64,000 nucleotides of DNA from Pseudomonas putida. GTDB taxonomy: Bacteria > Pseudomonadota > Gammaproteobacteria > Pseudomonadales > Pseudomonadaceae. The translations under genes were made by a program, and so were the position numbers. The stretch covers positions 1,950,998 to 2,014,997 of the forward strand of contig CP124529.1 in assembly GCA_029953615.1 (NCBI GenBank), read 5' to 3'. Below are positions 1 to 64,000 of the stretch, one piece after another; position 1 is the stretch's first letter; each line of letters starts with the position of its first letter. The notes under the pieces are model-generated. The model ran no database searches, was not told the DNA's origin, and saw nothing but the letters and a program-made list of their open reading frames with translations.

Positions 1-206
1 CGGGCTTCGTCGAGGAACAGCCGCCCTGCCTCGCTCAGCTCGACCCGACGGTTGGTACGCTCGAACAGGCGGGCCCCCAGTTCCTGCTCCAGCGCCTGGA
101 TCTGTTGGCTCAAGGGGGGTTGCGAAATACCCAACTGCCGAGCAGCGCGGCCAAAGTGCAGCTCTTCGGCCACGGCGATGAAGTAACGCAGATGACGCAA
201 TTCCAT
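1..206 (-). CDS. LysR-type transcriptional regulator, N-terminal part (truncated by window edge)
   Basis: Only the first 68 codons lie in the window; the gene continues leftwards past position 1. The translated start [18 protein letters not shown] followed by the [17 protein letters not shown] helix-turn-helix and the [19 protein letters not shown] wing is the standard N-terminal DNA-binding domain of LysR regulators. Start chosen at the ATG at 206-204, where family homology begins. It is divergent from the MFS transporter at 316, the usual arrangement of a LysR protein with its target, so it probably controls that gene (inference). Effector and full length cannot be seen. Confidence 0.93.
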
Positions 207-315
207 GAGTGGCTCCGAACAGGTCGCAAAACGTCTCAAATAGGTCGAACAATATATTGGATGTAATTATTAGCCAGCTATATGCTTTTTTTCATTGCGC
301 CAGAGGTACCCGCCC
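207..315. promoter_or_regulatory. Divergent LysR/MFS promoter region
   Basis: This 109-bp spacer between two divergent genes is clearly AT-richer than its flanks, especially around 245-292, and contains the short palindrome AATATATT near 250. LysR regulators normally bind such spacers at T-N11-A sites. No single operator can be assigned by eye, and no clean -35/-10 pair is claimed. Confidence 0.35.
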
Positions 316-1560
316 GTGAAAACTGCTGTAGCGCCCCTTCCCGCCGAGCCCGAACCTGCCCCGCTGAACGAAATGTGGATCGAAAAAGGCACCCCCGCTT
401 TCATGAAGACCGTGCTGGCACTGTTCAGCGGCGGCTTCGCCACCTTCGCCCTGCTGTACTGCGTGCAGCCGATGATGCCGTTGCTGTCGAAGGAATTTGC
501 CATCAATGCGGCGCAGAGCAGCCTGGTGCTGTCGGTCTCCACAGCCATGCTGGCGTTCGGCCTGTTGATCACCGGCCCCATCTCCGACCGCATCGGGCGC
601 AAGCCGGTGATGGTGTTTGCCCTGGTCTGCGCCGCCCTCTCCACCCTGGCCAGCGCGATAATGCCGAGCTGGGAGCTGGTACTGGCCACCCGCGCCCTGG
701 TCGGCCTGTCACTCAGCGGCCTGGCGGCGGTGGCCATGACCTACCTGAGCGAAGAAATTCACCCACAGCACATCGGCCTGGCCATGGGCTTGTATATCGG
801 TGGCAATGCCATTGGCGGTATGAGCGGGCGCCTGATCACCGGCGTGCTGATCGACTTCGTCAGCTGGCACACGGCGATGCTGACCATCGGCGGCCTGGCC
901 CTGGTGGCGGCGCTGGTGTTCTGGAAGGTGCTGCCCGAATCGCGCAATTTCCGCGCGCAGGCGATGAACCCACGCAGCCTGCTGGATGGTTTCGTCATGC
1001 ACTTCAGGGATGCCGGCCTGCCCTGGCTGTTCCTCGAAGCCTTCCTGCTGATGGGCGCTTTCGTCACCCTGTTCAACTACATCGGCTACCGCCTGCTGGC
1101 CGAGCCCTACCACATGAACCAGGCGCTGGTCGGCTTGCTGTCGGTGGTGTACCTGTCTGGCATCTACAGCTCGGCGCAGGTCGGCGCGTTGGCCGACAAG
1201 CTGGGCCGGCGCAAGGTTTTCTGGGCCAGTATCGTGGTCATGGCGGGCGGCTTGCTGATGACCCTGGCCAGCCCGCTGGTGATGGTGATTGCCGGCATGC
1301 TGGTGTTCACCTTTGGCTTCTTCGGCGCGCACTCGGTGGCCAGCAGCTGGATCGGCCGCCGGGCCTTGAAGGCCAAGGGGCAGGCGTCGTCGTTGTACCT
1401 GTTCAGCTATTACGCGGGGTCGAGTGTGGCCGGTACGGCGGGCGGGGTGTTCTGGCACCAGTGGGGTTGGAATGGCATCGGGTTGTTCATCGGCAGCCTG
1501 CTGGTGGTAGCGCTGCTGGTGGCGCTACACCTGAGCAAGCTGCCACCGAAATCGGTGTGA
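316..1560 (+). CDS. MFS transporter, YnfM-like
   Basis: A 414-residue major facilitator superfamily protein with about twelve hydrophobic segments and a roughly 35-residue cytoplasmic N-tail. The loop 2-3 signature is present as GPISDRIGRKPVMV, and a repeat of it (ALADKLGRRKV) opens the second half, as expected for an MFS fold. Overall sequence resembles the YnfM/arabinose-efflux type of inner membrane transporters; the substrate is unknown. The GTG at 316 is preferred over an upstream TTG at 295 because AGAGG at 302-306 sits nine bases before it. Probably controlled by the divergent LysR protein. A REP pair lies just downstream. Confidence 0.88.
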   Translation: MKTAVAPLPAEPEPAPLNEMWIEKGTPAFMKTVLALFSGGFATFALLYCVQPMMPLLSKEFAINAAQSSLVLSVSTAMLAFGLLITGPISDRIGRKPVMVFALVCAALSTLASAIMPSWELVLATRALVGLSLSGLAAVAMTYLSEEIHPQHIGLAMGLYIGGNAIGGMSGRLITGVLIDFVSWHTAMLTIGGLALVAALVFWKVLPESRNFRAQAMNPRSLLDGFVMHFRDAGLPWLFLEAFLLMGAFVTLFNYIGYRLLAEPYHMNQALVGLLSVVYLSGIYSSAQVGALADKLGRRKVFWASIVVMAGGLLMTLASPLVMVIAGMLVFTFGFFGAHSVASSWIGRRALKAKGQASSLYLFSYYAGSSVAGTAGGVFWHQWGWNGIGLFIGSLLVVALLVALHLSKLPPKSV

Positions 1561-1564
1561 AGCA

Positions 1565-1629
1565 TTCGCGGGCACGCCCGCTCCCACAGGTTCGGCGCAG
1601 TACCCTGTGGGAGCGGGCGTGCCCGCGAA
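1565..1629. repeat. REP pair, family A
   Basis: Two inverted copies of a palindromic REP unit (TTCGCGGGCACGCCCGCTCC and its reverse complement) are separated by a short spacer containing TTCGGCGCAG. The same unit recurs at 3288, 19341, 28325, 36083 and 51793. It lies in the gap between convergent genes. It closely resembles the roughly 35-bp REP described for P. putida. Confidence 0.9.
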
Positions 1630-1641
1630 GAGGCCAGCGGA

Positions 1642-1989
1642 TCAGTTGATGATCTCAACCATATCCACATCCACCTCCCGGCTCATCAGGTGCTTCTCCA
1701 CCTCGCCGGTCAGCTTGACCTTGGTCTTGTCATTGAACGGTGTCGTCGGCAGGTCTTCATCATCGATTTCCACGGTGATGGTGCCGGTGTTGTCCTTGAA
1801 CTCGTACTTGTCGTCGTTGTTGATCTTTTTGGTCACGAAGCCTTGCAGCACCACTGGTGTGTCGTCGGCAGCGTCGTTCGCCGCTGCTACAGTGGTGACG
1901 GACTGGGCACCGGGGCCGGTATAACCGGCGGCCAGGGCGGCAGTGCTGAACAACGGGGCGAGGATCAACGCAAGATAACGTGCTTTCAT
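1642..1989 (-). CDS. Periplasmic OB-fold protein, YgiW/YdeI (BOF) family
   Basis: A 115-residue protein starting MKARYLALILAPLF with a cleavable signal peptide ending near ALAAG, followed by a short linker and one bacterial OB-fold (BOF) domain: VVLQGFVTKKI, YEFKDNTGTITVEID and VKLTGEVEKH are the typical strands. Family members are small periplasmic proteins linked to stress and cation tolerance; no catalytic role is known. The ATG at 1989 is chosen because the signal peptide begins there; an upstream extension to about 2100 would cover the hemE terminator. It converges with the MFS gene. Confidence 0.85.
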   Translation of the reverse strand: MKARYLALILAPLFSTAALAAGYTGPGAQSVTTVAAANDAADDTPVVLQGFVTKKINNDDKYEFKDNTGTITVEIDDEDLPTTPFNDKTKVKLTGEVEKHLMSREVDVDMVEIIN

Positions 1990-2060
1990 GAGGATCGGGT
2001 CCTGTTTCGGTTTCGATGGGACCAGATTAACGACGATCGCTGAATTAAAACTTAATGCAA

Positions 2061-2088
2061 CAAAAAGCCCGGCACATGGCCGGGCTTT
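2061..2088 (-). terminator. Rho-independent terminator of hemE
   Basis: Reading the minus strand, a perfect stem AAAGCCCGGC / GCCGGGCTTT with a short loop runs into a T tract, 18 bases after the hemE stop. It ends the hemE transcript before the OB-fold gene. Confidence 0.85.
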
Positions 2089-2105
2089 CGTGTTCAGCAA
2101 TCAAT

Positions 2106-3170
2106 TCACTGATGATACTGCGCCGACAGCTCATGCACGGCGTTGATGAACACGCCGGCGTGCTCCGGGTCGACTTCCGGGGTGATACCGTGGCCCAGGT
2201 TGAACACATGGCCTGTGCCGTGGCCATAGCTGGCCAGGATGCGCGCCACTTCCTTGCGGATGGCCTCGGGCTTGGCGTACAGCACGGTCGGGTCCATGTT
2301 GCCCTGCAGCGCAACCTTGTCACCCACGCGGCGGCGGGCATCGCCGATCTCGCAGGTCCAGTCCAGGCCCAGCGCGTCGGCACCGGCTTCAGCGATGCTT
2401 TCCAGCCACAGGCCGCCGTTCTTGGTGAACAGGATCACCGGCACCTTCCGCCCTTCGTGCTCGCGGATCAGGCCGCTGACGATCTTGCGCATGTAGGCCA
2501 GGGAAAACTCCTGGTAAGCCGCCGCCGACAGGTTGCCACCCCAGGTGTCGAAAATCTGTACAGCCTGGGCACCCGCGAGGATCTGGCCATTGAGGTAGCT
2601 GGTGACCGACTGGGCCAGTTTGTCCAGCAGCAGGTGCAGAGCCTGCGGGTTGTCGTAGGCCATGGCCTTGGTCTTGCGGAAGTCCTTCGACGAGCCGCCT
2701 TCGACCATATAAGTGGCCAAGGTCCAAGGGCTGCCGGAGAAGCCGATCAGCGGTACGCGACCATTCAGTTCGCGGCGGATGGTGCTGACGGCGTCCATCA
2801 CATAACCAAGGTCTTTCTGCGGGTCGGGGATCGGCAGCGCTTCGATGTCGGCCGGGGTGCTGATGACCTTCTTGAAACGCGGACCTTCGCCGGTTTCGAA
2901 ATACAGGCCCAGGCCCATGGCATCGGGGATGGTGAGGATGTCCGAGAACAGGATCGCTGCGTCCAGCGGATAGCGGTCCAGCGGCTGCAGGGTAACCTCG
3001 CAGGCGAACTGCGGGTTCATGCACAGGCTCATGAAGTCACCGGCCTTGGCGCGGCTGGCGCGGTACTCCGGCAGGTAGCGGCCGGCCTGGCGCATCATCC
3101 ACACCGGGGTGACGTCTACGGGTTGCTTGAGCAGTGCACGCAGGAAACGATCGTTCTTCAGGGCAGTCAT
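2106..3170 (-). CDS. hemE: Uroporphyrinogen decarboxylase
   Basis: A 354-residue protein, the normal HemE length. It decarboxylates the four acetate side chains of uroporphyrinogen III to give coproporphyrinogen III in cytosolic haem synthesis. The N-terminal substrate-binding signature is visible as [14 protein letters not shown] near residue 25-38, and the second family signature with the catalytic aspartate as [17 protein letters not shown] at 3170 matches the family start ([14 protein letters not shown]); the ribosome site is weak. It stands alone, with its own terminator downstream and a REP pair upstream. Confidence 0.97.
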
Positions 3171-3287
3171 GTCGGCATCCGGAAAAATAGTGCGGGCATT
3201 TTCTCAGAGGCCAGCGCAAAAGGCACGGCCATGGCCATGCGTTTTGTCTATTGGATGCTACAGATCAAGCGTTTTTGTATACAAAGC

Positions 3288-3352
3288 TTCGCGGGCACGC
3301 CCGCTCCCACAGATTCTGCGCTGAACCTGTGGGAGCGGGCATGCCCGCGAAC
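3288..3352. repeat. REP pair, family A
   Basis: Two inverted family A REP units flank a 14-base spacer, located between hemE and gltD in the gltD downstream region. The right copy carries GGGCATGCCC rather than GGGCGTGCCC, the same variant seen at 19341. Confidence 0.9.
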
Positions 3353-3362
3353 TGGTCGAAAA

Positions 3363-4784
<1,422 letters not shown>

Positions 4785-4823
4785 TCAAAACCTCTTTACC
4801 GCAGTTGCCAGCCTCAGGCTGCA

Positions 4824-4883
4824 AGCTGCAAGACGATCACTTGAGCACGACGGGCCCCGCGCACGGGGCCGTCACTTGCAGCT
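4824..4883 (-). other. Intercistronic nested hairpin between gltB and gltD
   Basis: The inner stem pairs GACGG-GCCCCG (4849-4859) with CGGGG-CCGTC (4864-4873), with one bulge. An outer arm AGCTGCAAG (4824-4832) pairs with CTTGCAGCT (4875-4883). No T tract follows on the minus strand, so this is more likely an mRNA stability or processing element than a terminator. Confidence 0.55.
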
Positions 4884-4887
4884 GTTG

Positions 4888-7800
4888 TTACTGCGGGTTG
4901 GCACGGGTGCTGGACAGCAGTTGCTTCAGGTTGGCTGCCTTCGGCTTGACCAGCCAGAAGCGCCGCACGTAGTCGTCCAGGTTCTCCGAGAGCTCACGCC
5001 CCCACTCGCTGCCGGTCTCTTCCACGTACTCGGCAAGGACCCGCGCCAGGTGGCTGCGGTAGGCCTCCATCGCTTCACCACTGATACGCTGGATTTCCAC
5101 CAGCTCATGGTTGAGCTTGTCGACGAAGGTATTGTCCATGTCGAGCACGTAGGCGAAGCCGCCAGTCATGCCAGAACCGAAGTTGTAACCGGTCTTGCCC
5201 AGCACGCAGACAAAGCCGCCGGTCATGTATTCACAGCAGTGATCGCCAGTGCCCTCGACAACAGCGTGGGCGCCGGAGTTACGTACAGCGAAGCGCTCGC
5301 CAGCAGTACCCGCGGCAAACAGCTTGCCGCCAGTGGCGCCGTACAGGCAGGTGTTGCCGACGATGGCGCTGTGCTGGGTTTCGAACGGGCTGCCGGCAGG
5401 CGGCACGATGGTGACCTTGCCACCGGTCATGCCCTTGCCGACGTAGTCGTTGGCGTCACCTTCCAGGTGCAGGTTCAGGCCACCGGCGTTCCACACGCCG
5501 AAGCTCTGGCCCGCGGTGCCCTTGAAACGGAAGGTGATCGGCGCCGCAGCCATGCCCTGGTTGCCGTGCAGGCGGGCGATCTCGCCCGACACGCGCGCAC
5601 CGATGGAGCGGTCGCAGTTGCAGATGTCGAGGTTGAACTCGCCACCGGCCTGGTCGCGGATGGCCGGCATGGCCATTTCCACCATCTTCTCGGCCAGCTC
5701 GCCCTGGTCGAACGGCGGGTTCTTGTCGACTTCGCAGAATTGCGGCTTGTCAGCCGGGATGTGCGAGCTGCCCAGCAGCGGCGACAGGTCCAGATACTGT
5801 TGGCGCTCGGTGTCACCTGGCAGCACCTCGAGCAGGTCGGTACGGCCGATCAGCTCGCCGAGGCTGCGCACGCCCAGCTTGGCCAGCCACTCACGGGTTT
5901 CTTCGGCGACGAAGGTGAAGAAGTTGATCACCATGTCGACGGTGCCGATGTAGTGGTCCTTGCGCAGCTTGTCGTTCTGGGTAGCGACGCCGGTGGCGCA
6001 GTTGTTCAGGTGGCAGATACGCAGGTACTTGCAGCCCAGGGCGATCATTGGCGCGGTACCGAAGCCGAAGCTCTCGGCGCCGAGGATGGCCGCCTTGATC
6101 ACGTCCAGGCCGGTCTTCAGGCCGCCGTCGGTCTGTACCCGCACCTTGCCGCGCAGGTCGTTGCCGCGCAGGGTCTGGTGGGTCTCGGCCAAGCCCAGCT
6201 CCCATGGGGCGCCGGCGTACTTGATCGAGGTCAGCGGCGAAGCACCGGTACCACCGTCGTAGCCGGAGATAGTGATCAGGTCGGCATAGGCCTTGGCCAC
6301 ACCGGCGGCGATGGTTCCGACACCAGCTTCTGCCACCAGCTTGACCGAAACCAGGGCCTGCGGGTTTACCTGCTTGAGGTCGTAGATCAGCTGAGCCAGG
6401 TCTTCGATCGAGTAGATGTCGTGGTGCGGCGGTGGCGAGATCAGGGTCACGCCCGGTACCGCGTAACGCAGCTTGGCGATCAGGCCGTTGACCTTGCCGC
6501 CTGGCAGCTGGCCGCCCTCCCCGGGCTTGGCGCCCTGGGCAACCTTGATCTGCAGCACTTCGGCGTTGACCAGGTATTCCGGGGTCACGCCAAAGCGGCC
6601 GGTGGCCACCTGCTTGATCTTCGAGCTCTTGATGGTGCCGTAGCGCGACGGGTCTTCACCGCCCTCACCGGAGTTGGAACGCGCGCCCAGGCGGTTCATC
6701 GCCTCGGCCAGCGCTTCGTGGGCCTCTGGCGACAGTGCGCCCAGCGAGATACCGGCAGAGTCGAAGCGCTTGAGGATCGCCTCCAGCGGCTCGATCTGCT
6801 CCAGCGGCAGCGGCTGGTCGGCCACCTTCACCTTCAGCAGGTCGCGGATCATCGACACCGGGCGCTGGTCGACCAGCGTGGTGTATTCCTTGAACTTGGC
6901 GTAATCGCCCTGCTGCACGGCAGCCTGCAGGGTGTTGACCACGTCCGGGTTGTAGGCGTGGTATTCGCCACCATGGACAAACTTCAGCAGGCCGCCTTGC
7001 TGGATCGGCTTGCGCGCGCTCCAGGCTTCGGCTGCCAGCAGTTTCTGGTCGCTTTCCAGGTCTGCGAAACGCGCACCCTTGATGCGGCTGGAAACGCCCT
7101 TGAAGCTCAGGCCGACCACTTCCTCGGCCAGGCCGATGGCTTCGAACAGCTGCGCGCCACGGTACGAGGCGATAGTGGAGATACCCATCTTCGACAGGAT
7201 CTTCAGCAGGCCCTTGGAGATGCCCTTGCGGTAGTACTTGAAGACTTCGTCCAGGTCGCCCAGCACTTCGCCGGTACGGATCAGATCAGCCAGCACTTCA
7301 TAGGCCAGGTACGGATAAACGGCCGAGGCACCGAAGCCCAGCAGCACGGCGAAGTGATGTGGGTCACGGGCGGTGGCGGTTTCCACCAGGATGTTGCTGT
7401 CGCAACGCAGGCCCTGTTCGGTCAGGCGGTGGTGCACCGCACCCACAGCCAGCGAGGCGTGTACCGGCAGCTTGCCCGGGGCGATGTAGCGGTCGCTCAG
7501 CACCAGCTGGGTCTTGCCAGCGCGCACGGCTTCTTCAGCCTGGTCGGCGATGTTGCGGATGGCCGCTTCCAGGCCGACGCTCTCTTCATAGTTGAGGTCG
7601 ATCAGCTGGCGGTCGAAGCCTTCGCGCTCCAGGTTCATCAGCGAACGCCACTTGGCGGGCGAAATGACCGGCGAGCTGAGGATTACCCGCGAAGCGTGCT
7701 CCGGGGATTCCTGGAAGATGTTGCGCTCGGCACCCAGGCAGATTTCCAGGGACATGACGATCGCTTCGCGCAGCGGGTCGATCGGCGGGTTGGTCACCTG

Positions 7801-9333
7801 GGCGAACTGCTGGCGGAAGAAATCGTACGGCGAACGCACGCGCTGCGACAGCACGGCCATCGGCGTGTCGTCACCCATCGAGCCGACCGCTTCCTGGCCC
7901 TGCTCGCCGAGCGGGCGCAGCACCTGGTCACGCTCCTCGAAGGTGACCTGGAACATCTTCATGTATTGCTTGAGCTGGTCGGCGTCGTAGCTGGCCACGC
8001 CCTGGTCGTCGGTCAGCGTCGCCTGAATGCGCGTGGCATGCTGACGCAGCCAGCGTTTGTACGGGTGGCGCGACTTCAGGCGGTTGTCGATAGCGTCGGT
8101 GTCGAGGATCTGGCCGGTTTCGGTGTCCACGGCGAAGATCTGGCCCGGGCCGACACGGCCCTTGGCGATGACGTCCTCGGGCTTGTAGTCCCATACGCCG
8201 ATTTCCGAGGCCAAGGTGATGTAGCCGTTCTTGGTGGTCACCCAGCGCGCCGGGCGCAGACCGTTCCGGTCGAGCAGGCACACCGCGTGGCGGCCTTCGG
8301 TCATGACGATACCGGCCGGGCCATCCCACGGTTCCATGTGCATGGAGTTGTATTCGTAGAAGGCGCGCAGGTCGGCGTCCATGGTCTCGACGTTCTGCCA
8401 GGCTGGCGGTACCAGCATGCGCACACCACGGAACAGGTCGATACCGCCGGTGACCATCAGCTCCAGCATGTTGTCCATGCTGGAGGAATCGGAACCGACG
8501 CGGTTGACCAGCGGGCCGAGCTCTTCGAGGTCGGGGATCAGGTCGTTGGCGAACTTGGTGCGACGGGCCATGGCCCAGTTGCGGTTGCCGGTGATGGTGT
8601 TGATCTCGCCGTTGTGGGCGAGGAAGCGGAACGGCTGCGCCAGCGGCCATTTCGGCAGGGTGTTGGTGGAGAAGCGCTGGTGGAACACGCAGATCGCGGT
8701 TTGCAGGCGCTCGTCACCCAGGTCCGGGTAGAACGCCGCCAGATCGCGCGGCATCATCAGGCCTTTGTAGATGATGGTTTTGTGCGAGAAGCTGCAGATG
8801 TAGTGGTCGGCGTCGTGGGCGTTGGCCACGGACGAACGGCGACGGGCACTGAACAGCTTGATGGCGAATTCCTGGTCGCTGAGGCCTTCCCCACCGATGA
8901 ACACCTGCTCGATCTGCGGCAGGCGCTCCAGGGCCAGGCGGCCGAGCACGCTAGTGTCGATCGGCACCTTGCGCCAGCCGACCAGTTTCAGGCCGGCAGC
9001 GAGGATTTCGCGGTCCATGTTGGCGCGGGCGGCTTCGGCTTTGACCGGGTCCTGGTTGAAGAACACCATGCCGACGGCGTACTGCCTGGGCAGCTCGACG
9101 GCGAAGTGCTCCTGGGCCACGGCACGCAGGAACTGATCGGGCTTCTGCATGAGCAGACCGCAACCGTCACCGGTCTTGCCGTCGGCGTTGATGCCGCCGC
9201 GGTGGGTCATGCAAGTCAGGGCCTGCATGGCGGTTTGCAGAAGATGGTGGCTCGGTTCGCCCGTCATATGGGCGATCAGGCCAAAACCACAGTTGTCCTT
9301 GAATTCTTCGGGATGGTACAGACCTGTTTTCAT
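4888..9333 (-). CDS. gltB: Glutamate synthase [NADPH] large subunit
   Basis: A 1481-residue alpha subunit that hydrolyses glutamine, channels the ammonia and forms glutamate from 2-oxoglutarate. The start [18 protein letters not shown] leaves a short propeptide before Cys15, the N-terminal nucleophile of the class II glutaminase domain. The central and FMN synthase domains follow, with the [3Fe-4S] ligands in [12 protein letters not shown] near residue 1099, then the C-terminal GXGXG beta-helix. An in-frame upstream extension to 9393 is rejected: GGTGAG lies nine bases before the ATG at 9333 and the family begins here. First gene of gltBD. Confidence 0.97.
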
Positions 9334-9616
9334 AGACACATTCTCACCAGGTTCACCTCTCAACGGAGGTAAATCTCTTTTTTTAACAACCACTTACCAT
9401 CCACGCCGATCAAACGCCAGCTTTTTTGCGGTGGCCATGGAAAACCATTGTTGCACAGCGACAGCGATGCTCACAAATTTTCATGTCTCACCATTGAAAA
9501 TTTATGTCGCAATTTTGAATGTTTTTGCGCCATGCGCCGTGATAGCGGCTTGGCTCGAGTCTGAAGCGTTTCAGCCATGACTGCAAGTAAAGGCTTGTGG
9601 CCGGCAGTCTGGGACA
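9334..9616 (-). promoter_or_regulatory. gltBD upstream regulatory region
   Basis: The region upstream of gltB carries no plausible gene. Positions 9380-9540 are AT-rich compared with the flanks. The clearest element is the perfect inverted repeat at 9475-9503 (arms AAATTTTCA / TGAAAATTT, 11-base spacer), 142 bp before the gltB start. A glutamate synthase operon is normally nitrogen regulated; the site could bind a dimeric regulator such as a LysR or Lrp protein. The binder is inference. Confidence 0.5.
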
Positions 9617-9648
9617 GAAAAGCCTGCCGCGCTCAGGCGCAGCAGGCT
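9617..9648 (-). terminator. Terminator of the pil-aroKB-SPOR cluster
   Basis: On the minus strand, arms AGCCTGC and GCAGGCT with a second matched GCGC/GCGC block and a four-base loop are followed by TTTT. It starts 60 bases after the stop of the AAA-SPOR gene and ends that minus-strand cluster. Confidence 0.75.
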
Positions 9649-9707
9649 ATTCGAATGTCGTTATCGCTCAGCAACTGGGCGGCGGGGGTGATGCCGCCCG
9701 GCAGGTA

Positions 9708-11336
9708 TCAGCGGGCCGAGGCCAGCTCTTGTTGGACGCTGGCGACGGTACGTGGCCAAGGTTTACCAGCCTGGACCTTCGCTGGCAAGTTCTTGATTGC
9801 CGCAACCGCTGCGTCGCGGTTGGCGAAGTTGCCGTAAGTGACTACGTACAGCGGCTTGCCCTGCAGGTTTTTCTTGAAGTAGCGATAGTCGCCACCTTGG
9901 GCCTTGACGAAGGCCTGGGCCGAAGCCTCGGAGCTGGTACCCAGGATTTGCACCACGTAATTGCCAGGTTTCTGCCCGGCGTACCAGCCGCTGTTGCCGC
10001 TGCCACCAGCTGCTGGCTTGTCGGCGGGCTTGGCGGCCGGCTTGGCCACGGCGACCTGGGTCGGTGCAGGTGCAGGCTTGGCAGGCGCTACCGGCTTGGC
10101 AGGCTGGGTTGCAACAGGTTTTGGCGCAGGCGCTACCGGCTGTGGCTGCACCGGCTGGGCTGGCGCTGTGGCTACTGACTGGGCAGGTACCGGTGCCGGG
10201 CCCGCCGGCACACCTTGCGGCGGCGCGATGGTGGTCACGGTTGGCGGTGGGTTGCCTGGCTGCAGGGCAGTATCACCGGCCGGGCTGCCCTCTTCACCCT
10301 CGCCCATGCCCGCGGCCTGGGCCAGCGGCTCGCGCATCACCGGCTGCGACTGGCCAACCAGCGGTAGCGGCATCGGCTGGGACGACCCCGAGAACTCGAT
10401 GGCCGGGTTGCCACCATTGGCCTGGCCCTCGCCAAGCGGCAGCTGGGCCTGGGCAGCCGGCACTTCGGCAGGCGCCTTGTCACCTTTCTTCGGCATCAAC
10501 ACCGCGGCCGCAACCGCGACCACAACCACAGCGGACAGCGCGAGCACATGTTTTTTAGGCATCTTGAACCCCATGGATGGTCGCTTGGCCGTCGAGCGGC
10601 TGGCGATCATGGCTTCGATCAAAGTGTCACGGGCGACCTGGTTGATGTTGCCAGGCCAGCCGTCGGAGTTTTCATGGATATCGACGATCTGTTCACGGCT
10701 GAACACCTCGATGCCCCGGCCAGCACCTTCCAGGCGCTGCTCCAGGTACTCGCGGGTCTCTTCTTCACTGTAGGGGGCGAGCTCAATGATGTGGAAGCGC
10801 TCTTCCTCGACATTGATCTCCTCCAGCCCGGCAATCAGAGACGGCTCACCGAACAGGAACACATGCGGGCGACCTTCCGGTAAACCCGCCGCCAATTCCA
10901 GCAACGCTTGGAGTGCCGACTCGTCGAGTTGTTCCGCATCGTCCACCAGCAAATACACTTCCTGGCCGGTCAGTGCCAGTTGCACCACCTTGGCCAGGAT
11001 TGCCTGCACTTCGGCCTGGGCCACATCCAGGTTCTGCGCGACCTGGCTCAGTACGCTGGCGGCATCGCTGGCGCCACGGGCGGACACCACCACGCTCTGC
11101 ACCGCCTGCTTGTTGGTGCTGGCCACCAGGGCCTGGCGCAGCAGGGTCTTGCCGCTGCCCAGCGGGCCGCTGACAACCAGCATCAGCTGGCTGTAGCGCG
11201 CCAGGTGGTGCAGTTGGCCGAGCACGGGCTTGCGCTGGGCCGGGAAGAACTTGAAGCCGGGCACGCGGGGCGCGAACGGATCGTGGCTCAACTGGTAATG
11301 GTCGAGAAAGGCCTCATCGGCATGCAAACTGGTCAT
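9708..11336 (-). CDS. AAA ATPase - SPOR domain protein (DamX-like)
   Basis: A 542-residue protein with three parts. Residues about 15-250 form an ExeA-like AAA ATPase with Walker A GPLGSGKT (57-64) and Walker B LLVDDAE (129-135). One transmembrane helix follows at about 264-281 (HVLALSAVVVVAVAAAVL). Then a long Pro/Ala/Gln-rich linker leads to a C-terminal SPOR domain at about 460-540, which should bind denuded peptidoglycan at the septum. Downstream of aroK-aroB it occupies the position of damX in enterobacteria, but E. coli DamX lacks the ATPase. It lies 15 bp after aroB and is probably in the same operon. Role in division or envelope work is inferred. Confidence 0.85.
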   Translation of the reverse strand: MTSLHADEAFLDHYQLSHDPFAPRVPGFKFFPAQRKPVLGQLHHLARYSQLMLVVSGPLGSGKTLLRQALVASTNKQAVQSVVVSARGASDAASVLSQVAQNLDVAQAEVQAILAKVVQLALTGQEVYLLVDDAEQLDESALQALLELAAGLPEGRPHVFLFGEPSLIAGLEEINVEEERFHIIELAPYSEEETREYLEQRLEGAGRGIEVFSREQIVDIHENSDGWPGNINQVARDTLIEAMIASRSTAKRPSMGFKMPKKHVLALSAVVVVAVAAAVLMPKKGDKAPAEVPAAQAQLPLGEGQANGGNPAIEFSGSSQPMPLPLVGQSQPVMREPLAQAAGMGEGEEGSPAGDTALQPGNPPPTVTTIAPPQGVPAGPAPVPAQSVATAPAQPVQPQPVAPAPKPVATQPAKPVAPAKPAPAPTQVAVAKPAAKPADKPAAGGSGNSGWYAGQKPGNYVVQILGTSSEASAQAFVKAQGGDYRYFKKNLQGKPLYVVTYGNFANRDAAVAAIKNLPAKVQAGKPWPRTVASVQQELASAR

Positions 11337-11351
11337 TGCGCTGTCACAACC

Positions 11352-12449
11352 TCAAAGCTGGGCCACGATCGCGCGGTAATCCGCCGACAACGTGGCCTGT
11401 AGAATCTCTTTCGGATAGTCGTCGGTCACCACGGCCTCGCCCATCTGGCGCAGCAGCACCAGACGCAGACGGCCGTCGAGCACTTTTTTGTCGACCGCCA
11501 TGTGTTCCATGAAATGCGCCGGGGTCATTTCCTGTGGTGGCACCACCGGCAAACCTGCGTCCTGCAACAGGCGGATTCCGCGATCGCGCTCGGCCTGCTC
11601 GATCCAGCCAAGGCGCATGGACATCTCCAGGGCCATTACCGTGCCCGCCGCCACGGCTTCGCCGTGCAGCCACACGCCATAGCCCATATGGGTCTCGATG
11701 GCATGCCCGAAGGTATGCCCCAGGTTCAATGTGGCGCGCACGCCAGATTCGCGCTCGTCGGCACCCACCACCGCGGCCTTGGCCGCGCAAGAGCGGCGGA
11801 TGGCCTCGGTCAGCGCCACAGGGTCGAGGGCACGCAGCGCCTGCATATTGTCCTCGAGCCAGGCGAGAAACGGCTTGTCACAGATCAGGCCGTACTTGAT
11901 CACTTCGGCCAGGCCTGCGGACAACTCGCGCGCCGGCAGGGTCTTGAGACTGGTGGTGTCGATCAGCACCGCATTGGGCTGGTAGAAGGCACCAACCATG
12001 TTCTTGCCCAGCGGGTGATTGATGCCGGTCTTGCCGCCGACCGAAGAGTCGACCTGAGACAGCAGGGTGGTCGGCACCTGGATAAAGTCGACGCCGCGCT
12101 GGTAACAGGCGGCAGCGAAACCGGCCATGTCACCGATCACGCCGCCGCCCAGGGCGACCACGGTGGTGCGGCGGTCGTGCCGTGCCGTCAGCAGGCCATC
12201 GAAGATCAGTTGCAGGGTTTCCCAGTTCTTGTGGGCCTCGCCATCTGGCAATACCACCGGCAGCACCGAATAGGCACCCAGGGTCTTGCTCAGGCGTTCG
12301 AGATACAGGGGCGCGACGGTCTCGTTGGAAACGATGGCAACCTGCCGCCCGGCGATGTGCGGCGCCAGCAGCTCGGGCTGGTCCAGCAGGCCTTCGCCAA
12401 TGTAGATCGGGTAGCTACGCTCGCCCAGGTCGACCTTTAGTGTCTGCAT
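11352..12449 (-). CDS. aroB: 3-dehydroquinate synthase
   Basis: A 365-residue NAD- and metal-dependent enzyme of the shikimate pathway. It converts DAHP to 3-dehydroquinate in the cytosol. Visible motifs are the NAD-binding [15 protein letters not shown] and the substrate-binding [19 protein letters not shown] region; [10 protein letters not shown] contains metal-ligand histidines. ATG at 12449 is chosen over a TTG at 12461: GGGGA lies just before it and the family starts [18 protein letters not shown]. It follows aroK by 96 bp, giving the conserved aroK-aroB-damX-like order. Confidence 0.96.
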
Positions 12450-12545
12450 GTATCCCCACAATGTACTTGGACGCGGTGCCGTTCAGGCACCCGCGCGGTA
12501 ACGTTGAACCTCGCCTCGGCGCTGGTGGCCGAGAATAGTCCCGGG

Positions 12546-13064
12546 CTAACGGGGCGGCAACTGCTGCAAGCGCTCGAGAATATCGATCACCACCATGCGT
12601 GGCGGCCGCTCGTCGGTTTCCACCACCAGGTCGGCGATCTCGCGGTAGAGCGGGTCGCGGGTTTCCAGCAGGGCGCGCAAGGTCGCCTCGGGATTGGCGG
12701 TGCGCAGCAAGGGACGATTGCGATCGCGGGCGGTGCGGCCAACCTGCTGTTCCACCGAAGCATGCAGGTAGATAACCCGGCCACCCTGGTGCAGGGCCTT
12801 GCGGTTGGCTTCGCGCATCACCGCACCACCGCCGGTCGCCAGGACCACGCCGTCGAGTGCGCACAGCTCGGCGATCATCGCCTGTTCGCGGTCACGGAAA
12901 CCCGGCTCGCCTTCCTTGTCGAAAATCCACGGGATGTTGGCGCCGCATCGCAGTTCGATTTCCTTGTCGGAATCCTTGAACAGCAGGCGCAGCTCTTTGG
13001 CCAATAGGCGTCCGATGGTGCTTTTACCAGCGCCCATGGGTCCCACAAGTATCAAATTTCGCAC
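12546..13064 (-). CDS. aroK: Shikimate kinase
   Basis: A 172-residue P-loop kinase phosphorylating shikimate at the 3-hydroxyl. The Walker [10 protein letters not shown] spans residues 8-16; the shikimate-binding DxD-like DSDKEIE and the GGGAV loop are present, and the lid region contains [10 protein letters not shown]. The start is a GTG at 13064, four bases after the pilQ stop, so translation is probably coupled to pilQ. Shares the minus-strand cluster with aroB. Confidence 0.95.
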
Positions 13065-13068
13065 AGAA

Positions 13069-14337
13069 TCAACGACTCACAGCAATCGCCTGGTCACTCA
13101 TGATACGCGGAGTCAGGAAGACCAGCAGCTCGGATTTTTTCTCTTGTAATGCATCGCGTCGAAACAGCCGCCCAACATACGGCAGATCGCCGAAAAATGG
13201 CACCTTGTCGACCACATTGTTTTGCGAAGTCGAGTACACGCCACCGATCACGATGGTTTCGCCGTCCGCCACGCGAACCTTGGCATTGACCTCGTTCTTG
13301 CGAATCGGCGGTACGTTGTTCAAGGCATTGACGTAATCCGGCTCGTCCTTGGTCACCCTGACGGTCATGATCACCTTGTTGTCCGGAGTGATCTGCGGGG
13401 TCACTTCCAGCGACAGCGAGGCTTCGCGGAACGCGACCGAGGTGGCGCCACTCTTGCTGGTTTCCTGGTACGGCACCTCGGTGCCCTTGAGGATCCTGGC
13501 CGTTTCCTTGTCGGCGGTGACTACCTTGGGCTGCGAGATGATTTCACCATTGCCGCTCTTTTCCATGGCGCTGAGCTCCAGGTCGAGCAGCACGCCGCCG
13601 CGCAGCAGGCCCAGGCCGATGCTGCTGCCCACGCGCTCCACTCCAAGGTCGACGAACAACTCCTTGCCCGGCCGCGGGGCTTCAACGTACAGAGGCCCAC
13701 CCCAACGTACCCCCAGGCTTTTCTCGTAATCGACGTTGGCCTCGACGATACGCGCCTCTATTGTCACCTGCCGCACTGGCACGTCCAGCTGCGCCACCAG
13801 TTGCCGCAACTCGGCGAGGCGGTCGGCGGGCTGGTATGCCACCAGGGTATTGGTGCGTTCATCGACACTCAGGCTACCCCGCCCGGTGAGAATACCGTCA
13901 TCCGCCAGGCTCGCCAGCAGCAACTCCGCCATTTCGGCGGCCTTGGCGTGATGGATGGGCAACAGTTCCCGACGCAACGGTTGCACCTGCGCATCCAGCG
14001 CCTGGCCCACACGTGCATTGGCAGACTGAGCGGCAAACTCGGCCGCAGGCGCCACCAACAGCACATTACCCTCCTGGCGCCGGGCCAGGCCCTTGCTGCG
14101 CAGTACCAGGTCCAGCGCCTGGCCCCATGGCACATCCTCCAGGCGCAAGGTGACGCTACCCTGCACAGCATCGCTGGCGACCAGGTTGACGCCGGCATAG
14201 TCAGCCAGCACCTGCAGCACCGAACGCACTTCCACATCCTGGAAGTTCAACGACAGCGGTTCACCCTGACAAGGCATCGCCAGCGCCAGCGGGATCGGCA
14301 GCAACGCTGCCAGTGCCCATTTTTTCAATGTTTTCAT
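13069..14337 (-). CDS. pilQ: Short secretin, PilQ/HofQ type
   Basis: A 422-residue outer-membrane secretin. It has a signal peptide ([20 protein letters not shown]), an STN/N0 domain ([20 protein letters not shown]), one N1/KH-type domain and the C-terminal secretin pore domain ending with [17 protein letters not shown] and [13 protein letters not shown]. aeruginosa PilQ is about 700 residues and carries N-terminal AMIN domains; these are absent here, so this is the compact form seen in HofQ/competence-type systems. Start at ATG 14337 because the signal peptide begins there and AAGGAGG lies 12 bases upstream. It overlaps the end of the preceding pilOP gene by 77 bases. Confidence 0.85.
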
Positions 14338-15277
14338 CGTGGTCCGGGGCCTCCTTGCCCAGGCGCTTTGCGAGGGTGATGAACGCCGTGCGCTCGTGCC
14401 ACTCCCCAGCCATGAACAGCCGCTCGCGTACTTCGACCTGGCGTTGATCAACCCTTGCCACCACCCCCAGATCACGCCCGACCCGGTCCCCAGGACGTAC
14501 GCGATAGAGCCTGCCAGCCGCCAACAGCAGTGCTTCGTGCACCGCCCCACGCGACAGGCTGCCGACCATCTCCAGTTGTGCCAACGGCACACTGGCCAGC
14601 CGGGCCCCCATCAATCGCGTCGCCCCAGGGTCGAACGGGTCGACAGTGGGCGCTGCCGTCACGCCCCTGGCCGGCGTTTGCGCAAGCACAGCAGCCGTCG
14701 GTGTGGGCGCCAGCGCCTCATAGGCATCAACCTGCAACCGCAGGCGCAACAGGCCAGGCTGACCAACGGCTGCCGCCAGCTGCAGGTCACCGCTGCGCAG
14801 CACCCGCGCCTGGCCCAACCAGTCGCCCAGCCACTGGCGCAGGGCCACGTAACGCCCCACCACCTGCAGCTCCAGCGGCACCTTGCGCAAACCGGCCTGC
14901 TGTTCGCCTTCATGCACATCGAACCGCTCGATGAGCAAACCATGCGCATGCGCCGAAGCCGCCAGGCGCTCAAGTAGCTCGCTCATGCCCTCCCCGGCCG
15001 CCAGGTGCCAGTGCGCCTCCTGCAAGCGTTGCTCGGCCATGGCCACGGACGCCTGGAGCTGCTCACGTTCGGCCTGCTGCAACGCGCTGGCTGCCTGCTG
15101 TTCGTTCAGCTGGGTGTGCCGGGTCTTCTCGAGCGCCTGCTGCTGCAAAACCACCGGCAGACGTATCGCGCAGCCCAAGCCGAACAACGCCACTGCCACC
15201 AGCACCGGCGCCAGTTGCCTGAAGCGTGAGGAGCGCTCGGCCACAGCCAGCCAGCCGAGCACCTGTGCAGCATTCAC
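14261..15277 (-). CDS. PilO-PilP fusion protein
   Basis: A 338-residue inner-membrane protein. Residues 1-40 contain a membrane helix (VLVAVALFGLGCAIRLPVV), 45-95 are a coiled coil, and 95-190 form a PilO-like ferredoxin fold. The C-terminal part from DPFDPGATRLMGARLASV to RTAFITLAKR resembles the PilP pilotin domain that contacts the secretin. In most Pseudomonas pilO and pilP are separate genes. The start is GTG 15277, whose GTGA overlaps the pilN stop, so translation is coupled. The last 25 residues, after the PilP-like fold, read through the pilQ signal-peptide region in another frame. Confidence 0.7.
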   Translation of the reverse strand: MNAAQVLGWLAVAERSSRFRQLAPVLVAVALFGLGCAIRLPVVLQQQALEKTRHTQLNEQQAASALQQAEREQLQASVAMAEQRLQEAHWHLAAGEGMSELLERLAASAHAHGLLIERFDVHEGEQQAGLRKVPLELQVVGRYVALRQWLGDWLGQARVLRSGDLQLAAAVGQPGLLRLRLQVDAYEALAPTPTAAVLAQTPARGVTAAPTVDPFDPGATRLMGARLASVPLAQLEMVGSLSRGAVHEALLLAAGRLYRVRPGDRVGRDLGVVARVDQRQVEVRERLFMAGEWHERTAFITLAKRLGKEAPDHDENIEKMGTGSVAADPAGAGDALSG

Positions 15278-15810
15278 GACCAGAACGCCGAAACGCGCGC
15301 GTCCAGCAGGAATTCGTCGCCGCCCGGCAGGCTCCTGATACGCTTGAGCTGCAGATCGAGCAACGCATTCGAGCGACCCAGGTCACGCATGAACTGCGCG
15401 ACCACGGCACCGGACGTGGCCAGCCCGGTCATTTGCAGCCGGCCATTTTCCAGACGGAGGTCGAGTAGCTGTACCCCCACTGGCAACGCCCTCTCGAGGT
15501 CGGCGAACACCCCGGTCAGCACATCCTGATGGGCGCGCAGGCCTTCCAGCGCCGCCGTGCGGGCCAGCAGTGCCTCGTGCTGTGCACGCACCTCGGCCAG
15601 CGGCTGCAATTGCTCGCCAAACACTGCAAGGGCTGCCTGGCGCTGGGCATTGGCCAGCGCCTGCTGCTGCCCGCGCTGGCGAGCCAACTGGTCGACCAGC
15701 GTCACGGCACACAAGGCCAGCAGCACACCAGCGACCAGTTGCCTGCGAAAACACCGCAACGCCGCCTGGCGCTGCCGTTCGCGCCAGGGCAGAAGGTTCA
15801 GCCGCATCAT
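15274..15810 (-). CDS. pilN: Type IV pilus/competence inner-membrane protein PilN
   Basis: A 178-residue bitopic membrane protein. The N-terminus MMRLNLLPWRERQRQAALRC carries the conserved NLLPWRE motif by which PilN binds the groove of PilM. A membrane helix (LVAGVLLALCAVTLVDQLA) follows, then a coiled coil and a periplasmic fold. Start 15810 overlaps the pilM stop as ATGA; an ATG three bases later is equally possible. The stop overlaps the pilOP start as GTGA, showing a tightly coupled operon. Confidence 0.85.
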   Translation of the reverse strand: MMRLNLLPWRERQRQAALRCFRRQLVAGVLLALCAVTLVDQLARQRGQQQALANAQRQAALAVFGEQLQPLAEVRAQHEALLARTAALEGLRAHQDVLTGVFADLERALPVGVQLLDLRLENGRLQMTGLATSGAVVAQFMRDLGRSNALLDLQLKRIRSLPGGDEFLLDARVSAFWS

Positions 15811-16685
15811 TGGCGCAACCCTCCAAGCGCCAGGGCGCATGCCAGGATCATCGCGCCATCGACCTGCTCCAGGCCCGCCAGGTCGGGCAGCGGGCGACAC
15901 GGCAGGTTCAACTGCGAACCGAGGCTCTGCAACCGGCAGGGTTCGATCGGTGAACAGCTGGCGATCAACAGGCAATCGGGCAAAGGTTCACCGGCAAGCA
16001 GGGCCGGCAGGCGCTCCGGCAGCGCCGCCGTTATCGCCGCCATCCCCAGGCTCAGCTCACGCCGTTGCGGCTGGCCCGTCTGCCAGCTGTAGAGGGTGGT
16101 GCCATGCGTCTCGATACGCAGCAGCGCCGCCGCTTGCTGACTGCCCTGCGGCAGCATGCGCCCCAAGGCAATGCTGTCGACTTCCACGGCCTCCAGTTGC
16201 AACCCGGCCGCCTCGACGACGCCTGCAAGTGGTGCCAGCGCACGCTGCCGACATGCAGCCACCATCACCTCGGAACAGCCTGGCTGGACACGGGAGGCCC
16301 CCATGACCTGAAAATCCAGCGCCAGGTCTTCCAGCGGAAACGGGAACAGCCGTTCGGCGTCAGCCAGCAGTTGCGCCTCCATTTCTGCCCCGCCCTGTTC
16401 CGCTGGCAAGTGGCACAGCTTGCAGATCACCTGGCTGGCCGGCAGTGCCAGCGCTACGCGGCGCTGCCTGAGGCCGCTGCGTCGGTAGGCACGCTTAAGG
16501 GCTGCCACCACGGCGGCCGGCTCTGCCGCCCAGTCACTACCAGCCGGCGATTCGAACGGTTCTTGTACCGCGGCAAGCACCCGGCAGCGTCGGTTACGCC
16601 GCTGCAGTTGCACCATCCGAACGTTGTCAGGGGCAATTTCCAGCCCCACGAGTGAACCGGCATCCTTGCCGAAGCGTCCTAGCAT
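15807..16685 (-). CDS. pilM: Type IV pilus/competence cytoplasmic protein PilM
   Basis: A 292-residue actin-like protein, shorter than the roughly 354 residues of P. aeruginosa PilM. It begins MLGRFGKDAGSLVGLEIAPD, the usual opening with the first phosphate-binding strand, and has the VALALPASQVICK segment of the family. It should bind nucleotide in the cytoplasm and recruit PilN through its NLLPWRE tail. AAGGA lies seven bases before the ATG at 16685. First gene of pilM-pilN-pilOP-pilQ-aroK-aroB, divergent from mrcA, as in other pseudomonads. Confidence 0.87.
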   Translation of the reverse strand: MLGRFGKDAGSLVGLEIAPDNVRMVQLQRRNRRCRVLAAVQEPFESPAGSDWAAEPAAVVAALKRAYRRSGLRQRRVALALPASQVICKLCHLPAEQGGAEMEAQLLADAERLFPFPLEDLALDFQVMGASRVQPGCSEVMVAACRQRALAPLAGVVEAAGLQLEAVEVDSIALGRMLPQGSQQAAALLRIETHGTTLYSWQTGQPQRRELSLGMAAITAALPERLPALLAGEPLPDCLLIASCSPIEPCRLQSLGSQLNLPCRPLPDLAGLEQVDGAMILACALALGGLRQ

Positions 16686-16792
16686 CGTGACATCCTTGCT
16701 GTCTGTCTCAACCCCGCGCCAACACTGGGCCACGCTGGCCCATCGAGGCGACGGGCAGCCTGACCGGTAACCCGGAGAGGCGAAAAAATGCT

Positions 16793-16798
16793 TATAAT
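16793..16798 (+). promoter_or_regulatory. Consensus -10 element upstream of mrcA
   Basis: A perfect TATAAT lies 65 bp before the mrcA start in the pilM/mrcA divergent spacer. No good -35 hexamer is visible at 16-18 bases, so it is a partial promoter call. Confidence 0.5.
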
Positions 16799-16863
16799 GC
16801 CCAGCGTTTTCTGGTCCGCCGGACCTGCGCGCAATCCACTCCCAACCTGGACACCGAAAAGCC

Positions 16864-19317
16864 TTGATACGCCTGCTGAAGTTCTTCTGGTGGTCTTCCG
16901 TCGCAGTCATCTGCGCGCTCGTACTCGGTGTGAGCGGTGCGTTTCTGTATCTTAGCCCCAGCCTGCCCTCGGTCGAATCGCTCAGAAGCATCCAGTTGCA
17001 GATCCCCCTAAGGGTGTACAGCAGCGACGGCAAGCTGATTGCCGAGTTCGGCGAAATGCGTCGCTCGCCAATCCGTTTCGCGGAAATTCCCCCACAGTTC
17101 ATCCAGGCGCTTCTGTCGGCCGAGGATGACAACTTCCTCAACCACTATGGTGTCGACCCCAGCAGCCTGATGCGCGCCGCGACCCAGCTGGTGAAAACCG
17201 GGCATATCCAGACCGGCGGCAGTACCATCACCATGCAGGTGGCGAAGAACTTCTTCCTTACCAGCGAACGCAGCTTCTCGCGCAAGACCAACGAAATCCT
17301 GCTGGCCCTGCAGATCGAGCGTGAGCTGACCAAGGACGAGATCCTCGAGCTGTACGTGAACAAGATCTACCTGGGCAACCGCGCCTACGGTATCGACGCC
17401 GCCGCGCAGGTGTACTACGGCAAGTCGATCCGCGACGTGAGCCTGGCGCAGATGGCGATGATCGCCGGCCTGCCCAAGGCACCCTCGCGCTTCAACCCGC
17501 TGGCCAACCCGGTGCGCGCGAAAGAGCGCCGCGACTGGATCCTTGGCCGCATGTACAAGCTGGGTAAGATCGACGAAGCCAGCTACCAGGCAGCCCTTGC
17601 CGAACCGCTCAACGCCAGCTACCACGTGCCCACACCTGAGGTGAATGCACCTTACATCGCCGAAATGGCCCGCGCCGAAATGGTCGGCCGCTACGGCAGC
17701 GACGCCTACACCGAAGGTTTCCGCGTTACCACCACTGTGCCCAGCGACATGCAGGAAATGGCCAACAAGGCCATCCTCAACGGCCTCTCCGCCTACGATG
17801 AGCGCCACGGCTACCGCGGCCCCGAAGCACGTTTCCCGGGCCGCACCCAGGCGGCCTGGCTGCAGGAACTGGGCAAGCAGCGCAGCCTTGGCGGCCTGGA
17901 GCCGGCAATCGTCACCCAGGTCGAGAAAACCGGCCTCAAGGTGCTGACCCGCAGTGGCCAGGAAGAGATGGTGGCCTGGGACACCATGAAATGGGCGCGC
18001 CCGTTCATCAACAGTAACGCCCAGGGCCGTGCGCCGCAGTCACCGGCAGACGTGGCCCAGGTCGGCGACCTGGTACGCCTGCAGCGCCTGGAGGATGGCA
18101 AGCTCAAGTTCAGCCAGGTACCAGGGGCACAGAGTGCACTGGTCACCCTTGACCCGTACAACGGCGCCATCCGCGCCCTGGTCGGCGGTTTCTCGTTCGA
18201 GCAGAGCAACTACAACCGTGCCATGCAGGCCAAGCGCCAGCCGGGCTCGAGCTTCAAGCCATTCGTCTACAGTGCCGCCCTGGACAGTGGCTATACCGCA
18301 TCCAGCCTGGTCAACGACGCGCCAATCGTGTTTGTCGACGAGTACCTGGACAAGGTCTGGCGACCGAAGAACGACACCAATACCTTCCTTGGCCCGATCC
18401 GCATGCGCGAAGCGTTGTACAAGTCGCGCAACCTGGTGTCGATCCGCCTGCTGCAGGCCATGGGCGTGGACCGCACCATCGACTACATCGCCAAGTTCGG
18501 CTTCAACAAACAGGACCTGCCACGTAACCTGTCGCTGGCACTGGGCACCGCTACCCTGACCCCGATGGAGATCGCAACCGGCTGGAGCACCTTTGCCAAC
18601 GGCGGCTACAAGATCACCCCGTACCTGATCGAGCGCATCGAAAGCCGTAGCGGCGAGACGCTGTTCACTGCCAACCCGGCCCGGGTACCGCAAGGTGTCG
18701 AGGACCAGGCGGGCCTGGCAGCGCCCGAACAGCCGATCAGCACCGCCGCCATGCCGGGCGAGGCACCCGCTGCCTTCAGCCAGGTGGCGTCGGCACCGCA
18801 GGCGCCGGCCGTGGCCGAGCAGATCATCGACGGGCGCACCACCTACATCCTCACCAGCATGCTGCAGGACGTGATCAAGCGTGGCACCGGCCGCCGGGCA
18901 CTGGCCCTGGGCCGTACCGATCTGGCAGGCAAGACCGGTACCACCAACGAGTCCAAGGACGCCTGGTTCTCCGGCTACAACGCTGACTACGTGACCACCG
19001 TGTGGGTCGGTTTTGATCAGCCCGAAACCCTGGGCCGCCGCGAGTATGGCGGCACCGTGGCACTGCCGATCTGGATGAGTTTCATGGGCGCGGCGCTCAA
19101 GGACAAGCCTATGCATGCACCGGCCGAGCCGGAAGGCATCCTCAGCCTGCGCGTCGATCCGGTCAGCGGCCGTGCCGCTTCGCCGAGCACGCCGAATGCC
19201 TACTTCGAGCTGTTCAAGGCCGAAGACTCGCCGCCGTCGGTGGACGAACTGGGCACTGGCGCAGCACCGGGCAGCCCGTTGCCGGCGGATGAAGCGGCGC
19301 CGATGGATCTGTTCTAA
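16864..19317 (+). CDS. mrcA: Penicillin-binding protein 1A (bifunctional transglycosylase/transpeptidase)
   Basis: An 817-residue class A PBP that polymerises and cross-links peptidoglycan. It has an N-terminal membrane anchor (residues 8-30). The GT51 domain holds the catalytic glutamate in SAEDDNFLNHYG (E87) and the GGSTITMQVAKN motif. The transpeptidase domain has SXXK at about 462-465 (GSSFKP), the SRN motif in YKSRNLVSIR, and KTGTT near 690. An OB-like insert separates the two domains. The start is a TTG at 16864, where the family sequence MIRLLKFFWWSSVAV begins; the ribosome site is weak. Divergent from pilM. Confidence 0.96.
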   Translation: MIRLLKFFWWSSVAVICALVLGVSGAFLYLSPSLPSVESLRSIQLQIPLRVYSSDGKLIAEFGEMRRSPIRFAEIPPQFIQALLSAEDDNFLNHYGVDPSSLMRAATQLVKTGHIQTGGSTITMQVAKNFFLTSERSFSRKTNEILLALQIERELTKDEILELYVNKIYLGNRAYGIDAAAQVYYGKSIRDVSLAQMAMIAGLPKAPSRFNPLANPVRAKERRDWILGRMYKLGKIDEASYQAALAEPLNASYHVPTPEVNAPYIAEMARAEMVGRYGSDAYTEGFRVTTTVPSDMQEMANKAILNGLSAYDERHGYRGPEARFPGRTQAAWLQELGKQRSLGGLEPAIVTQVEKTGLKVLTRSGQEEMVAWDTMKWARPFINSNAQGRAPQSPADVAQVGDLVRLQRLEDGKLKFSQVPGAQSALVTLDPYNGAIRALVGGFSFEQSNYNRAMQAKRQPGSSFKPFVYSAALDSGYTASSLVNDAPIVFVDEYLDKVWRPKNDTNTFLGPIRMREALYKSRNLVSIRLLQAMGVDRTIDYIAKFGFNKQDLPRNLSLALGTATLTPMEIATGWSTFANGGYKITPYLIERIESRSGETLFTANPARVPQGVEDQAGLAAPEQPISTAAMPGEAPAAFSQVASAPQAPAVAEQIIDGRTTYILTSMLQDVIKRGTGRRALALGRTDLAGKTGTTNESKDAWFSGYNADYVTTVWVGFDQPETLGRREYGGTVALPIWMSFMGAALKDKPMHAPAEPEGILSLRVDPVSGRAASPSTPNAYFELFKAEDSPPSVDELGTGAAPGSPLPADEAAPMDLF

Positions 19318-19340
19318 GGGCCCTCGAAGGCAACACCGAC

Positions 19341-19427
19341 CTGTGGGAGCGGGCATGCCCGCGAACACCGGCGCAGCCGGTGCCAGCCTCCGCGCTGAGT
19401 TCTTCGCGGGCATGCCCGCTCCCACAG
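19341..19427. repeat. REP pair, family A, long spacer
   Basis: Two inverted family A units flank a spacer that itself contains the small palindrome ACCGGCGCAGCCGGT. The same spacer type recurs at 51793, showing that the whole paired unit, not only the REP, is dispersed. Confidence 0.9.
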
Positions 19428-19453
19428 AGGCCGCGCCAATCCCACCGGCAAAC

Positions 19454-19489
19454 AAAAAGCCCCGGCTCATACGAGCCGGGGCTTTTTTG
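19454..19489. terminator. Bidirectional terminator between mrcA and maeB
   Basis: A perfect stem AGCCCCGGCTC / GAGCCGGGGCT with a five-base loop region is flanked by an A tract on the left and a T tract on the right, so it can stop transcripts from both convergent genes. Confidence 0.92.
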
Positions 19490-19505
19490 TGTCGCCAGGC
19501 AGCAA

Positions 19506-20774
19506 TCAGCCGTTGAACACGTCATCCACGCTGGTCAGCGGGTAGTGCTTCGGATACGGCAGGGTAGCCACGCCGGATTCGATGGCGGCCTTGGCCACAG
19601 CGTCGGAAACGACGGTGATCAGACGGGCGTCCAGCGGCTTCGGAATGATGTACTCACGACCGAACTCCAGGCCCTCGACGCCGTAGGCTTCGCAGACTTC
19701 CTTCGGAACCGGCAGCTTGGCCAGGTCTTTCAGGGCGACGGCGGCGGCGATTTTCATTTCTTCGTTGATGCGCTTGGCGCGTACGTCCAGGGCACCACGG
19801 AAGATGAACGGGAAGCCCAGTACGTTGTTGACCTGGTTCGGGTAGTCGGAACGACCGGTAGCCATGATCACGTCGCTGCGAGTGGCGTGCGCCAGCTCTG
19901 GCGAGATTTCCGGGTCCGGGTTCGAGCAGGCGAACACGATCGGGTTGGCAGCCATCGACTTCAGGCCTTCGGCGCTCAGCAGGTTCGGGCCGGACAGGCC
20001 TACGAACACGTCAGCACCGTCGAGGGCGTCAGCCAGGGTGCGCTTGTCGGTAGCATGGGCGAACTGCGCCTTGTACTGGTTCAGGTCGTCACGGCCAGCG
20101 TGGATCACGCCGCTGCGGTCGATCATGTAGATGTTTTCGACCTTGGCACCCATGCTCACCAGCAGCTTCATGCAGGAAATGGCTGCAGCGCCGGCCCCCA
20201 GGCAGACGATCTTGGCGTCTTCCAGCTTCTTGCCGGCGATTTCCAGGGCGTTGATCATACCGGCCGCGGTCACGATGGCGGTGCCGTGCTGGTCATCGTG
20301 GAATACCGGGATGTCGCACTGTTCGATCAGGGTGCGTTCGATTTCGAAGCACTCAGGCGCCTTGATGTCTTCGAGGTTGATGCCACCGAAGGTGATCGAG
20401 ATGCGGCGAACGGTGTCGATGAACGCTTGCGGGCTTTCCGACTCGACTTCGATGTCGAATACGTCGATACCGGCGAAACGCTTGAACAGAACACCCTTGC
20501 CTTCCATGACCGGCTTGGAAGCCAGTGGGCCGAGGTCGCCCAGACCGAGGATGGCGGTGCCATCGGAAATCACCGCAACCAGGTTGCCCTTGCCGGTGTA
20601 TTTGTAAGCCAGCTCTGGATCACGGCCAATTTCACGCACCGGCTCAGCAACACCTGGGCTGTAGGCCAGGGCGAGGTCACGGGCGGTGGCAGTGGGCTTG
20701 GAGAGCTCGACGCTCAGTTTCCCCGGACGAGGTTGAGCGTGGTATTCGAGAGCGGCGGTTTTCAGGTCTGACAT
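19506..20774 (-). CDS. maeB: Malic enzyme, NAD(P)-dependent, short form
   Basis: A 422-residue oxidative decarboxylase of malate to pyruvate, here without the phosphotransacetylase-like tail found in the long MaeB of enterobacteria. Seen are the N-terminal malic domain with LALAYSPGVAEPVREI and NAVISDGTAILGLGDLG, the metal/substrate motif FHDDQHGTAIVTAAGM, and the NAD(P)-binding CLGAGAAAISCMKLL. ATG 20774 is chosen because GGAA is well spaced before it; upstream codons extend to 20840 without homology. Converges with mrcA through a shared terminator. Confidence 0.94.
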   Translation of the reverse strand: MSDLKTAALEYHAQPRPGKLSVELSKPTATARDLALAYSPGVAEPVREIGRDPELAYKYTGKGNLVAVISDGTAILGLGDLGPLASKPVMEGKGVLFKRFAGIDVFDIEVESESPQAFIDTVRRISITFGGINLEDIKAPECFEIERTLIEQCDIPVFHDDQHGTAIVTAAGMINALEIAGKKLEDAKIVCLGAGAAAISCMKLLVSMGAKVENIYMIDRSGVIHAGRDDLNQYKAQFAHATDKRTLADALDGADVFVGLSGPNLLSAEGLKSMAANPIVFACSNPDPEISPELAHATRSDVIMATGRSDYPNQVNNVLGFPFIFRGALDVRAKRINEEMKIAAAVALKDLAKLPVPKEVCEAYGVEGLEFGREYIIPKPLDARLITVVSDAVAKAAIESGVATLPYPKHYPLTSVDDVFNG

Positions 20775-20958
20775 GGTGGGCATTCCGCTATTTACTGTTC
20801 TGACGGACCGCCGAGGATACGCAAAGAGCCGGGGAGTCACAAGACTGGTCGGTCACTTGTGTCAAGGCCTTTAGCCTACGACTTTACGCTATAACCCACG
20901 GGGGCATACGGCTCACAGTGTGTACAATCTGATAGCGAAATGTCTACATCTTTTGGCC

Positions 20959-21705
20959 TTAAATACGTTCCAACATGCTCGGATCGGTCAATGGCAACAC
21001 CCAGCGTCGCTGCCCAGGCTTGAGGCCGCCCTTGCGGGAACGATCCAGCACCCAGCCGCGCGCTTCGACCTGGCGTCCCTTGAGGTTATCGAAGAAGCTG
21101 GCGGGAAAGTTGCGTTGCAGACGAGCGGGAACCTGCAACACCACGGCACTGTCCAGGGTCAGCCAAACCCCACCACGGTTGCGCTCTATGCCCTCTATGC
21201 GCCCCCCGACAACAGCAAAACCCGACTGCCTGACATCAGCCGCACGCACCACCGGCGAACGGCGCCACAAACCGGCGCCGGCCTTGCGCGCCGCTTGTTC
21301 AGCAAGTTGCTGGCAACCGCTGAGGCGCACGTTGGGGGCCACGGCAACCCGGTAGCCCAAGCCCTCGCTGAGCAGTTGTGCTTCCAGATTGTCGCCATTA
21401 CGGCCATAGATATGCGCCAGTGCGCGGCCGTATTTGTCTTTGGCCTCGATACCCGGCACCAGCCCGACACGCCCGTCACTGGCCTTGACCAACGCCTGCA
21501 AACGCCGCCTGGCGGCCTCGGCGTAGGGCTCGCTAGTGCGCCCGTTACGGCCGATTTCCGGGGTATTGATGCCAATCAGGCGCACGCTGCGGCCATCGAC
21601 CAGGCGCAAGGTATCGCCATCCACCACCTGGCGCACCGCCACCTGCTGCGGGCGGTCCGGTAACGGGCAGAACGCCAGTGCAGGGAAGTGCCAGATGACG
21701 CCCAT
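20959..21705 (-). CDS. Thermonuclease-family (SNase-like) exported nuclease
   Basis: A protein of 248 residues from ATG 21705, with a hydrophobic N-terminus and then a staphylococcal-nuclease fold: RQVVDGDTLRLVDGRSVRLIG, NTPEIGRNGRTSEPYAEAA, DKYGRALAHIY and EGLGYRVA. The catalytic Arg/Glu/Arg pattern of the family appears to be present. The C-terminal 80 residues are an extra domain (VVGGRIEGIERNRGGVWLTL) resembling an OB/nuclease accessory part. A longer start at 21774 would add a better signal peptide but would translate through the rpmE terminator, so the start is uncertain. Role in nucleic acid degradation is inferred from the family. Confidence 0.82.
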   Translation of the reverse strand: MGVIWHFPALAFCPLPDRPQQVAVRQVVDGDTLRLVDGRSVRLIGINTPEIGRNGRTSEPYAEAARRRLQALVKASDGRVGLVPGIEAKDKYGRALAHIYGRNGDNLEAQLLSEGLGYRVAVAPNVRLSGCQQLAEQAARKAGAGLWRRSPVVRAADVRQSGFAVVGGRIEGIERNRGGVWLTLDSAVVLQVPARLQRNFPASFFDNLKGRQVEARGWVLDRSRKGGLKPGQRRWVLPLTDPSMLERI

Positions 21706-21737
21706 AAAAAAGGCGCCCACAAGGGGCGCCTTTTTTT
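21706..21737 (-). terminator. Terminator of rpmE
   Basis: On the minus strand the stem GGCGCCC / GGGCGCC with flanking A and T tracts lies 40 bp after the rpmE stop and is immediately followed by the preferred ATG of the nuclease gene. The A/T tracts make it bidirectional in form. Confidence 0.9.
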
Positions 21738-21776
21738 GCAGCAATGCGAAACCCGAGGGGTTCGCCATGCGCATGA

Positions 21777-21992
21777 TTACTTCTTGGTACCGAACATGCC
21801 GAAGCGATCGGCGAACTTCTGTACGCGACCACCGGTGTCCAGGACTTTCTGCTTACCGGTGTAGAACGGGTGGCACAGGTTGCAAACGTCGATCGCCAGG
21901 GTGCTGCCCAGGGTCGAACGGGTTTCAAACTTGTTGCCGCAGCTGCAGGTGACTGCAACTACTTCGTAGTTCGGATGAATATCTGCTTTCAT
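21777..21992 (-). CDS. rpmE: 50S ribosomal protein L31
   Basis: A 71-residue L31 of the zinc-containing (C+) type. It starts [20 protein letters not shown] and holds the four zinc cysteines in CSCG and [10 protein letters not shown]. It bridges the 30S and 50S subunits. ATG 21992 is preceded by GAGGAAG; upstream codons to 22031 show no homology. Divergent from priA, as in other pseudomonads. Confidence 0.97.
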
Positions 21993-22159
21993 GGTCACTT
22001 CCTCGAGCTGCGTGCCGCCACCCAACACCAATTGTTGAATACCGCACGTAATTAGGCGGCGAATAATACCAGAGCATCACGCCAACGCAAGTTGTCGCTT
22101 GCACCGACCGTCGTCTGCTAGGCTCGCCAGTCTTTGAAACGCCCTCCGAGACTATCCGC

Positions 22160-26324
<4,165 letters not shown>

Positions 26325-26325
26325 G

Positions 26326-27024
26326 TTGGCTGCCAAGAAAAAACCCGCACCCAAACGCGGCGCCAGCCGCCAGACGGCGCCGGCCAAGCAGCCGATCCCC
26401 GGTTGGGTATGGCTGGCGGTCGGCCTCACAGTAGGCGCGTTCATCGTGTTCCTGATGAAGCTCGAGCCCGGTGGCGAAGACATCAAGCGCACCAAGCCCG
26501 AGCAGCAGAAGGCGGAGAAAGTGGCTGAAGCCGGCAAGCCGGCACAGGCTACCCCACAGCAGCCAGTAAAGCCGAAGTACGACTTCTACACACTGCTGCC
26601 AGAGTCCGAGGTGATCGTGCCGCCAGAGGCCGTTCCAGAGAAGACGCCACCCGTCCCGGCCCAGCCAGTGACCCCGGTGACACCGGCCGAAGCGGCGAAG
26701 ATCGACACGGCGCGAGCCCAGGCAGCATTGATGGGGCAGACCCCGCCACCGGCACCGCCGGTAATCAAACCGGCGGCGACCACCCAGTTCTTCCTGCAAG
26801 CAGGCTCGTTCCGCAAGCAGGCCGATGCCGACAAAGTACGCGCGCAGATCATTCTGCTGGGCCAGGCGGTGAAGGTAGAGTCAGGCACGGTCAAGGACGA
26901 AACCTGGTACCGCGTACTGGTGGGCCCGTTCAGCAATCGCGAGCAGCTGACCGGGGCGCAGAAGCAACTGGCCGGTGCAGGTTTCAGCAACCTGTTGCTG
27001 CAACAGCGGCAAACCCGTCAGTAA
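26326..27024 (+). CDS. SPOR-domain membrane protein, FtsN-like
   Basis: A 232-residue protein with a basic cytoplasmic N-tail, one transmembrane helix (WVWLAVGLTVGAFIVFLM), a Pro-rich periplasmic linker and a C-terminal SPOR domain starting TQFFLQAGSFRKQADADKV. This is the layout of FtsN-type septal peptidoglycan-binding proteins. The start is a TTG one base after the argS stop, giving MAAKKKPAPKRGAS; translation is probably coupled to argS. In other gammaproteobacteria an FtsN-like gene often follows argS or priA, supporting a division role (inference). Confidence 0.85.
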   Translation: MAAKKKPAPKRGASRQTAPAKQPIPGWVWLAVGLTVGAFIVFLMKLEPGGEDIKRTKPEQQKAEKVAEAGKPAQATPQQPVKPKYDFYTLLPESEVIVPPEAVPEKTPPVPAQPVTPVTPAEAAKIDTARAQAALMGQTPPPAPPVIKPAATTQFFLQAGSFRKQADADKVRAQIILLGQAVKVESGTVKDETWYRVLVGPFSNREQLTGAQKQLAGAGFSNLLLQQRQTRQ

Positions 27025-27033
27025 CCTGCATTT

Positions 27034-27080
27034 GCGGCCCTCTGGGAGCGGCCTTGTGTCGCTCCCACAAAGGGCTGCGC
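27034..27080. repeat. Degenerate family B REP remnant
   Basis: A single family B core AGCGGCCTTGTGTCGCTCCC, flanked by GCGGCCCTC and AGGGCTGCGC, lies between the SPOR gene and the convergent TM2 gene. It has no clean paired partner. Confidence 0.5.
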
Positions 27081-27081
27081 G

Positions 27082-27501
27082 TCAACCCCGCCCCGCATTC
27101 CGCTCGGAAACCTGGCTGTTCAGCGTCCAGAAGTCATACAGCACCCCCACCAGGAACAGCCCGCCGGTAAAGAAGTAGATGACCGCGGTCACCCACTTGC
27201 CCTGATACAGCCGGTGCAGGCCAAACACACCGAGGAAGGTCAGCAGGATCCAGGCGATGTTGTAGTCAATCCGCCCGGACTGGAACCTAAGGTCGGCTTC
27301 ACGGTCCATGGCCGGGATCAGAAACAGGTCGATCAACCAGCCGATACCCAGCAGGCCCAGGGTGAAGAACCAGATGGTGCCAGTTACCGGCTTGCCGTAA
27401 TAGAAACGGTGCGATCCGGTAAAGCCGAAAATCCATAGCAGATAGCCAATGGTCTTGCTATGGGTGTCGTGAAATGGCGCCCCTTGTTGATAACTGTTCA
27501 T
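27082..27501 (-). CDS. TM2-domain membrane protein
   Basis: A 139-residue protein with two TM2-type units, each a pair of membrane helices joined by a short turn. They are KTIGYLLWIFGFTGSHRFYYG...LIDLFLIP and NIAWILLTFLGVFGLHRLYQG...YDFWTLN. Both units carry the G-x-HR-x-Y-x-GK core of the family. Function of bacterial TM2 proteins is not established. GAGGG six bases before the ATG at 27501 supports the start. Divergent from the NlpC/P60 gene. Confidence 0.85.
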   Translation of the reverse strand: MNSYQQGAPFHDTHSKTIGYLLWIFGFTGSHRFYYGKPVTGTIWFFTLGLLGIGWLIDLFLIPAMDREADLRFQSGRIDYNIAWILLTFLGVFGLHRLYQGKWVTAVIYFFTGGLFLVGVLYDFWTLNSQVSERNAGRG

Positions 27502-27667
27502 TCATAGCCCTCGTGGGTTATCCGAAAATTTTCTAAAAAAAAATGTGACTTTCTTGTCGCAGGCCGACGTACGGCACCTGGGCAATCGACCAACGGATCA
27601 AAGATTGATCAAAAAGCTGTTATAAAGTTGCGCGCCCAACACATAACTATTCATAAGAGCTTCATCT

Positions 27668-28297
27668 ATGCCGCCTTTACTCAAGACATGGCTGACCCTC
27701 TGCCTATTATTGCCCCTGGCCGCCCACGCCACCAATCGTGAGCAACGTCTTCCCAATGGTTTCACCGGCTATACCACCAACGCCTCGGTGAGACACGCAC
27801 CGGTCAAACAGACCGCGCTGCGCACCCGCCCAAGCAATGCTGCCAGCAGCAGCCGCGGCATGCCGGTCGCTGCCATGTCGCCGAAGCAGAGCAGCGATGT
27901 GCTCAGCCGTGCGGTGAATGTGCTCGGCACCCCTTATGTATGGGGCGGCAGCAGCCCGAAGAAAGGCTTCGACTGCAGCGGACTGGTCAAATATGCCTTC
28001 AACGACGTCGCCGACGTCGACCTGCCGCGCACCTCCAATGCCATGGCTCAGGGCCATGGTGTGAAGGTGGCCCAGGATGACCTGAAACCGGGTGACCTGA
28101 TCTTCTTCAACATCAAGAGCCGCCGGGTGAACCATGTTGCCATCTACCTGGGCAACGACCGCTTCATCCATGCGCCACGCCGTGGCAAGCGGGTGAGCAT
28201 CGACACCCTGAGCAAGCCTTACTGGCAGAAGCATTACGTAGTAGCCAAGCGAGTGTTGCCAAAAGAACAGCAGCAACTGAACCTGGCCAAGCGCTGA
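27668..28297 (+). CDS. NlpC/P60 peptidoglycan endopeptidase
   Basis: A 209-residue exported cysteine hydrolase. The signal peptide MPPLLKTWLTLCLLLPLAAHA is followed by a 60-residue linker and an NlpC/P60 domain starting LSRAVNVLGTPYVWGGSSP. The catalytic triad is visible as Cys103 (DCSGLV), His156 (NHVAIYLG) and His168 (IHAPRRGK). Family members cut the D-Glu/mDAP cross-linking peptide, as MepS does. No lipobox is seen, so it is probably soluble in the periplasm. A TATAAA at 27621 may be its -10. A REP pair follows. Confidence 0.9.
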   Translation: MPPLLKTWLTLCLLLPLAAHATNREQRLPNGFTGYTTNASVRHAPVKQTALRTRPSNAASSSRGMPVAAMSPKQSSDVLSRAVNVLGTPYVWGGSSPKKGFDCSGLVKYAFNDVADVDLPRTSNAMAQGHGVKVAQDDLKPGDLIFFNIKSRRVNHVAIYLGNDRFIHAPRRGKRVSIDTLSKPYWQKHYVVAKRVLPKEQQQLNLAKR

Positions 28298-28324
28298 TCT
28301 GATCGTCGCTCTCCTGTATCGGCC

Positions 28325-28410
28325 TCTTCGCGGGCACGCCCGCTCCCACAGGTACCGCGTCGCTCTCGCGGGCACCGCCATACCTGTGGGAGCGGGCGTG
28401 CCCGCGAAGG
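28325..28410. repeat. REP pair, family A
   Basis: Inverted family A units flank a spacer that contains a partial third copy (TCTCGCGGGCACCGCC). It sits between the convergent NlpC/P60 and pilT genes. Confidence 0.9.
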
Positions 28411-28424
28411 GGCCGGTACAGCCA

Positions 28425-29423
28425 CTACAAGTCCTCAATCAGCCCTCGCTCCCTCAGTCCTCGCATCGCCCCCTCCATCGTCCGCATCCCGTCCGCACCA
28501 CCCGCCTGCATCACCGAACACAACTGCGCCATCCGCCCTTCCCGAATCAGGTTACGCACCGCTGGCGTAACCACCAGCACCTCACGCGCCGCAACCCGCC
28601 CTCCACCCGCACGCCTGACCAATATTTGCGCCACCACCAGGCGCAACGACTCGGCCAGCATCGCCCGCACCAGCGGCTTCTCTTCGGCAGCAAACACCTC
28701 CACCAACCGGTCAACGCTGTTCACCGCCGAACGCGTATGCACGGTCGCCAGCACCAGGTGCCCGGTCTCCGCCGCGCGCAAGGCCAGGCGAATGGTTTCC
28801 AGGTCGCGCAGCTCCCCGATCATGATCACATCCGGGTCCTGACGCAGGGCACTGCGCAGCCCTTGGGCAAACCCGCCGCAATGGCGACCGATCTCACGCT
28901 GGTTGACCAGGCTGCGCTGGCTGCTATGGATAACTTCGACAGGGTCTTCGAGGGTGATGATATGCAGTGCCCGCTCACGGCTCAGCTGGTCGAGCAGCGT
29001 CGCCAGGGTGCTGGACTTGCCGCTGCCGGTCGGCCCACCCACGAGTATCAAGCCATCGCTGCCCTGCGCAACAGCTTGAAACACATCCCCTAGGTCGAGT
29101 TCATCGAGCGTGGCGATACGCCCCGGGATCAGGCGAAAGGTGGCAGCCGGCCCCTGCAACTGGCGAAACAGGTTCAGCCGAAAGCGCCCCAGTGCCGGCA
29201 ATTCCAGCGCCAGGTCCAGTTCATCTCCCTGGGTCCACTGTCGGCGCTGGGCTTCATCCAGCATGGGTGCCATGCCCTCGATCAAGGCGTCCGGGCTCAA
29301 GGTCGGCAGAGCCATGCGCTGCAACTCGCCATCCAGGCGCAACATCGGTATCTGGCCCGCCGCCAGATGCAGGTCGGAAGCCCCCGCATCCACGGCCCGG
29401 GCCAACAGGTCGGTCACATCCAT
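28425..29423 (-). CDS. pilT: Type IV pilus retraction ATPase PilT
   Basis: A 332-residue hexameric secretion-superfamily ATPase powering pilus retraction. Walker A GGPTGSGKS is at 129-137, the Asp box in ALHIITLEDPVEVIH, Walker B in QDPDVIMIGELRD, and the His box in TGHLVLATVHT. The usual C-terminal AIRNLIRE motif is present as AVRNLIREGRMAQL. ATG 29423 is preceded by GGGGAG. Next to yggS-proC-yggT it sits where pilT sits in P. aeruginosa, but no pilU follows. It is far from pilMNQ at 13-16.7 kb yet presumably serves the same machine. Confidence 0.92.
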   Translation of the reverse strand: MDVTDLLARAVDAGASDLHLAAGQIPMLRLDGELQRMALPTLSPDALIEGMAPMLDEAQRRQWTQGDELDLALELPALGRFRLNLFRQLQGPAATFRLIPGRIATLDELDLGDVFQAVAQGSDGLILVGGPTGSGKSSTLATLLDQLSRERALHIITLEDPVEVIHSSQRSLVNQREIGRHCGGFAQGLRSALRQDPDVIMIGELRDLETIRLALRAAETGHLVLATVHTRSAVNSVDRLVEVFAAEEKPLVRAMLAESLRLVVAQILVRRAGGGRVAAREVLVVTPAVRNLIREGRMAQLCSVMQAGGADGMRTMEGAMRGLRERGLIEDL

Positions 29424-29488
29424 GAGACTCCCCAAAGGCCTTCAAGTAGGTAGAATGCCGCAAACCCCACAGCCGCCGGCATCAATCC

Positions 29489-30175
29489 ATGTCCACCCTA
29501 GCAGACAACCTTTCCGCTATTTCCGCCCGTATCGCCAGCGCTGCCCAGGCTGCCGGGCGTGATCCGGCCAGTGTCCAGTTGCTGGCCGTGAGCAAGACCA
29601 AGCCAGCCAGCGCCATCCGCGAGATCCACGCCGCCGGTGTTTGCGATGTCGGGGAAAACTACCTACAGGAAGCGCTGACAAAGCAGCAGGCACTCAGTGA
29701 CCTGCCCTTGATCTGGCACTTCATCGGCCCCATTCAGTCGAACAAGACCAAAGCCATCGCCGAGCATTTCGCCTGGGTACATTCCGTGGACCGCCTGAAA
29801 ATCGCCCAACGCCTCTCGGAGCAGCGCCCGGCCGGGTTGGCACCACTGAACATCTGCCTGCAGGTGAACGTCAGCGGCGAAGACAGCAAGTCTGGTTGCG
29901 CCCCCGCCGACCTGCCAGCCCTGGCCAAGGCGGTAGCCGCGCTGCCCAACCTGCGCCTGCGCGGGCTGATGGCAATCCCCGAACCTACCGATGACCGCGC
30001 CGCGCAGGAAGCCGCCTTCGCCACCCTGCGCCAGTTGCAGGAGGGCCTTGGCCTTGGCCTGGACACCCTGTCCATGGGCATGAGCCACGACCTGGAAGCT
30101 GCCATTGCACAGGGTGCGACCTGGATACGTATCGGTACCGCCCTGTTCGGCGCCCGCGACTACGGGCAGCCCTGA
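29489..30175 (+). CDS. yggS: YggS-family pyridoxal phosphate homeostasis protein
   Basis: A 228-residue single-domain protein with the alanine racemase-like TIM barrel. The cofactor lysine is K36 in LLAVSKTKPA; the phosphate-binding end carries SMGMSHDLEAAI and RIGTALFGAR. Family members bind PLP and buffer its level but show no clear catalysis. A TAGAAT at 29451 may be the promoter -10. First gene of yggS-proC-yggT, with 38 bp to proC. Confidence 0.94.
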   Translation: MSTLADNLSAISARIASAAQAAGRDPASVQLLAVSKTKPASAIREIHAAGVCDVGENYLQEALTKQQALSDLPLIWHFIGPIQSNKTKAIAEHFAWVHSVDRLKIAQRLSEQRPAGLAPLNICLQVNVSGEDSKSGCAPADLPALAKAVAALPNLRLRGLMAIPEPTDDRAAQEAAFATLRQLQEGLGLGLDTLSMGMSHDLEAAIAQGATWIRIGTALFGARDYGQP

Positions 30176-30213
30176 TTCCATGCTTTACTCACTCTTTCCC
30201 ACAAGGACCTGAC

Positions 30214-31032
30214 ATGAGCAAGACTCGTATTGCCTTTATCGGCGCCGGCAACATGGCCGCCAGCCTGATCGGTGGTCTGCGTGCCCAGGGCCTGGACGCC
30301 TCGCAGATCCGCGCCAGCGACCCGGGCGCCGAGACCCGCAGCCGCATCCAGGCCGAGCACGGCATCGAAACCTTCGAGAACAACGCCCAGGCCATCGATG
30401 GCGCCGACGTCATCGTCCTGGCGGTCAAGCCGCAGGTCATGAAAGCGGTATGCCAGGCCCTGCAACCGAACCTGCAGGATGGCCAGCTGCTCGTTTCCAT
30501 TGCCGCCGGCATCACCTGCGCCAGCCTGCAAAGCTGGGTCGGCGCTCGCCCGGTGGTGCGCTGCATGCCCAACACCCCGGCACTGCTGCGCCAGGGCGTC
30601 AGCGGCCTGTACGCCACCGCAGAGGTTACTGCCGACCAGCGCCAGCAAGCCGAGCAACTGCTGTCGGCCGTGGGCACCGCCCTGTGGCTGCAGCAGGAGC
30701 AGCAACTGGACGCCGTGACTGCCGTCTCCGGCAGCGGCCCGGCGTATTTCTTCCTGCTGATCGAAGCCATGACCGCGGCGGGCGAAAAGCTTGGCCTGCC
30801 ACGTGAAACCGCTTCCCAGCTGACCTTGCAGACAGCCCTGGGCGCCGCGCGCATGGCGGTTGCCAGCGATGTCGACGCTGCCGAACTTCGCCGCCGCGTC
30901 ACCTCGCCTGCCGGCACCACCGAGGCGGCGATCAAGTCGTTCCAGGCCAGCGGCTTCGAAGCTATCGTCGAACAGGCGCTGCAAGCTGCGGCCACACGTT
31001 CCGCCGAGCTGGCCGAACAACTGGGCAAATAA
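30214..31032 (+). CDS. proC: Pyrroline-5-carboxylate reductase
   Basis: A 272-residue enzyme for the last step of proline synthesis, reducing pyrroline-5-carboxylate with NAD(P)H. The N-terminal Rossmann motif is IAFIGAGNMAASLIGGL; the family signature region reads VTAVSGSGPAYFF and RRRVTSPAGTTEAAI near the C-terminus. ATG 30214 follows AAGGACCTGAC. It stops ten bases before yggT. Confidence 0.97.
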   Translation: MSKTRIAFIGAGNMAASLIGGLRAQGLDASQIRASDPGAETRSRIQAEHGIETFENNAQAIDGADVIVLAVKPQVMKAVCQALQPNLQDGQLLVSIAAGITCASLQSWVGARPVVRCMPNTPALLRQGVSGLYATAEVTADQRQQAEQLLSAVGTALWLQQEQQLDAVTAVSGSGPAYFFLLIEAMTAAGEKLGLPRETASQLTLQTALGAARMAVASDVDAAELRRRVTSPAGTTEAAIKSFQASGFEAIVEQALQAAATRSAELAEQLGK

Positions 31033-31042
31033 GGAGCCTTAG

Positions 31043-31633
31043 ATGAATGCACTGTCCGGCGCCGCGATCTTCGTGGTGCAAACCCTGGTCAGCCTGTACC
31101 TGGTGATCGTCCTGCTGCGCTTCGTCCTGCAGCTGGTCAAAGCCAACTTCTACAACCCGCTGTGCCAGTTCGCCGTGCGCGCCACGCAGCCGCTGCTAAA
31201 GCCGATTCGCCGGGTCATCCCCAGTGTTGGTGGGCTGGATACCTCGTCGCTGCTGTTGTCAGTGGTCATCCAGGCGCTGCTGATGGCGTTCGTGCTGATG
31301 GTCACCTACGGCACCTTCGGTGACATCCTGCACCTGCTGATGTGGGCGATCATTGGTATCACCTCGCTGTTCCTGAAGATTTTCTGGGTGGCGATGATCG
31401 TCATGGTGATCGTTTCATGGGTGGCCCCCAACAGCCACAACCCGGCGGCCGAACTGGCCTACCAGATCAGCGAACCGGTGCTGGCGCCGTTCCGCCGCAT
31501 CGTGCCCAACCTGGGCGGCATGGACATCTCGCCGATCTTCGCCTTCCTCGCGATCCAGGTCATCCAGTCGTTCGTCATGCCGCCGCTGGCCGCCTACGCC
31601 GGCATGCCGCAAGAGCTGTGGCGGATGATCTGA
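31043..31633 (+). CDS. yggT: YggT-family integral membrane protein
   Basis: A 196-residue protein made of two homologous YggT units. Each has a membrane helix followed by a conserved N-P and RR-x-IP motif: LVKANFYNPLCQ with PIRRVIPSVGGLD, then NSHNPAAELAYQ with PFRRIVPNLGGMD. Function is unproven; E. coli YggT has been linked to osmotic shock tolerance. It follows proC by ten bases with AAGGAG before its ATG, so it belongs to the same operon. Confidence 0.9.
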   Translation: MNALSGAAIFVVQTLVSLYLVIVLLRFVLQLVKANFYNPLCQFAVRATQPLLKPIRRVIPSVGGLDTSSLLLSVVIQALLMAFVLMVTYGTFGDILHLLMWAIIGITSLFLKIFWVAMIVMVIVSWVAPNSHNPAAELAYQISEPVLAPFRRIVPNLGGMDISPIFAFLAIQVIQSFVMPPLAAYAGMPQELWRMI

Positions 31634-31656
31634 GCCTAACCTGACCTTGGTTGCTT

Positions 31657-31684
31657 CCAGTGGCAAGCCTTTGCTTGCCGCTGG
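31657..31684 (+). other. Strong hairpin between yggT and metX
   Basis: A 12-bp stem CCAGTGGCAAGC / GCTTGCCGCTGG (one G-T wobble) with the four-base loop CTTT. It is followed by GGG and not by a T run, so it is either a weak terminator of yggSproCyggT or a 5' leader structure of metX. Confidence 0.6.
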
Positions 31685-31732
31685 GGGTAGCGCTCTTTAG
31701 ACTTACGCCTCCGTCAAGCGTGAGCAGGGTCG

Positions 31733-32872
31733 ATGTCCACAGTCTTTCCCGAAGATTCCGTCGGTCTGGTAGTACCGCAAACCGCCCGGTTCGATGAACC
31801 GCTGGCCCTGGCTTGTGGCCGCTCCCTGGCCAGTTATGAACTGGTCTACGAGACCTATGGCACCCTGAACGCCAGCGCGAGCAACGCCGTGCTGATCTGC
31901 CATGCCCTCTCCGGCCACCACCATGCCGCTGGCTACCATGCCGCCACCGACCGCAAGCCGGGCTGGTGGGACAGCTGCATCGGCCCTGGCAAGCCGATCG
32001 ACACCAACCGCTTCTTCGTGGTCAGCCTGAACAACCTGGGCGGCTGCAACGGCAGCACCGGCCCCAGCAGCGTCAACCCGGCCACCGGCAAGCCCTATGG
32101 CGCCGACTTCCCGGTGCTGACCGTGGAAGACTGGGTACACAGCCAGGTGCGCCTGGCCGAGCGCCTGGGCATCCAGCAGTGGGCTGCGGTGGTCGGTGGC
32201 AGCCTGGGTGGCATGCAGGCGCTGCAGTGGACCATCAGCTACCCCGAACGCGTACGCCATTGCGTCGACATTGCCTCGGCGCCCAAACTGTCGGCACAGA
32301 ACATCGCCTTCAACGAAGTGGCACGCCAGGCGATCCTCACCGACCCCGAATTCCACGGTGGTTCGTTCCAGGACCAGGGCGTGATCCCCAAGCGCGGCCT
32401 GATGCTGGCGCGCATGGTCGGCCACATCACCTATCTGTCGGACGACTCGATGGGTGAAAAATTCGGCCGTGAGCTGAAGAGCGACAAGCTCAACTACGAC
32501 TTCCACAGCGTCGAATTCCAGGTCGAGAGCTACCTGCGCTACCAGGGTGAGGAGTTTTCCGGGCGCTTCGACGCCAACACCTACCTGCTGATGACCAAGG
32601 CGCTGGACTACTTCGACCCCGCCGCCGCCCAGGGCGGCGACCTGGCGGCCACACTGGCCCACGTCAAGGCGGATTACTGCATCATGTCGTTCACCACCGA
32701 CTGGCGCTTCTCCCCGGCCCGTTCGCGCGAGATCGTCGACGCCCTGATGGCCGCGCGCAAGAACGTCTGCTACCTGGAGATCGACTCGCCTTACGGGCAC
32801 GATGCCTTCTTGATCCCCACGCCTCGCTACATGCAGGGTTTCTCGAACTACATGAACCGCATTACCATCTGA
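31733..32872 (+). CDS. metX: Homoserine O-succinyltransferase (MetX type)
   Basis: A 379-residue alpha/beta-hydrolase-fold acyltransferase that activates homoserine for methionine synthesis. The nucleophile is Ser157 in [14 protein letters not shown]; Asp323 (TTDWRFSP) and His356 (PYGHDAFL) complete the triad. Pseudomonas MetX enzymes use succinyl-CoA rather than acetyl-CoA, which is known for the genus and assumed here. ATG 31733 begins [18 protein letters not shown]. Seven bases separate it from metW, the classical metX-metW pair. Confidence 0.94.
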
Positions 32873-32879
32873 GGGCAGC

Positions 32880-33500
32880 ATGAGAGCCGATCTGGAAATC
32901 ATCCACGACTGGATCCCCGCCGGCAGCCGGGTACTCGACCTGGGCTGCGGCAGCGGCGAACTGCTGGCCTCGCTGCGCGACCGCAAGCAGGTCACCGGCT
33001 ATGGCCTGGAGATCGATGCCGACAACATCGCCGCCTGCGTGGCCAAGGGCGTCAACGTCATCGAGCAGGACCTGGACAAGGGCCTGGGCAACTTCGCCAG
33101 CAACAGTTTCGACGTGGTGATCATGACCCAGGCCCTGCAGGCCGTGGAGTACCCCGACCGCATCCTCGACGAGATGCTGCGCGTGGGCCGCCAGTGCATC
33201 ATCACCTTCCCCAACTTCGGCCACTGGCGTTGCCGCTGGTACCTGGCGACCAAAGGCCGCATGCCGGTATCGGACTTCATGCCATACACCTGGTACAACA
33301 CGCCGAACATCCACTTCTGCACCTTCGCCGACTTCGAAGAGCTGTGCCACGAGCGCCGCGCCAAGGTGCTCGACCGCCTGGCCGTCGACCACTTGCACCG
33401 CAACGGGTGGGGTGGCCGGCTTTGGCCTAATCTTCTAGGTGAGATCGGCATCTACCGCGTCAGCAGCCCGGGCCTGCAAGAACATCAGCTCGCGGTCTGA
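32880..33500 (+). CDS. metW: Methionine biosynthesis protein MetW
   Basis: A 206-residue methyltransferase-fold protein. The SAM-binding motif RVLDLGCGSGELLASL is near residue 17-32, and the family hallmarks ITFPNFGHWRCRWYLATKGRM are split around residue 105-125. MetW supports or activates MetX in several proteobacteria; its own reaction is not settled. It follows metX by seven bases with GAGGGCAGC before the start. Confidence 0.94.
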   Translation: MRADLEIIHDWIPAGSRVLDLGCGSGELLASLRDRKQVTGYGLEIDADNIAACVAKGVNVIEQDLDKGLGNFASNSFDVVIMTQALQAVEYPDRILDEMLRVGRQCIITFPNFGHWRCRWYLATKGRMPVSDFMPYTWYNTPNIHFCTFADFEELCHERRAKVLDRLAVDHLHRNGWGGRLWPNLLGEIGIYRVSSPGLQEHQLAV

Positions 33501-33522
33501 CGCCCAGCGGAGGAATCCCCCC

Positions 33523-33957
33523 ATGCGTCGCCTAGCCCTGTTCCTGTTCAGCCTGTGCCTGGCCCTGCCGGTACTGGCTGCCGATGCTGCCCGCCCCGAG
33601 CGCAAGGAGGTGTTTGGCGACGTGACGGTACACTACAGCGCGTTCACTTCGAGCATGCTGACGCCGGAGGTGGCCGCAGCCACCGGCCTGGTACGCAGCA
33701 AGAACCAGGGTGTACTCAACATCGCCGTGCTCAAGGCCAACAAGCCCGCCACGGCGGTGGTCAGCGGCACGGTCAAGGACCTGACCGGGCGCAGCAGCCC
33801 GCTCTCGTTCAAGCAGATCACCGAACAGGGCGCGGTGTACTACATCGCCCAGTTCAAGATCGACCAGCCAGAAACCGTCACCTTCGACCTGAATATCGAA
33901 ACCGGCGGCATCAGCAACTCCCTCAGCTTCAACCAGGACGTTTTCCCAGGCGAATGA
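33523..33957 (+). CDS. DUF4426 exported protein
   Basis: A 144-residue protein with a signal peptide ([20 protein letters not shown]) and one DUF4426 beta-rich domain: [18 protein letters not shown] and [20 protein letters not shown]. Function unknown; it is conserved between metW and rdgB in pseudomonads. ATG 33523 is preceded by GGAGGAAT. Its TGA overlaps the rdgB start, so the genes are coupled. Confidence 0.85.
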
Positions 33958-34550
33958 TGAATTTCCAGCAACTCGTATTGGCCAGCCACAACGCCGGCAA
34001 ACTCAAGGAACTCCAGGCCATGCTCGGCGCGTCCGTGCAGCTGCGCTCGATCGGCGAGTTCAGCCAGGTCGAACCGGAAGAAACCGGCCTGTCGTTCGTC
34101 GAGAACGCCATCCTCAAGGCGCGCAACGCCGCACGCATTTCCGGCCTGCCAGCCCTGGCCGACGATTCGGGCCTGGCGGTAGACTTCCTTGGCGGCGCGC
34201 CTGGCATCTACTCGGCGCGCTATGCCGACGGCAAGGGTGACGCGGCGAACAACGCCAAGCTGCTCGAAGCGCTGAAAGACGTGCCTGAAGCCGAGCGCGG
34301 TGCACAGTTCGTCTGCGTCCTGGCGCTGGTGCGTCATGCCGACGACCCGTTGCCGATCCTGTGCGAAGGCCTGTGGCACGGGCGCATCATGTTCGAGGCC
34401 AGTGGCGAGCACGGCTTCGGCTACGACCCGCTGTTCTGGGTACCGGAACGCAACTGCTCCAGCGCCGACCTGGCCCCTGTGGACAAGAACCAGCTCAGCC
34501 ACCGCGCCCGCGCCATGGCCCTGCTGCGCCAACGTCTGGGCCTGGCATGA
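33954..34550 (+). CDS. rdgB: dITP/XTP pyrophosphatase (RdgB/HAM1)
   Basis: A 198-residue nucleotide-pool cleansing enzyme that hydrolyses dITP, ITP and XTP. It starts [20 protein letters not shown] with the SHN..K substrate motif; the metal site lies in [20 protein letters not shown] and [16 protein letters not shown] is near the C-terminus. The start overlaps the previous stop by ATGA, and its stop overlaps the hemW ATG in the same way. Confidence 0.96.
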
Positions 34551-35722
34551 TCGAAACGCTGTCCACCCCCGGGGCGGCGGGTTTCACCAGCCTGCCACCG
34601 CTGGCGCTGTATATCCACATACCGTGGTGCGTACGCAAATGCCCTTACTGCGACTTCAACTCCCACGCCGCCGGGCCTGAACTGCCGGAAGACGCCTACG
34701 TCGCCGCCCTGCTGACCGACCTCGACCAGGAGCTGGTCGCAGTGCAAGGCCGGCCGATCAGCTCGATCTTCTTCGGCGGCGGCACCCCCAGCCTGTTCAG
34801 TGCCGACGCCCTTGGCCGATTGCTGCGTGGCGTAGAGCAACGTATCCCGTTTGCGCCGGACATCGAAATCACCCTGGAGGCCAACCCGGGTACGTTCGAG
34901 CAGGACAAGTTCAAGGCCTACCGGCAAACCGGCATCAACCGCCTGTCCATCGGCGTGCAGAGTTTCCAGCCAGCCAAACTGCAGGCGCTGGGTCGTATCC
35001 ACAACGGTGATGAAGCAGTCCGCGCCGCTGGCATGGCACGCGCAGCCGGCTTCGACAACTTCAACATGGACCTGATGCACGGCCTTCCCGACCAGTCGCT
35101 GGACGACGCGCTGGGCGACCTGCGGCAGGCCATCGACCTGGGGCCGACGCACCTGTCGTGGTACCAGCTGACCGTGGAGCCGAACACGGTGTTCTGGAAC
35201 CAGCCGCCCGAGCTGCCCGAGGACGACATCCTCTGGGACATCCAGGAGGCAGGCCAGGCGCTGATGGCCGAACACGGCTTCCGCCAGTACGAAGTCTCGG
35301 CCTATGCCCAGGCGGGGCGCGCCGCACGGCACAATCTCAACTACTGGCGCTTTGGCGACTTCATCGGCATTGGCGCTGGTGCCCACGGCAAGCTGACCTT
35401 CGCCGACGGGCGCATCCTGCGCACCTGGAAGACCCGCCTGCCGAAGGACTACCTGAACCTGGCAAAGCCGTTCAAGGCCGGCGAAAAGCTGCTGCCAGTC
35501 GACGAGCTGCCGTTCGAGTTCCTGATGAACGCCCTGCGCCTGACCGATGGGGTGGAAGCCGAACTGTTTACCCAACGCACCGGTTTGCCGCTGGCACAGC
35601 TGCGCGAGGCACGCCGCGCAGCCGAACAAAAAGGCCTTTTACAGGTCGAACCGGATCGACTGGTGGCCACCCCGAGGGGCCAGTTGTTCCTCAATGACCT
35701 GCTGCAGTATTTCTTGACCTAA
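34547..35722 (+). CDS. hemW: Radical SAM haem chaperone HemW
   Basis: A 391-residue radical SAM protein related to HemN. The [4Fe-4S] cysteines are C28, C32 and C35 in [13 protein letters not shown]. HemW lacks the extra N-terminal residues HemN needs and inserts haem into respiratory proteins rather than oxidising coproporphyrinogen. [10 protein letters not shown] and the C-terminal HemN-type domain ([11 protein letters not shown]) are present. ATG 34547 overlaps the rdgB stop as ATGA. Confidence 0.94.
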
Positions 35723-35731
35723 GGATGACCC

Positions 35732-36058
35732 ATGGATTTGGTACTTGATCTGCTCGCGACGGTTTCTCGCTGGAGCCGCAGCAACCTGTCGGAGATTTCA
35801 CTGGCCTTGGTAGGCTGCCTGCTGGTGCTGTTCGGCACCGATGTCAAAGCCTGGGCTGAGCAACGCCTGGGCAACCTGGCGGGCGCTCTGCGCGTGCCGT
35901 TCATGGCGCTGATGGTGATGATCGGCAGCGGTGCGGCACTGATCTACGCCACACCGTGGGTGGTGAAGGGGCTGAGCCAGTTCAACAACTACGCGCTGGC
36001 GCCGGTATTGCTGGTGGTGCTGGTGATAATTGGCGTGGTGGCTGATCGGCGGGGCTGA
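35732..36058 (+). CDS. DUF3392 membrane protein
   Basis: A 108-residue protein with about three membrane helices: ISLALVGCLLVLFGTDV, LRVPFMALMVMIGSGAALIY and ALAPVLLVVLVIIGVVA. It matches the DUF3392 family by memory; function unknown. ATG 35732 follows AAGGATGACCC and lies nine bases after the hemW stop, making it the last gene of the metX-hemW run. Confidence 0.82.
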   Translation: MDLVLDLLATVSRWSRSNLSEISLALVGCLLVLFGTDVKAWAEQRLGNLAGALRVPFMALMVMIGSGAALIYATPWVVKGLSQFNNYALAPVLLVVLVIIGVVADRRG

Positions 36059-36082
36059 GCCAATATTCGGGAGTTGCACTTA

Positions 36083-36186
36083 CCCTGTGGGAGCGGGCGT
36101 GTCGAGGCGTCGAACCGCCGCGAACACGGGCGAAGCCCGTGCCATCCACCGAGTCGTCTGCTTCGCGGGCCTGCCCGCTCCCACAG
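36083..36186. repeat. REP pair, family A, left copy interrupted
   Basis: The right copy is intact (CTTCGCGGGCCTGCCCGCTC). The left copy begins CCTGTGGGAGCGGGCGTG but is then interrupted by about 15 extra bases (TCGAGGCGTCGAACC) before the palindrome ends. The interruption replaces the CCC expected from the other family A copies. Confidence 0.85.
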
Positions 36187-36248
36187 ATACCGCGCATGCC
36201 AGGAGATAGTGCAGTTTCTGGGTACGGGCCGGTGCAGGGAATGATTCT

Positions 36249-36276
36249 AAAAGCTGCCCCGGCGAACCAGGGCAGC
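36249..36276 (-). terminator. UUCG-loop terminator of the small ORF
   Basis: On the minus strand, stem GCTGCCCTGG / CCGGGGCAGC with the exceptionally stable TTCG tetraloop is followed by TTTTA. It starts 20 bases after the stop of the 36-residue ORF at 36296-36406 and serves no other visible gene on that strand. Confidence 0.8.
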
Positions 36277-36295
36277 CCTACCACCTGACTAGCCC

Positions 36296-36406
36296 TTAGC
36301 GGGCATCATCGAAGTGGTCGCGCATGAAGTCCCGAACGGTCTTGAGCACAGTCAAGATCCGGATGAACGTCCAAACGCGGCTCAGCGCATCAAGCAAACG
36401 CTTCAT
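36296..36406 (-). CDS. Small 36-residue hypothetical protein
   Basis: The ORF reads MKRLLDALSRVWTFIRILTV, then LKTVRDFMRDHFDDAR. The middle is hydrophobic/amphipathic (VWTFIRILTVLKTV), flanked by basic and then acidic ends. A textbook GGAGG lies nine bases before the ATG at 36406, and a UUCG-loop terminator begins 20 bases after the TAA. Both signals together make it a likely real gene despite its size. No family is recognised. It could be a membrane-associated small protein or a type I toxin-like peptide; neither is shown. Confidence 0.6.
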   Translation of the reverse strand: MKRLLDALSRVWTFIRILTVLKTVRDFMRDHFDDAR

Positions 36407-36474
36407 ATGCCTTGGCCTCCGTGTTGGCGGGCCAATCTTCCAGCATCTAACCGGCGCTTCGATGCCTTCGAAAA

Positions 36475-36496
36475 CCGTGTGGAGGTTTTCGGTGAA
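36475..36496 (+). repeat. 22-bp direct repeat, copy 1
   Basis: CCGTGTGGAGGTTTTCGGTG plus two further A bases, identical to positions 36731-36752. Here it is part of a perfect hairpin CGAAAACC / GGTTTTCG (36469-36491) that exposes GTGTGGA in the loop, a form resembling an Rsm/Csr binding site. Confidence 0.75.
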
Positions 36497-36624
36497 GTGG
36501 CCAGGTTAATGGCCCTTCAAAGTCAGTTGCCGGCATGGTTCTCAGGCCATGTCGAAGGGGCCGGAAAGCAGAATTCTTCTCCTACCCGGCCCATCACCGA
36601 TCAAATCCACACAGGAGCAGCGCG

Positions 36625-36657
36625 ATGATACTTGGGATGTGTTCGCAAAACTGTTAA
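36625..36657 (+). CDS. Ten-codon micro-ORF (doubtful)
   Basis: ATG at 36625 encodes MILGMCSQNC and stop, with AGGAG seven bases upstream. It lies 70 bases before the small-RNA promoter. The Shine-Dalgarno match is the only support. Confidence 0.2.
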   Translation: MILGMCSQNC

Positions 36658-36694
36658 CCGCTCCGACACACGTAATGCTGGATATTTCGGAGCA

Positions 36695-36723
36695 TTGACG
36701 CTCCCTGTCAGCCTACTTATGAT
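36695..36723 (+). promoter_or_regulatory. Sigma-70 promoter of the candidate small RNA
   Basis: TTGACG at 36695-36700 and TATGAT at 36718-36723, with a spacing of exactly 17 bases. This is the best -35/-10 pair noticed in the window. The predicted start is near A36730, and no protein-coding gene follows on this strand. Confidence 0.75.
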
Positions 36724-36730
36724 CTTTCTA

Positions 36731-36752
36731 CCGTGTGGAGGTTTTCGGTGAA
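36731..36752 (+). repeat. 22-bp direct repeat, copy 2
   Basis: Identical to 36475-36496 but without the upstream GAAAACC arm; instead its 3' end forms the CGGTG/CACCG hairpin at the 5' part of the candidate small RNA. Confidence 0.75.
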
Positions 36753-36790
36753 ACACCGAGCGAAGGATACTCAGTCCTGTCGCTCAAAAG

Positions 36791-36820
36791 AAAACCGCCT
36801 TTCTCAAGGCGGTTTTTTTT
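36791..36820. terminator. Terminator after the candidate small RNA
   Basis: A perfect 11-bp stem AAAACCGCCTT / AAGGCGGTTTT with loop TCTC, followed by eight T on the plus strand. On the minus strand it gives TTTTCTTTT and can also end the trmB transcript. Confidence 0.93.
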
Positions 36821-36869
36821 CGCCTGCATTTCTGCAGGCATCAGCACATCGAAAGGCCGTATCAGCCGA

Positions 36870-37592
36870 TCAATCCACCTTCTCGAACTTCAAGTCCCAA
36901 ACGCCATGCCCCAGCCGTTCGCCGCGGCGTTCGAACTTGGTGATCGGGCGCTCTTCCGGGCGCGGCACGTAAGTGCCGTCGGCCGCACGGTTGCGATAGC
37001 CAGGGGCAGCGCTCATCACTTCCAGCATGTACTCGGCATACGGCTCCCAGTCGGTAGCCATGTGGAACACGCCACCGGGCTTGAGCTTGCGTCGTACCAG
37101 TTCGGCGAACTCCAGCTGGACGATGCGGCGCTTGTGGTGGCGCGCCTTGTGCCATGGGTCGGGGAAGAACAGCATCAGGCGGTCGAGGCTGTTGTCCGCC
37201 ACGCAGCGGTTCAGCACTTCTATGGCATCGCAGTCATACACCCGCAGGTTCTTCAGGCCTTGGGTCAAAACGCCGTTGAGCAGCGCTCCAACACCCGGGC
37301 GGTGTACTTCCACACCGATGAAGTCCTGCTCAGGCGCGGCAGCTGCCATTTCCAGCAGGGAATGGCCCATGCCGAAACCGATCTCCAGGGTGCGCGGCGC
37401 CGAACGGCCAAACACCTGGTCGTAGTCCACCGGGCTGTCGGCCAGCGGCAGAATGTACAGCGGGCCACCCTGCTCCAGGCCACGTTGCTGGCCTTCGGTC
37501 ATGCGCCCGGCACGCATCACGAAACTCTTGATGCGGCGGTGCGGGCGGGCTTCGCCGTCGGGGGTGATCGGCGTATCGTGCGATTCAGTCAT
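36870..37592 (-). CDS. trmB: tRNA (guanine-N7-)-methyltransferase
   Basis: A 240-residue SAM-dependent enzyme making m7G46 in tRNA. The SAM motif is [15 protein letters not shown]; the family hallmark [16 protein letters not shown] is present, and the tail [17 protein letters not shown] carries the T-x-F-E-R motif. ATG 37592 begins [13 protein letters not shown]. It lies nine bases after thiG on the same strand and is the last gene of thiS-thiG-trmB. Confidence 0.95.
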
Positions 37593-37601
37593 CAGGGGCT
37601 C

Positions 37602-38396
37602 TTACTTGATCAGACCATCCAGCGGCGAAGAGGCGCTGGCATAGAGTTTCTTCGGCATACGACCGGCCAGGTAGGCCATGCGACCGGCGACGATGGCGTG
37701 CTTCATGGCCTCGGCCATCAGCACCGGCTGCTGGGCGTGGGCAATGGCCGAGTTCATCAGCACCGCTTCGCAGCCCATTTCCATGGCGATGGTGGCATCG
37801 GACGCGGTACCCACGCCGGCATCGACCAGCACCGGCACCTTGGACTCTTCCAGGATGATCTGCAGGTTGTAGGGGTTGCAGATACCCAGGCCGGTACCGA
37901 TCAGGCCTGCCAGCGGCATGACCGCGATGCAGCCGGCTTCGGCCAGCTGACGGGCGATGATCGGGTCGTCACTGGTGTAGACCATCACGTCGAAACCGTC
38001 CTTGACCAGCACTTCGGCAGCCTTGAGGGTTTCGATCACGTTGGGGAAAAGGGTTTTCTGGTCGGCCAGCACTTCCAGCTTGACCAGGTTGTGGCCATCC
38101 AGCAGTTCGCGGGCCAGGCGGCAGGTGCGCACGGCTTCGACCGCGTCGTAGCAGCCAGCGGTGTTCGGCAGGATGGTGTAGCGGTCTGGCGGCAGCACAT
38201 CGAGCAGGTTCGGCTCGCCCGGGTTCTGACCGATGTTGGTGCGGCGCACGGCAACGGTGACGATCTCGGCACCCGAGGCCTCGATGGCCAGGCGGGTTTC
38301 TTCCATGTCACGGTATTTGCCGGTGCCGACCAGCAGGCGCGACTGGAAGGTACGCCCGGCCAGGGTGAAGGGCTTGTCGCTACGAACGTTGCTCAT
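37602..38396 (-). CDS. thiG: Thiazole synthase
   Basis: A 264-residue TIM-barrel enzyme that builds the thiazole phosphate of thiamine from DXP, dehydroglycine and ThiS-thiocarboxylate. It starts [41 protein letters not shown] (with the lysine forming the DXP imine) and [20 protein letters not shown] are visible. Fifty-three bases separate it from thiS. Confidence 0.96.
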
Positions 38397-38449
38397 GGTT
38401 GTTCCTCGGGAAAAGGTTGCTGGGCTTGCAGGTGAATCGCCGGCCGGAA

Positions 38450-38650
38450 TCAGCCGCCACCGATAGCGTGGACCACCTCGACCTGGTCGCCGTCGTTCAG
38501 CAGCGTGCTGTCGTGCTGGCTACGCGGCACGATATCCAGGTTCAGTTCCACCGCGACGCGGCGCCCGGTCAGCTCCAGGCGGGCCAGCAGGGCCGCGACG
38601 CTTTCGCCAGCGGGCAATTCGTAAGGTTCACCGTTCAGTTGAATGCGCAT
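38450..38650 (-). CDS. thiS: Sulfur carrier protein ThiS
   Basis: A 66-residue ubiquitin-fold sulfur carrier with the required C-terminal VVHAIGGG, whose final glycine is thiocarboxylated. It starts [18 protein letters not shown]; a GTG two codons upstream is possible. A TAGAAT on the minus strand at 38683-38688 may be the promoter -10 of thiS-thiG-trmB. No TPP riboswitch was recognised in the short leader. Confidence 0.93.
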
Positions 38651-38752
38651 GCGCACGGCCACCATTGTTCTTTGGGGCCCGCATTCTAGCGCCGAACCGC
38701 CCTGCAACCCAAGGGCGCTGCACGCCATTAGTCGCGATTGTGGACTACCCGG

Positions 38753-39124
38753 TCAGCCCAGCCGCCAGGCTGCCAGGCCCAGGCACAACCAGCCGGCCAG
38801 GAAGCACAGGCCGCCAAGCGGGGTGATGATGCCAAGCTTGCCCAGGCCGCTGAGGGTCAGCAGGTACAGGCTACCGGAGAACAGCACTATACCCAGGGCA
38901 AACAGGCCGCCGGCCCAGCCGACCAGGCGCCCTGGCAGGTGCACCGAGAGCACGGCGACGGCGAAGATCGCCAGGGCATGCACCAACTGGTAGGTCACGC
39001 CGGTCTGGAAGATCGCCAGGTAGTCGGCCGTCAGTCGGCTTTTCAGGCCGTGGGCGGCGAACGCGCCCAGGGCGACACCGGTGAAGCCGAAAAAGGCGGC
39101 AAGCATCAGGAAGCTGCGAAGCAT
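38753..39124 (-). CDS. DUF423 membrane protein (YgdD family)
   Basis: A 123-residue protein with four membrane helices: FLMLAAFFGFTGVALGAFAA, QLVHALAIFAVAVLSVH, LFALGIVLFSGSLYLLTL and GLCFLAGWLCLGLAAW. The conserved GAFAAHGLK and GSLYLLTLSG motifs identify DUF423; function unknown. AAGGAG is well spaced before the ATG at 39124. Divergent from mtgA. Confidence 0.88.
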   Translation of the reverse strand: MLRSFLMLAAFFGFTGVALGAFAAHGLKSRLTADYLAIFQTGVTYQLVHALAIFAVAVLSVHLPGRLVGWAGGLFALGIVLFSGSLYLLTLSGLGKLGIITPLGGLCFLAGWLCLGLAAWRLG

Positions 39125-39149
39125 GGGACGACTCCTTGGATCGGGTCTG

Positions 39150-39155
39150 TATAAT
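39150..39155 (+). promoter_or_regulatory. Consensus -10 element of mtgA
   Basis: Perfect TATAAT 34 bases before the mtgA start; no convincing -35 hexamer is visible. Confidence 0.5.
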
Positions 39156-39188
39156 GGCCCCTTCCACCCGTACGGCCAAGCCATCGCC

Positions 39189-39899
39189 ATGCTGCCAACC
39201 CTTCTCCGCCGCCTCTCCCGCGCCCTGCTCTGGTTCGCTGCCGGCAGCATCGTGCTGGTGCTGGTGTTCCGCTGGGTGCCACCACCCGGTACCGCGCTGA
39301 TGGTCGAGCGCAAGGTGCAGTCCTGGGTGAATGGCGAGCCGATCGACCTGCAACGCGACTGGGAGCCGTGGGAGAACATCTCCGACGACCTCAAGGTCGC
39401 GGTTATCGCTGGCGAAGACCAGAAGTTTGCCAGCCACTGGGGCTTCGACATCCCGGCTATCCAGGCAGCGCTGGCCTACAACGAGCGCGGCGGCAGCATT
39501 CGCGGTGCCAGCACCCTGACCCAGCAAGTGGCCAAGAACCTGTTCCTGTGGTCCGGGCGCAGCTGGTTCCGCAAAGGGCTGGAGGCCTGGTTCACCGCGT
39601 TGATCGAGCTGTTCTGGTCGAAGGAGCGGATTCTCGAGGTCTACCTGAACAGCGCCGAATGGGGCAAGGGTGTGTTTGGCGCCCAGGCGGCAGCGCGCTA
39701 TCACTTTGGCGTCGATGCCAGCCGGCTTAACCGCCAGCAGGCGGCACAATTGGCCGCCGTGCTGCCCAGCCCGATCAAGTGGAGTGCCAGCCGGCCGAGT
39801 GCCTACGTGGCCAGCCGGGCCGGCTGGATTCGTCGGCAGATGAGCCAGCTGGGCGGGCCCAGCTATCTGATGCAGCTCGACACTTCGCGCAAGCTTTGA
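39189..39899 (+). CDS. mtgA: Monofunctional peptidoglycan transglycosylase
   Basis: A 236-residue GT51 glycosyltransferase anchored by one N-terminal helix (ALLWFAAGSIVLVLVFRW). The catalytic glutamate is E76 in AGEDQKFASHWGFD; GASTLTQQVAKNLFLW and ILEVYLNSAEWG are the other GT51 motifs. It polymerises lipid II without cross-linking. ATG 39189 begins MLPTLLRRLSRALL, the family start; upstream codons run through the promoter. Confidence 0.95.
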   Translation: MLPTLLRRLSRALLWFAAGSIVLVLVFRWVPPPGTALMVERKVQSWVNGEPIDLQRDWEPWENISDDLKVAVIAGEDQKFASHWGFDIPAIQAALAYNERGGSIRGASTLTQQVAKNLFLWSGRSWFRKGLEAWFTALIELFWSKERILEVYLNSAEWGKGVFGAQAAARYHFGVDASRLNRQQAAQLAAVLPSPIKWSASRPSAYVASRAGWIRRQMSQLGGPSYLMQLDTSRKL

Positions 39900-39906
39900 G
39901 CCTCTT

Positions 39907-40010
39907 GGGGCTGCTGCGCAGCCCTTTCGCGACACAAGGCCGCTCCTACAAGGGATCGCGGTCTCCTGTAGGAGCGGCCTTGTGTCGCGAAAGGGCCGCA
40001 AAGCGGCCCC
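39907..40010. repeat. REP pair, family B
   Basis: Inverted family B units (TTTCGCGACACAAGGCCGCT and its reverse complement) flank a short spacer and are bordered by GGGGCTGCTGCGCAGCCC and GGGCCGCAAAGCGGCCCC, which are themselves palindromes. Confidence 0.9.
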
Positions 40011-40026
40011 AAAATCCAACAGGCAA

Positions 40027-40065
40027 CAAAAAAGCCGCCAACCCTATCCAGGCCAGCGGCTTTCT
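40027..40065 (-). terminator. Terminator of rpoH
   Basis: On the minus strand AAAGCCGC and GCGGCTTT arms enclose a partly paired loop and are followed by six T, starting 18 bases after the rpoH stop. Confidence 0.8.
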
Positions 40066-40082
40066 TTGCAGCCAAGGCTTGA

Positions 40083-40938
40083 TCAGGCCGCGATCAGCGC
40101 CTTGACCTTGTTCATCGCATTCTTCTCAAGCTGGCGAATCCGCTCGGCCGAAACGCTGTACTTGTCCGCCAGCTCATGCAATGTGGCCTTCTCTTCTGCC
40201 AACCAGCGCTGGTAGAGAATGTCGCGGCTACGTTCGTCCAGCCCTTGCAGTGCTTCGTGCAGGTTGCTGGTGGAGTTGTCGCTCCAGTCGGCATCTTCCA
40301 GCTGCACCGCCGGGTCGTAACGGTGGTCTTCGAGGTAATGCGCAGGCGACTGGAAGGCACTGTCGTCGTCAGCTTCCGCTGCCGGGTCGAAGGCCATGTC
40401 CTGGCCGCTGAGGCGGCTTTCCATCTCGCGTACTTCACGCGGTTCCACGCCCAGGCTTTCCGCCAACGCGGTGCACTTCGTCGTTGTTCAGCCAGGCCAG
40501 ACGCTTCTTCTGGCTGCGCAGGTTGAAGAACAGCTTGCGCTGGGCCTTGGTGGTGGCCACCTTGACGATGCGCCAGTTGCGCAGGATGAACTCGTGGATC
40601 TCTGCTTTGATCCAGTGCACGGCGAACGACACCAGGCGCACGCCCATTTCAGGGTTGAAGCGCTTGACGGCTTTCATCAACCCGACGTTGCCTTCCTGGA
40701 TCAGGTCGGCCTGAGCCAGCCCGTAGCCGGCATAGCTACGGGCGATATGTACGACGAAACGCAGGTGGGCCATCACCATTTGACGAGCGGCCTCGACATC
40801 CTGCTCATAATAGAGACGCTCGCCCAGATCACGCTCCTGCTCGACCGTCAGCAGCGGGATGCTGTTGACCGTGTGCACGTAGGCTTCCAGGTTCGCACCG
40901 GGTACCAGGGCATAGGCAGGTTGCAACGATGTGGTCAT
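40083..40938 (-). pseudogene. rpoH: RNA polymerase sigma-32 factor RpoH, frame broken by one extra base
   Basis: Heat-shock sigma factor. Residues 1-158 (from [20 protein letters not shown]) contain regions 1.2, 2 ([27 protein letters not shown]) and the RpoH box [10 protein letters not shown], then reach DEVHRV and shift to an early stop. The next frame resumes at [16 protein letters not shown] and runs through region 4 to AMNKVKALIAA. Removing one G near 40463-40464 (minus-strand GTTGGCGGAA to GTTGCGGAA) restores a 284-residue protein, the normal length. GGAGG lies seven bases before ATG 40938. Because RpoH is needed for normal growth, an assembly error is more likely than a true pseudogene. 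Confidence 0.9.
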
Positions 40939-41049
40939 TCAAGAACCTCCGACTTACAGAACTCACGCCTTGTGGGCGCTGCCAACATTGACCTGGAACG
41001 ACGGTACAAGTTCCATGGTGAAGAATTTGTCAATGCTGGCAGGTAAAAA

Positions 41050-42073
41050 CTATCGCGGCGCCAGCTCGTTCAAATGGCGGGCCACTGCGATCCATGCACC
41101 GATATACCCCAACAGCACCGCTCCGATCAAGAGCGACAGACCATCGGACGCCGGCACCCCGCCCAGGGCGAAGTCGCTGCCGTACAGCCCGGAAAGCCCT
41201 ACCACCGCCTCGTTCAGCCAGTTCAGGCCAAACGCCAGGATGCCCCATGCGATCACCCCCGCGCCCAGGCCATACAGCGCGCCCATGTACAGGAAAGGCC
41301 GGCGTACGTAGGCATCGGTGCCACCGACCAGCTTGATCACTTCGATCTCGGTACGGCGGTTTTCAATGTGTAGACGAATTGTGTTACCGATTACTAACAG
41401 CAGGGCAGAAATCAGCATCACGGCCAGGCCGAAGACAAAGCGGTCACCCAGCTTGAGGATGGCCGTCCAGGCGCTCGACCCACACCAGGTCGAGCTGCGC
41501 CACTTCCACCCGCGGCAGCTCCGACAGGCGCTGACGCAAGGCTTCCAGGGCCGGCTTGTCGACCTCGGTCGGGGTTACCACCACCACGCCAGGCAGCGGG
41601 TTGTCAGGCAGTTCACGCAGGGCTTCGCCCAGGCCTGACTGCTGCTGGAACTCCTCCAGCGCCTGCTCGCGGCTGACATACTGCGCGTCGGCCACACCGG
41701 GCATGCCCTTGATCTCGTCGCGCAGCGCCTCGCCTTCGCGGCTGCCGGCATCAAGTTTGAGGTACAGCGAGATCTGCGCGGCGCGCTGCCACGAGCCACC
41801 AAGCTTTTCAACGTTCTTCAGCAGCAACGACAGGCCCATGGGCATGCTCAGCGCCACGGCCATCACCAGGCAGGTGAAGAAGCTGCCGATCGGCTGCTTG
41901 CCCAGCCGGCGCAGGCTGTCGGCCATGCTGGCACGGTGGCTTTCCAGCCAGGCATGCAGCAGCGTGCGGAAATCCGGGCCATCATCGTCGTCGTGCTTTT
42001 TCTTCGCCGGTTGCGGGTCGGCCGGTTTCGGCGCAACCCGCTCGGAAACCTTCGGCGTACGTGTAGTGCTCAT
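41050..42073 (-). pseudogene. ftsX: Cell division protein FtsX, frame broken by one extra base
   Basis: Inner-membrane partner of FtsE that activates septal amidases. The first frame gives a basic/acidic N-tail, helix 1 (SFFTCLVMAVALSMPMGLSL) and the periplasmic domain up to VWVERLDGHPQAG and stop. The correct continuation, starting at about LTAILKLGDRF and reaching MLISALLLVIGNTIRLHIEN and the last three helices, is in the next frame. Dropping one G near 41467-41468 restores a 340-residue protein. The start overlaps the ftsE stop as ATGA. FtsX is normally important for division, so sequencing error is suspected. Confidence 0.9.
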
Positions 42074-42741
42074 TGCCCGGCCTCCCCATCGCCGATCAAG
42101 CGGCCGCGCTGCAAGGTCAGCATGCGGTGGCGCATGCGCGCAATCAGTGCCAGGTCGTGGCTGGCGATCAATACGGTGGTACCCAGCCGATTGATGTCCT
42201 CGAATACGCCCATGATCTCTGCGGCCAGGCGCGGGTCCAGGTTACCGGTGGGTTCATCGGCCAGCAGCAGGGCGGGCTGGTGGACGATGGCGCGGGCGAT
42301 ACCCACCCGCTGCTGCTGGCCGGTGGACAGGTCGGCCGGGAACAGCTCGCCCTTGTCGGCCAGCGACACACGCTCCAGCGCAGAGTCCACGCGCTTGGCG
42401 ACCTCGGCCTTGGACAGGCCGAGAATCTGCAGCGGCAAGGCGATGTTGTTGAATACCGTACGGTCGAACAACAGCTGGTGGTTCTGGAACACCACGCCAA
42501 TCTGCCGGCGCAGGAACGGGATCTGCGAATTGCTGATCTGGCCCAGGTCCTGCCCGGCCAGCATCAGCTTGCCGCTGGTCGGGCGCTCCATGGCCAGCAG
42601 CAGGCGCAGCAAGGTGCTCTTGCCCGCGCCCGAGTGGCCGGTGACGAACAGGAATTCGCCCCGGCGCGCCCGGAAACTCAGCTCATGCAAACCCACATGA
42701 CCATTGGGGTAGCGCTTGGCAACCTGTTCGAATCGGATCAT
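42070..42741 (-). CDS. ftsE: Cell division ATP-binding protein FtsE
   Basis: A 223-residue ABC ATPase. Walker A is TGHSGAGKSTLLRLL, the signature LSTGQQQRVGIARAI, Walker B ALLLADEPTGNLDP. It pairs with FtsX at the division ring to control cell-wall hydrolases. Its start lies two bases after the ftsY stop and its stop overlaps the ftsX start: a compact ftsY-ftsE-ftsX operon. Confidence 0.97.
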   Translation of the reverse strand: MIRFEQVAKRYPNGHVGLHELSFRARRGEFLFVTGHSGAGKSTLLRLLLAMERPTSGKLMLAGQDLGQISNSQIPFLRRQIGVVFQNHQLLFDRTVFNNIALPLQILGLSKAEVAKRVDSALERVSLADKGELFPADLSTGQQQRVGIARAIVHQPALLLADEPTGNLDPRLAAEIMGVFEDINRLGTTVLIASHDLALIARMRHRMLTLQRGRLIGDGEAGQ

Positions 42742-42743
42742 GT

Positions 42744-44255
42744 TCAGTCTCGCTCGGCGAACAGAGCCTTGACGAACGGCTCGGCTTCGAAGGTACGCAG
42801 GTCGTCGATGCCTTCACCGACACCAATGAAGCGAATCGGCAGCTTGAACTGCTTGGCCAGGGCGAAAATCACCCCGCCCTTGGCAGTGCCATCGAGCTTG
42901 GTCAGGGCCAGACCGGTCAGTTCGACGCTCTGGTTGAAGTACTTGGCCTGGCTGATGGCGTTCTGGCCGGTGCCGGCATCGAGCACCAGCAGCACCTCGT
43001 GCGGCGCCTCGGCGTCGAGCTTGCCGATGACCCGGCGGACCTTCTTCAGCTCTTCCATCAGGTTGTCTTTGGTGTGCAGGCGGCCTGCGGTATCGGCGAT
43101 CAGCACGTCGACGCCACGGGCCTTGGCAGCCTGTACGGCATCGAAGATCACCGAAGCGGAGTCGGCGCCAGTGTGCTGGGCGATCACCGGGATCTGGTTG
43201 CGCTCGCCCCACACCTGCAGCTGCTCGACCGCCGCGGCACGGAAGGTGTCGCCCGCGGCCAGCATCACTTTCTTGCCTTCAAGCTGCAGCTTCTTGGCCA
43301 GTTTGCCGATGGTGGTGGTCTTGCCGGCGCCGTTCACACCGACCACCAGGATCACATAGGGCTTGTTCTGCGCCTGTACCACCAGCGGCTGCTCGACCGG
43401 GCGCAGCAGCGCCGCCAGCTCTTCCTGCAGCGACTTGTACAGGGCATCGGCGTCGGCCAGCTGCTTGCGGGCAACCTTCTGGGTCAGGTTCTGGACGATG
43501 GTGGAAGTGGCTTCCACACCAACGTCGGCGGTCAGCAGACGGGTTTCGATTTCGTCGAGCAGGTCGTCATCGATGACCTTCTTGCCCAGAAACAGGCTGG
43601 CCATGCCCTCGCCGATGCTGGCGCTGGTCTTCGACAGGCCCTGCTTGAGGCGGGCGAAGAAGCCGGGCTTGGCCTGCTCGGCCGGCGCGGCGACCGGAGC
43701 TTCAGCCACCGGGGCAGCAGGCGCTGGTGCTGGGCGCTCCGGGATGGCGGGCGGCGCTTTCGGCTCCAGGTCCGCCACCAGGGCCACGGGTTCTTCGGCA
43801 ACCGGCAGCACCAGGTTGCTGACCGGCGCGGCCGGCTCGACGACCGGAGCCGCCTCGACCGGGGCCGCCTGCAAAGGCACGGACGCGATCGGCTGCGATG
43901 CAGGTGCGACCAGCGGCCGGGACGCGACCGGCTCGGGCTCAGGGGCCTGCAACGGTTGGGAAGCGACCGGTTCAGGCACAGGGGCCTCGACCACCGGTGA
44001 CTCAACGGGTGCGGCGACTTGCTGCGGTTCAGTCAGCTGTGGGGCCGCAGGGGCCTGAACGGGCTCAGGGGCCTGTGGCGCTTCGGCGCTAGCCCCTTCG
44101 ACCGGAGCGGCTGCAGGCTGCTCGACGGCTGGGGGTTCATTCGCGGGCACACCCGTTGCCACAGGTGGCTGCGGCTTCTTGCGAAACCAGCTGAACAGGC
44201 CTTTCTTCTCACCAGCCTCGGCCGGCGCTTTTTTGTCGTCGTTGGAACCAAACAT
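42744..44255 (-). CDS. ftsY: Signal recognition particle receptor FtsY
   Basis: A 503-residue SRP receptor GTPase. Residues 1-190 are a long low-complexity A domain rich in Pro, Ala, Glu and Val (repeats like EPVASQPLQAPEPEPVASRP), which in the family mediates membrane contact. The NG domain follows with GVNGAGKTTTIGKLAKK near 300, DTAGRLHTKDNLM and LTKLDGTAKGG. ATG 44255 begins MFGSNDDKKAPAEAGEKKGL. First gene of ftsYEX, with rpoH downstream as in other pseudomonads. Confidence 0.97.
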   Translation of the reverse strand: MFGSNDDKKAPAEAGEKKGLFSWFRKKPQPPVATGVPANEPPAVEQPAAAPVEGASAEAPQAPEPVQAPAAPQLTEPQQVAAPVESPVVEAPVPEPVASQPLQAPEPEPVASRPLVAPASQPIASVPLQAAPVEAAPVVEPAAPVSNLVLPVAEEPVALVADLEPKAPPAIPERPAPAPAAPVAEAPVAAPAEQAKPGFFARLKQGLSKTSASIGEGMASLFLGKKVIDDDLLDEIETRLLTADVGVEATSTIVQNLTQKVARKQLADADALYKSLQEELAALLRPVEQPLVVQAQNKPYVILVVGVNGAGKTTTIGKLAKKLQLEGKKVMLAAGDTFRAAAVEQLQVWGERNQIPVIAQHTGADSASVIFDAVQAAKARGVDVLIADTAGRLHTKDNLMEELKKVRRVIGKLDAEAPHEVLLVLDAGTGQNAISQAKYFNQSVELTGLALTKLDGTAKGGVIFALAKQFKLPIRFIGVGEGIDDLRTFEAEPFVKALFAERD

Positions 44256-44487
44256 GGAAGACGGCTATCTCAGGGTAGCGATGGGCCAGCTATGGCGCAT
44301 CGGGAATTCTCTCTACGCAGAACAGACTATCTTGAAGCCGGCTGGTTCATGCGCAACGTTTTGTCTTAGTGTCCTGTGGGCCAGAACGGCGACAGGCATG
44401 GTCGCCAGGCAACCGGATCAGTATCCTAGCACCTCCTGGCCCGCCGACGCTAAACCCAGCGGGCCCGCCGAACAGGTTAAACACCGT

Positions 44488-45843
44488 ATGAATGCTCTAG
44501 CCCGCCGCGCCGCTGGCCTGTTGCTCGGCACGCTCTGCCTGCCGCTCGCGGCTTTCGCCGCCGAGGTGCAACCCACCCACGAATTCATCCTCGACAATGG
44601 TCTGAAAGTGGTCGTGCGTGAAGACCATCGCGCCCCGGTGGTGGTCTCGCAGATCTGGTACAAGGTTGGCTCCAGCTACGAAACCCCGGGCCAGACCGGC
44701 CTGTCCCACGCGCTGGAGCACATGATGTTCAAGGGCAGCGCCAAGGTCGGCCCTGGCGAGGCCTCGCGCATCCTGCGTGACATTGGCGCCGAAGAAAACG
44801 CCTTCACCAGCGACGACTACACCGCCTATTACCAGGTGCTGGCCCGCGACCGGCTGCCGGTTGCCCTGGAGCTGGAGGCCGACCGCCTGGCCAGCCTGCG
44901 TCTGCCCGCCGACGAGTTCAGCCGCGAAATCGAGGTGATCAAGGAAGAACGCCGCCTGCGCACTGACGACCAGCCCAACGCCAAGGCGTTCGAGCTGTTC
45001 CGTGCCATGGCTTACCCGGCCAGCGGCTACCACACCCCGACCATCGGCTGGATGGCCGACCTGGAGCGCATGAAGGTCGAGGAACTGCGCCACTGGTACG
45101 AATCCTGGTACACCCCCAACAACGCCACCCTGGTAGTGGTCGGCGATGTCACCGCCGACGAGGTCAAGGGCCTGGCGCAGAAGTACTTCGGCAGCATCCC
45201 GAAGCGCGCCGTACCGCCGGCCAAGCTGCCACTGGAACTGGCCGAACCGGGCCAGCGCCAGCTGACCCTGCACGTACGCACCCAGCTGCCCAGCCTGATC
45301 TACGGCTTCAACGCTCCTGGCCTGGCCACCGCCAAGGATCCGCGCACGGTGCACGCCCTGCGCCTGATCTCGGCACTGCTCGATGGCGGCTACAGCGCCC
45401 GCATGCCGGCACGCCTGGAGCGTGGCCAGGAGCTGGTGGCCGGTGCTTCGTCCAGCTACAACGCCTTCACCCGCGGCGACAGCCTGTTCCTGATCTCGGC
45501 CACGCCGAACGTGCAGAAGCAGAAAACCCTCGCCGATGTCGAGAAGGGCATCTGGCAGCTGCTGGATGAGCTCAAGACCACCCCGCCCAGCGCCGAAGAG
45601 CTGGAACGCGTACGCGCCCAGGTCATTGCCGGCCTGGTCTATGACCGCGACTCCATCAGCAGCCAGGCCACTACAATCGGCCAGCTGGAAACCGTCGGCC
45701 TGTCCTGGAAGCTGATCGACAGCGAGCTGGACGAGCTCAAGCGCGTTACCCCGCAGGACATCCAGAACGCCGCGCGCACCTACTTCACCCGCGAACGCCT
45801 GAGCGTTGCCCATGTACTGCCCGAGGAGTCCGCTCATGAGTGA
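44488..45843 (+). CDS. Exported M16 zinc peptidase, catalytic member of pair 1
   Basis: A 451-residue pitrilysin-family protease with a signal peptide (MNALARRAAGLLLGTLCLPL). The zinc site is HALEH (residues 74-78) plus a downstream glutamate in EVIKEERRLR (153/154), so it should be active in the periplasm. The C-terminal half is the second M16 fold. The next gene starts eight bases before its stop, so the pair is translated together. Such catalytic/non-catalytic pairs form heterodimeric peptidases; the substrate is unknown. It is divergent from ftsY across 232 bp with no further gene. Confidence 0.9.
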   Translation: MNALARRAAGLLLGTLCLPLAAFAAEVQPTHEFILDNGLKVVVREDHRAPVVVSQIWYKVGSSYETPGQTGLSHALEHMMFKGSAKVGPGEASRILRDIGAEENAFTSDDYTAYYQVLARDRLPVALELEADRLASLRLPADEFSREIEVIKEERRLRTDDQPNAKAFELFRAMAYPASGYHTPTIGWMADLERMKVEELRHWYESWYTPNNATLVVVGDVTADEVKGLAQKYFGSIPKRAVPPAKLPLELAEPGQRQLTLHVRTQLPSLIYGFNAPGLATAKDPRTVHALRLISALLDGGYSARMPARLERGQELVAGASSSYNAFTRGDSLFLISATPNVQKQKTLADVEKGIWQLLDELKTTPPSAEELERVRAQVIAGLVYDRDSISSQATTIGQLETVGLSWKLIDSELDELKRVTPQDIQNAARTYFTRERLSVAHVLPEESAHE

Positions 45844-47327
45844 TCGCTGCGCACCACGCCCAACCCTGCTGGCCACGGGTATCCGCGCCCTGGCGCTGGC
45901 GGCAGTGCTGGCCGCCCCGGCCATGGCCGACAACGCCGCCAAGGCCGACAGCAATGCAGCACGCCCGGCCAACACCTTGCAGTCGCTGGCCGAGCTGGAT
46001 GGCAAGGCACCCAGCCGGCGCCAGTTGAACATTCAGCACTGGAGCACCGCCGAAGGTGCACGGGTGCTGTTCGTCGAGGCACGCGAGCTGCCGATGTTCG
46101 ACCTGCGCGTCACCTTTGCCGCCGGCAGCAGCCAGGACGGCGGCACCCCGGGCCTGGCGGCCCTGACCAATGCCATGCTCAACGAGGGCGTGGCAGGCAA
46201 GGACGTGACGGCCATCGCCGAAGGCTTCGAGGGCCTGGGCGCCGACTTTGGCAATGGTTCCTACCGCGACATGGCCGTGGCCTCGTTGCGCAGCCTCAGC
46301 GCCAAGGACAAGCGCGAACCTGCGCTCAAGCTGTTCACCGAGGTGGCCGGTAAGCCGACCTTCCCCGAAGACGCTCTCAAACGCATCAAGAACCAGATGC
46401 TGGCCGGCTTCGAATATGAAAAGCAGAACCCCGGCAAGATCGCCGGCAAGACGCTGTTCGGCAATGCTTTACGGCGACCACCCCTACGCCCACCCGAGCG
46501 ACGGCACCGCGGAAAGCATCAACGGTATCACCCTGGCTCAGCTGCGCGCCTTCCACGCCAAGGCCTACACCGGTGGCAACGCGGTCATCGCCCTGGTCGG
46601 CGACCTCAGCCGCGCCGAAGCCGAAGCCATCGCCGCCCAGGTCTCCGCCGGCCTGCCCAAAGGCCCGGCGCTGGCCGCACCAGCCCAACCCACTGACGCC
46701 AAGGCAGGCCTGACCCACATCGACTTCCCGTCCAAGCAAACCCACCTGATGCTGGCCGAGCTTGGCATCGACCGCCAGGACCCGGACTGGCCGGCCCTGT
46801 CACTGGGCAATCAGATCCTCGGGGGAGGTGCATTCGGCACCCGGTTGATGAGCGAGGTGCGGGAAAAGCGCGGCCTGACCTACGGCGTGTACTCGGTGTT
46901 CAGCCCGATGCAGGTGCGTGGCCCGTTCATGATCAACCTGCAGACCCGTGCCGAGCTCAGCGAAGGCACGCTCAAGCTGGTGCAGGGCATACTCGGCGAT
47001 TACCTCAAGAACGGCCCTACCCAGCAGGAGCTGGACGATGCCAAGCGCGAACTGGCCGGCAGCTTCCCGCTGTCCAATGCCAGCAACGCCAGTATCGTCG
47101 GCCAGTTGGGCGCGATCGGCTTCTACAATCTGCCGCTGACCTGGCTGGAGGACTTCATGCAGCAGTCCCAGGCCCTCACTGTCGAGCAGGTCAAGACGGC
47201 CATGAACAAACACCTGTCAGCCGATAAACTGGTGATCGTCACGGTTGGTCCGAAAGTGCCACAAAAACCGCTGCCAGCCCCCACTGACAAGCCCTCCGAG
47301 CAGCCGCTCGGGGTACCGGAGCACTAA
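45836..47327 (+). pseudogene. Exported M16 peptidase-like partner of pair 1, frame broken
   Basis: The first frame has a signal peptide (ALALAAVLAAPAMA) and the N-terminal M16 fold without HXXEH (GLAALTNAMLNEGV replaces it), so it is the non-catalytic partner. It runs to AGKTLFGNA and then goes out of frame. The next frame resumes LYGDHPYAHPSDGTAESING and continues to GVPEH. Removing one base at about 46463-46468 gives a 496-residue protein. The R/Y motif of M16 partners is present as REKRGLTYGVYS. Overlaps the upstream gene by eight bases; its TAA overlaps the rsmD ATG by one base. Confidence 0.85.
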
Positions 47328-47929
47328 TGCCAAGATCCACCCCACCCACTCGCCCCCAATCGAGCCAAAGCAAAGGCCAGGGTCACCTGCGCATCATCGC
47401 CGGCGAGTGGCGCAGCCGTCGCCTGGCAGTGCCCGAAGGTGAGGGCCTGCGACCAACGCCCGATCGCGTGCGGGAAACCGTATTCAACTGGCTGGCGCCG
47501 TACATCGAGGGTGCCCGCGTGCTGGACGCCTTTACCGGCAGCGGCGCGCTGGTGCTCGAAGCCTTGTCCCGCGGGGCCGAAGACGCCGTGGCGCTGGACA
47601 GCAACCCGGCAGCCATCGCCAACCTGAAGAACAACCTCGAGATCCTGCGCTGCCCGCGCGGGCAAATCCTGCAGACCGACGCCCTGCGCTATTTGCAAGG
47701 CCCGGCCAAGCAGCAGTTCGACATGGTGTTCCTCGATCCGCCGTTCCACCAGGACCTGCTGGCCGACACCTGCAACCTCCTGGAACAGAATCAGTGGCTG
47801 CGCGAACAGGCGTGGGTCTACACCGAAAGCGAAGCGGCGCCTTCAAGCTTGCAGTTGCCGGGCAACTGGCGCCTGCACCGCGAGAAGAAGACCGGCCAGG
47901 TGCATTACGCACTTTGGCAACGGGGCTGA
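47327..47929 (+). CDS. rsmD: 16S rRNA (guanine966-N2)-methyltransferase
   Basis: A 200-residue SAM-dependent enzyme acting on 16S G966. It has LRIIAGEWRSRRLAVP, the TPDRVRETVFNWL segment, the SAM motif VLDAFTGSGALVLEALSRGA, and the N-methylase catalytic motif FLDPPF. It starts with the ATG overlapping the previous stop by one base. A Gln/Ser-rich 20-residue N-tail precedes the conserved fold. Confidence 0.94.
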   Translation: MPRSTPPTRPQSSQSKGQGHLRIIAGEWRSRRLAVPEGEGLRPTPDRVRETVFNWLAPYIEGARVLDAFTGSGALVLEALSRGAEDAVALDSNPAAIANLKNNLEILRCPRGQILQTDALRYLQGPAKQQFDMVFLDPPFHQDLLADTCNLLEQNQWLREQAWVYTESEAAPSSLQLPGNWRLHREKKTGQVHYALWQRG

Positions 47930-48023
47930 CCCGGTAACCCAGGGTTGCCGTATTTAGTTACCACAAACCCGCCGTCCCGATGGCTGAAGCTGCTCCTTCC
48001 TTTCCTGCAGGAGCACTTCAACC

Positions 48024-49355
48024 ATGACCGCACCCCCATCCCCGCCTGTGCCAGCAAGCTCGGTGCACGCCTTTACCCTCGCCAACGGCCTGCGGGTCTA
48101 CCTGCGTGAAGACCACCGTGCGCCACTGGTCAGCGTACAGCTGTGGTACCACGTAGGTTCCAGCTACGAACCTGAAGGCCACACCGGCCTGTCCCATGCC
48201 CTGGAGCATTTGCTGTTCGAAGGCAGCAGCAAACTGGCCCCAGGCCAATATGCAACGCTCATGACCCACCTGGGCGGTGAACCGAATGCCTTCACATACG
48301 CCGATGCAACGGTCTTTCCGCTGACATTGCCTTGCAACCGCGTGGAAATTGCGCTGGAAGCGATGGCCGACGTCATGGCCAGCGCCACCCTCAGCGATGC
48401 ACCCTTTGCCCGTGAACTGGCGGTGGTCATGGCCGAGCGACGCGAGGATGTCGACAACAGCCCCTTGGCACTGGCACTGGAACATCACCTGTCACTGGCC
48501 TACGGCAACAGCGGCCATGGCACACCTGTGATTGGCTACAAGACCGACCTGGGCCATATGACCCCGGCGGCGGCGCGCACCTGGTACAACACTTGGTACC
48601 ACCCCAACAACGCCACGCTCGCCGTGGCCGGCGACATTACTCTGGTGCAGCTGCAAAAGCTGGTGACCCGCCATTTTGCGGCAATCCCCGCCCAGCGCCT
48701 GCCAACCCGGCAAACACCCGCCAGCCCCTCCGGGCAGGTTCGGCGCATCCAGACCCTGAACTGGCATGGCCTGAACACCGGCGTGATCGTCAGCTTCAAC
48801 CTTCCCAGCCAATGCACCGCCCGGTCTGGCGCGCAAGCCTGTGCACTGCGCCTGTTGCCCGACATTCTTGCCGAAGGCCAGGCCAGCACGCTGCAGCGCC
48901 TGTTGGTGCAGAACGCTTCGCTGCTACAGGGCCTGAAAGCGACCTATGAGCCCTGGCAGCGTGGTGACAGCCTGCTGACCCTCTACGCATTCTGCAGCCC
49001 GCAGGTTACGCCGGAGTTTGCAGCCGAAAGGCTGATGCAGGAAATCGAAGCGTTCCGCCAGTCAGCCCCCTCCAGAGAAGACCTTCAACGCGCCAAGGCT
49101 CGCCTGCTGGCCAGGCAACTGTTCGAAAGGGACGATATCGGGAACCAGGCAGCGGCCATTGGCAAACAGGCCGCCTGCGGTCTGGACCCTGTTGCCCTGG
49201 ACGATGAGCGGCAAGCCATCGAAGCGGTGACAGCCGAGCAGGTAGGCCTGGTTGCCCTGGAATTCCTGACTGAAGCCCGTGCGGCCATCACCTTCATGCT
49301 CCACAAGGACATGCACCAGGAGGACATGCACCAGGAGGAAAGTACCGATGAATGA
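48024..49355 (+). CDS. M16 zinc peptidase without signal peptide, catalytic member of pair 2
   Basis: A 443-residue M16 protease. It begins MTAPPSPPVPASSVHAFTLA with no signal peptide or membrane helix, so it is predicted cytoplasmic, unlike pair 1. The zinc site is complete: HALEH at 58-62 and the third ligand E139 in VVMAERRED, 76 residues later. The C-terminus is an unusual hydrophilic Met/His/Gln/Glu-rich tail (DMHQEDMHQEESTDE) created by a 15-bp tandem repeat. The next gene overlaps by eight bases. Possible roles are peptide degradation or maturation of a peptide product; none is shown. Confidence 0.88.
   Translation: MTAPPSPPVPASSVHAFTLANGLRVYLREDHRAPLVSVQLWYHVGSSYEPEGHTGLSHALEHLLFEGSSKLAPGQYATLMTHLGGEPNAFTYADATVFPLTLPCNRVEIALEAMADVMASATLSDAPFARELAVVMAERREDVDNSPLALALEHHLSLAYGNSGHGTPVIGYKTDLGHMTPAAARTWYNTWYHPNNATLAVAGDITLVQLQKLVTRHFAAIPAQRLPTRQTPASPSGQVRRIQTLNWHGLNTGVIVSFNLPSQCTARSGAQACALRLLPDILAEGQASTLQRLLVQNASLLQGLKATYEPWQRGDSLLTLYAFCSPQVTPEFAAERLMQEIEAFRQSAPSREDLQRAKARLLARQLFERDDIGNQAAAIGKQAACGLDPVALDDERQAIEAVTAEQVGLVALEFLTEARAAITFMLHKDMHQEDMHQEESTDE
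49307..49336 (+). repeat. 15-bp tandem duplication at the end of an M16 gene
   Basis: GGACATGCACCAGGA occurs twice in direct succession (49307-49321 and 49322-49336). It duplicates five codons (DMHQE), and the last copy runs into the AGGAGG that serves the next gene. Confidence 0.9.
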
Positions 49356-50721
49356 CAAGATCGAGAGCATGCCGCAGCCGACTGGCACCAACGGAGGTTT
49401 CAGTAGCCTGGTCTCGGCCCAAGGGGTTGACCTTGACCAGCTCGAACCCCTTCAGACGCAGGTGCAGATGTGGACCACGGAAGCAGGCACCGGCGTGAAA
49501 TTCGTCGAAACACGCGGGCTACCTATCGTCGACGTTGTCTTGCGGTTCAAGGCCGGCACGACCCAGGACACCGAGCAGCCCGGCCTGGCAGCCTTGACGC
49601 TATACATGCTCGACGAGGGCAGCCGGCGCTACACGGCTGCCCGGCAAGCTGCGGGCATGGAGCGCCTGGGCGCAATCCTGGAAAAACAGATACGCCTGGA
49701 GCATGCAACGCTCAGCCTGCGCAGCGTGAGCACGAAAACGATACTCGAGCCGGCCCTGGACCTGCTTACCGACCTCGTGGCAAACCCGGCTTTCCTCGCA
49801 CCTGCCCTGGAAAAGGTCAAACGCCAGCTCGTGCAGCACAACGCATCACGCGAACAGCGCCCCAGGCTCAGGGCACGCAGCGAGGCGTTTCGCCATTTGT
49901 TCCAGGACCATCCCTACGGCAACCCGCTGGGCAGCACCATTCAAGGCGTGGCCGCCGTCAGCCCTGAAGACTTGCGGGCCTTCCACCAACGCGCCTATAG
50001 CGCCAGCAACCTGGAAATCGTGCTTGTCGGGGACCTGGCCCTGAGCGAGGCGCAAGCCATCGCGCAACAGATCAGCCAGGCTCTGCCGCAAGGCTGGTCC
50101 GCCGTTGACCTGCCAGCCGTTCCGGTAGCGACCCAAGCAACCATCAACGTCGAACAACCCGGCACCAGCAGTGCAGTACTGCTGGCGCTACCCATGAACG
50201 TTGCCGCCAGTGACCCGGATTTCCCAGCCCTGGTGCTGGCCAGTGAAGTGTTGGGGTCAGGCCTCGAATCGCGCCTGATGGTGGAGCTGCGCCAACGCCG
50301 CGGCCTGACCTACGACATCTACAGTCGTCCATCACCGTTGAGTAGCGGCGGGCTGTTCACCATCGAGTGGGAGATCGCGCCACAGTACGTGCAAGGTTCG
50401 CAGGACCGGGTGGCAGCCTTGTTGCGCGACTTCATCGAGCAAGGGCCAACCCAGGCCGAGCTGCAACTGGCGCGCAAACAGCTGGCGGGGCAATTGCTGC
50501 GTGGCGTGGCGCAGAACAACAGCCTGGCAGCATTGCTCACGGAGATGACCCAGCAACGTCAGCCCGCAGACCACCTGAACACCTACATCGAGCGCATCGG
50601 CAGGCTGAGCCCGGCAGATATCCGCGCGGTGATGCAGCGCTGGCTCGACCTGGACTATAAGGTGCAGGTCAGTGTCGGGCCACGTGTCGAACAGCAACCG
50701 CTGCCAGCCACCACCCCATAG
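49348..50721 (+). CDS. M16 peptidase-like protein, non-catalytic member of pair 2
   Basis: A 457-residue M16-fold protein starting MNDKIESMPQPTGTNGG, again with no signal peptide. The HXXEH site is missing (GLAALTLYMLDEGS at that place), while the partner-type motif ELRQRRGLTYDIYS is conserved near residue 315. It should complete the active site of the preceding peptidase. GGAGG lies nine bases before the ATG at 49348. The pair resembles PqqF/peptide-processing M16 pairs only in general form. Confidence 0.87.
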   Translation: MNDKIESMPQPTGTNGGFSSLVSAQGVDLDQLEPLQTQVQMWTTEAGTGVKFVETRGLPIVDVVLRFKAGTTQDTEQPGLAALTLYMLDEGSRRYTAARQAAGMERLGAILEKQIRLEHATLSLRSVSTKTILEPALDLLTDLVANPAFLAPALEKVKRQLVQHNASREQRPRLRARSEAFRHLFQDHPYGNPLGSTIQGVAAVSPEDLRAFHQRAYSASNLEIVLVGDLALSEAQAIAQQISQALPQGWSAVDLPAVPVATQATINVEQPGTSSAVLLALPMNVAASDPDFPALVLASEVLGSGLESRLMVELRQRRGLTYDIYSRPSPLSSGGLFTIEWEIAPQYVQGSQDRVAALLRDFIEQGPTQAELQLARKQLAGQLLRGVAQNNSLAALLTEMTQQRQPADHLNTYIERIGRLSPADIRAVMQRWLDLDYKVQVSVGPRVEQQPLPATTP

Positions 50722-50781
50722 CGCAGGTACAGTGGCGCTGTTTCATGGCACTCTAGGCAGGCACAACACGAGTCGCCCAGC

Positions 50782-51774
50782 ATGCCCAGCCCCAGCACCA
50801 CCTTCCGCCCGGCCATCGGCCTGTCCAACCCCCACCTGCAAACCCTGTGGGGGCCGCTGTGGCGCAAGCTGCCCGAACTGCAGCGCGACCGCGAGCGGCT
50901 GTGGCTGGCCGATGGCGATTTCATCGACCTGGACTGGCACGGCCCGCACCAGCCGCATGCACCGTTGGTGCTGGTGCTGCACGGGCTGACCGGGTCATCC
51001 CGATCGCCCTACGTCAAAGGCTTGCAGCAAGCGCTGCAAGGCCGCGGCTGGGCCAGTGTGGCGGTGAACTGGCGCGGTTGCTCGGGCGAGCCCAACCTGC
51101 TGCCACGCAGCTACCATTCAGGCGCCAGCGAAGACCTGGCCGAAATCGTCAGCCACCTGCGCGCCCAGCGCCCATTGGCGCCGTTGTATGCGGTGGGTTA
51201 TTCGCTAGGGGGCAATGTGCTGCTGAAGTACCTGGGCGAAAGCGGTATTGCCAGCCAGTTGCAGGCAGCGGTGGCGGTGTCGGTGCCGTTTCGTCTGGAC
51301 CACTGCGCCGACCGTATCGGCCAAGGCTTTTCAAAGGTCTACCAGGCGCATTTCATGCGTGAGATGCTTGCTTATGTGCAGCTCAAACAGCGGCACTTCC
51401 AGGACAAGGGCCAGCATGAACGGCTGGCGACGCTGCAACGGCTGGGGCCGCTGGGCAACTTGCGTACGTTCTGGGATTTCGACGGCAAGGTCACCGCACC
51501 GCTGAACGGCTTTCGTGATGCGCACGACTACTACCGCCGCTCATCGAGTCATTTCTTCCTCCGCCAGAACCGCACGCCGACGCTGATCATTCACTCCAGT
51601 GATGACCCTTTCGTCGCCGGCCACAGCCTGCCCACGCCCCGCGAACTAGCGCCGCAGACCCACTTCGAACTGCACAGCCGCGGCGGCCATGTGGGCTTTG
51701 TCGACGGAAGCCTGCGCAACCCTGGGTATTACCTGGAGCGGCGGATTCCGCAGTGGTTGACGGAAGGCACATAA
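50782..51774 (+). CDS. YheT-family alpha/beta hydrolase
   Basis: A 330-residue cytosolic hydrolase of the YheT/ABHD1-3 type. It starts with the family hallmark GLSNPHLQTLWGPL; LVLVLHGLTGSSRSPYV is the oxyanion region. The nucleophile lies in GYSLGGNVLLKYLGE; the acid is in HSSDDPFV and the base in SRGGHVGFVDG. Substrate unknown; relatives are esterases/acyltransferases. It follows the M16 pair after 60 bp. Confidence 0.88.
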   Translation: MPSPSTTFRPAIGLSNPHLQTLWGPLWRKLPELQRDRERLWLADGDFIDLDWHGPHQPHAPLVLVLHGLTGSSRSPYVKGLQQALQGRGWASVAVNWRGCSGEPNLLPRSYHSGASEDLAEIVSHLRAQRPLAPLYAVGYSLGGNVLLKYLGESGIASQLQAAVAVSVPFRLDHCADRIGQGFSKVYQAHFMREMLAYVQLKQRHFQDKGQHERLATLQRLGPLGNLRTFWDFDGKVTAPLNGFRDAHDYYRRSSSHFFLRQNRTPTLIIHSSDDPFVAGHSLPTPRELAPQTHFELHSRGGHVGFVDGSLRNPGYYLERRIPQWLTEGT

Positions 51775-51792
51775 ACGATTGTTTTGCAGAAC

Positions 51793-51881
51793 TCTGTGGG
51801 AGCGGGCGCGCCCGCGAACACCGGCGCAGCCGGTGCCAGCCACCGCGCTGCATGCTTCGCGGGCTCGCCCGCTCCCACAGA
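51793..51881. repeat. REP pair, family A, long spacer
   Basis: Inverted family A units with the same ACCGGCGCAGCCGGT-containing spacer seen at 19341, located between the convergent hydrolase and sseA genes. Confidence 0.9.
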
Positions 51882-51913
51882 GCCTGGGCGATCTCCTGCA
51901 GGATTTGACAGGT

Positions 51914-52768
51914 TTATTCGCCAGTGGCTACGCCATGAGCGGGATCGTTGATCCACTCGCTCCACGACCCGGCATACAACTTGCCCAGCGGGTACCCCGC
52001 CAACGCCAGGGCAAACAGGTTATGGCAGGCCGTCACCCCTGATCCGCAATACGCCACCAACTGCTCCGGCGCACGCCCGGCCAGTTTTTCGGCAAAGCGC
52101 TGCTTGAGCTGGTCCGCCGGCAGAAAGCGCCCGTCAGCATCCAGATTGTCGGTAAAGGCTGCACACTGCGCCCCCGGAATATGCCCTGCGACTGGGTCGA
52201 TCGGTTCCACTTCGCCACGGAAACGCGGCAAGGCTCGCGCATCGATCAGGGTCAGGTCAGCGCTACCCAGGCGCTTGCCCAGGTGTTCGGCATCGATCAG
52301 CAGCTTGGCGTCCGGCTCACCGCTGAAGGTGCCCTCGCGCTTCGGCGGCGGGTCCAGGCTCAGCGGCAGATGTGCCGCATGCCAGGCTTTCAGGCCACCA
52401 TCGAGAATAGCCACGCCGCTGCGCTTGCCCAGCCAGGCCAGCAGCCACCAGGCGCGGGCGGCGAAGGCGCCTGGGCCGTCGTCGTACAGCACCACCTCGC
52501 TGTCAGCGTCCAGCCCCCACTCCCGCAGTCGCTCGACCAGCCGGCGCGCATCGGGCAACGGGTGGCGCCCTGTGCGGCCCTTGCTCACCGGCCCGCTAAG
52601 GTCGCGCTCGAGGTCGGCAAAATGCGCCCCGGCGATATGACCCTGGGCATAACTGCGTTGGCCATAGTCCACATCCTCGAGGGCAAAGCGGCAGTCGAGG
52701 ATCACCAACTTGGGCGAGCCCAGACGCTCGGCCAACTGCTGCGGGGTGATCAATTGCGCAAGTGGCAT
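51914..52768 (-). CDS. sseA: 3-mercaptopyruvate/thiosulfate sulfurtransferase
   Basis: A 284-residue protein with two rhodanese domains. The C-terminal one holds the catalytic Cys241 in AYCGSGVTAC; the CGSGVTA loop is typical for mercaptopyruvate sulfurtransferases, while thiosulfate-preferring rhodaneses usually have CRxGx(R/T). The N-terminal inactive domain has VILDCRFALEDVDYG and GHIAGAHFADLERDL. AGGAG sits before ATG 52768. Last minus-strand gene before the TetR regulator, with 47 bp between. Confidence 0.92.
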   Translation of the reverse strand: MPLAQLITPQQLAERLGSPKLVILDCRFALEDVDYGQRSYAQGHIAGAHFADLERDLSGPVSKGRTGRHPLPDARRLVERLREWGLDADSEVVLYDDGPGAFAARAWWLLAWLGKRSGVAILDGGLKAWHAAHLPLSLDPPPKREGTFSGEPDAKLLIDAEHLGKRLGSADLTLIDARALPRFRGEVEPIDPVAGHIPGAQCAAFTDNLDADGRFLPADQLKQRFAEKLAGRAPEQLVAYCGSGVTACHNLFALALAGYPLGKLYAGSWSEWINDPAHGVATGE

Positions 52769-52815
52769 GACAATCTCCTGATCGATGGCACTATCGATAG
52801 CACTAAGGCACTGGA

Positions 52816-53481
52816 CTAGTGCTCCAGGGCCTGGTTGAACGGTACATGGAATTCCTGGCACAGAGCGTCCACGGCATTGCGGGCGTTATCGGTGACGAAG
52901 CCGAGCTCCAGCACCAGTACCTGGTAGACGCCACGCTTGAAGGCCTCTTCACCCAGGTGCGCGGAATGCTCTCGCGTCGTGCTGAGAAAACGCACCCAGG
53001 ACGTCAGCACGATCCAGGCATTGATGGTCAGCGATTCGATCTGCGCCGGTGCCATGGCCAGGATGCCCGCCTCGACGAAACCGCGGTAGATCGCCTGGCC
53101 CTGCCGTAGGCAGCGTTCGGAAAAGCGCCGATAACGGGCGGCCAGCTCCGGGTCGCTGTCCAGCAGGTGCTCCAGGTCGCGGTGCAGAAAACGGTAGTTC
53201 CACATCGCCGCCAGCAGGGCCTTGAGGTAGAAGCGCTTGTCCTCCACGGTCGCGGCGCGGCCTTGCGGCGGGCGCAGGAAACTGTCCACCAGCTCTTCGT
53301 ACTGGCTGAACAACAGGGCAATGATCGCCTGCTTGTTGGGAAAGTGGTAATACAGGTTGCCGGGCGAAATCTCCATGTGCGCGGCAATGTGGTTGGTACT
53401 GACGCTGCGTTCGCCCTGCTGGTTGAACAGCTCCAGGCTGTTCTGCACGATGCGCTCTCGGGTCTTCATGCGCGGGGCCAT
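52816..53481 (-). CDS. laoR: TetR-family regulator, LaoR-like
   Basis: A 221-residue TetR protein: MKTRERIVQNSLELFNQQGE and the helix-turn-helix NHIAAHMEISPGNLYYHFPN are clear. The C-terminal ligand domain fits a large hydrophobic ligand. It is divergent from an aldehyde dehydrogenase, Tat protein and GMC oxidoreductase cluster in the same order as laoR-laoC-laoB-laoA of P. aeruginosa, where the regulator responds to long-chain alcohol metabolism. The symbol rests on that synteny and family match, not on alignment. Confidence 0.8.
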   Translation of the reverse strand: MAPRMKTRERIVQNSLELFNQQGERSVSTNHIAAHMEISPGNLYYHFPNKQAIIALLFSQYEELVDSFLRPPQGRAATVEDKRFYLKALLAAMWNYRFLHRDLEHLLDSDPELAARYRRFSERCLRQGQAIYRGFVEAGILAMAPAQIESLTINAWIVLTSWVRFLSTTREHSAHLGEEAFKRGVYQVLVLELGFVTDNARNAVDALCQEFHVPFNQALEH

Positions 53482-53587
53482 GCTCAGCTCCCAGTCTGCG
53501 GGCCTTCATCAAAGGGTCATCTTACGGCGTATTGGCGGTGGAATGCACCGCTCGACAACGCGGAAAAATTCGCACCATCGTACAAAT

Positions 53588-53603
53588 TAGAGTATAGGCT
53601 CTA
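53588..53603. promoter_or_regulatory. Candidate TetR operator
   Basis: Inverted repeat TAGAG-N6-CTCTA lies in the laoR/laoC divergent spacer, 30 bases before the laoC start, and overlaps a possible -10 (TATAGG). Its position would let the TetR protein block laoC transcription. Confidence 0.45.
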
Positions 53604-53632
53604 GGGATTCCCTGCCCGGACTCGAAGCCGCC

Positions 53633-55063
53633 ATGAACTCGCCCAGTGCCTTGCCCCCTGTGCTATCCGACCTCGACCTTGCGGCGACGTTCGCCGCGCA
53701 GCGCCAGGCCTTTGCCGGCAACCCGCTGCCGCCGGCGGCACAGCGGCGCCAATGGCTGAAAAGCCTGCGTGCAGCCCTGCTGGCCGGCCAGGCCGAACTG
53801 ATCGAGGCCATCGGCCAGGACTTTGCAGGGCGCAGCGCCGACGAGACCCTGCTGGCCGAGCTGATGCCCTCGGTGCAAGGCCTGCGCCACGCCGAAAAAC
53901 ACCTGCAGCGCTGGATGCGCGCCAGCCGACGTCGGGTCGGCCTGGCCTTCCAGCCGGCCAGCGCACAGGTGCGCTACCAACCGCTGGGCGTGGTCGGCAT
54001 CATCGTGCCGTGGAACTACCCACTGTTCCTCGCCATCGGCCCGCTGACCTGTGCCCTGGCCGCCGGTAACCGGGTCATGCTCAAGCTCAGCGAAGCCACG
54101 CCCGCCACGGGCCAGGCGCTGAAGCAACTGCTTGAGCGCGTATTCCCCAGCGACCTGGTCAGCGTGGTGCTTGGCGAGGTCGAGGTAGGCCAGGCCTTTG
54201 CCCGCCTGCCGTTCGATCACCTGTTGTTCACCGGCGCCACCAGCGTGGGGCGCCAGGTAATGCTGGCAGCGGCGCACAACCTGACCCCGGTCACCCTGGA
54301 ACTGGGCGGCAAGTCGCCAGCTATCGTTTCGGCCGACGTACCGCTGGACACCGCCGCCGAGCGCATCGCCTTCGGCAAGACCCTCAACGCCGGCCAGACC
54401 TGTGTCGCCCCCGACTACGTGCTGGTGCCGCGCGAGCGGCTGGAGGCCTTCAGCGACGCCTACCAGCGCGCCGTACGCCGGCTGTACCCACGCATCGCCG
54501 ACAACCCCGACTACACCGCCATCATCAATCAGCGTCAACTGCAGCGCTTGCAGCACCTGCTGGACGACGCCCGCGCCAAAGGTGCGCAGGTGCTGGACCT
54601 GTACCCTGGTGAAACCCGCCAGGGCCGACGTTTGCCACCACACCTGCTGCTGCGGGTGAACGACGGCATGCAGGTGATGCAGGACGAAATCTTCGGCCCG
54701 CTACTGCCGCTGGTGCCCTACGACAGCCTCGAGCAGGCACTGGCCTACATCAACCAGCGCCCGCGCCCTCTGGCGCTGTACTACTTCGGCTATGACCGCG
54801 CCGCCCAGGAGCAGGTGCTGCGCCACACCCACTCCGGCGGAGTATGCCTGAACGACACCCTGCTGCACGTGGCGCAGGACGACTTGCCGTTCGGCGGCAT
54901 CGGCCCTTCAGGCATGGGCCATTACCATGGCCATGACGGCTTCCTGACCTTCAGCAAGGCCAAGGCGGTGCTGGCCAAACAACGCTTCAACGCTGCCCGG
55001 CTGATCTACCCGCCTTATGGCAAAGCCCTGCAGCGCCTGGTCTTCAAGCTTTTCATCCGTTGA
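53633..55063 (+). CDS. laoC: Aldehyde dehydrogenase, LaoC/coniferyl-aldehyde-dehydrogenase type
   Basis: A 476-residue NAD(P)-dependent aldehyde dehydrogenase. The general base Glu223 is in LELGGKSPAI and the nucleophile Cys257 in NAGQTCVAPDYVL; PWNYPLFL and the Rossmann GATSVGRQVM are present. The C-terminus is a basic hydrophobic tail (YPPYGKALQRLVFKLFIR), as in membrane-associated fatty-aldehyde dehydrogenases. Automatic annotation often calls relatives CalB. The neighbourhood points to oxidation of long-chain aldehydes from the GMC enzyme downstream (inference). Confidence 0.88.
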   Translation: MNSPSALPPVLSDLDLAATFAAQRQAFAGNPLPPAAQRRQWLKSLRAALLAGQAELIEAIGQDFAGRSADETLLAELMPSVQGLRHAEKHLQRWMRASRRRVGLAFQPASAQVRYQPLGVVGIIVPWNYPLFLAIGPLTCALAAGNRVMLKLSEATPATGQALKQLLERVFPSDLVSVVLGEVEVGQAFARLPFDHLLFTGATSVGRQVMLAAAHNLTPVTLELGGKSPAIVSADVPLDTAAERIAFGKTLNAGQTCVAPDYVLVPRERLEAFSDAYQRAVRRLYPRIADNPDYTAIINQRQLQRLQHLLDDARAKGAQVLDLYPGETRQGRRLPPHLLLRVNDGMQVMQDEIFGPLLPLVPYDSLEQALAYINQRPRPLALYYFGYDRAAQEQVLRHTHSGGVCLNDTLLHVAQDDLPFGGIGPSGMGHYHGHDGFLTFSKAKAVLAKQRFNAARLIYPPYGKALQRLVFKLFIR

Positions 55064-55073
55064 GGGCCGCCCC

Positions 55074-55559
55074 ATGCACCGCCGAGACCTGCTGCGTTTC
55101 AGCCTTGGCGCCAGCGTCTTCCTGGCCGGCACCAGCCTGGTCGGCTGCAGCGCACAAACCGTCGCGACGGGCTACCAGGTATTGCGTGACGACGACCTGC
55201 CGTTGCTGCGCGCGCTGATCCCGGTGGTACTGGCCGGCACGCAGGCCGCCGAGACACTGGTGCTGCATAGCCTCGACCACAAGCTGGCGGCGCTGTCGCC
55301 AGAAATGCTCAAACTCACCCAGCAGTTGTTCGACGTGCTCAATCTGCCGCTCACCCGTGGTCCCCTGACCGGCGTCTGGGGCACCTGGGAGCAAGCCGGC
55401 GCCGCGCAGGTCACCGCCTTCCTGCAACGTTGGCGGGACAGCTCGCTTGACCTGCTGCGCATGGGCCACGCCTCGCTGCTGCAGTTGCTGCAGATGGCCT
55501 GGTACGAACGCCCCGAATCCTGGGCCGCCTGCGGTTACCCGGGGCCACCGAAAATCTGA
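55074..55559 (+). CDS. laoB: Tat-exported small protein, LaoB-like
   Basis: A 161-residue protein with the twin-arginine signal MHRRDLLRFSLGASVFLAGT, directly followed by a lipobox-like LVGCS, so it may be a Tat lipoprotein. The rest is helical. Small Tat proteins of this kind accompany GMC dehydrogenases and carry the cofactor-loaded partner across the membrane, as in gluconate dehydrogenase. That would place the GMC enzyme in the periplasm or at the membrane. It starts 10 bases after laoC; 20 bases to laoA. Confidence 0.78.
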   Translation: MHRRDLLRFSLGASVFLAGTSLVGCSAQTVATGYQVLRDDDLPLLRALIPVVLAGTQAAETLVLHSLDHKLAALSPEMLKLTQQLFDVLNLPLTRGPLTGVWGTWEQAGAAQVTAFLQRWRDSSLDLLRMGHASLLQLLQMAWYERPESWAACGYPGPPKI

Positions 55560-55579
55560 AAACGACAAGAGCAGCGCCA

Positions 55580-57179
55580 ATGCCTGTACCCGACCCCTTT
55601 CGCCAAGGCCTGGAACGCGGCTGGATCACCTACGACGCGTCGCGCCTGGAGCACGATCTCACGCTGGAAGCCGATGTGGCCGTAATCGGCAGTGGTGCCG
55701 GTGGCGCTACCAGCGCACAGATACTCAGCACTGCCGGCTTCAAGGTGCTGCTGATCGAAGAAGGCCCGCTGAAGACCAGCAGCGATTTCCACCTGCTGGA
55801 AAACGAAGCCTATGCCAGCCTGTACCAGGAAGGTCTGGGCCGCATGAGCAAGGACGGCGCCATCACCATCCTCCAGGGCCGTGCCGTGGGCGGCACCACG
55901 CTGGTCAACTGGACCTCAAGCTTTCGCACGCCGCCACAAACCCTGGCGCACTGGGCTGCAGCCCACAACGTGACCGGCCTGGGCGAGGCGCAATTGCGCC
56001 CCTGGTTCGAACGCATCGAACAGGAACTGGGCATCACTCCCTGGGCCCTGCCACCAAATGCCAACAACGACGTGCTGCGCCGTGGCTGCGAACAACTGGG
56101 CTACCACTGGGCAGTGATCCCGCGCAACGTGCGCGGCTGCTGGAACCTGGGTTACTGCGGCATGGGCTGCCCGGTGAATGCCAAGCAATCGATGCTGGTC
56201 ACGCGTATTCCCGCCACCCTCGAACAGGGCGGCGAGTTGCTGTACCTGGCTCGGGCCGAGCGCTTCGAACACAACGGCGAGCGCATCCAGGGCCTATCAT
56301 GCCAGGCCCTGGATAGCCAGGGCATACACGCCACAGGCCGGCAGGTCCGCGTTCGCGCGCGTCACTACATCCTTGCCGGTGGCGGCATCAACAGCCCGGC
56401 CCTGCTGCTGCGTTCCGACGCGCCCGACCCGCATGGACGCCTTGGCAAACGGACCTTCCTGCACCTGGTCAACTTCAGCGCAGCACGCTTCAACGACCGT
56501 ATCGACCCCTACTACGGCGCCCCGCAGTCCATCTACAGTGACCACTTCCAGTGGCAAGGCGGCAGCGACGGCCCGGTGGGCTACAAGCTGGAGGTACCTC
56601 CGCTGCACCCGGCCCTGGCCAGCACGCTGCTGGGCGGGCATGGCCACGAGAATGCCCGGCGCATGGCCGAGCTGCCGCATACCCACGTGATGCTGGCGTT
56701 GCTGCGTGACGGCTTCCACCCGCAAAGCCTGGGCGGTGCCGTGGAGTTGCGCGGCGATGGCTCACCGGTGCTCGATTACCCGGTCACCGACTACCTGCGC
56801 GACGGCCTGCGCCGCGCCTACCGCAGCATGGCGCAAATCCAGTTTGCGGCCGGCGCCACCCAGGTTACCCCCGTGCACAGCGACGCCAGCGCCGCGTCCA
56901 GCCTGGAACAGGCCTTGGCCATGATCGGCACGTTGCGCCTGGAGCCGTTCCGCACGCGCCTGGGACAGCGCCCATGTGATGGGTGGCTGCGCCCTCGGCG
57001 ACGACCCGCGCCAGGCGGTGTGCGACAGCCTGGGCCGTCATCACCAGCTGGAAAACCTGTCGGTTCACGACGGTTCGCTGTTCCCCACCAGCATCGGCGC
57101 CAACCCGCAACTGTCGGTATATGCCATCAGTGCCAGGCTCACCGAAGCACTGGTCGCCCGCCTGGCACGCAGCGCATGA
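55580..57179 (+). pseudogene. laoA: GMC-family alcohol dehydrogenase, LaoA-like, frame broken by one extra base
   Basis: An FAD-dependent GMC oxidoreductase. The dinucleotide motif is VIGSGAGGATSAQ (36-48), GRAVGGTTLVNW follows, and CGMGCPVNAKQSMLVT is typical of long-chain alcohol oxidases. At about 56964-56966 the frame shifts: after LEPFRTRLG the correct continuation AHVMGGCALGDDPRQAVCDS with the catalytic H...LSVHDGSLFPTSIGANPQLS is in the next frame, ending ARLARSA. Removing one A gives 532 residues. As written, the protein would end in 100 unrelated residues and lack the active-site His/Asn region. Oxidation of long-chain alcohols is inferred from the LaoABCR match. Confidence 0.85.
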
Positions 57180-57225
57180 CAAGCAACAGGGCCCCTGTCT
57201 ATAGTGCCATCAGCCGGCCGCATGA

Positions 57226-57771
<546 letters not shown>

Positions 57772-57861
57772 TCTTTGGCAGCTGATCATCGCGCCCGCGT
57801 GCACTGCGGGCGCGAATGCGGCACAATTGTGCCCACTGCGTTGAACATGCCCGGGCGCTGA

Positions 57862-58131
<270 letters not shown>

Positions 58132-58148
58132 ACCCACAGGCCTGCGCG

Positions 58149-58273
58149 GTCCCTGTAGGAGCGGCCTTGTGTCGCGATGGGCCGCGCAGCGGCCCTGGCG
58201 ATTTCTGCGGCGAAGCTGAAATTTTGGGGGCGCTTCGCACCCCTTCGCGACACAAGGCCGCTCCTACAGGGGA
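58149..58273. repeat. REP pair, family B, long spacer
   Basis: Inverted family B units (CCTGTAGGAGCGGCCTTGTG and its reverse complement) enclose a 60-base spacer with GGGCCGCGCAGCGGCCC and GGGGGCGCTTCGCACCCC, between convergent fdx and mutM. Confidence 0.9.
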
Positions 58274-58292
58274 CAGCAATCGCCTGTAAGCC

Positions 58293-59105
58293 TCAGCGCT
58301 GACAGCGCGGGCAATACACACTCGCCCGTTGCCCCAGCTTCACCTCGCGCAACTCCGTGCCACATACCTTGCACGGCTGCCCGCCCCGCCCGTACACGAA
58401 CAATTCCTGCTGGAAGTACCCCGGCTGCCCGTCGCCGCCGATGAAGTCGCGTAGCGTGGTGCCACCCTGCTCGATCGCCGCCGCCAGCACACGCTTGATC
58501 TCGATCGCCAGCTTCAGGTAGCGCGCCCGGGAAATCCCGCCCGCTGCCCGACGAGGATCGATGCCGGCGGCAAACAGCGCCTCGGTGGCGTAGATGTTGC
58601 CCACCCCCACCACGACCGCGTTGTCCATGATGAACGGCTTGACCGCCATCGACCGCCCACGGGACAGCTGGAACAGCCGCTCACCGTCGAACAGGTCGGT
58701 CAGTGGCTCCGGCCCCAGGCGCAACAGCAGTTCATGGTTGTGCGGGTCCAGGCTCCACAGCATCGCGCCAAAGCGGCGCGGGTCGGTGTAGCGCAGCATC
58801 AACCCCGACTCCAGCTCGATATCCACGTGCTCATGCCTGGCCGCCGGCAAACCCAGCTCGACCAGGCGCAGGTTGCCCGACATGCCCAGGTGACTGATCA
58901 GGGTACCGACCTCGGCGTTGATCAACAGGTACTTGGCACGCCGCTCGACATTGACGATGCGCTGCCCTGACAGGCGCACATCCAGGTCTTCCGGAACCGG
59001 CCAGCGCAGGCGCCGGTCACGCACCACCACCCGGCTGACACGCTGGCCTTCCAGATGAGGCGCAATACCGCGCCGGGTGGTTTCTACTTCTGGCAATTCC
59101 GGCAT
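58293..59105 (-). CDS. mutM: Formamidopyrimidine-DNA glycosylase
   Basis: A 270-residue DNA glycosylase/AP lyase removing 8-oxoguanine. The catalytic Pro2 and Glu3 open the chain ([14 protein letters not shown]), the helix-two-turn-helix is [14 protein letters not shown], and the zinc finger is formed by CKVCG and CPRC at the C-terminus. It starts three bases after the HDOD gene stop, so both are co-transcribed. Confidence 0.97.
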
Positions 59106-59108
59106 GTA

Positions 59109-59975
59109 TCAGTGCCCGCCCAACTCGCGAATGTTCTGCTTGAGGTTTTCGAAATCGTATTCCGACAAACCAATGTAATCGAGCACCAGCGGGCCGACCA
59201 CATTCCATTCGTGGTCCACGGCCTGGTTGCCCAGTACCCGGTAGGAGGCGCAGATGTGCTCGGCCATTTTCAGTACCGCCAGCAGGTTTTTCAGCTGGGT
59301 ATTGCGCGAGCTCTCGTCGCGGAACACCGCCAGGGCATTGTGGTGGTTGGCGATGGCCGCGCTCAGGTGCTCCGGCAAGCGCCAGGACTTGGCGGTGAAA
59401 TAGCCGACTACCGAATGGTTGGTGTTGAACGCGTGGTTTTCGGTGTCGACCACGCGGGTCTCCTCGTCGGCCTTGGCATAGGCCTCCTCCAGCACCTCCA
59501 TGTAATCGGGGAAGCGCTTGAGCATCAGCGGCACGCCACAGTCATGGAACAGGCCCAGGGTATAAGCTTCGTCCGCCGGCTGGATGCCGGTGCGCTTGGC
59601 CAGGGTCAGGCAGGTCATCGCCACGTCCTGGGCAGTGTCCCAGAAGCGGTTGAGGGTAACGATGGTTTCGTCGGTCATCTCGCCCTTGATCGACTGGGCG
59701 TTGATCAGGTTGATGATCGAACGGCTGCCCAGCAGGTTCACCGCGCGCTGGATCGAGCCGATCTTGTTGGAAAGGCCGAAATGCGGGGAGTTGACCAGCT
59801 TGAGCAAGGCGCCCGAGAGGCCCGGGTCCTGCGAAATCAGCTTGGCGATGGTTTCCAGGTCCGGGTCTGGCATGTACTGCTCGAACTGCAGATCGACCAT
59901 GATCTGCGGTTGCGGCGGAATGGTGATGCCTTGCAAGGCTTGCTGGATCTGTTCGGCGCTGAGTTCTTGGGACAT
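59109..59975 (-). CDS. HDOD-domain protein
   Basis: A 288-residue HDOD protein. The domain runs from about IPPQPQIMVDLQFEQYMPD to residue 200, including LISQDPGLSGALLKLVNSPH and IGSIQRAVNLLGSRSIINL; the HD phosphohydrolase metal residues are not clearly kept. HDOD proteins are signalling adaptors, often in motility or surface responses; the role here is unknown. First gene of an HDOD-mutM pair, divergent from rlmI. Confidence 0.88.
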   Translation of the reverse strand: MSQELSAEQIQQALQGITIPPQPQIMVDLQFEQYMPDPDLETIAKLISQDPGLSGALLKLVNSPHFGLSNKIGSIQRAVNLLGSRSIINLINAQSIKGEMTDETIVTLNRFWDTAQDVAMTCLTLAKRTGIQPADEAYTLGLFHDCGVPLMLKRFPDYMEVLEEAYAKADEETRVVDTENHAFNTNHSVVGYFTAKSWRLPEHLSAAIANHHNALAVFRDESSRNTQLKNLLAVLKMAEHICASYRVLGNQAVDHEWNVVGPLVLDYIGLSEYDFENLKQNIRELGGH

Positions 59976-60069
59976 ACGTACACACTCGTTTGGGACCGGC
60001 GATTCTAACCCTCCAGGTGCTCGCCGTCACAGGCCTGCACCGCTAAAGGCGAAAGCACAGCAGACACGT

Positions 60070-60075
60070 TATAAT
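60070..60075 (+). promoter_or_regulatory. Consensus -10 element of rlmI
   Basis: Perfect TATAAT 32 bases before the rlmI ATG in the HDOD/rlmI divergent spacer; no clear -35 is visible. Confidence 0.5.
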
Positions 60076-60101
60076 CCCGCTCTTTTTCCCGGAGCGACGT
60101 C

Positions 60102-61298
60102 ATGTCCCTGCCAAGCCTTCGCCTCAAAGCCAATGCCGACCGCCGCCTGCGCGCCGGCCACCTGTGGGTCTACAGCAACGAAGTCGACGTCACCGCGACC
60201 CCGCTGCAAGGCTTCCAGGCCGGCCAGCAGGCCGTTCTCGAGGCGGCCAACGGCAAGCCACTGGGTATCGTTGCACTGAGCCCGAACAACCTGATCTGCG
60301 CCCGCCTGCTGTCGCGCGACGCCAAGCTGCCGCTGGACAAGTCGCTGCTGGTGCACCGCCTGAACGTTGCCCTGTCGCTGCGTCAGCGCCTGTTCGACCA
60401 ACCGTGCTACCGCCTGGTCTATGGCGACTCCGACCTGCTGCCAGGTCTGGTGGTCGATCGTTTCTTCGACATCCTCGTGGTGCAATTGGCCTCGGCCACC
60501 ATGGAAGCGCACAAGGACGACGTGATTGCAGCCCTGGTACAGGTGCTCAAGCCAAGCGGCATTCTGTTCAAGAACGACTCCTCTGCACGTGATGCCGAAG
60601 GCCTGCAGCGCTATGTCGAGACCGTGTACGGCGAAGTGCCGGACTGGGTGCCGCTGGAAGAGAACGGCGTCAGGTTCGAAGCCCCGGTACGCGAAGGCCA
60701 GAAGACCGGCTGGTTCTACGACCACCGCATGAACCGTGCACGCCTGGCACCGTACGTGAAAGGCAAGCGCGTGCTCGACCTGTTCAGCTATATCGGTGGC
60801 TGGGGTGTGCAGGCCGGTGCCTTCGGCGCCAGCGAAGTGTTCTGCGTCGACGCCTCGGGCTTTGCCCTGGACGGCGTGGAACGTAATGCGGCCCTGAACG
60901 GCATCAGCGAGAAGCTGACCTGCATCGAAGGCGATGTGTTCGAGGCCCTGCGCGAACTCAAAGCCGCCGAAGAGCGCTTCGACGTGATCATTGCCGACCC
61001 ACCCGCCTTCATCAAGCGCAAGAAAGACCTGAAAAACGGCGAAGCGGCCTACCGCCGCCTGAACGAGCAGGCCATGCGCATGCTGACCAAGGACGGCATC
61101 CTGGTCAGTGCCTCGTGCTCCATGCACCTGCCCGAGGACGACCTGCACAACATCCTGCTCACCAGCGCCCGCCATCTGGACCGCAACCTGCAGTTGCTCG
61201 AACGCGGCGGCCAAGGCCCGGACCACCCGGTGCACCCGGCCATCGCCGAAACCCGCTACATCAAGAGCATCACCTGCCGGTTGCTGCCAAACAGCTGA
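60102..61298 (+). CDS. rlmI: 23S rRNA (cytosine1962-C5)-methyltransferase
   Basis: A 398-residue protein with an N-terminal PUA domain (LRLKANADRRLRAGHLWVYS) and a class I SAM domain: VLDLFSYIGGWGVQAGAFGA, VIIADPPAFIKRKKD (motif IV) and the catalytic cysteine in VSASCSMHLPEDD. It methylates C1962 of 23S rRNA. ATG 60102 follows GGAGCGACGTC. Confidence 0.94.
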   Translation: MSLPSLRLKANADRRLRAGHLWVYSNEVDVTATPLQGFQAGQQAVLEAANGKPLGIVALSPNNLICARLLSRDAKLPLDKSLLVHRLNVALSLRQRLFDQPCYRLVYGDSDLLPGLVVDRFFDILVVQLASATMEAHKDDVIAALVQVLKPSGILFKNDSSARDAEGLQRYVETVYGEVPDWVPLEENGVRFEAPVREGQKTGWFYDHRMNRARLAPYVKGKRVLDLFSYIGGWGVQAGAFGASEVFCVDASGFALDGVERNAALNGISEKLTCIEGDVFEALRELKAAEERFDVIIADPPAFIKRKKDLKNGEAAYRRLNEQAMRMLTKDGILVSASCSMHLPEDDLHNILLTSARHLDRNLQLLERGGQGPDHPVHPAIAETRYIKSITCRLLPNS

Positions 61299-61317
61299 CC
61301 GATATCCAGACGGCTTG

Positions 61318-61425
61318 CACCGGCCCCATCGCCGGCAAGCCAGCTCCCGCAGGATCACCACAGCCCTCGAGACCTGTGCAGTACCTGTGGAGCTGGCTTG
61401 CCGGCGATGAGGCCGGTGAAACCGG
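61318..61425. repeat. REP pair, family C
   Basis: A third REP family: GGCCCCATCGCCGGCAAGCC and its inverted counterpart GGCTTGCCGGCGATGAGGCC, separated by about 60 bases including ACCTGTGCAGTACCTGTGG. The core GCCGGCAAGCCAGCTCC differs from families A and B but has the same layout. Confidence 0.88.
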
Positions 61426-61437
61426 CACGAGACAGCG

Positions 61438-62094
61438 TCAGATCCCCAACACCTGCGTCGCAATACCAAAATACACGAGCACCCCAGCCGCATCGGCTAT
61501 CGATGTGATCAGCGGCCCGCTTGCCGTGGCCGGGTCAAGCTTGAAGCGGCTAAGCAGGAACGGCAGGCTCATGCCGATCAGGCTGCCCACCAGCACGATC
61601 ACCACCATGCTGCTGGCTACGATCACGGCTATCTGCGGCCCGCCCCGCAGCACACCCAAAGATGCCACTGCAACGGCCATGGTTGCGCCCAACGCCAGCG
61701 CCACGCCACATTCACGCCCCAGCATGCGCCACCAATCGCGCATGACCACCTCGCCTGTGGCCAACCCTCGAACCATCAGCGTTGCCGACTGGGCACCGGC
61801 GTTACCGCCGCTGTCCACCAGCAACGGCAGAAAAAACACCAGGGCAATGTGTGCGGCGATGGTTTCTTCGAAGGCTGCAATACCCGCTCCGGAAAACAGG
61901 TTGCCAAACACCAGTAACACCAGCCACAGCACGCGTTTGCGGTAAAGCAGCCCCAGGGTTGCATCGCGCAGGTTGCCAACGTGACTGGTGATCGAAGCGC
62001 CTCTGTGGAAGTCCTCGGTGGCCTCGCGCCGTTGCGCCTCGAGGGCCGCATGGGCGTCTGGCTGAAGGACGCTTTTATCAGTTTGATGTTGCAT
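61438..62094 (-). CDS. MgtE-type magnesium transporter, membrane domain only
   Basis: A 218-residue protein with about five membrane helices covering only the C-terminal MgtE pore domain. The divalent-cation pathway motif LPLLVDSGGNAGAQSATLMV and DPATASGPLITSIADAAGV are intact. The usual N-terminal regulatory and CBS domains (about 270 residues) are absent, as in SLC41-like and other MgtE-core proteins, so gating must be controlled differently. GGAG lies six bases before ATG 62094, right after a hairpin. A 165-base leader with its own promoter precedes it. Confidence 0.85.
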   Translation of the reverse strand: MQHQTDKSVLQPDAHAALEAQRREATEDFHRGASITSHVGNLRDATLGLLYRKRVLWLVLLVFGNLFSGAGIAAFEETIAAHIALVFFLPLLVDSGGNAGAQSATLMVRGLATGEVVMRDWWRMLGRECGVALALGATMAVAVASLGVLRGGPQIAVIVASSMVVIVLVGSLIGMSLPFLLSRFKLDPATASGPLITSIADAAGVLVYFGIATQVLGI

Positions 62095-62259
62095 GAAGTT
62101 CTCCAGGCGCCGGACCGGGCGCCCACAGACCTCAGCCTCGCGGACTCAAGCCTTCGGCAGCCCTGGCGGCGGCGCGCTCAGTGCCAGATAGCAGGTTCGT
62201 GTGGAACCGGTAACTGGGAAGGTCCATTGAGGGATATCTCGTGAAACCGCACATGCGGC
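62095..62259 (-). promoter_or_regulatory. Structured 5' leader of the MgtE-core gene, with a leader ORF
   Basis: The predicted transcript starts near 62259. Hairpins visible on the minus strand are CCGCA/TGCGG, GGTTC-CACAC-GAACC inside a CCAG/CTGG stem, and GGCGCC-CGGTCC-GGCGCC (62106-62123), which ends one base before the GGAG ribosome site. A 40-codon ORF (62132-62254) starting MCGFTRYPSMDLPSYRF covers most of the leader and is nearly leaderless. This could be a metal- or translation-sensing leader; no known riboswitch family was recognised. Confidence 0.45.
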
Positions 62260-62265
62260 GGCGGG

Positions 62266-62294
62266 ATAATAGAGGCTCTCTATGTGCCGGTCAG
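62266..62294 (-). promoter_or_regulatory. Promoter of the MgtE-core gene
   Basis: On the minus strand CTGACC (62294-62289) and TATTAT (62271-62266), spaced exactly 17 bases. Confidence 0.65.
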
Positions 62295-62572
62295 CCCCTT
62301 CACTGGCGATTCAGAAGCGTCCTACAATCAACCGGTCATAAAGCCAAAACCACCGCCCAGACACATCGCCATTCCCTCGCCGCGCCAGCGGTGTAGAATC
62401 GGCCTATTCATCGCCAGTCATCCCCGGCGGGTTTATGAGCTCTGCCCAAGCACGCGGCGATCCCGTCGCGGTCTTCGGCCCCATCCGTGCCAGTGGCAAC
62501 CGGCCTGCGGTACAAAGGACAAGAAAGCTCACTCCCCTTTTTGTGACCTGATTAAGCCGCCAGGAGTGTTTC

Positions 62573-64000
62573 ATGCCTGATTATCGTTCCAAGACTTCCA
62601 CCCAAGGCCGCAACATGGCCGGTGCCCGTGCCCTGTGGCGTGCCACCGGGATGAAGGACGAGGACTTCAAGAAACCGATCATCGCCATCGCCAACTCGTT
62701 CACCCAGTTCGTCCCGGGCCACGTGCACCTGAAGGACCTGGGCCAGCTGGTCGCCCGCGAAATCGAACGCGCCGGTGGCGTGGCCAAGGAATTCAACACC
62801 ATCGCGGTCGATGACGGCATCGCCATGGGCCACGACGGCATGCTGTACTCGCTGCCAAGCCGCGAGATCATCGCCGACGCCGTGGAGTACATGGTCAACG
62901 CCCACTGCGCCGACGCCATCGTGTGCATCTCCAACTGCGACAAGATCACCCCTGGCATGCTGATGGCCGCCCTGCGCCTGAACATCCCGGTAATCTTCGT
63001 GTCCGGCGGCCCGATGGAAGCCGGCAAGACCAAGCTGGCCAGCCACGGCCTGGACCTGGTCGACGCCATGGTCATTGCCGCCGACTCCTCGGCGTCCGAC
63101 GAAAAAGTCGCCGAATACGAGCGCAGCGCCTGCCCGACCTGCGGTTCGTGCTCCGGCATGTTCACCGCCAACTCGATGAACTGCCTGACCGAAGCACTGG
63201 GCCTGGCCCTGCCGGGCAACGGTTCGACCCTGGCCACCCACGCCGACCGCGAGCAGTTGTTCCTTACCGCTGGCCGCACCATCGTCGAGCTGTGCAAGCG
63301 CTACTACGGCGAAAACGACGAGTCGGTATTGCCGCGCAACATCGCCAATTTCAAGGCGTTCGAGAACGCCATGATGCTCGACATCGCCATGGGCGGCTCG
63401 ACCAACACCATCCTGCACCTGCTGGCCGCCGCCCAGGAAGCCGAGGTGGCATTCGACCTGCGCGACATCGACCGCCTGTCGCGCAAGGTGCCGCAGCTGT
63501 GCAAGGTTGCGCCGAACATCCAGAAGTATCATATGGAAGACGTGCACCGTGCCGGCGGCATCTTCAGCATCCTCGGTTCGCTGGCCCGTGGCGGCCTGCT
63601 GCACACCGACCTGCCGACCGTACACAGCCGCAGCATGGAAGAAGCCATCGCCAAGTGGGACATCACCCAGACCGATGACGAAGCCGTACATACCTTCTTC
63701 AAGGCCGGCCCTGCCGGCATCCCGACCCAGACCGCGTTCAGCCAGTCGACCCGCTGGCCGAGCCTGGACCTGGACCGCGCCGAAGGCTGCATCCGCAGTG
63801 TCGAGCACGCCTACTCGCAAGAAGGCGGCCTGGCCGTGCTGTACGGCAACATCGCACTGGATGGCTGCGTGGTGAAAACCGCCGGTGTCGACGAGTCGAT
63901 CCTGGTGTTCGAAGGCACCGCGAAGATCTTCGAGAGCCAGGACAGCGCCGTACGCGGCATCCTCGCCGACGAAGTGAAGGCCGGCGACATCGTGATCATC
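62573..64000 (+). CDS. ilvD: Dihydroxy-acid dehydratase, 5' part (truncated by window edge)
   Basis: The first 476 codons of an enzyme normally about 613 residues long. It dehydrates dihydroxy-acids in valine, leucine and isoleucine synthesis. Iron-sulfur cysteines are visible as C118 and C122 in [13 protein letters not shown] and C187/C190/C193 in [11 protein letters not shown], with [11 protein letters not shown] later. ATG 62573 follows AGGAG and begins [20 protein letters not shown]. The 278-base spacer from the MgtE promoter to ilvD holds no clear gene and no attenuator-like run of branched-chain codons. Confidence 0.97.

Follow-up and report, generated by a model that had tools for sequence, protein, structure and literature searches.

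A probable divergent type I toxin-antitoxin locus with a co-varying antisense stretch in Pseudomonas putida

A stretch of 64,000 nucleotides from Pseudomonas putida (contig CP124529.1, positions 1,950,998 to 2,014,997; hereafter the window) holds, between DUF3392 and trmB, what the original prediction described as an orphan transcription unit for a small RNA (sRNA). Our analysis indicates that the sRNA is no orphan: it forms a two-gene unit, in which it is the antisense partner, with a divergent small-peptide gene on the minus strand (~36618 to 36248). Judging from comparisons of sequences across relatives, the locus is probably a divergently transcribed type I toxin-antitoxin system. The features of the sRNA unit (36695-36820, plus strand) are the following.

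36695..36723, plus strand: sRNA promoter TTGACG-17-TATGAT (sequence; pattern in related units)
36730..36820, plus strand: predicted antitoxin sRNA of ~91 nt (fold, conserved in relatives; start placed from the -10)
36730..36752, plus strand: 5′-terminal antisense arm of the sRNA, exact copy of 36474-36496 (repeat, co-variation)
36758..36785, plus strand: central hairpin of the sRNA, conserved (folds of the single RNA and of relatives)
36787..36820, plus strand: intrinsic terminator of the sRNA (inverted repeat, fold, conservation)

The proposal of an sRNA gene of ~91 nt with a promoter and a terminator of its own is well supported, also by conservation. The TTGACG-17-TATGAT promoter and the terminator, whose hairpin runs into eight T, are both present where they had been placed, and the plus strand has no ORF inside the sRNA, in agreement with the earlier view that no credible ORF lies between the two signals. 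The RNA from 36730 to 36822 folds with -39.1 kcal/mol against a shuffle mean of -22.9 (z -4.76), and 0 of 200 shuffles folded as well. The promoter motif alone is at chance level (one found in 2.5 kb; shuffles, mean 0.5, sd 0.7), and a consensus terminator scanner gave 0 terminators at the 3′ end of the sRNA, presumably owing to a stem whose A-U part continues into the T run; the case for the sRNA therefore rests on structure and conservation. Upon alignment, the promoter pattern was found at the equivalent place in 35 of 37 related units. The by-clade folds, which took 22 of the 27 collapsed loci described below (14 and 8 sequences), kept the central hairpin and the terminator in both clades, with double changes in 4 and 1 pairs and with 15 of 392 and 6 of 152 cells broken, respectively; a consensus fold over mixed clades gave 0 pairs. 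Two hairpins had been predicted before the terminator, of which the central one is conserved while the small first one (TCGGTG/CACCGA), overlapping the variable antisense arm, is absent from the second-clade consensus. Lack of conservation of the promoter and hairpins in related genomes would, on the terms of the original prediction, have counted against it; the related genomes were checked and do not refute it.

Using the sRNA alone in a DNA search of 57 genomes, 16 with a match were found, and outside its own genome all matches listed were of the 3′ part including the terminator. An Rfam match for the 91-nt sRNA, the check that had been suggested, was looked for and no family reached its gathering score. 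The best sub-threshold matches on the plus strand were RNAI (RF00106; 29.7 bits, cut-off 47) and, most relevant among the weak matches, AgrB (RF02891), the antitoxin of dinQ (27.5 bits, E 0.024, cut-off 40). Identity of the sRNA with a known Rfam RNA was hence rejected, all matches being under the cut-off. Elsewhere in the window, on the minus strand at 16843-17136, Rfam's asponA (anti ponA RNA) scored 152.1 bits (cut-off 113).

The first 23 nt of the sRNA (36730-36752, plus strand) recur exactly at 36474-36496, 256 bp away, a repeat that the original prediction overlooked, as it did the minus-strand gene. The transcript of that gene would carry, 68-90 nt before the start codon, a perfect complement of the sRNA 5′ end, and the predicted sRNA and peptide mRNA are divergent with no overlap. 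On the minus strand, the features are as given here.

36625..36630, minus strand: predicted -10 (TATCAT) of the peptide gene, with a weak -35 (aligned upstream regions)
36248..36618, minus strand: predicted peptide mRNA of ~370 nt with a long structured 5′ leader (folds; both ends estimated)
36474..36496, minus strand: sRNA target in the 5′ leader, inside a leader hairpin
36412..36435, minus strand: hairpin holding the Shine-Dalgarno GGAGG at 36416-36420 (RNAalifold columns 207-212/226-231)
36296..36406, minus strand: ORF of a 36-residue peptide (putative toxin), stop codon included (pN/pS 0.32)
36249..36279, minus strand: intrinsic terminator of the peptide mRNA (folds; RNAalifold columns 369-398)

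A GGAGG stands nine bases before the peptide ATG. The -10 of the peptide gene was not listed by the promoter scan and the terminator of its mRNA was not listed by the terminator scanner; the fold of 36235-36560 (minus strand) has a z of -5.11. RNAalifold, applied to 25 mRNAs, returned 98 consensus pairs, 28 of them with changes on both sides, and the consensus structures comprised leader hairpins, the antisense-site hairpin, the Shine-Dalgarno hairpin and the terminator. Within the Shine-Dalgarno hairpin, a U-A pair is changed to A-U in 3 of the 25 sequences. Most of the loci L109-L151 carry a second GGAGG ~35 nt ahead of the ATG, immediately 5′ to the Shine-Dalgarno hairpin, where the window locus has GGAAG; in the second and third locus sets, this second GGAGG is a candidate ribosome standby site. 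The LexA-like CTG-N10-CAG is absent from the promoter region of this locus and was found in 2 of 40 units, as a simple core only; SOS control by LexA was rejected for this locus on the absence of that core. Between DUF3392 and the terminator of the peptide gene, at 36085-36186, there is an inverted repeat with CTGTGGGAGCGGGC arms, which we take to be REP-pair-like.

We then estimated the selection acting on the peptide gene. From 30 distinct coding sequences, a set without the broken loci and without L058 and L060, the pooled pN/pS was 0.32 and the third codon positions varied most (2983, 1933 and 4402 changes at the first, second and third positions), which, by sequence comparison, argues that the ORF is under purifying selection. 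Nine of the 36 columns are invariant in 25 relatives. Type I toxins are usually, not universally, hydrophobic or amphipathic membrane peptides. The peptide is charged and, unlike classical membrane toxins, not hydrophobic overall (GRAVY -0.08); its helical moment is not clearly above that of shuffled versions, 164 of 2000 being as high, and strong amphipathicity is thus not supported. A single helix spanning residues 2-34 was predicted (mean pLDDT 84). The peptide may act on the membrane, although neither its hydrophobicity nor its amphipathicity stands out. No profile matched at E<=1 when the window peptide was searched against Pfam, six family members against NCBIfam and Pfam, and three against PADLOC.

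The distribution of the peptide family was estimated by searches of increasing width. A single-peptide search matched 33 of 398 Pseudomonas genomes at E<=0.01; profile A4 (25 rows), at E<=0.05, matched 79 of 398, with many weak matches among them; and profile A5 (27 rows), widened by the relatives from the A4 search, matched 115 of 398 at E<=0.001, sequence-level reading having covered part of the places from the two profile searches. Class-wide, a profile search matched 11 of 369 genomes at E<=0.05 including the own genome, the rest being weak (best 5e-4). Among the 30 loci L021-L050 of the single-peptide search, 25 are flanked by DUF3392 or hemW and by trmB, as in the window, and the other five have one of those flanks within the ~1.5 kb fetched. 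Tandem copies occur in two genomes from the single-peptide search (G123, G195) and in two from the A5 search (G073, G164), and their arms differ. Plasmid copies were found by protein in nine records at E<=0.1 (two at 0.06), eight of them from Pseudomonas; NAH7 and pDR208 carry copies close to a Y-family polymerase gene, and an 8.8-kb plasmid carries a copy with parA near by. In the plasmid records read, no gene is annotated at the locus in five of six, and the sixth has a ‘hypothetical protein’. In phage records, tblastn with the peptide gave no match, and the start-region pattern was found in 0 viral contigs; a phage origin was rejected on these grounds.

Some observations were made on individual records. 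The plasmid pairs L057, L059 and L155 sit in a gap beside a DUF1173 gene; on the other side of the gap, L057 and L059 have a Y-family polymerase gene and L155 has a DUF4113 gene. L064 has a polymerase-like ORF near by, as judged by eye. L062, from a record titled Pantoea sp. Ap-967, shows the Pseudomonas order hemW-DUF3392-peptide-trmB-thiG, and L064, from a record titled Streptomyces sp. IBSBF 2953, is a plasmid-type copy; both records may be mislabelled or contaminated. Aeromonas rivuli, a record not named Pseudomonas, has a plasmid-type peptide copy with an 11-nt repeat (L072).

Several copies of the peptide gene are broken. A REP-like sequence follows codon 27 in four loci (L044, L056, L049, L050), L061 has a frameshift, and in L048 much of the leader is missing, together with the beginning of the ORF. 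Five of the seven broken-peptide loci inspected (L061, L048, L044, L049, L056) keep the sRNA promoter and terminator; L050 has kept the terminator and lost the promoter, and L055, where the peptide gene is also broken, has neither. A toxin would be expected to allow loss of the sRNA only after its own gene had been broken, and these cases fit that expectation as far as small numbers go; a counter-case is the 32-residue plasmid type (L058, L060, L084, L086, L108), in which the peptide is intact and a clear repeat is lacking. The REP-like insert (TGTGGGAGCGGG...) lies at the same codon in its four loci, which come from three genomes (G093, G310, G361), as if REP elements preferred the codon-27 site of the peptide gene.

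An exact repeat in this arrangement is present in 29 of the 40 units of the window lineage and its plasmid relatives (at least 11 nt), in 14 of the 20 loci of a second set and in 20 of the 22 units of a third (both at least 10 nt). Its sequence varies from locus to locus and the position pattern is kept, the copies starting at -71 to -93 and at -328 to -465 (single cases at -536 and, in a tandem copy, at -233). We compared the match of each arm to its own partner with that obtained after shuffling partners. The summed scores were 518 against a shuffle maximum of 422 (27 loci, shuffled within clades), 232 against 184 (13 loci, second set) and 315 against 228 (17 loci, third set), and in each case 0 of 10,000 shuffles reached the observed value; the own partner was strictly the best in 22 of 27, 8 of 13 and 12 of 17 loci, that is, not in all. 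The first of these sets comprised the 40 units minus L048, L050 and L055 (broken) and L058 and L060 (promoter pattern not found), the remaining 35 collapsing to 27; for the second, L117, L122 and L123 were left out (terminator pattern not found) and 15 collapsed to 13; for the third, 22 collapsed to 17, with L153 kept even though the stretch used does not include its repeat. Within a locus, the two copies share an identity of 0.95-0.96 over the 19-22 nt that align locally. Matched changes on both sides numbered 796 against 437 one-sided changes in clade A and 101 against 90 in clade B, and columns with at least two matched states were 16 of 22 and 9 of 22, respectively. By these comparisons, the matching stretch co-evolves within loci, which is the signature of an antisense-silenced toxin.

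A pair of equal copies whose spacing is fairly constant could also represent operators of one regulator, or a duplication equalised by gene conversion. Operators would be expected to be conserved between relatives, whereas this stretch is far less conserved than its surroundings: identity between loci is 0.68 (clade A) and 0.73 (clade B) for the target, but reaches 0.96 and 0.92 in the 66 nt preceding the ATG and 0.90 and 0.86 over the initial 84 nt of the ORF. Moreover, the copies lie inside the predicted transcripts and away from the promoters. In the duplexes of arms with their own targets (58 of 59 loci, score at least 12), the mismatches were 39 G-U-compatible transitions, 8 reverse transitions and 17 transversions; an asymmetry of 39 to 8 follows the G-U pairing of the two RNAs, being predicted by an RNA duplex of both strands and not by DNA sites or plain duplication (p 5.5e-6 if the loci were independent; the loci are related, and p-values are indicative). 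We find operators or gene conversion scarcely credible. Another reading is that of a trans-acting sRNA with distant targets, for which the repeat would be incidental; the promoter, hairpin and terminator of the sRNA and the GGA in its 5′ arm would suit such a role. It is, however, at odds with the co-variation of arm and leader target in three locus sets and with the rarity of the repeat: among 3000 random places of the window, 2 had an exact repeat of at least 13 nt in the same geometry (13 nt at one and, at the other, 23 nt, as long as the repeat of the locus), 17 had one of at least 11 nt and 49 had one of at least 10 nt; at the starts of 130 ORFs of at least 100 residues, a repeat of at least 11 nt was seen once (13 nt). 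As the main role of the sRNA, distant targets are contradicted by these results and we hold them to be highly improbable; the RNA may have extra targets besides.

A more serious rival accepts the same antisense pair and takes the peptide for a small regulatory protein, not a toxin, whose translation is set by the RNA. The charged peptide, not hydrophobic overall and predicted as one helix, could be such a protein, and in the window's lineage the gene occupies one chromosomal site, as a housekeeping regulator might. Its carriage on plasmids (once on the 8.8-kb plasmid with parA near by) and the tandem copies with differing arms do not suit a regulator, nor does a peptide gene that is repeatedly broken while the RNA is kept (five of the seven inspected), and silencing in two layers, by the Shine-Dalgarno hairpin and by the antisense RNA, is typical of toxins. 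On balance, we consider a regulatory peptide unlikely and prefer the type I toxin-antitoxin reading.

In a type I system, an RNA is complementary to the toxin mRNA; here the 23-nt match, the co-variation and the wobble asymmetry provide for this at the level of sequence. The other hallmark, a selected small ORF of fewer than ~60 residues, is found in the 36-residue ORF and its pN/pS. By analogy, the layout is that of the divergent type I loci dinQ/agrB, tisB/istR-1 and zor/orz. According to the available text of the E. coli dinQ/agrAB report, the genes are divergent in one intergenic region, the toxin transcript is ~330 nt, the sRNA begins with 31 nt antisense to that transcript (30 of 31 complementary in the case of agrB), the sRNA has its own -10/-35 and terminator, and refolding hides the Shine-Dalgarno (PMC3567139). 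The locus studied here shares with it the divergent layout, the antisense 5′ end of the sRNA and the sRNA's own promoter and terminator; it differs in genus, in an AgrB score below the cut-off, in a peptide without a profile match and in having no LexA-like core where dinQ is LexA-controlled. Of tisB/istR-1, a structured leader and standby loading are described in the text available (PMC5668327), and of zor/orz, tandem copies and a pairing region that is ‘quite variable’ and ‘may prevent crosstalk’ (PMC11264685); in the same texts, tisB/istR-1 and zorO/orzO are precedents for standby control from antisense sites far upstream. With these two E. coli systems, our locus has in common the divergent layout, the far upstream antisense site and the structured leader, and it is unlike them in genus and site, the peptides having been compared through profile libraries only. 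In essence, these loci would form a new family within a known kind, the divergent type I toxin-antitoxin, with toxicity being putative.

What the sequences themselves show is a pair of units, a perfect complement that co-evolves, a conserved Shine-Dalgarno hairpin and an ORF under selection; transcription, repression (by a standby or an RNase III mechanism), toxicity and a trigger we infer, as follows. The minus-strand gene would give the ~370-nt mRNA and, from it, a mostly helical peptide of 36 residues that is probably toxic to the producing cell. Left to itself the mRNA would be translated poorly, since a hairpin holds its Shine-Dalgarno sequence and the long leader is structured; ribosomes would therefore probably make their first contact at a standby site further upstream. 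The ~91-nt sRNA would be made steadily from its near-consensus, better-matching promoter, and its first 20-23 nt, mostly single-stranded, would pair with the part of the leader that precedes the start codon by 68-90 nt. Such pairing could block ribosome loading by occupying the standby site or could refold the leader, and the duplex of sRNA and leader would probably be cut by RNase III. Were the sRNA lost, through loss of the plasmid or locus, or outrun by transcription of the toxin gene, the peptide would be made.

We give about even chances to the further possibility that the pairing stretch is a fast-changing address code of a genus-wide, undescribed family, with a private match in each locus. 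If so, copies in one cell would not silence each other and the toxin of an incoming plasmid would escape neutralisation by the resident RNA, and the family might also account for ‘toxic sRNAs’, Pit174 being an example. This ‘sRNA’ of P. putida KT2440 is described, in the text available, as a ~300-nt transcript from the intergenic region PP_5401/PP_5402, induced by plasmid RP4, for which BLAST found no protein homology and of which over-expression of at least 200 nt costs fitness while that of 100 nt does not (PMC7324555). Pit174 thus behaves as the mRNA of a peptide toxin would; it lies at another site and is likened here by description only.

Since nature supplies many pairs of matched arms, RNA-RNA specificity and cross-talk could be tested directly in laboratory P. 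putida. The family is not described in the literature consulted on Pseudomonas type I systems, P. putida sRNAs, Pit174 and the E. coli precedents, which was mostly non-subscription text without supplements and is not proof of absence. In the available text of a review, the 10 characterised toxin-antitoxin systems of P. aeruginosa are type II (PMC9966142), and in that of a survey of P. syringae, hok-sok is the one type I family found (PMC8790059). Reports on Pseudomonas, as far as these partial texts extend, thus deal almost only with type II systems, and a type I family present in over a quarter of the Pseudomonas genomes sampled (115 of 398) and on plasmids such as NAH7 would change that picture.
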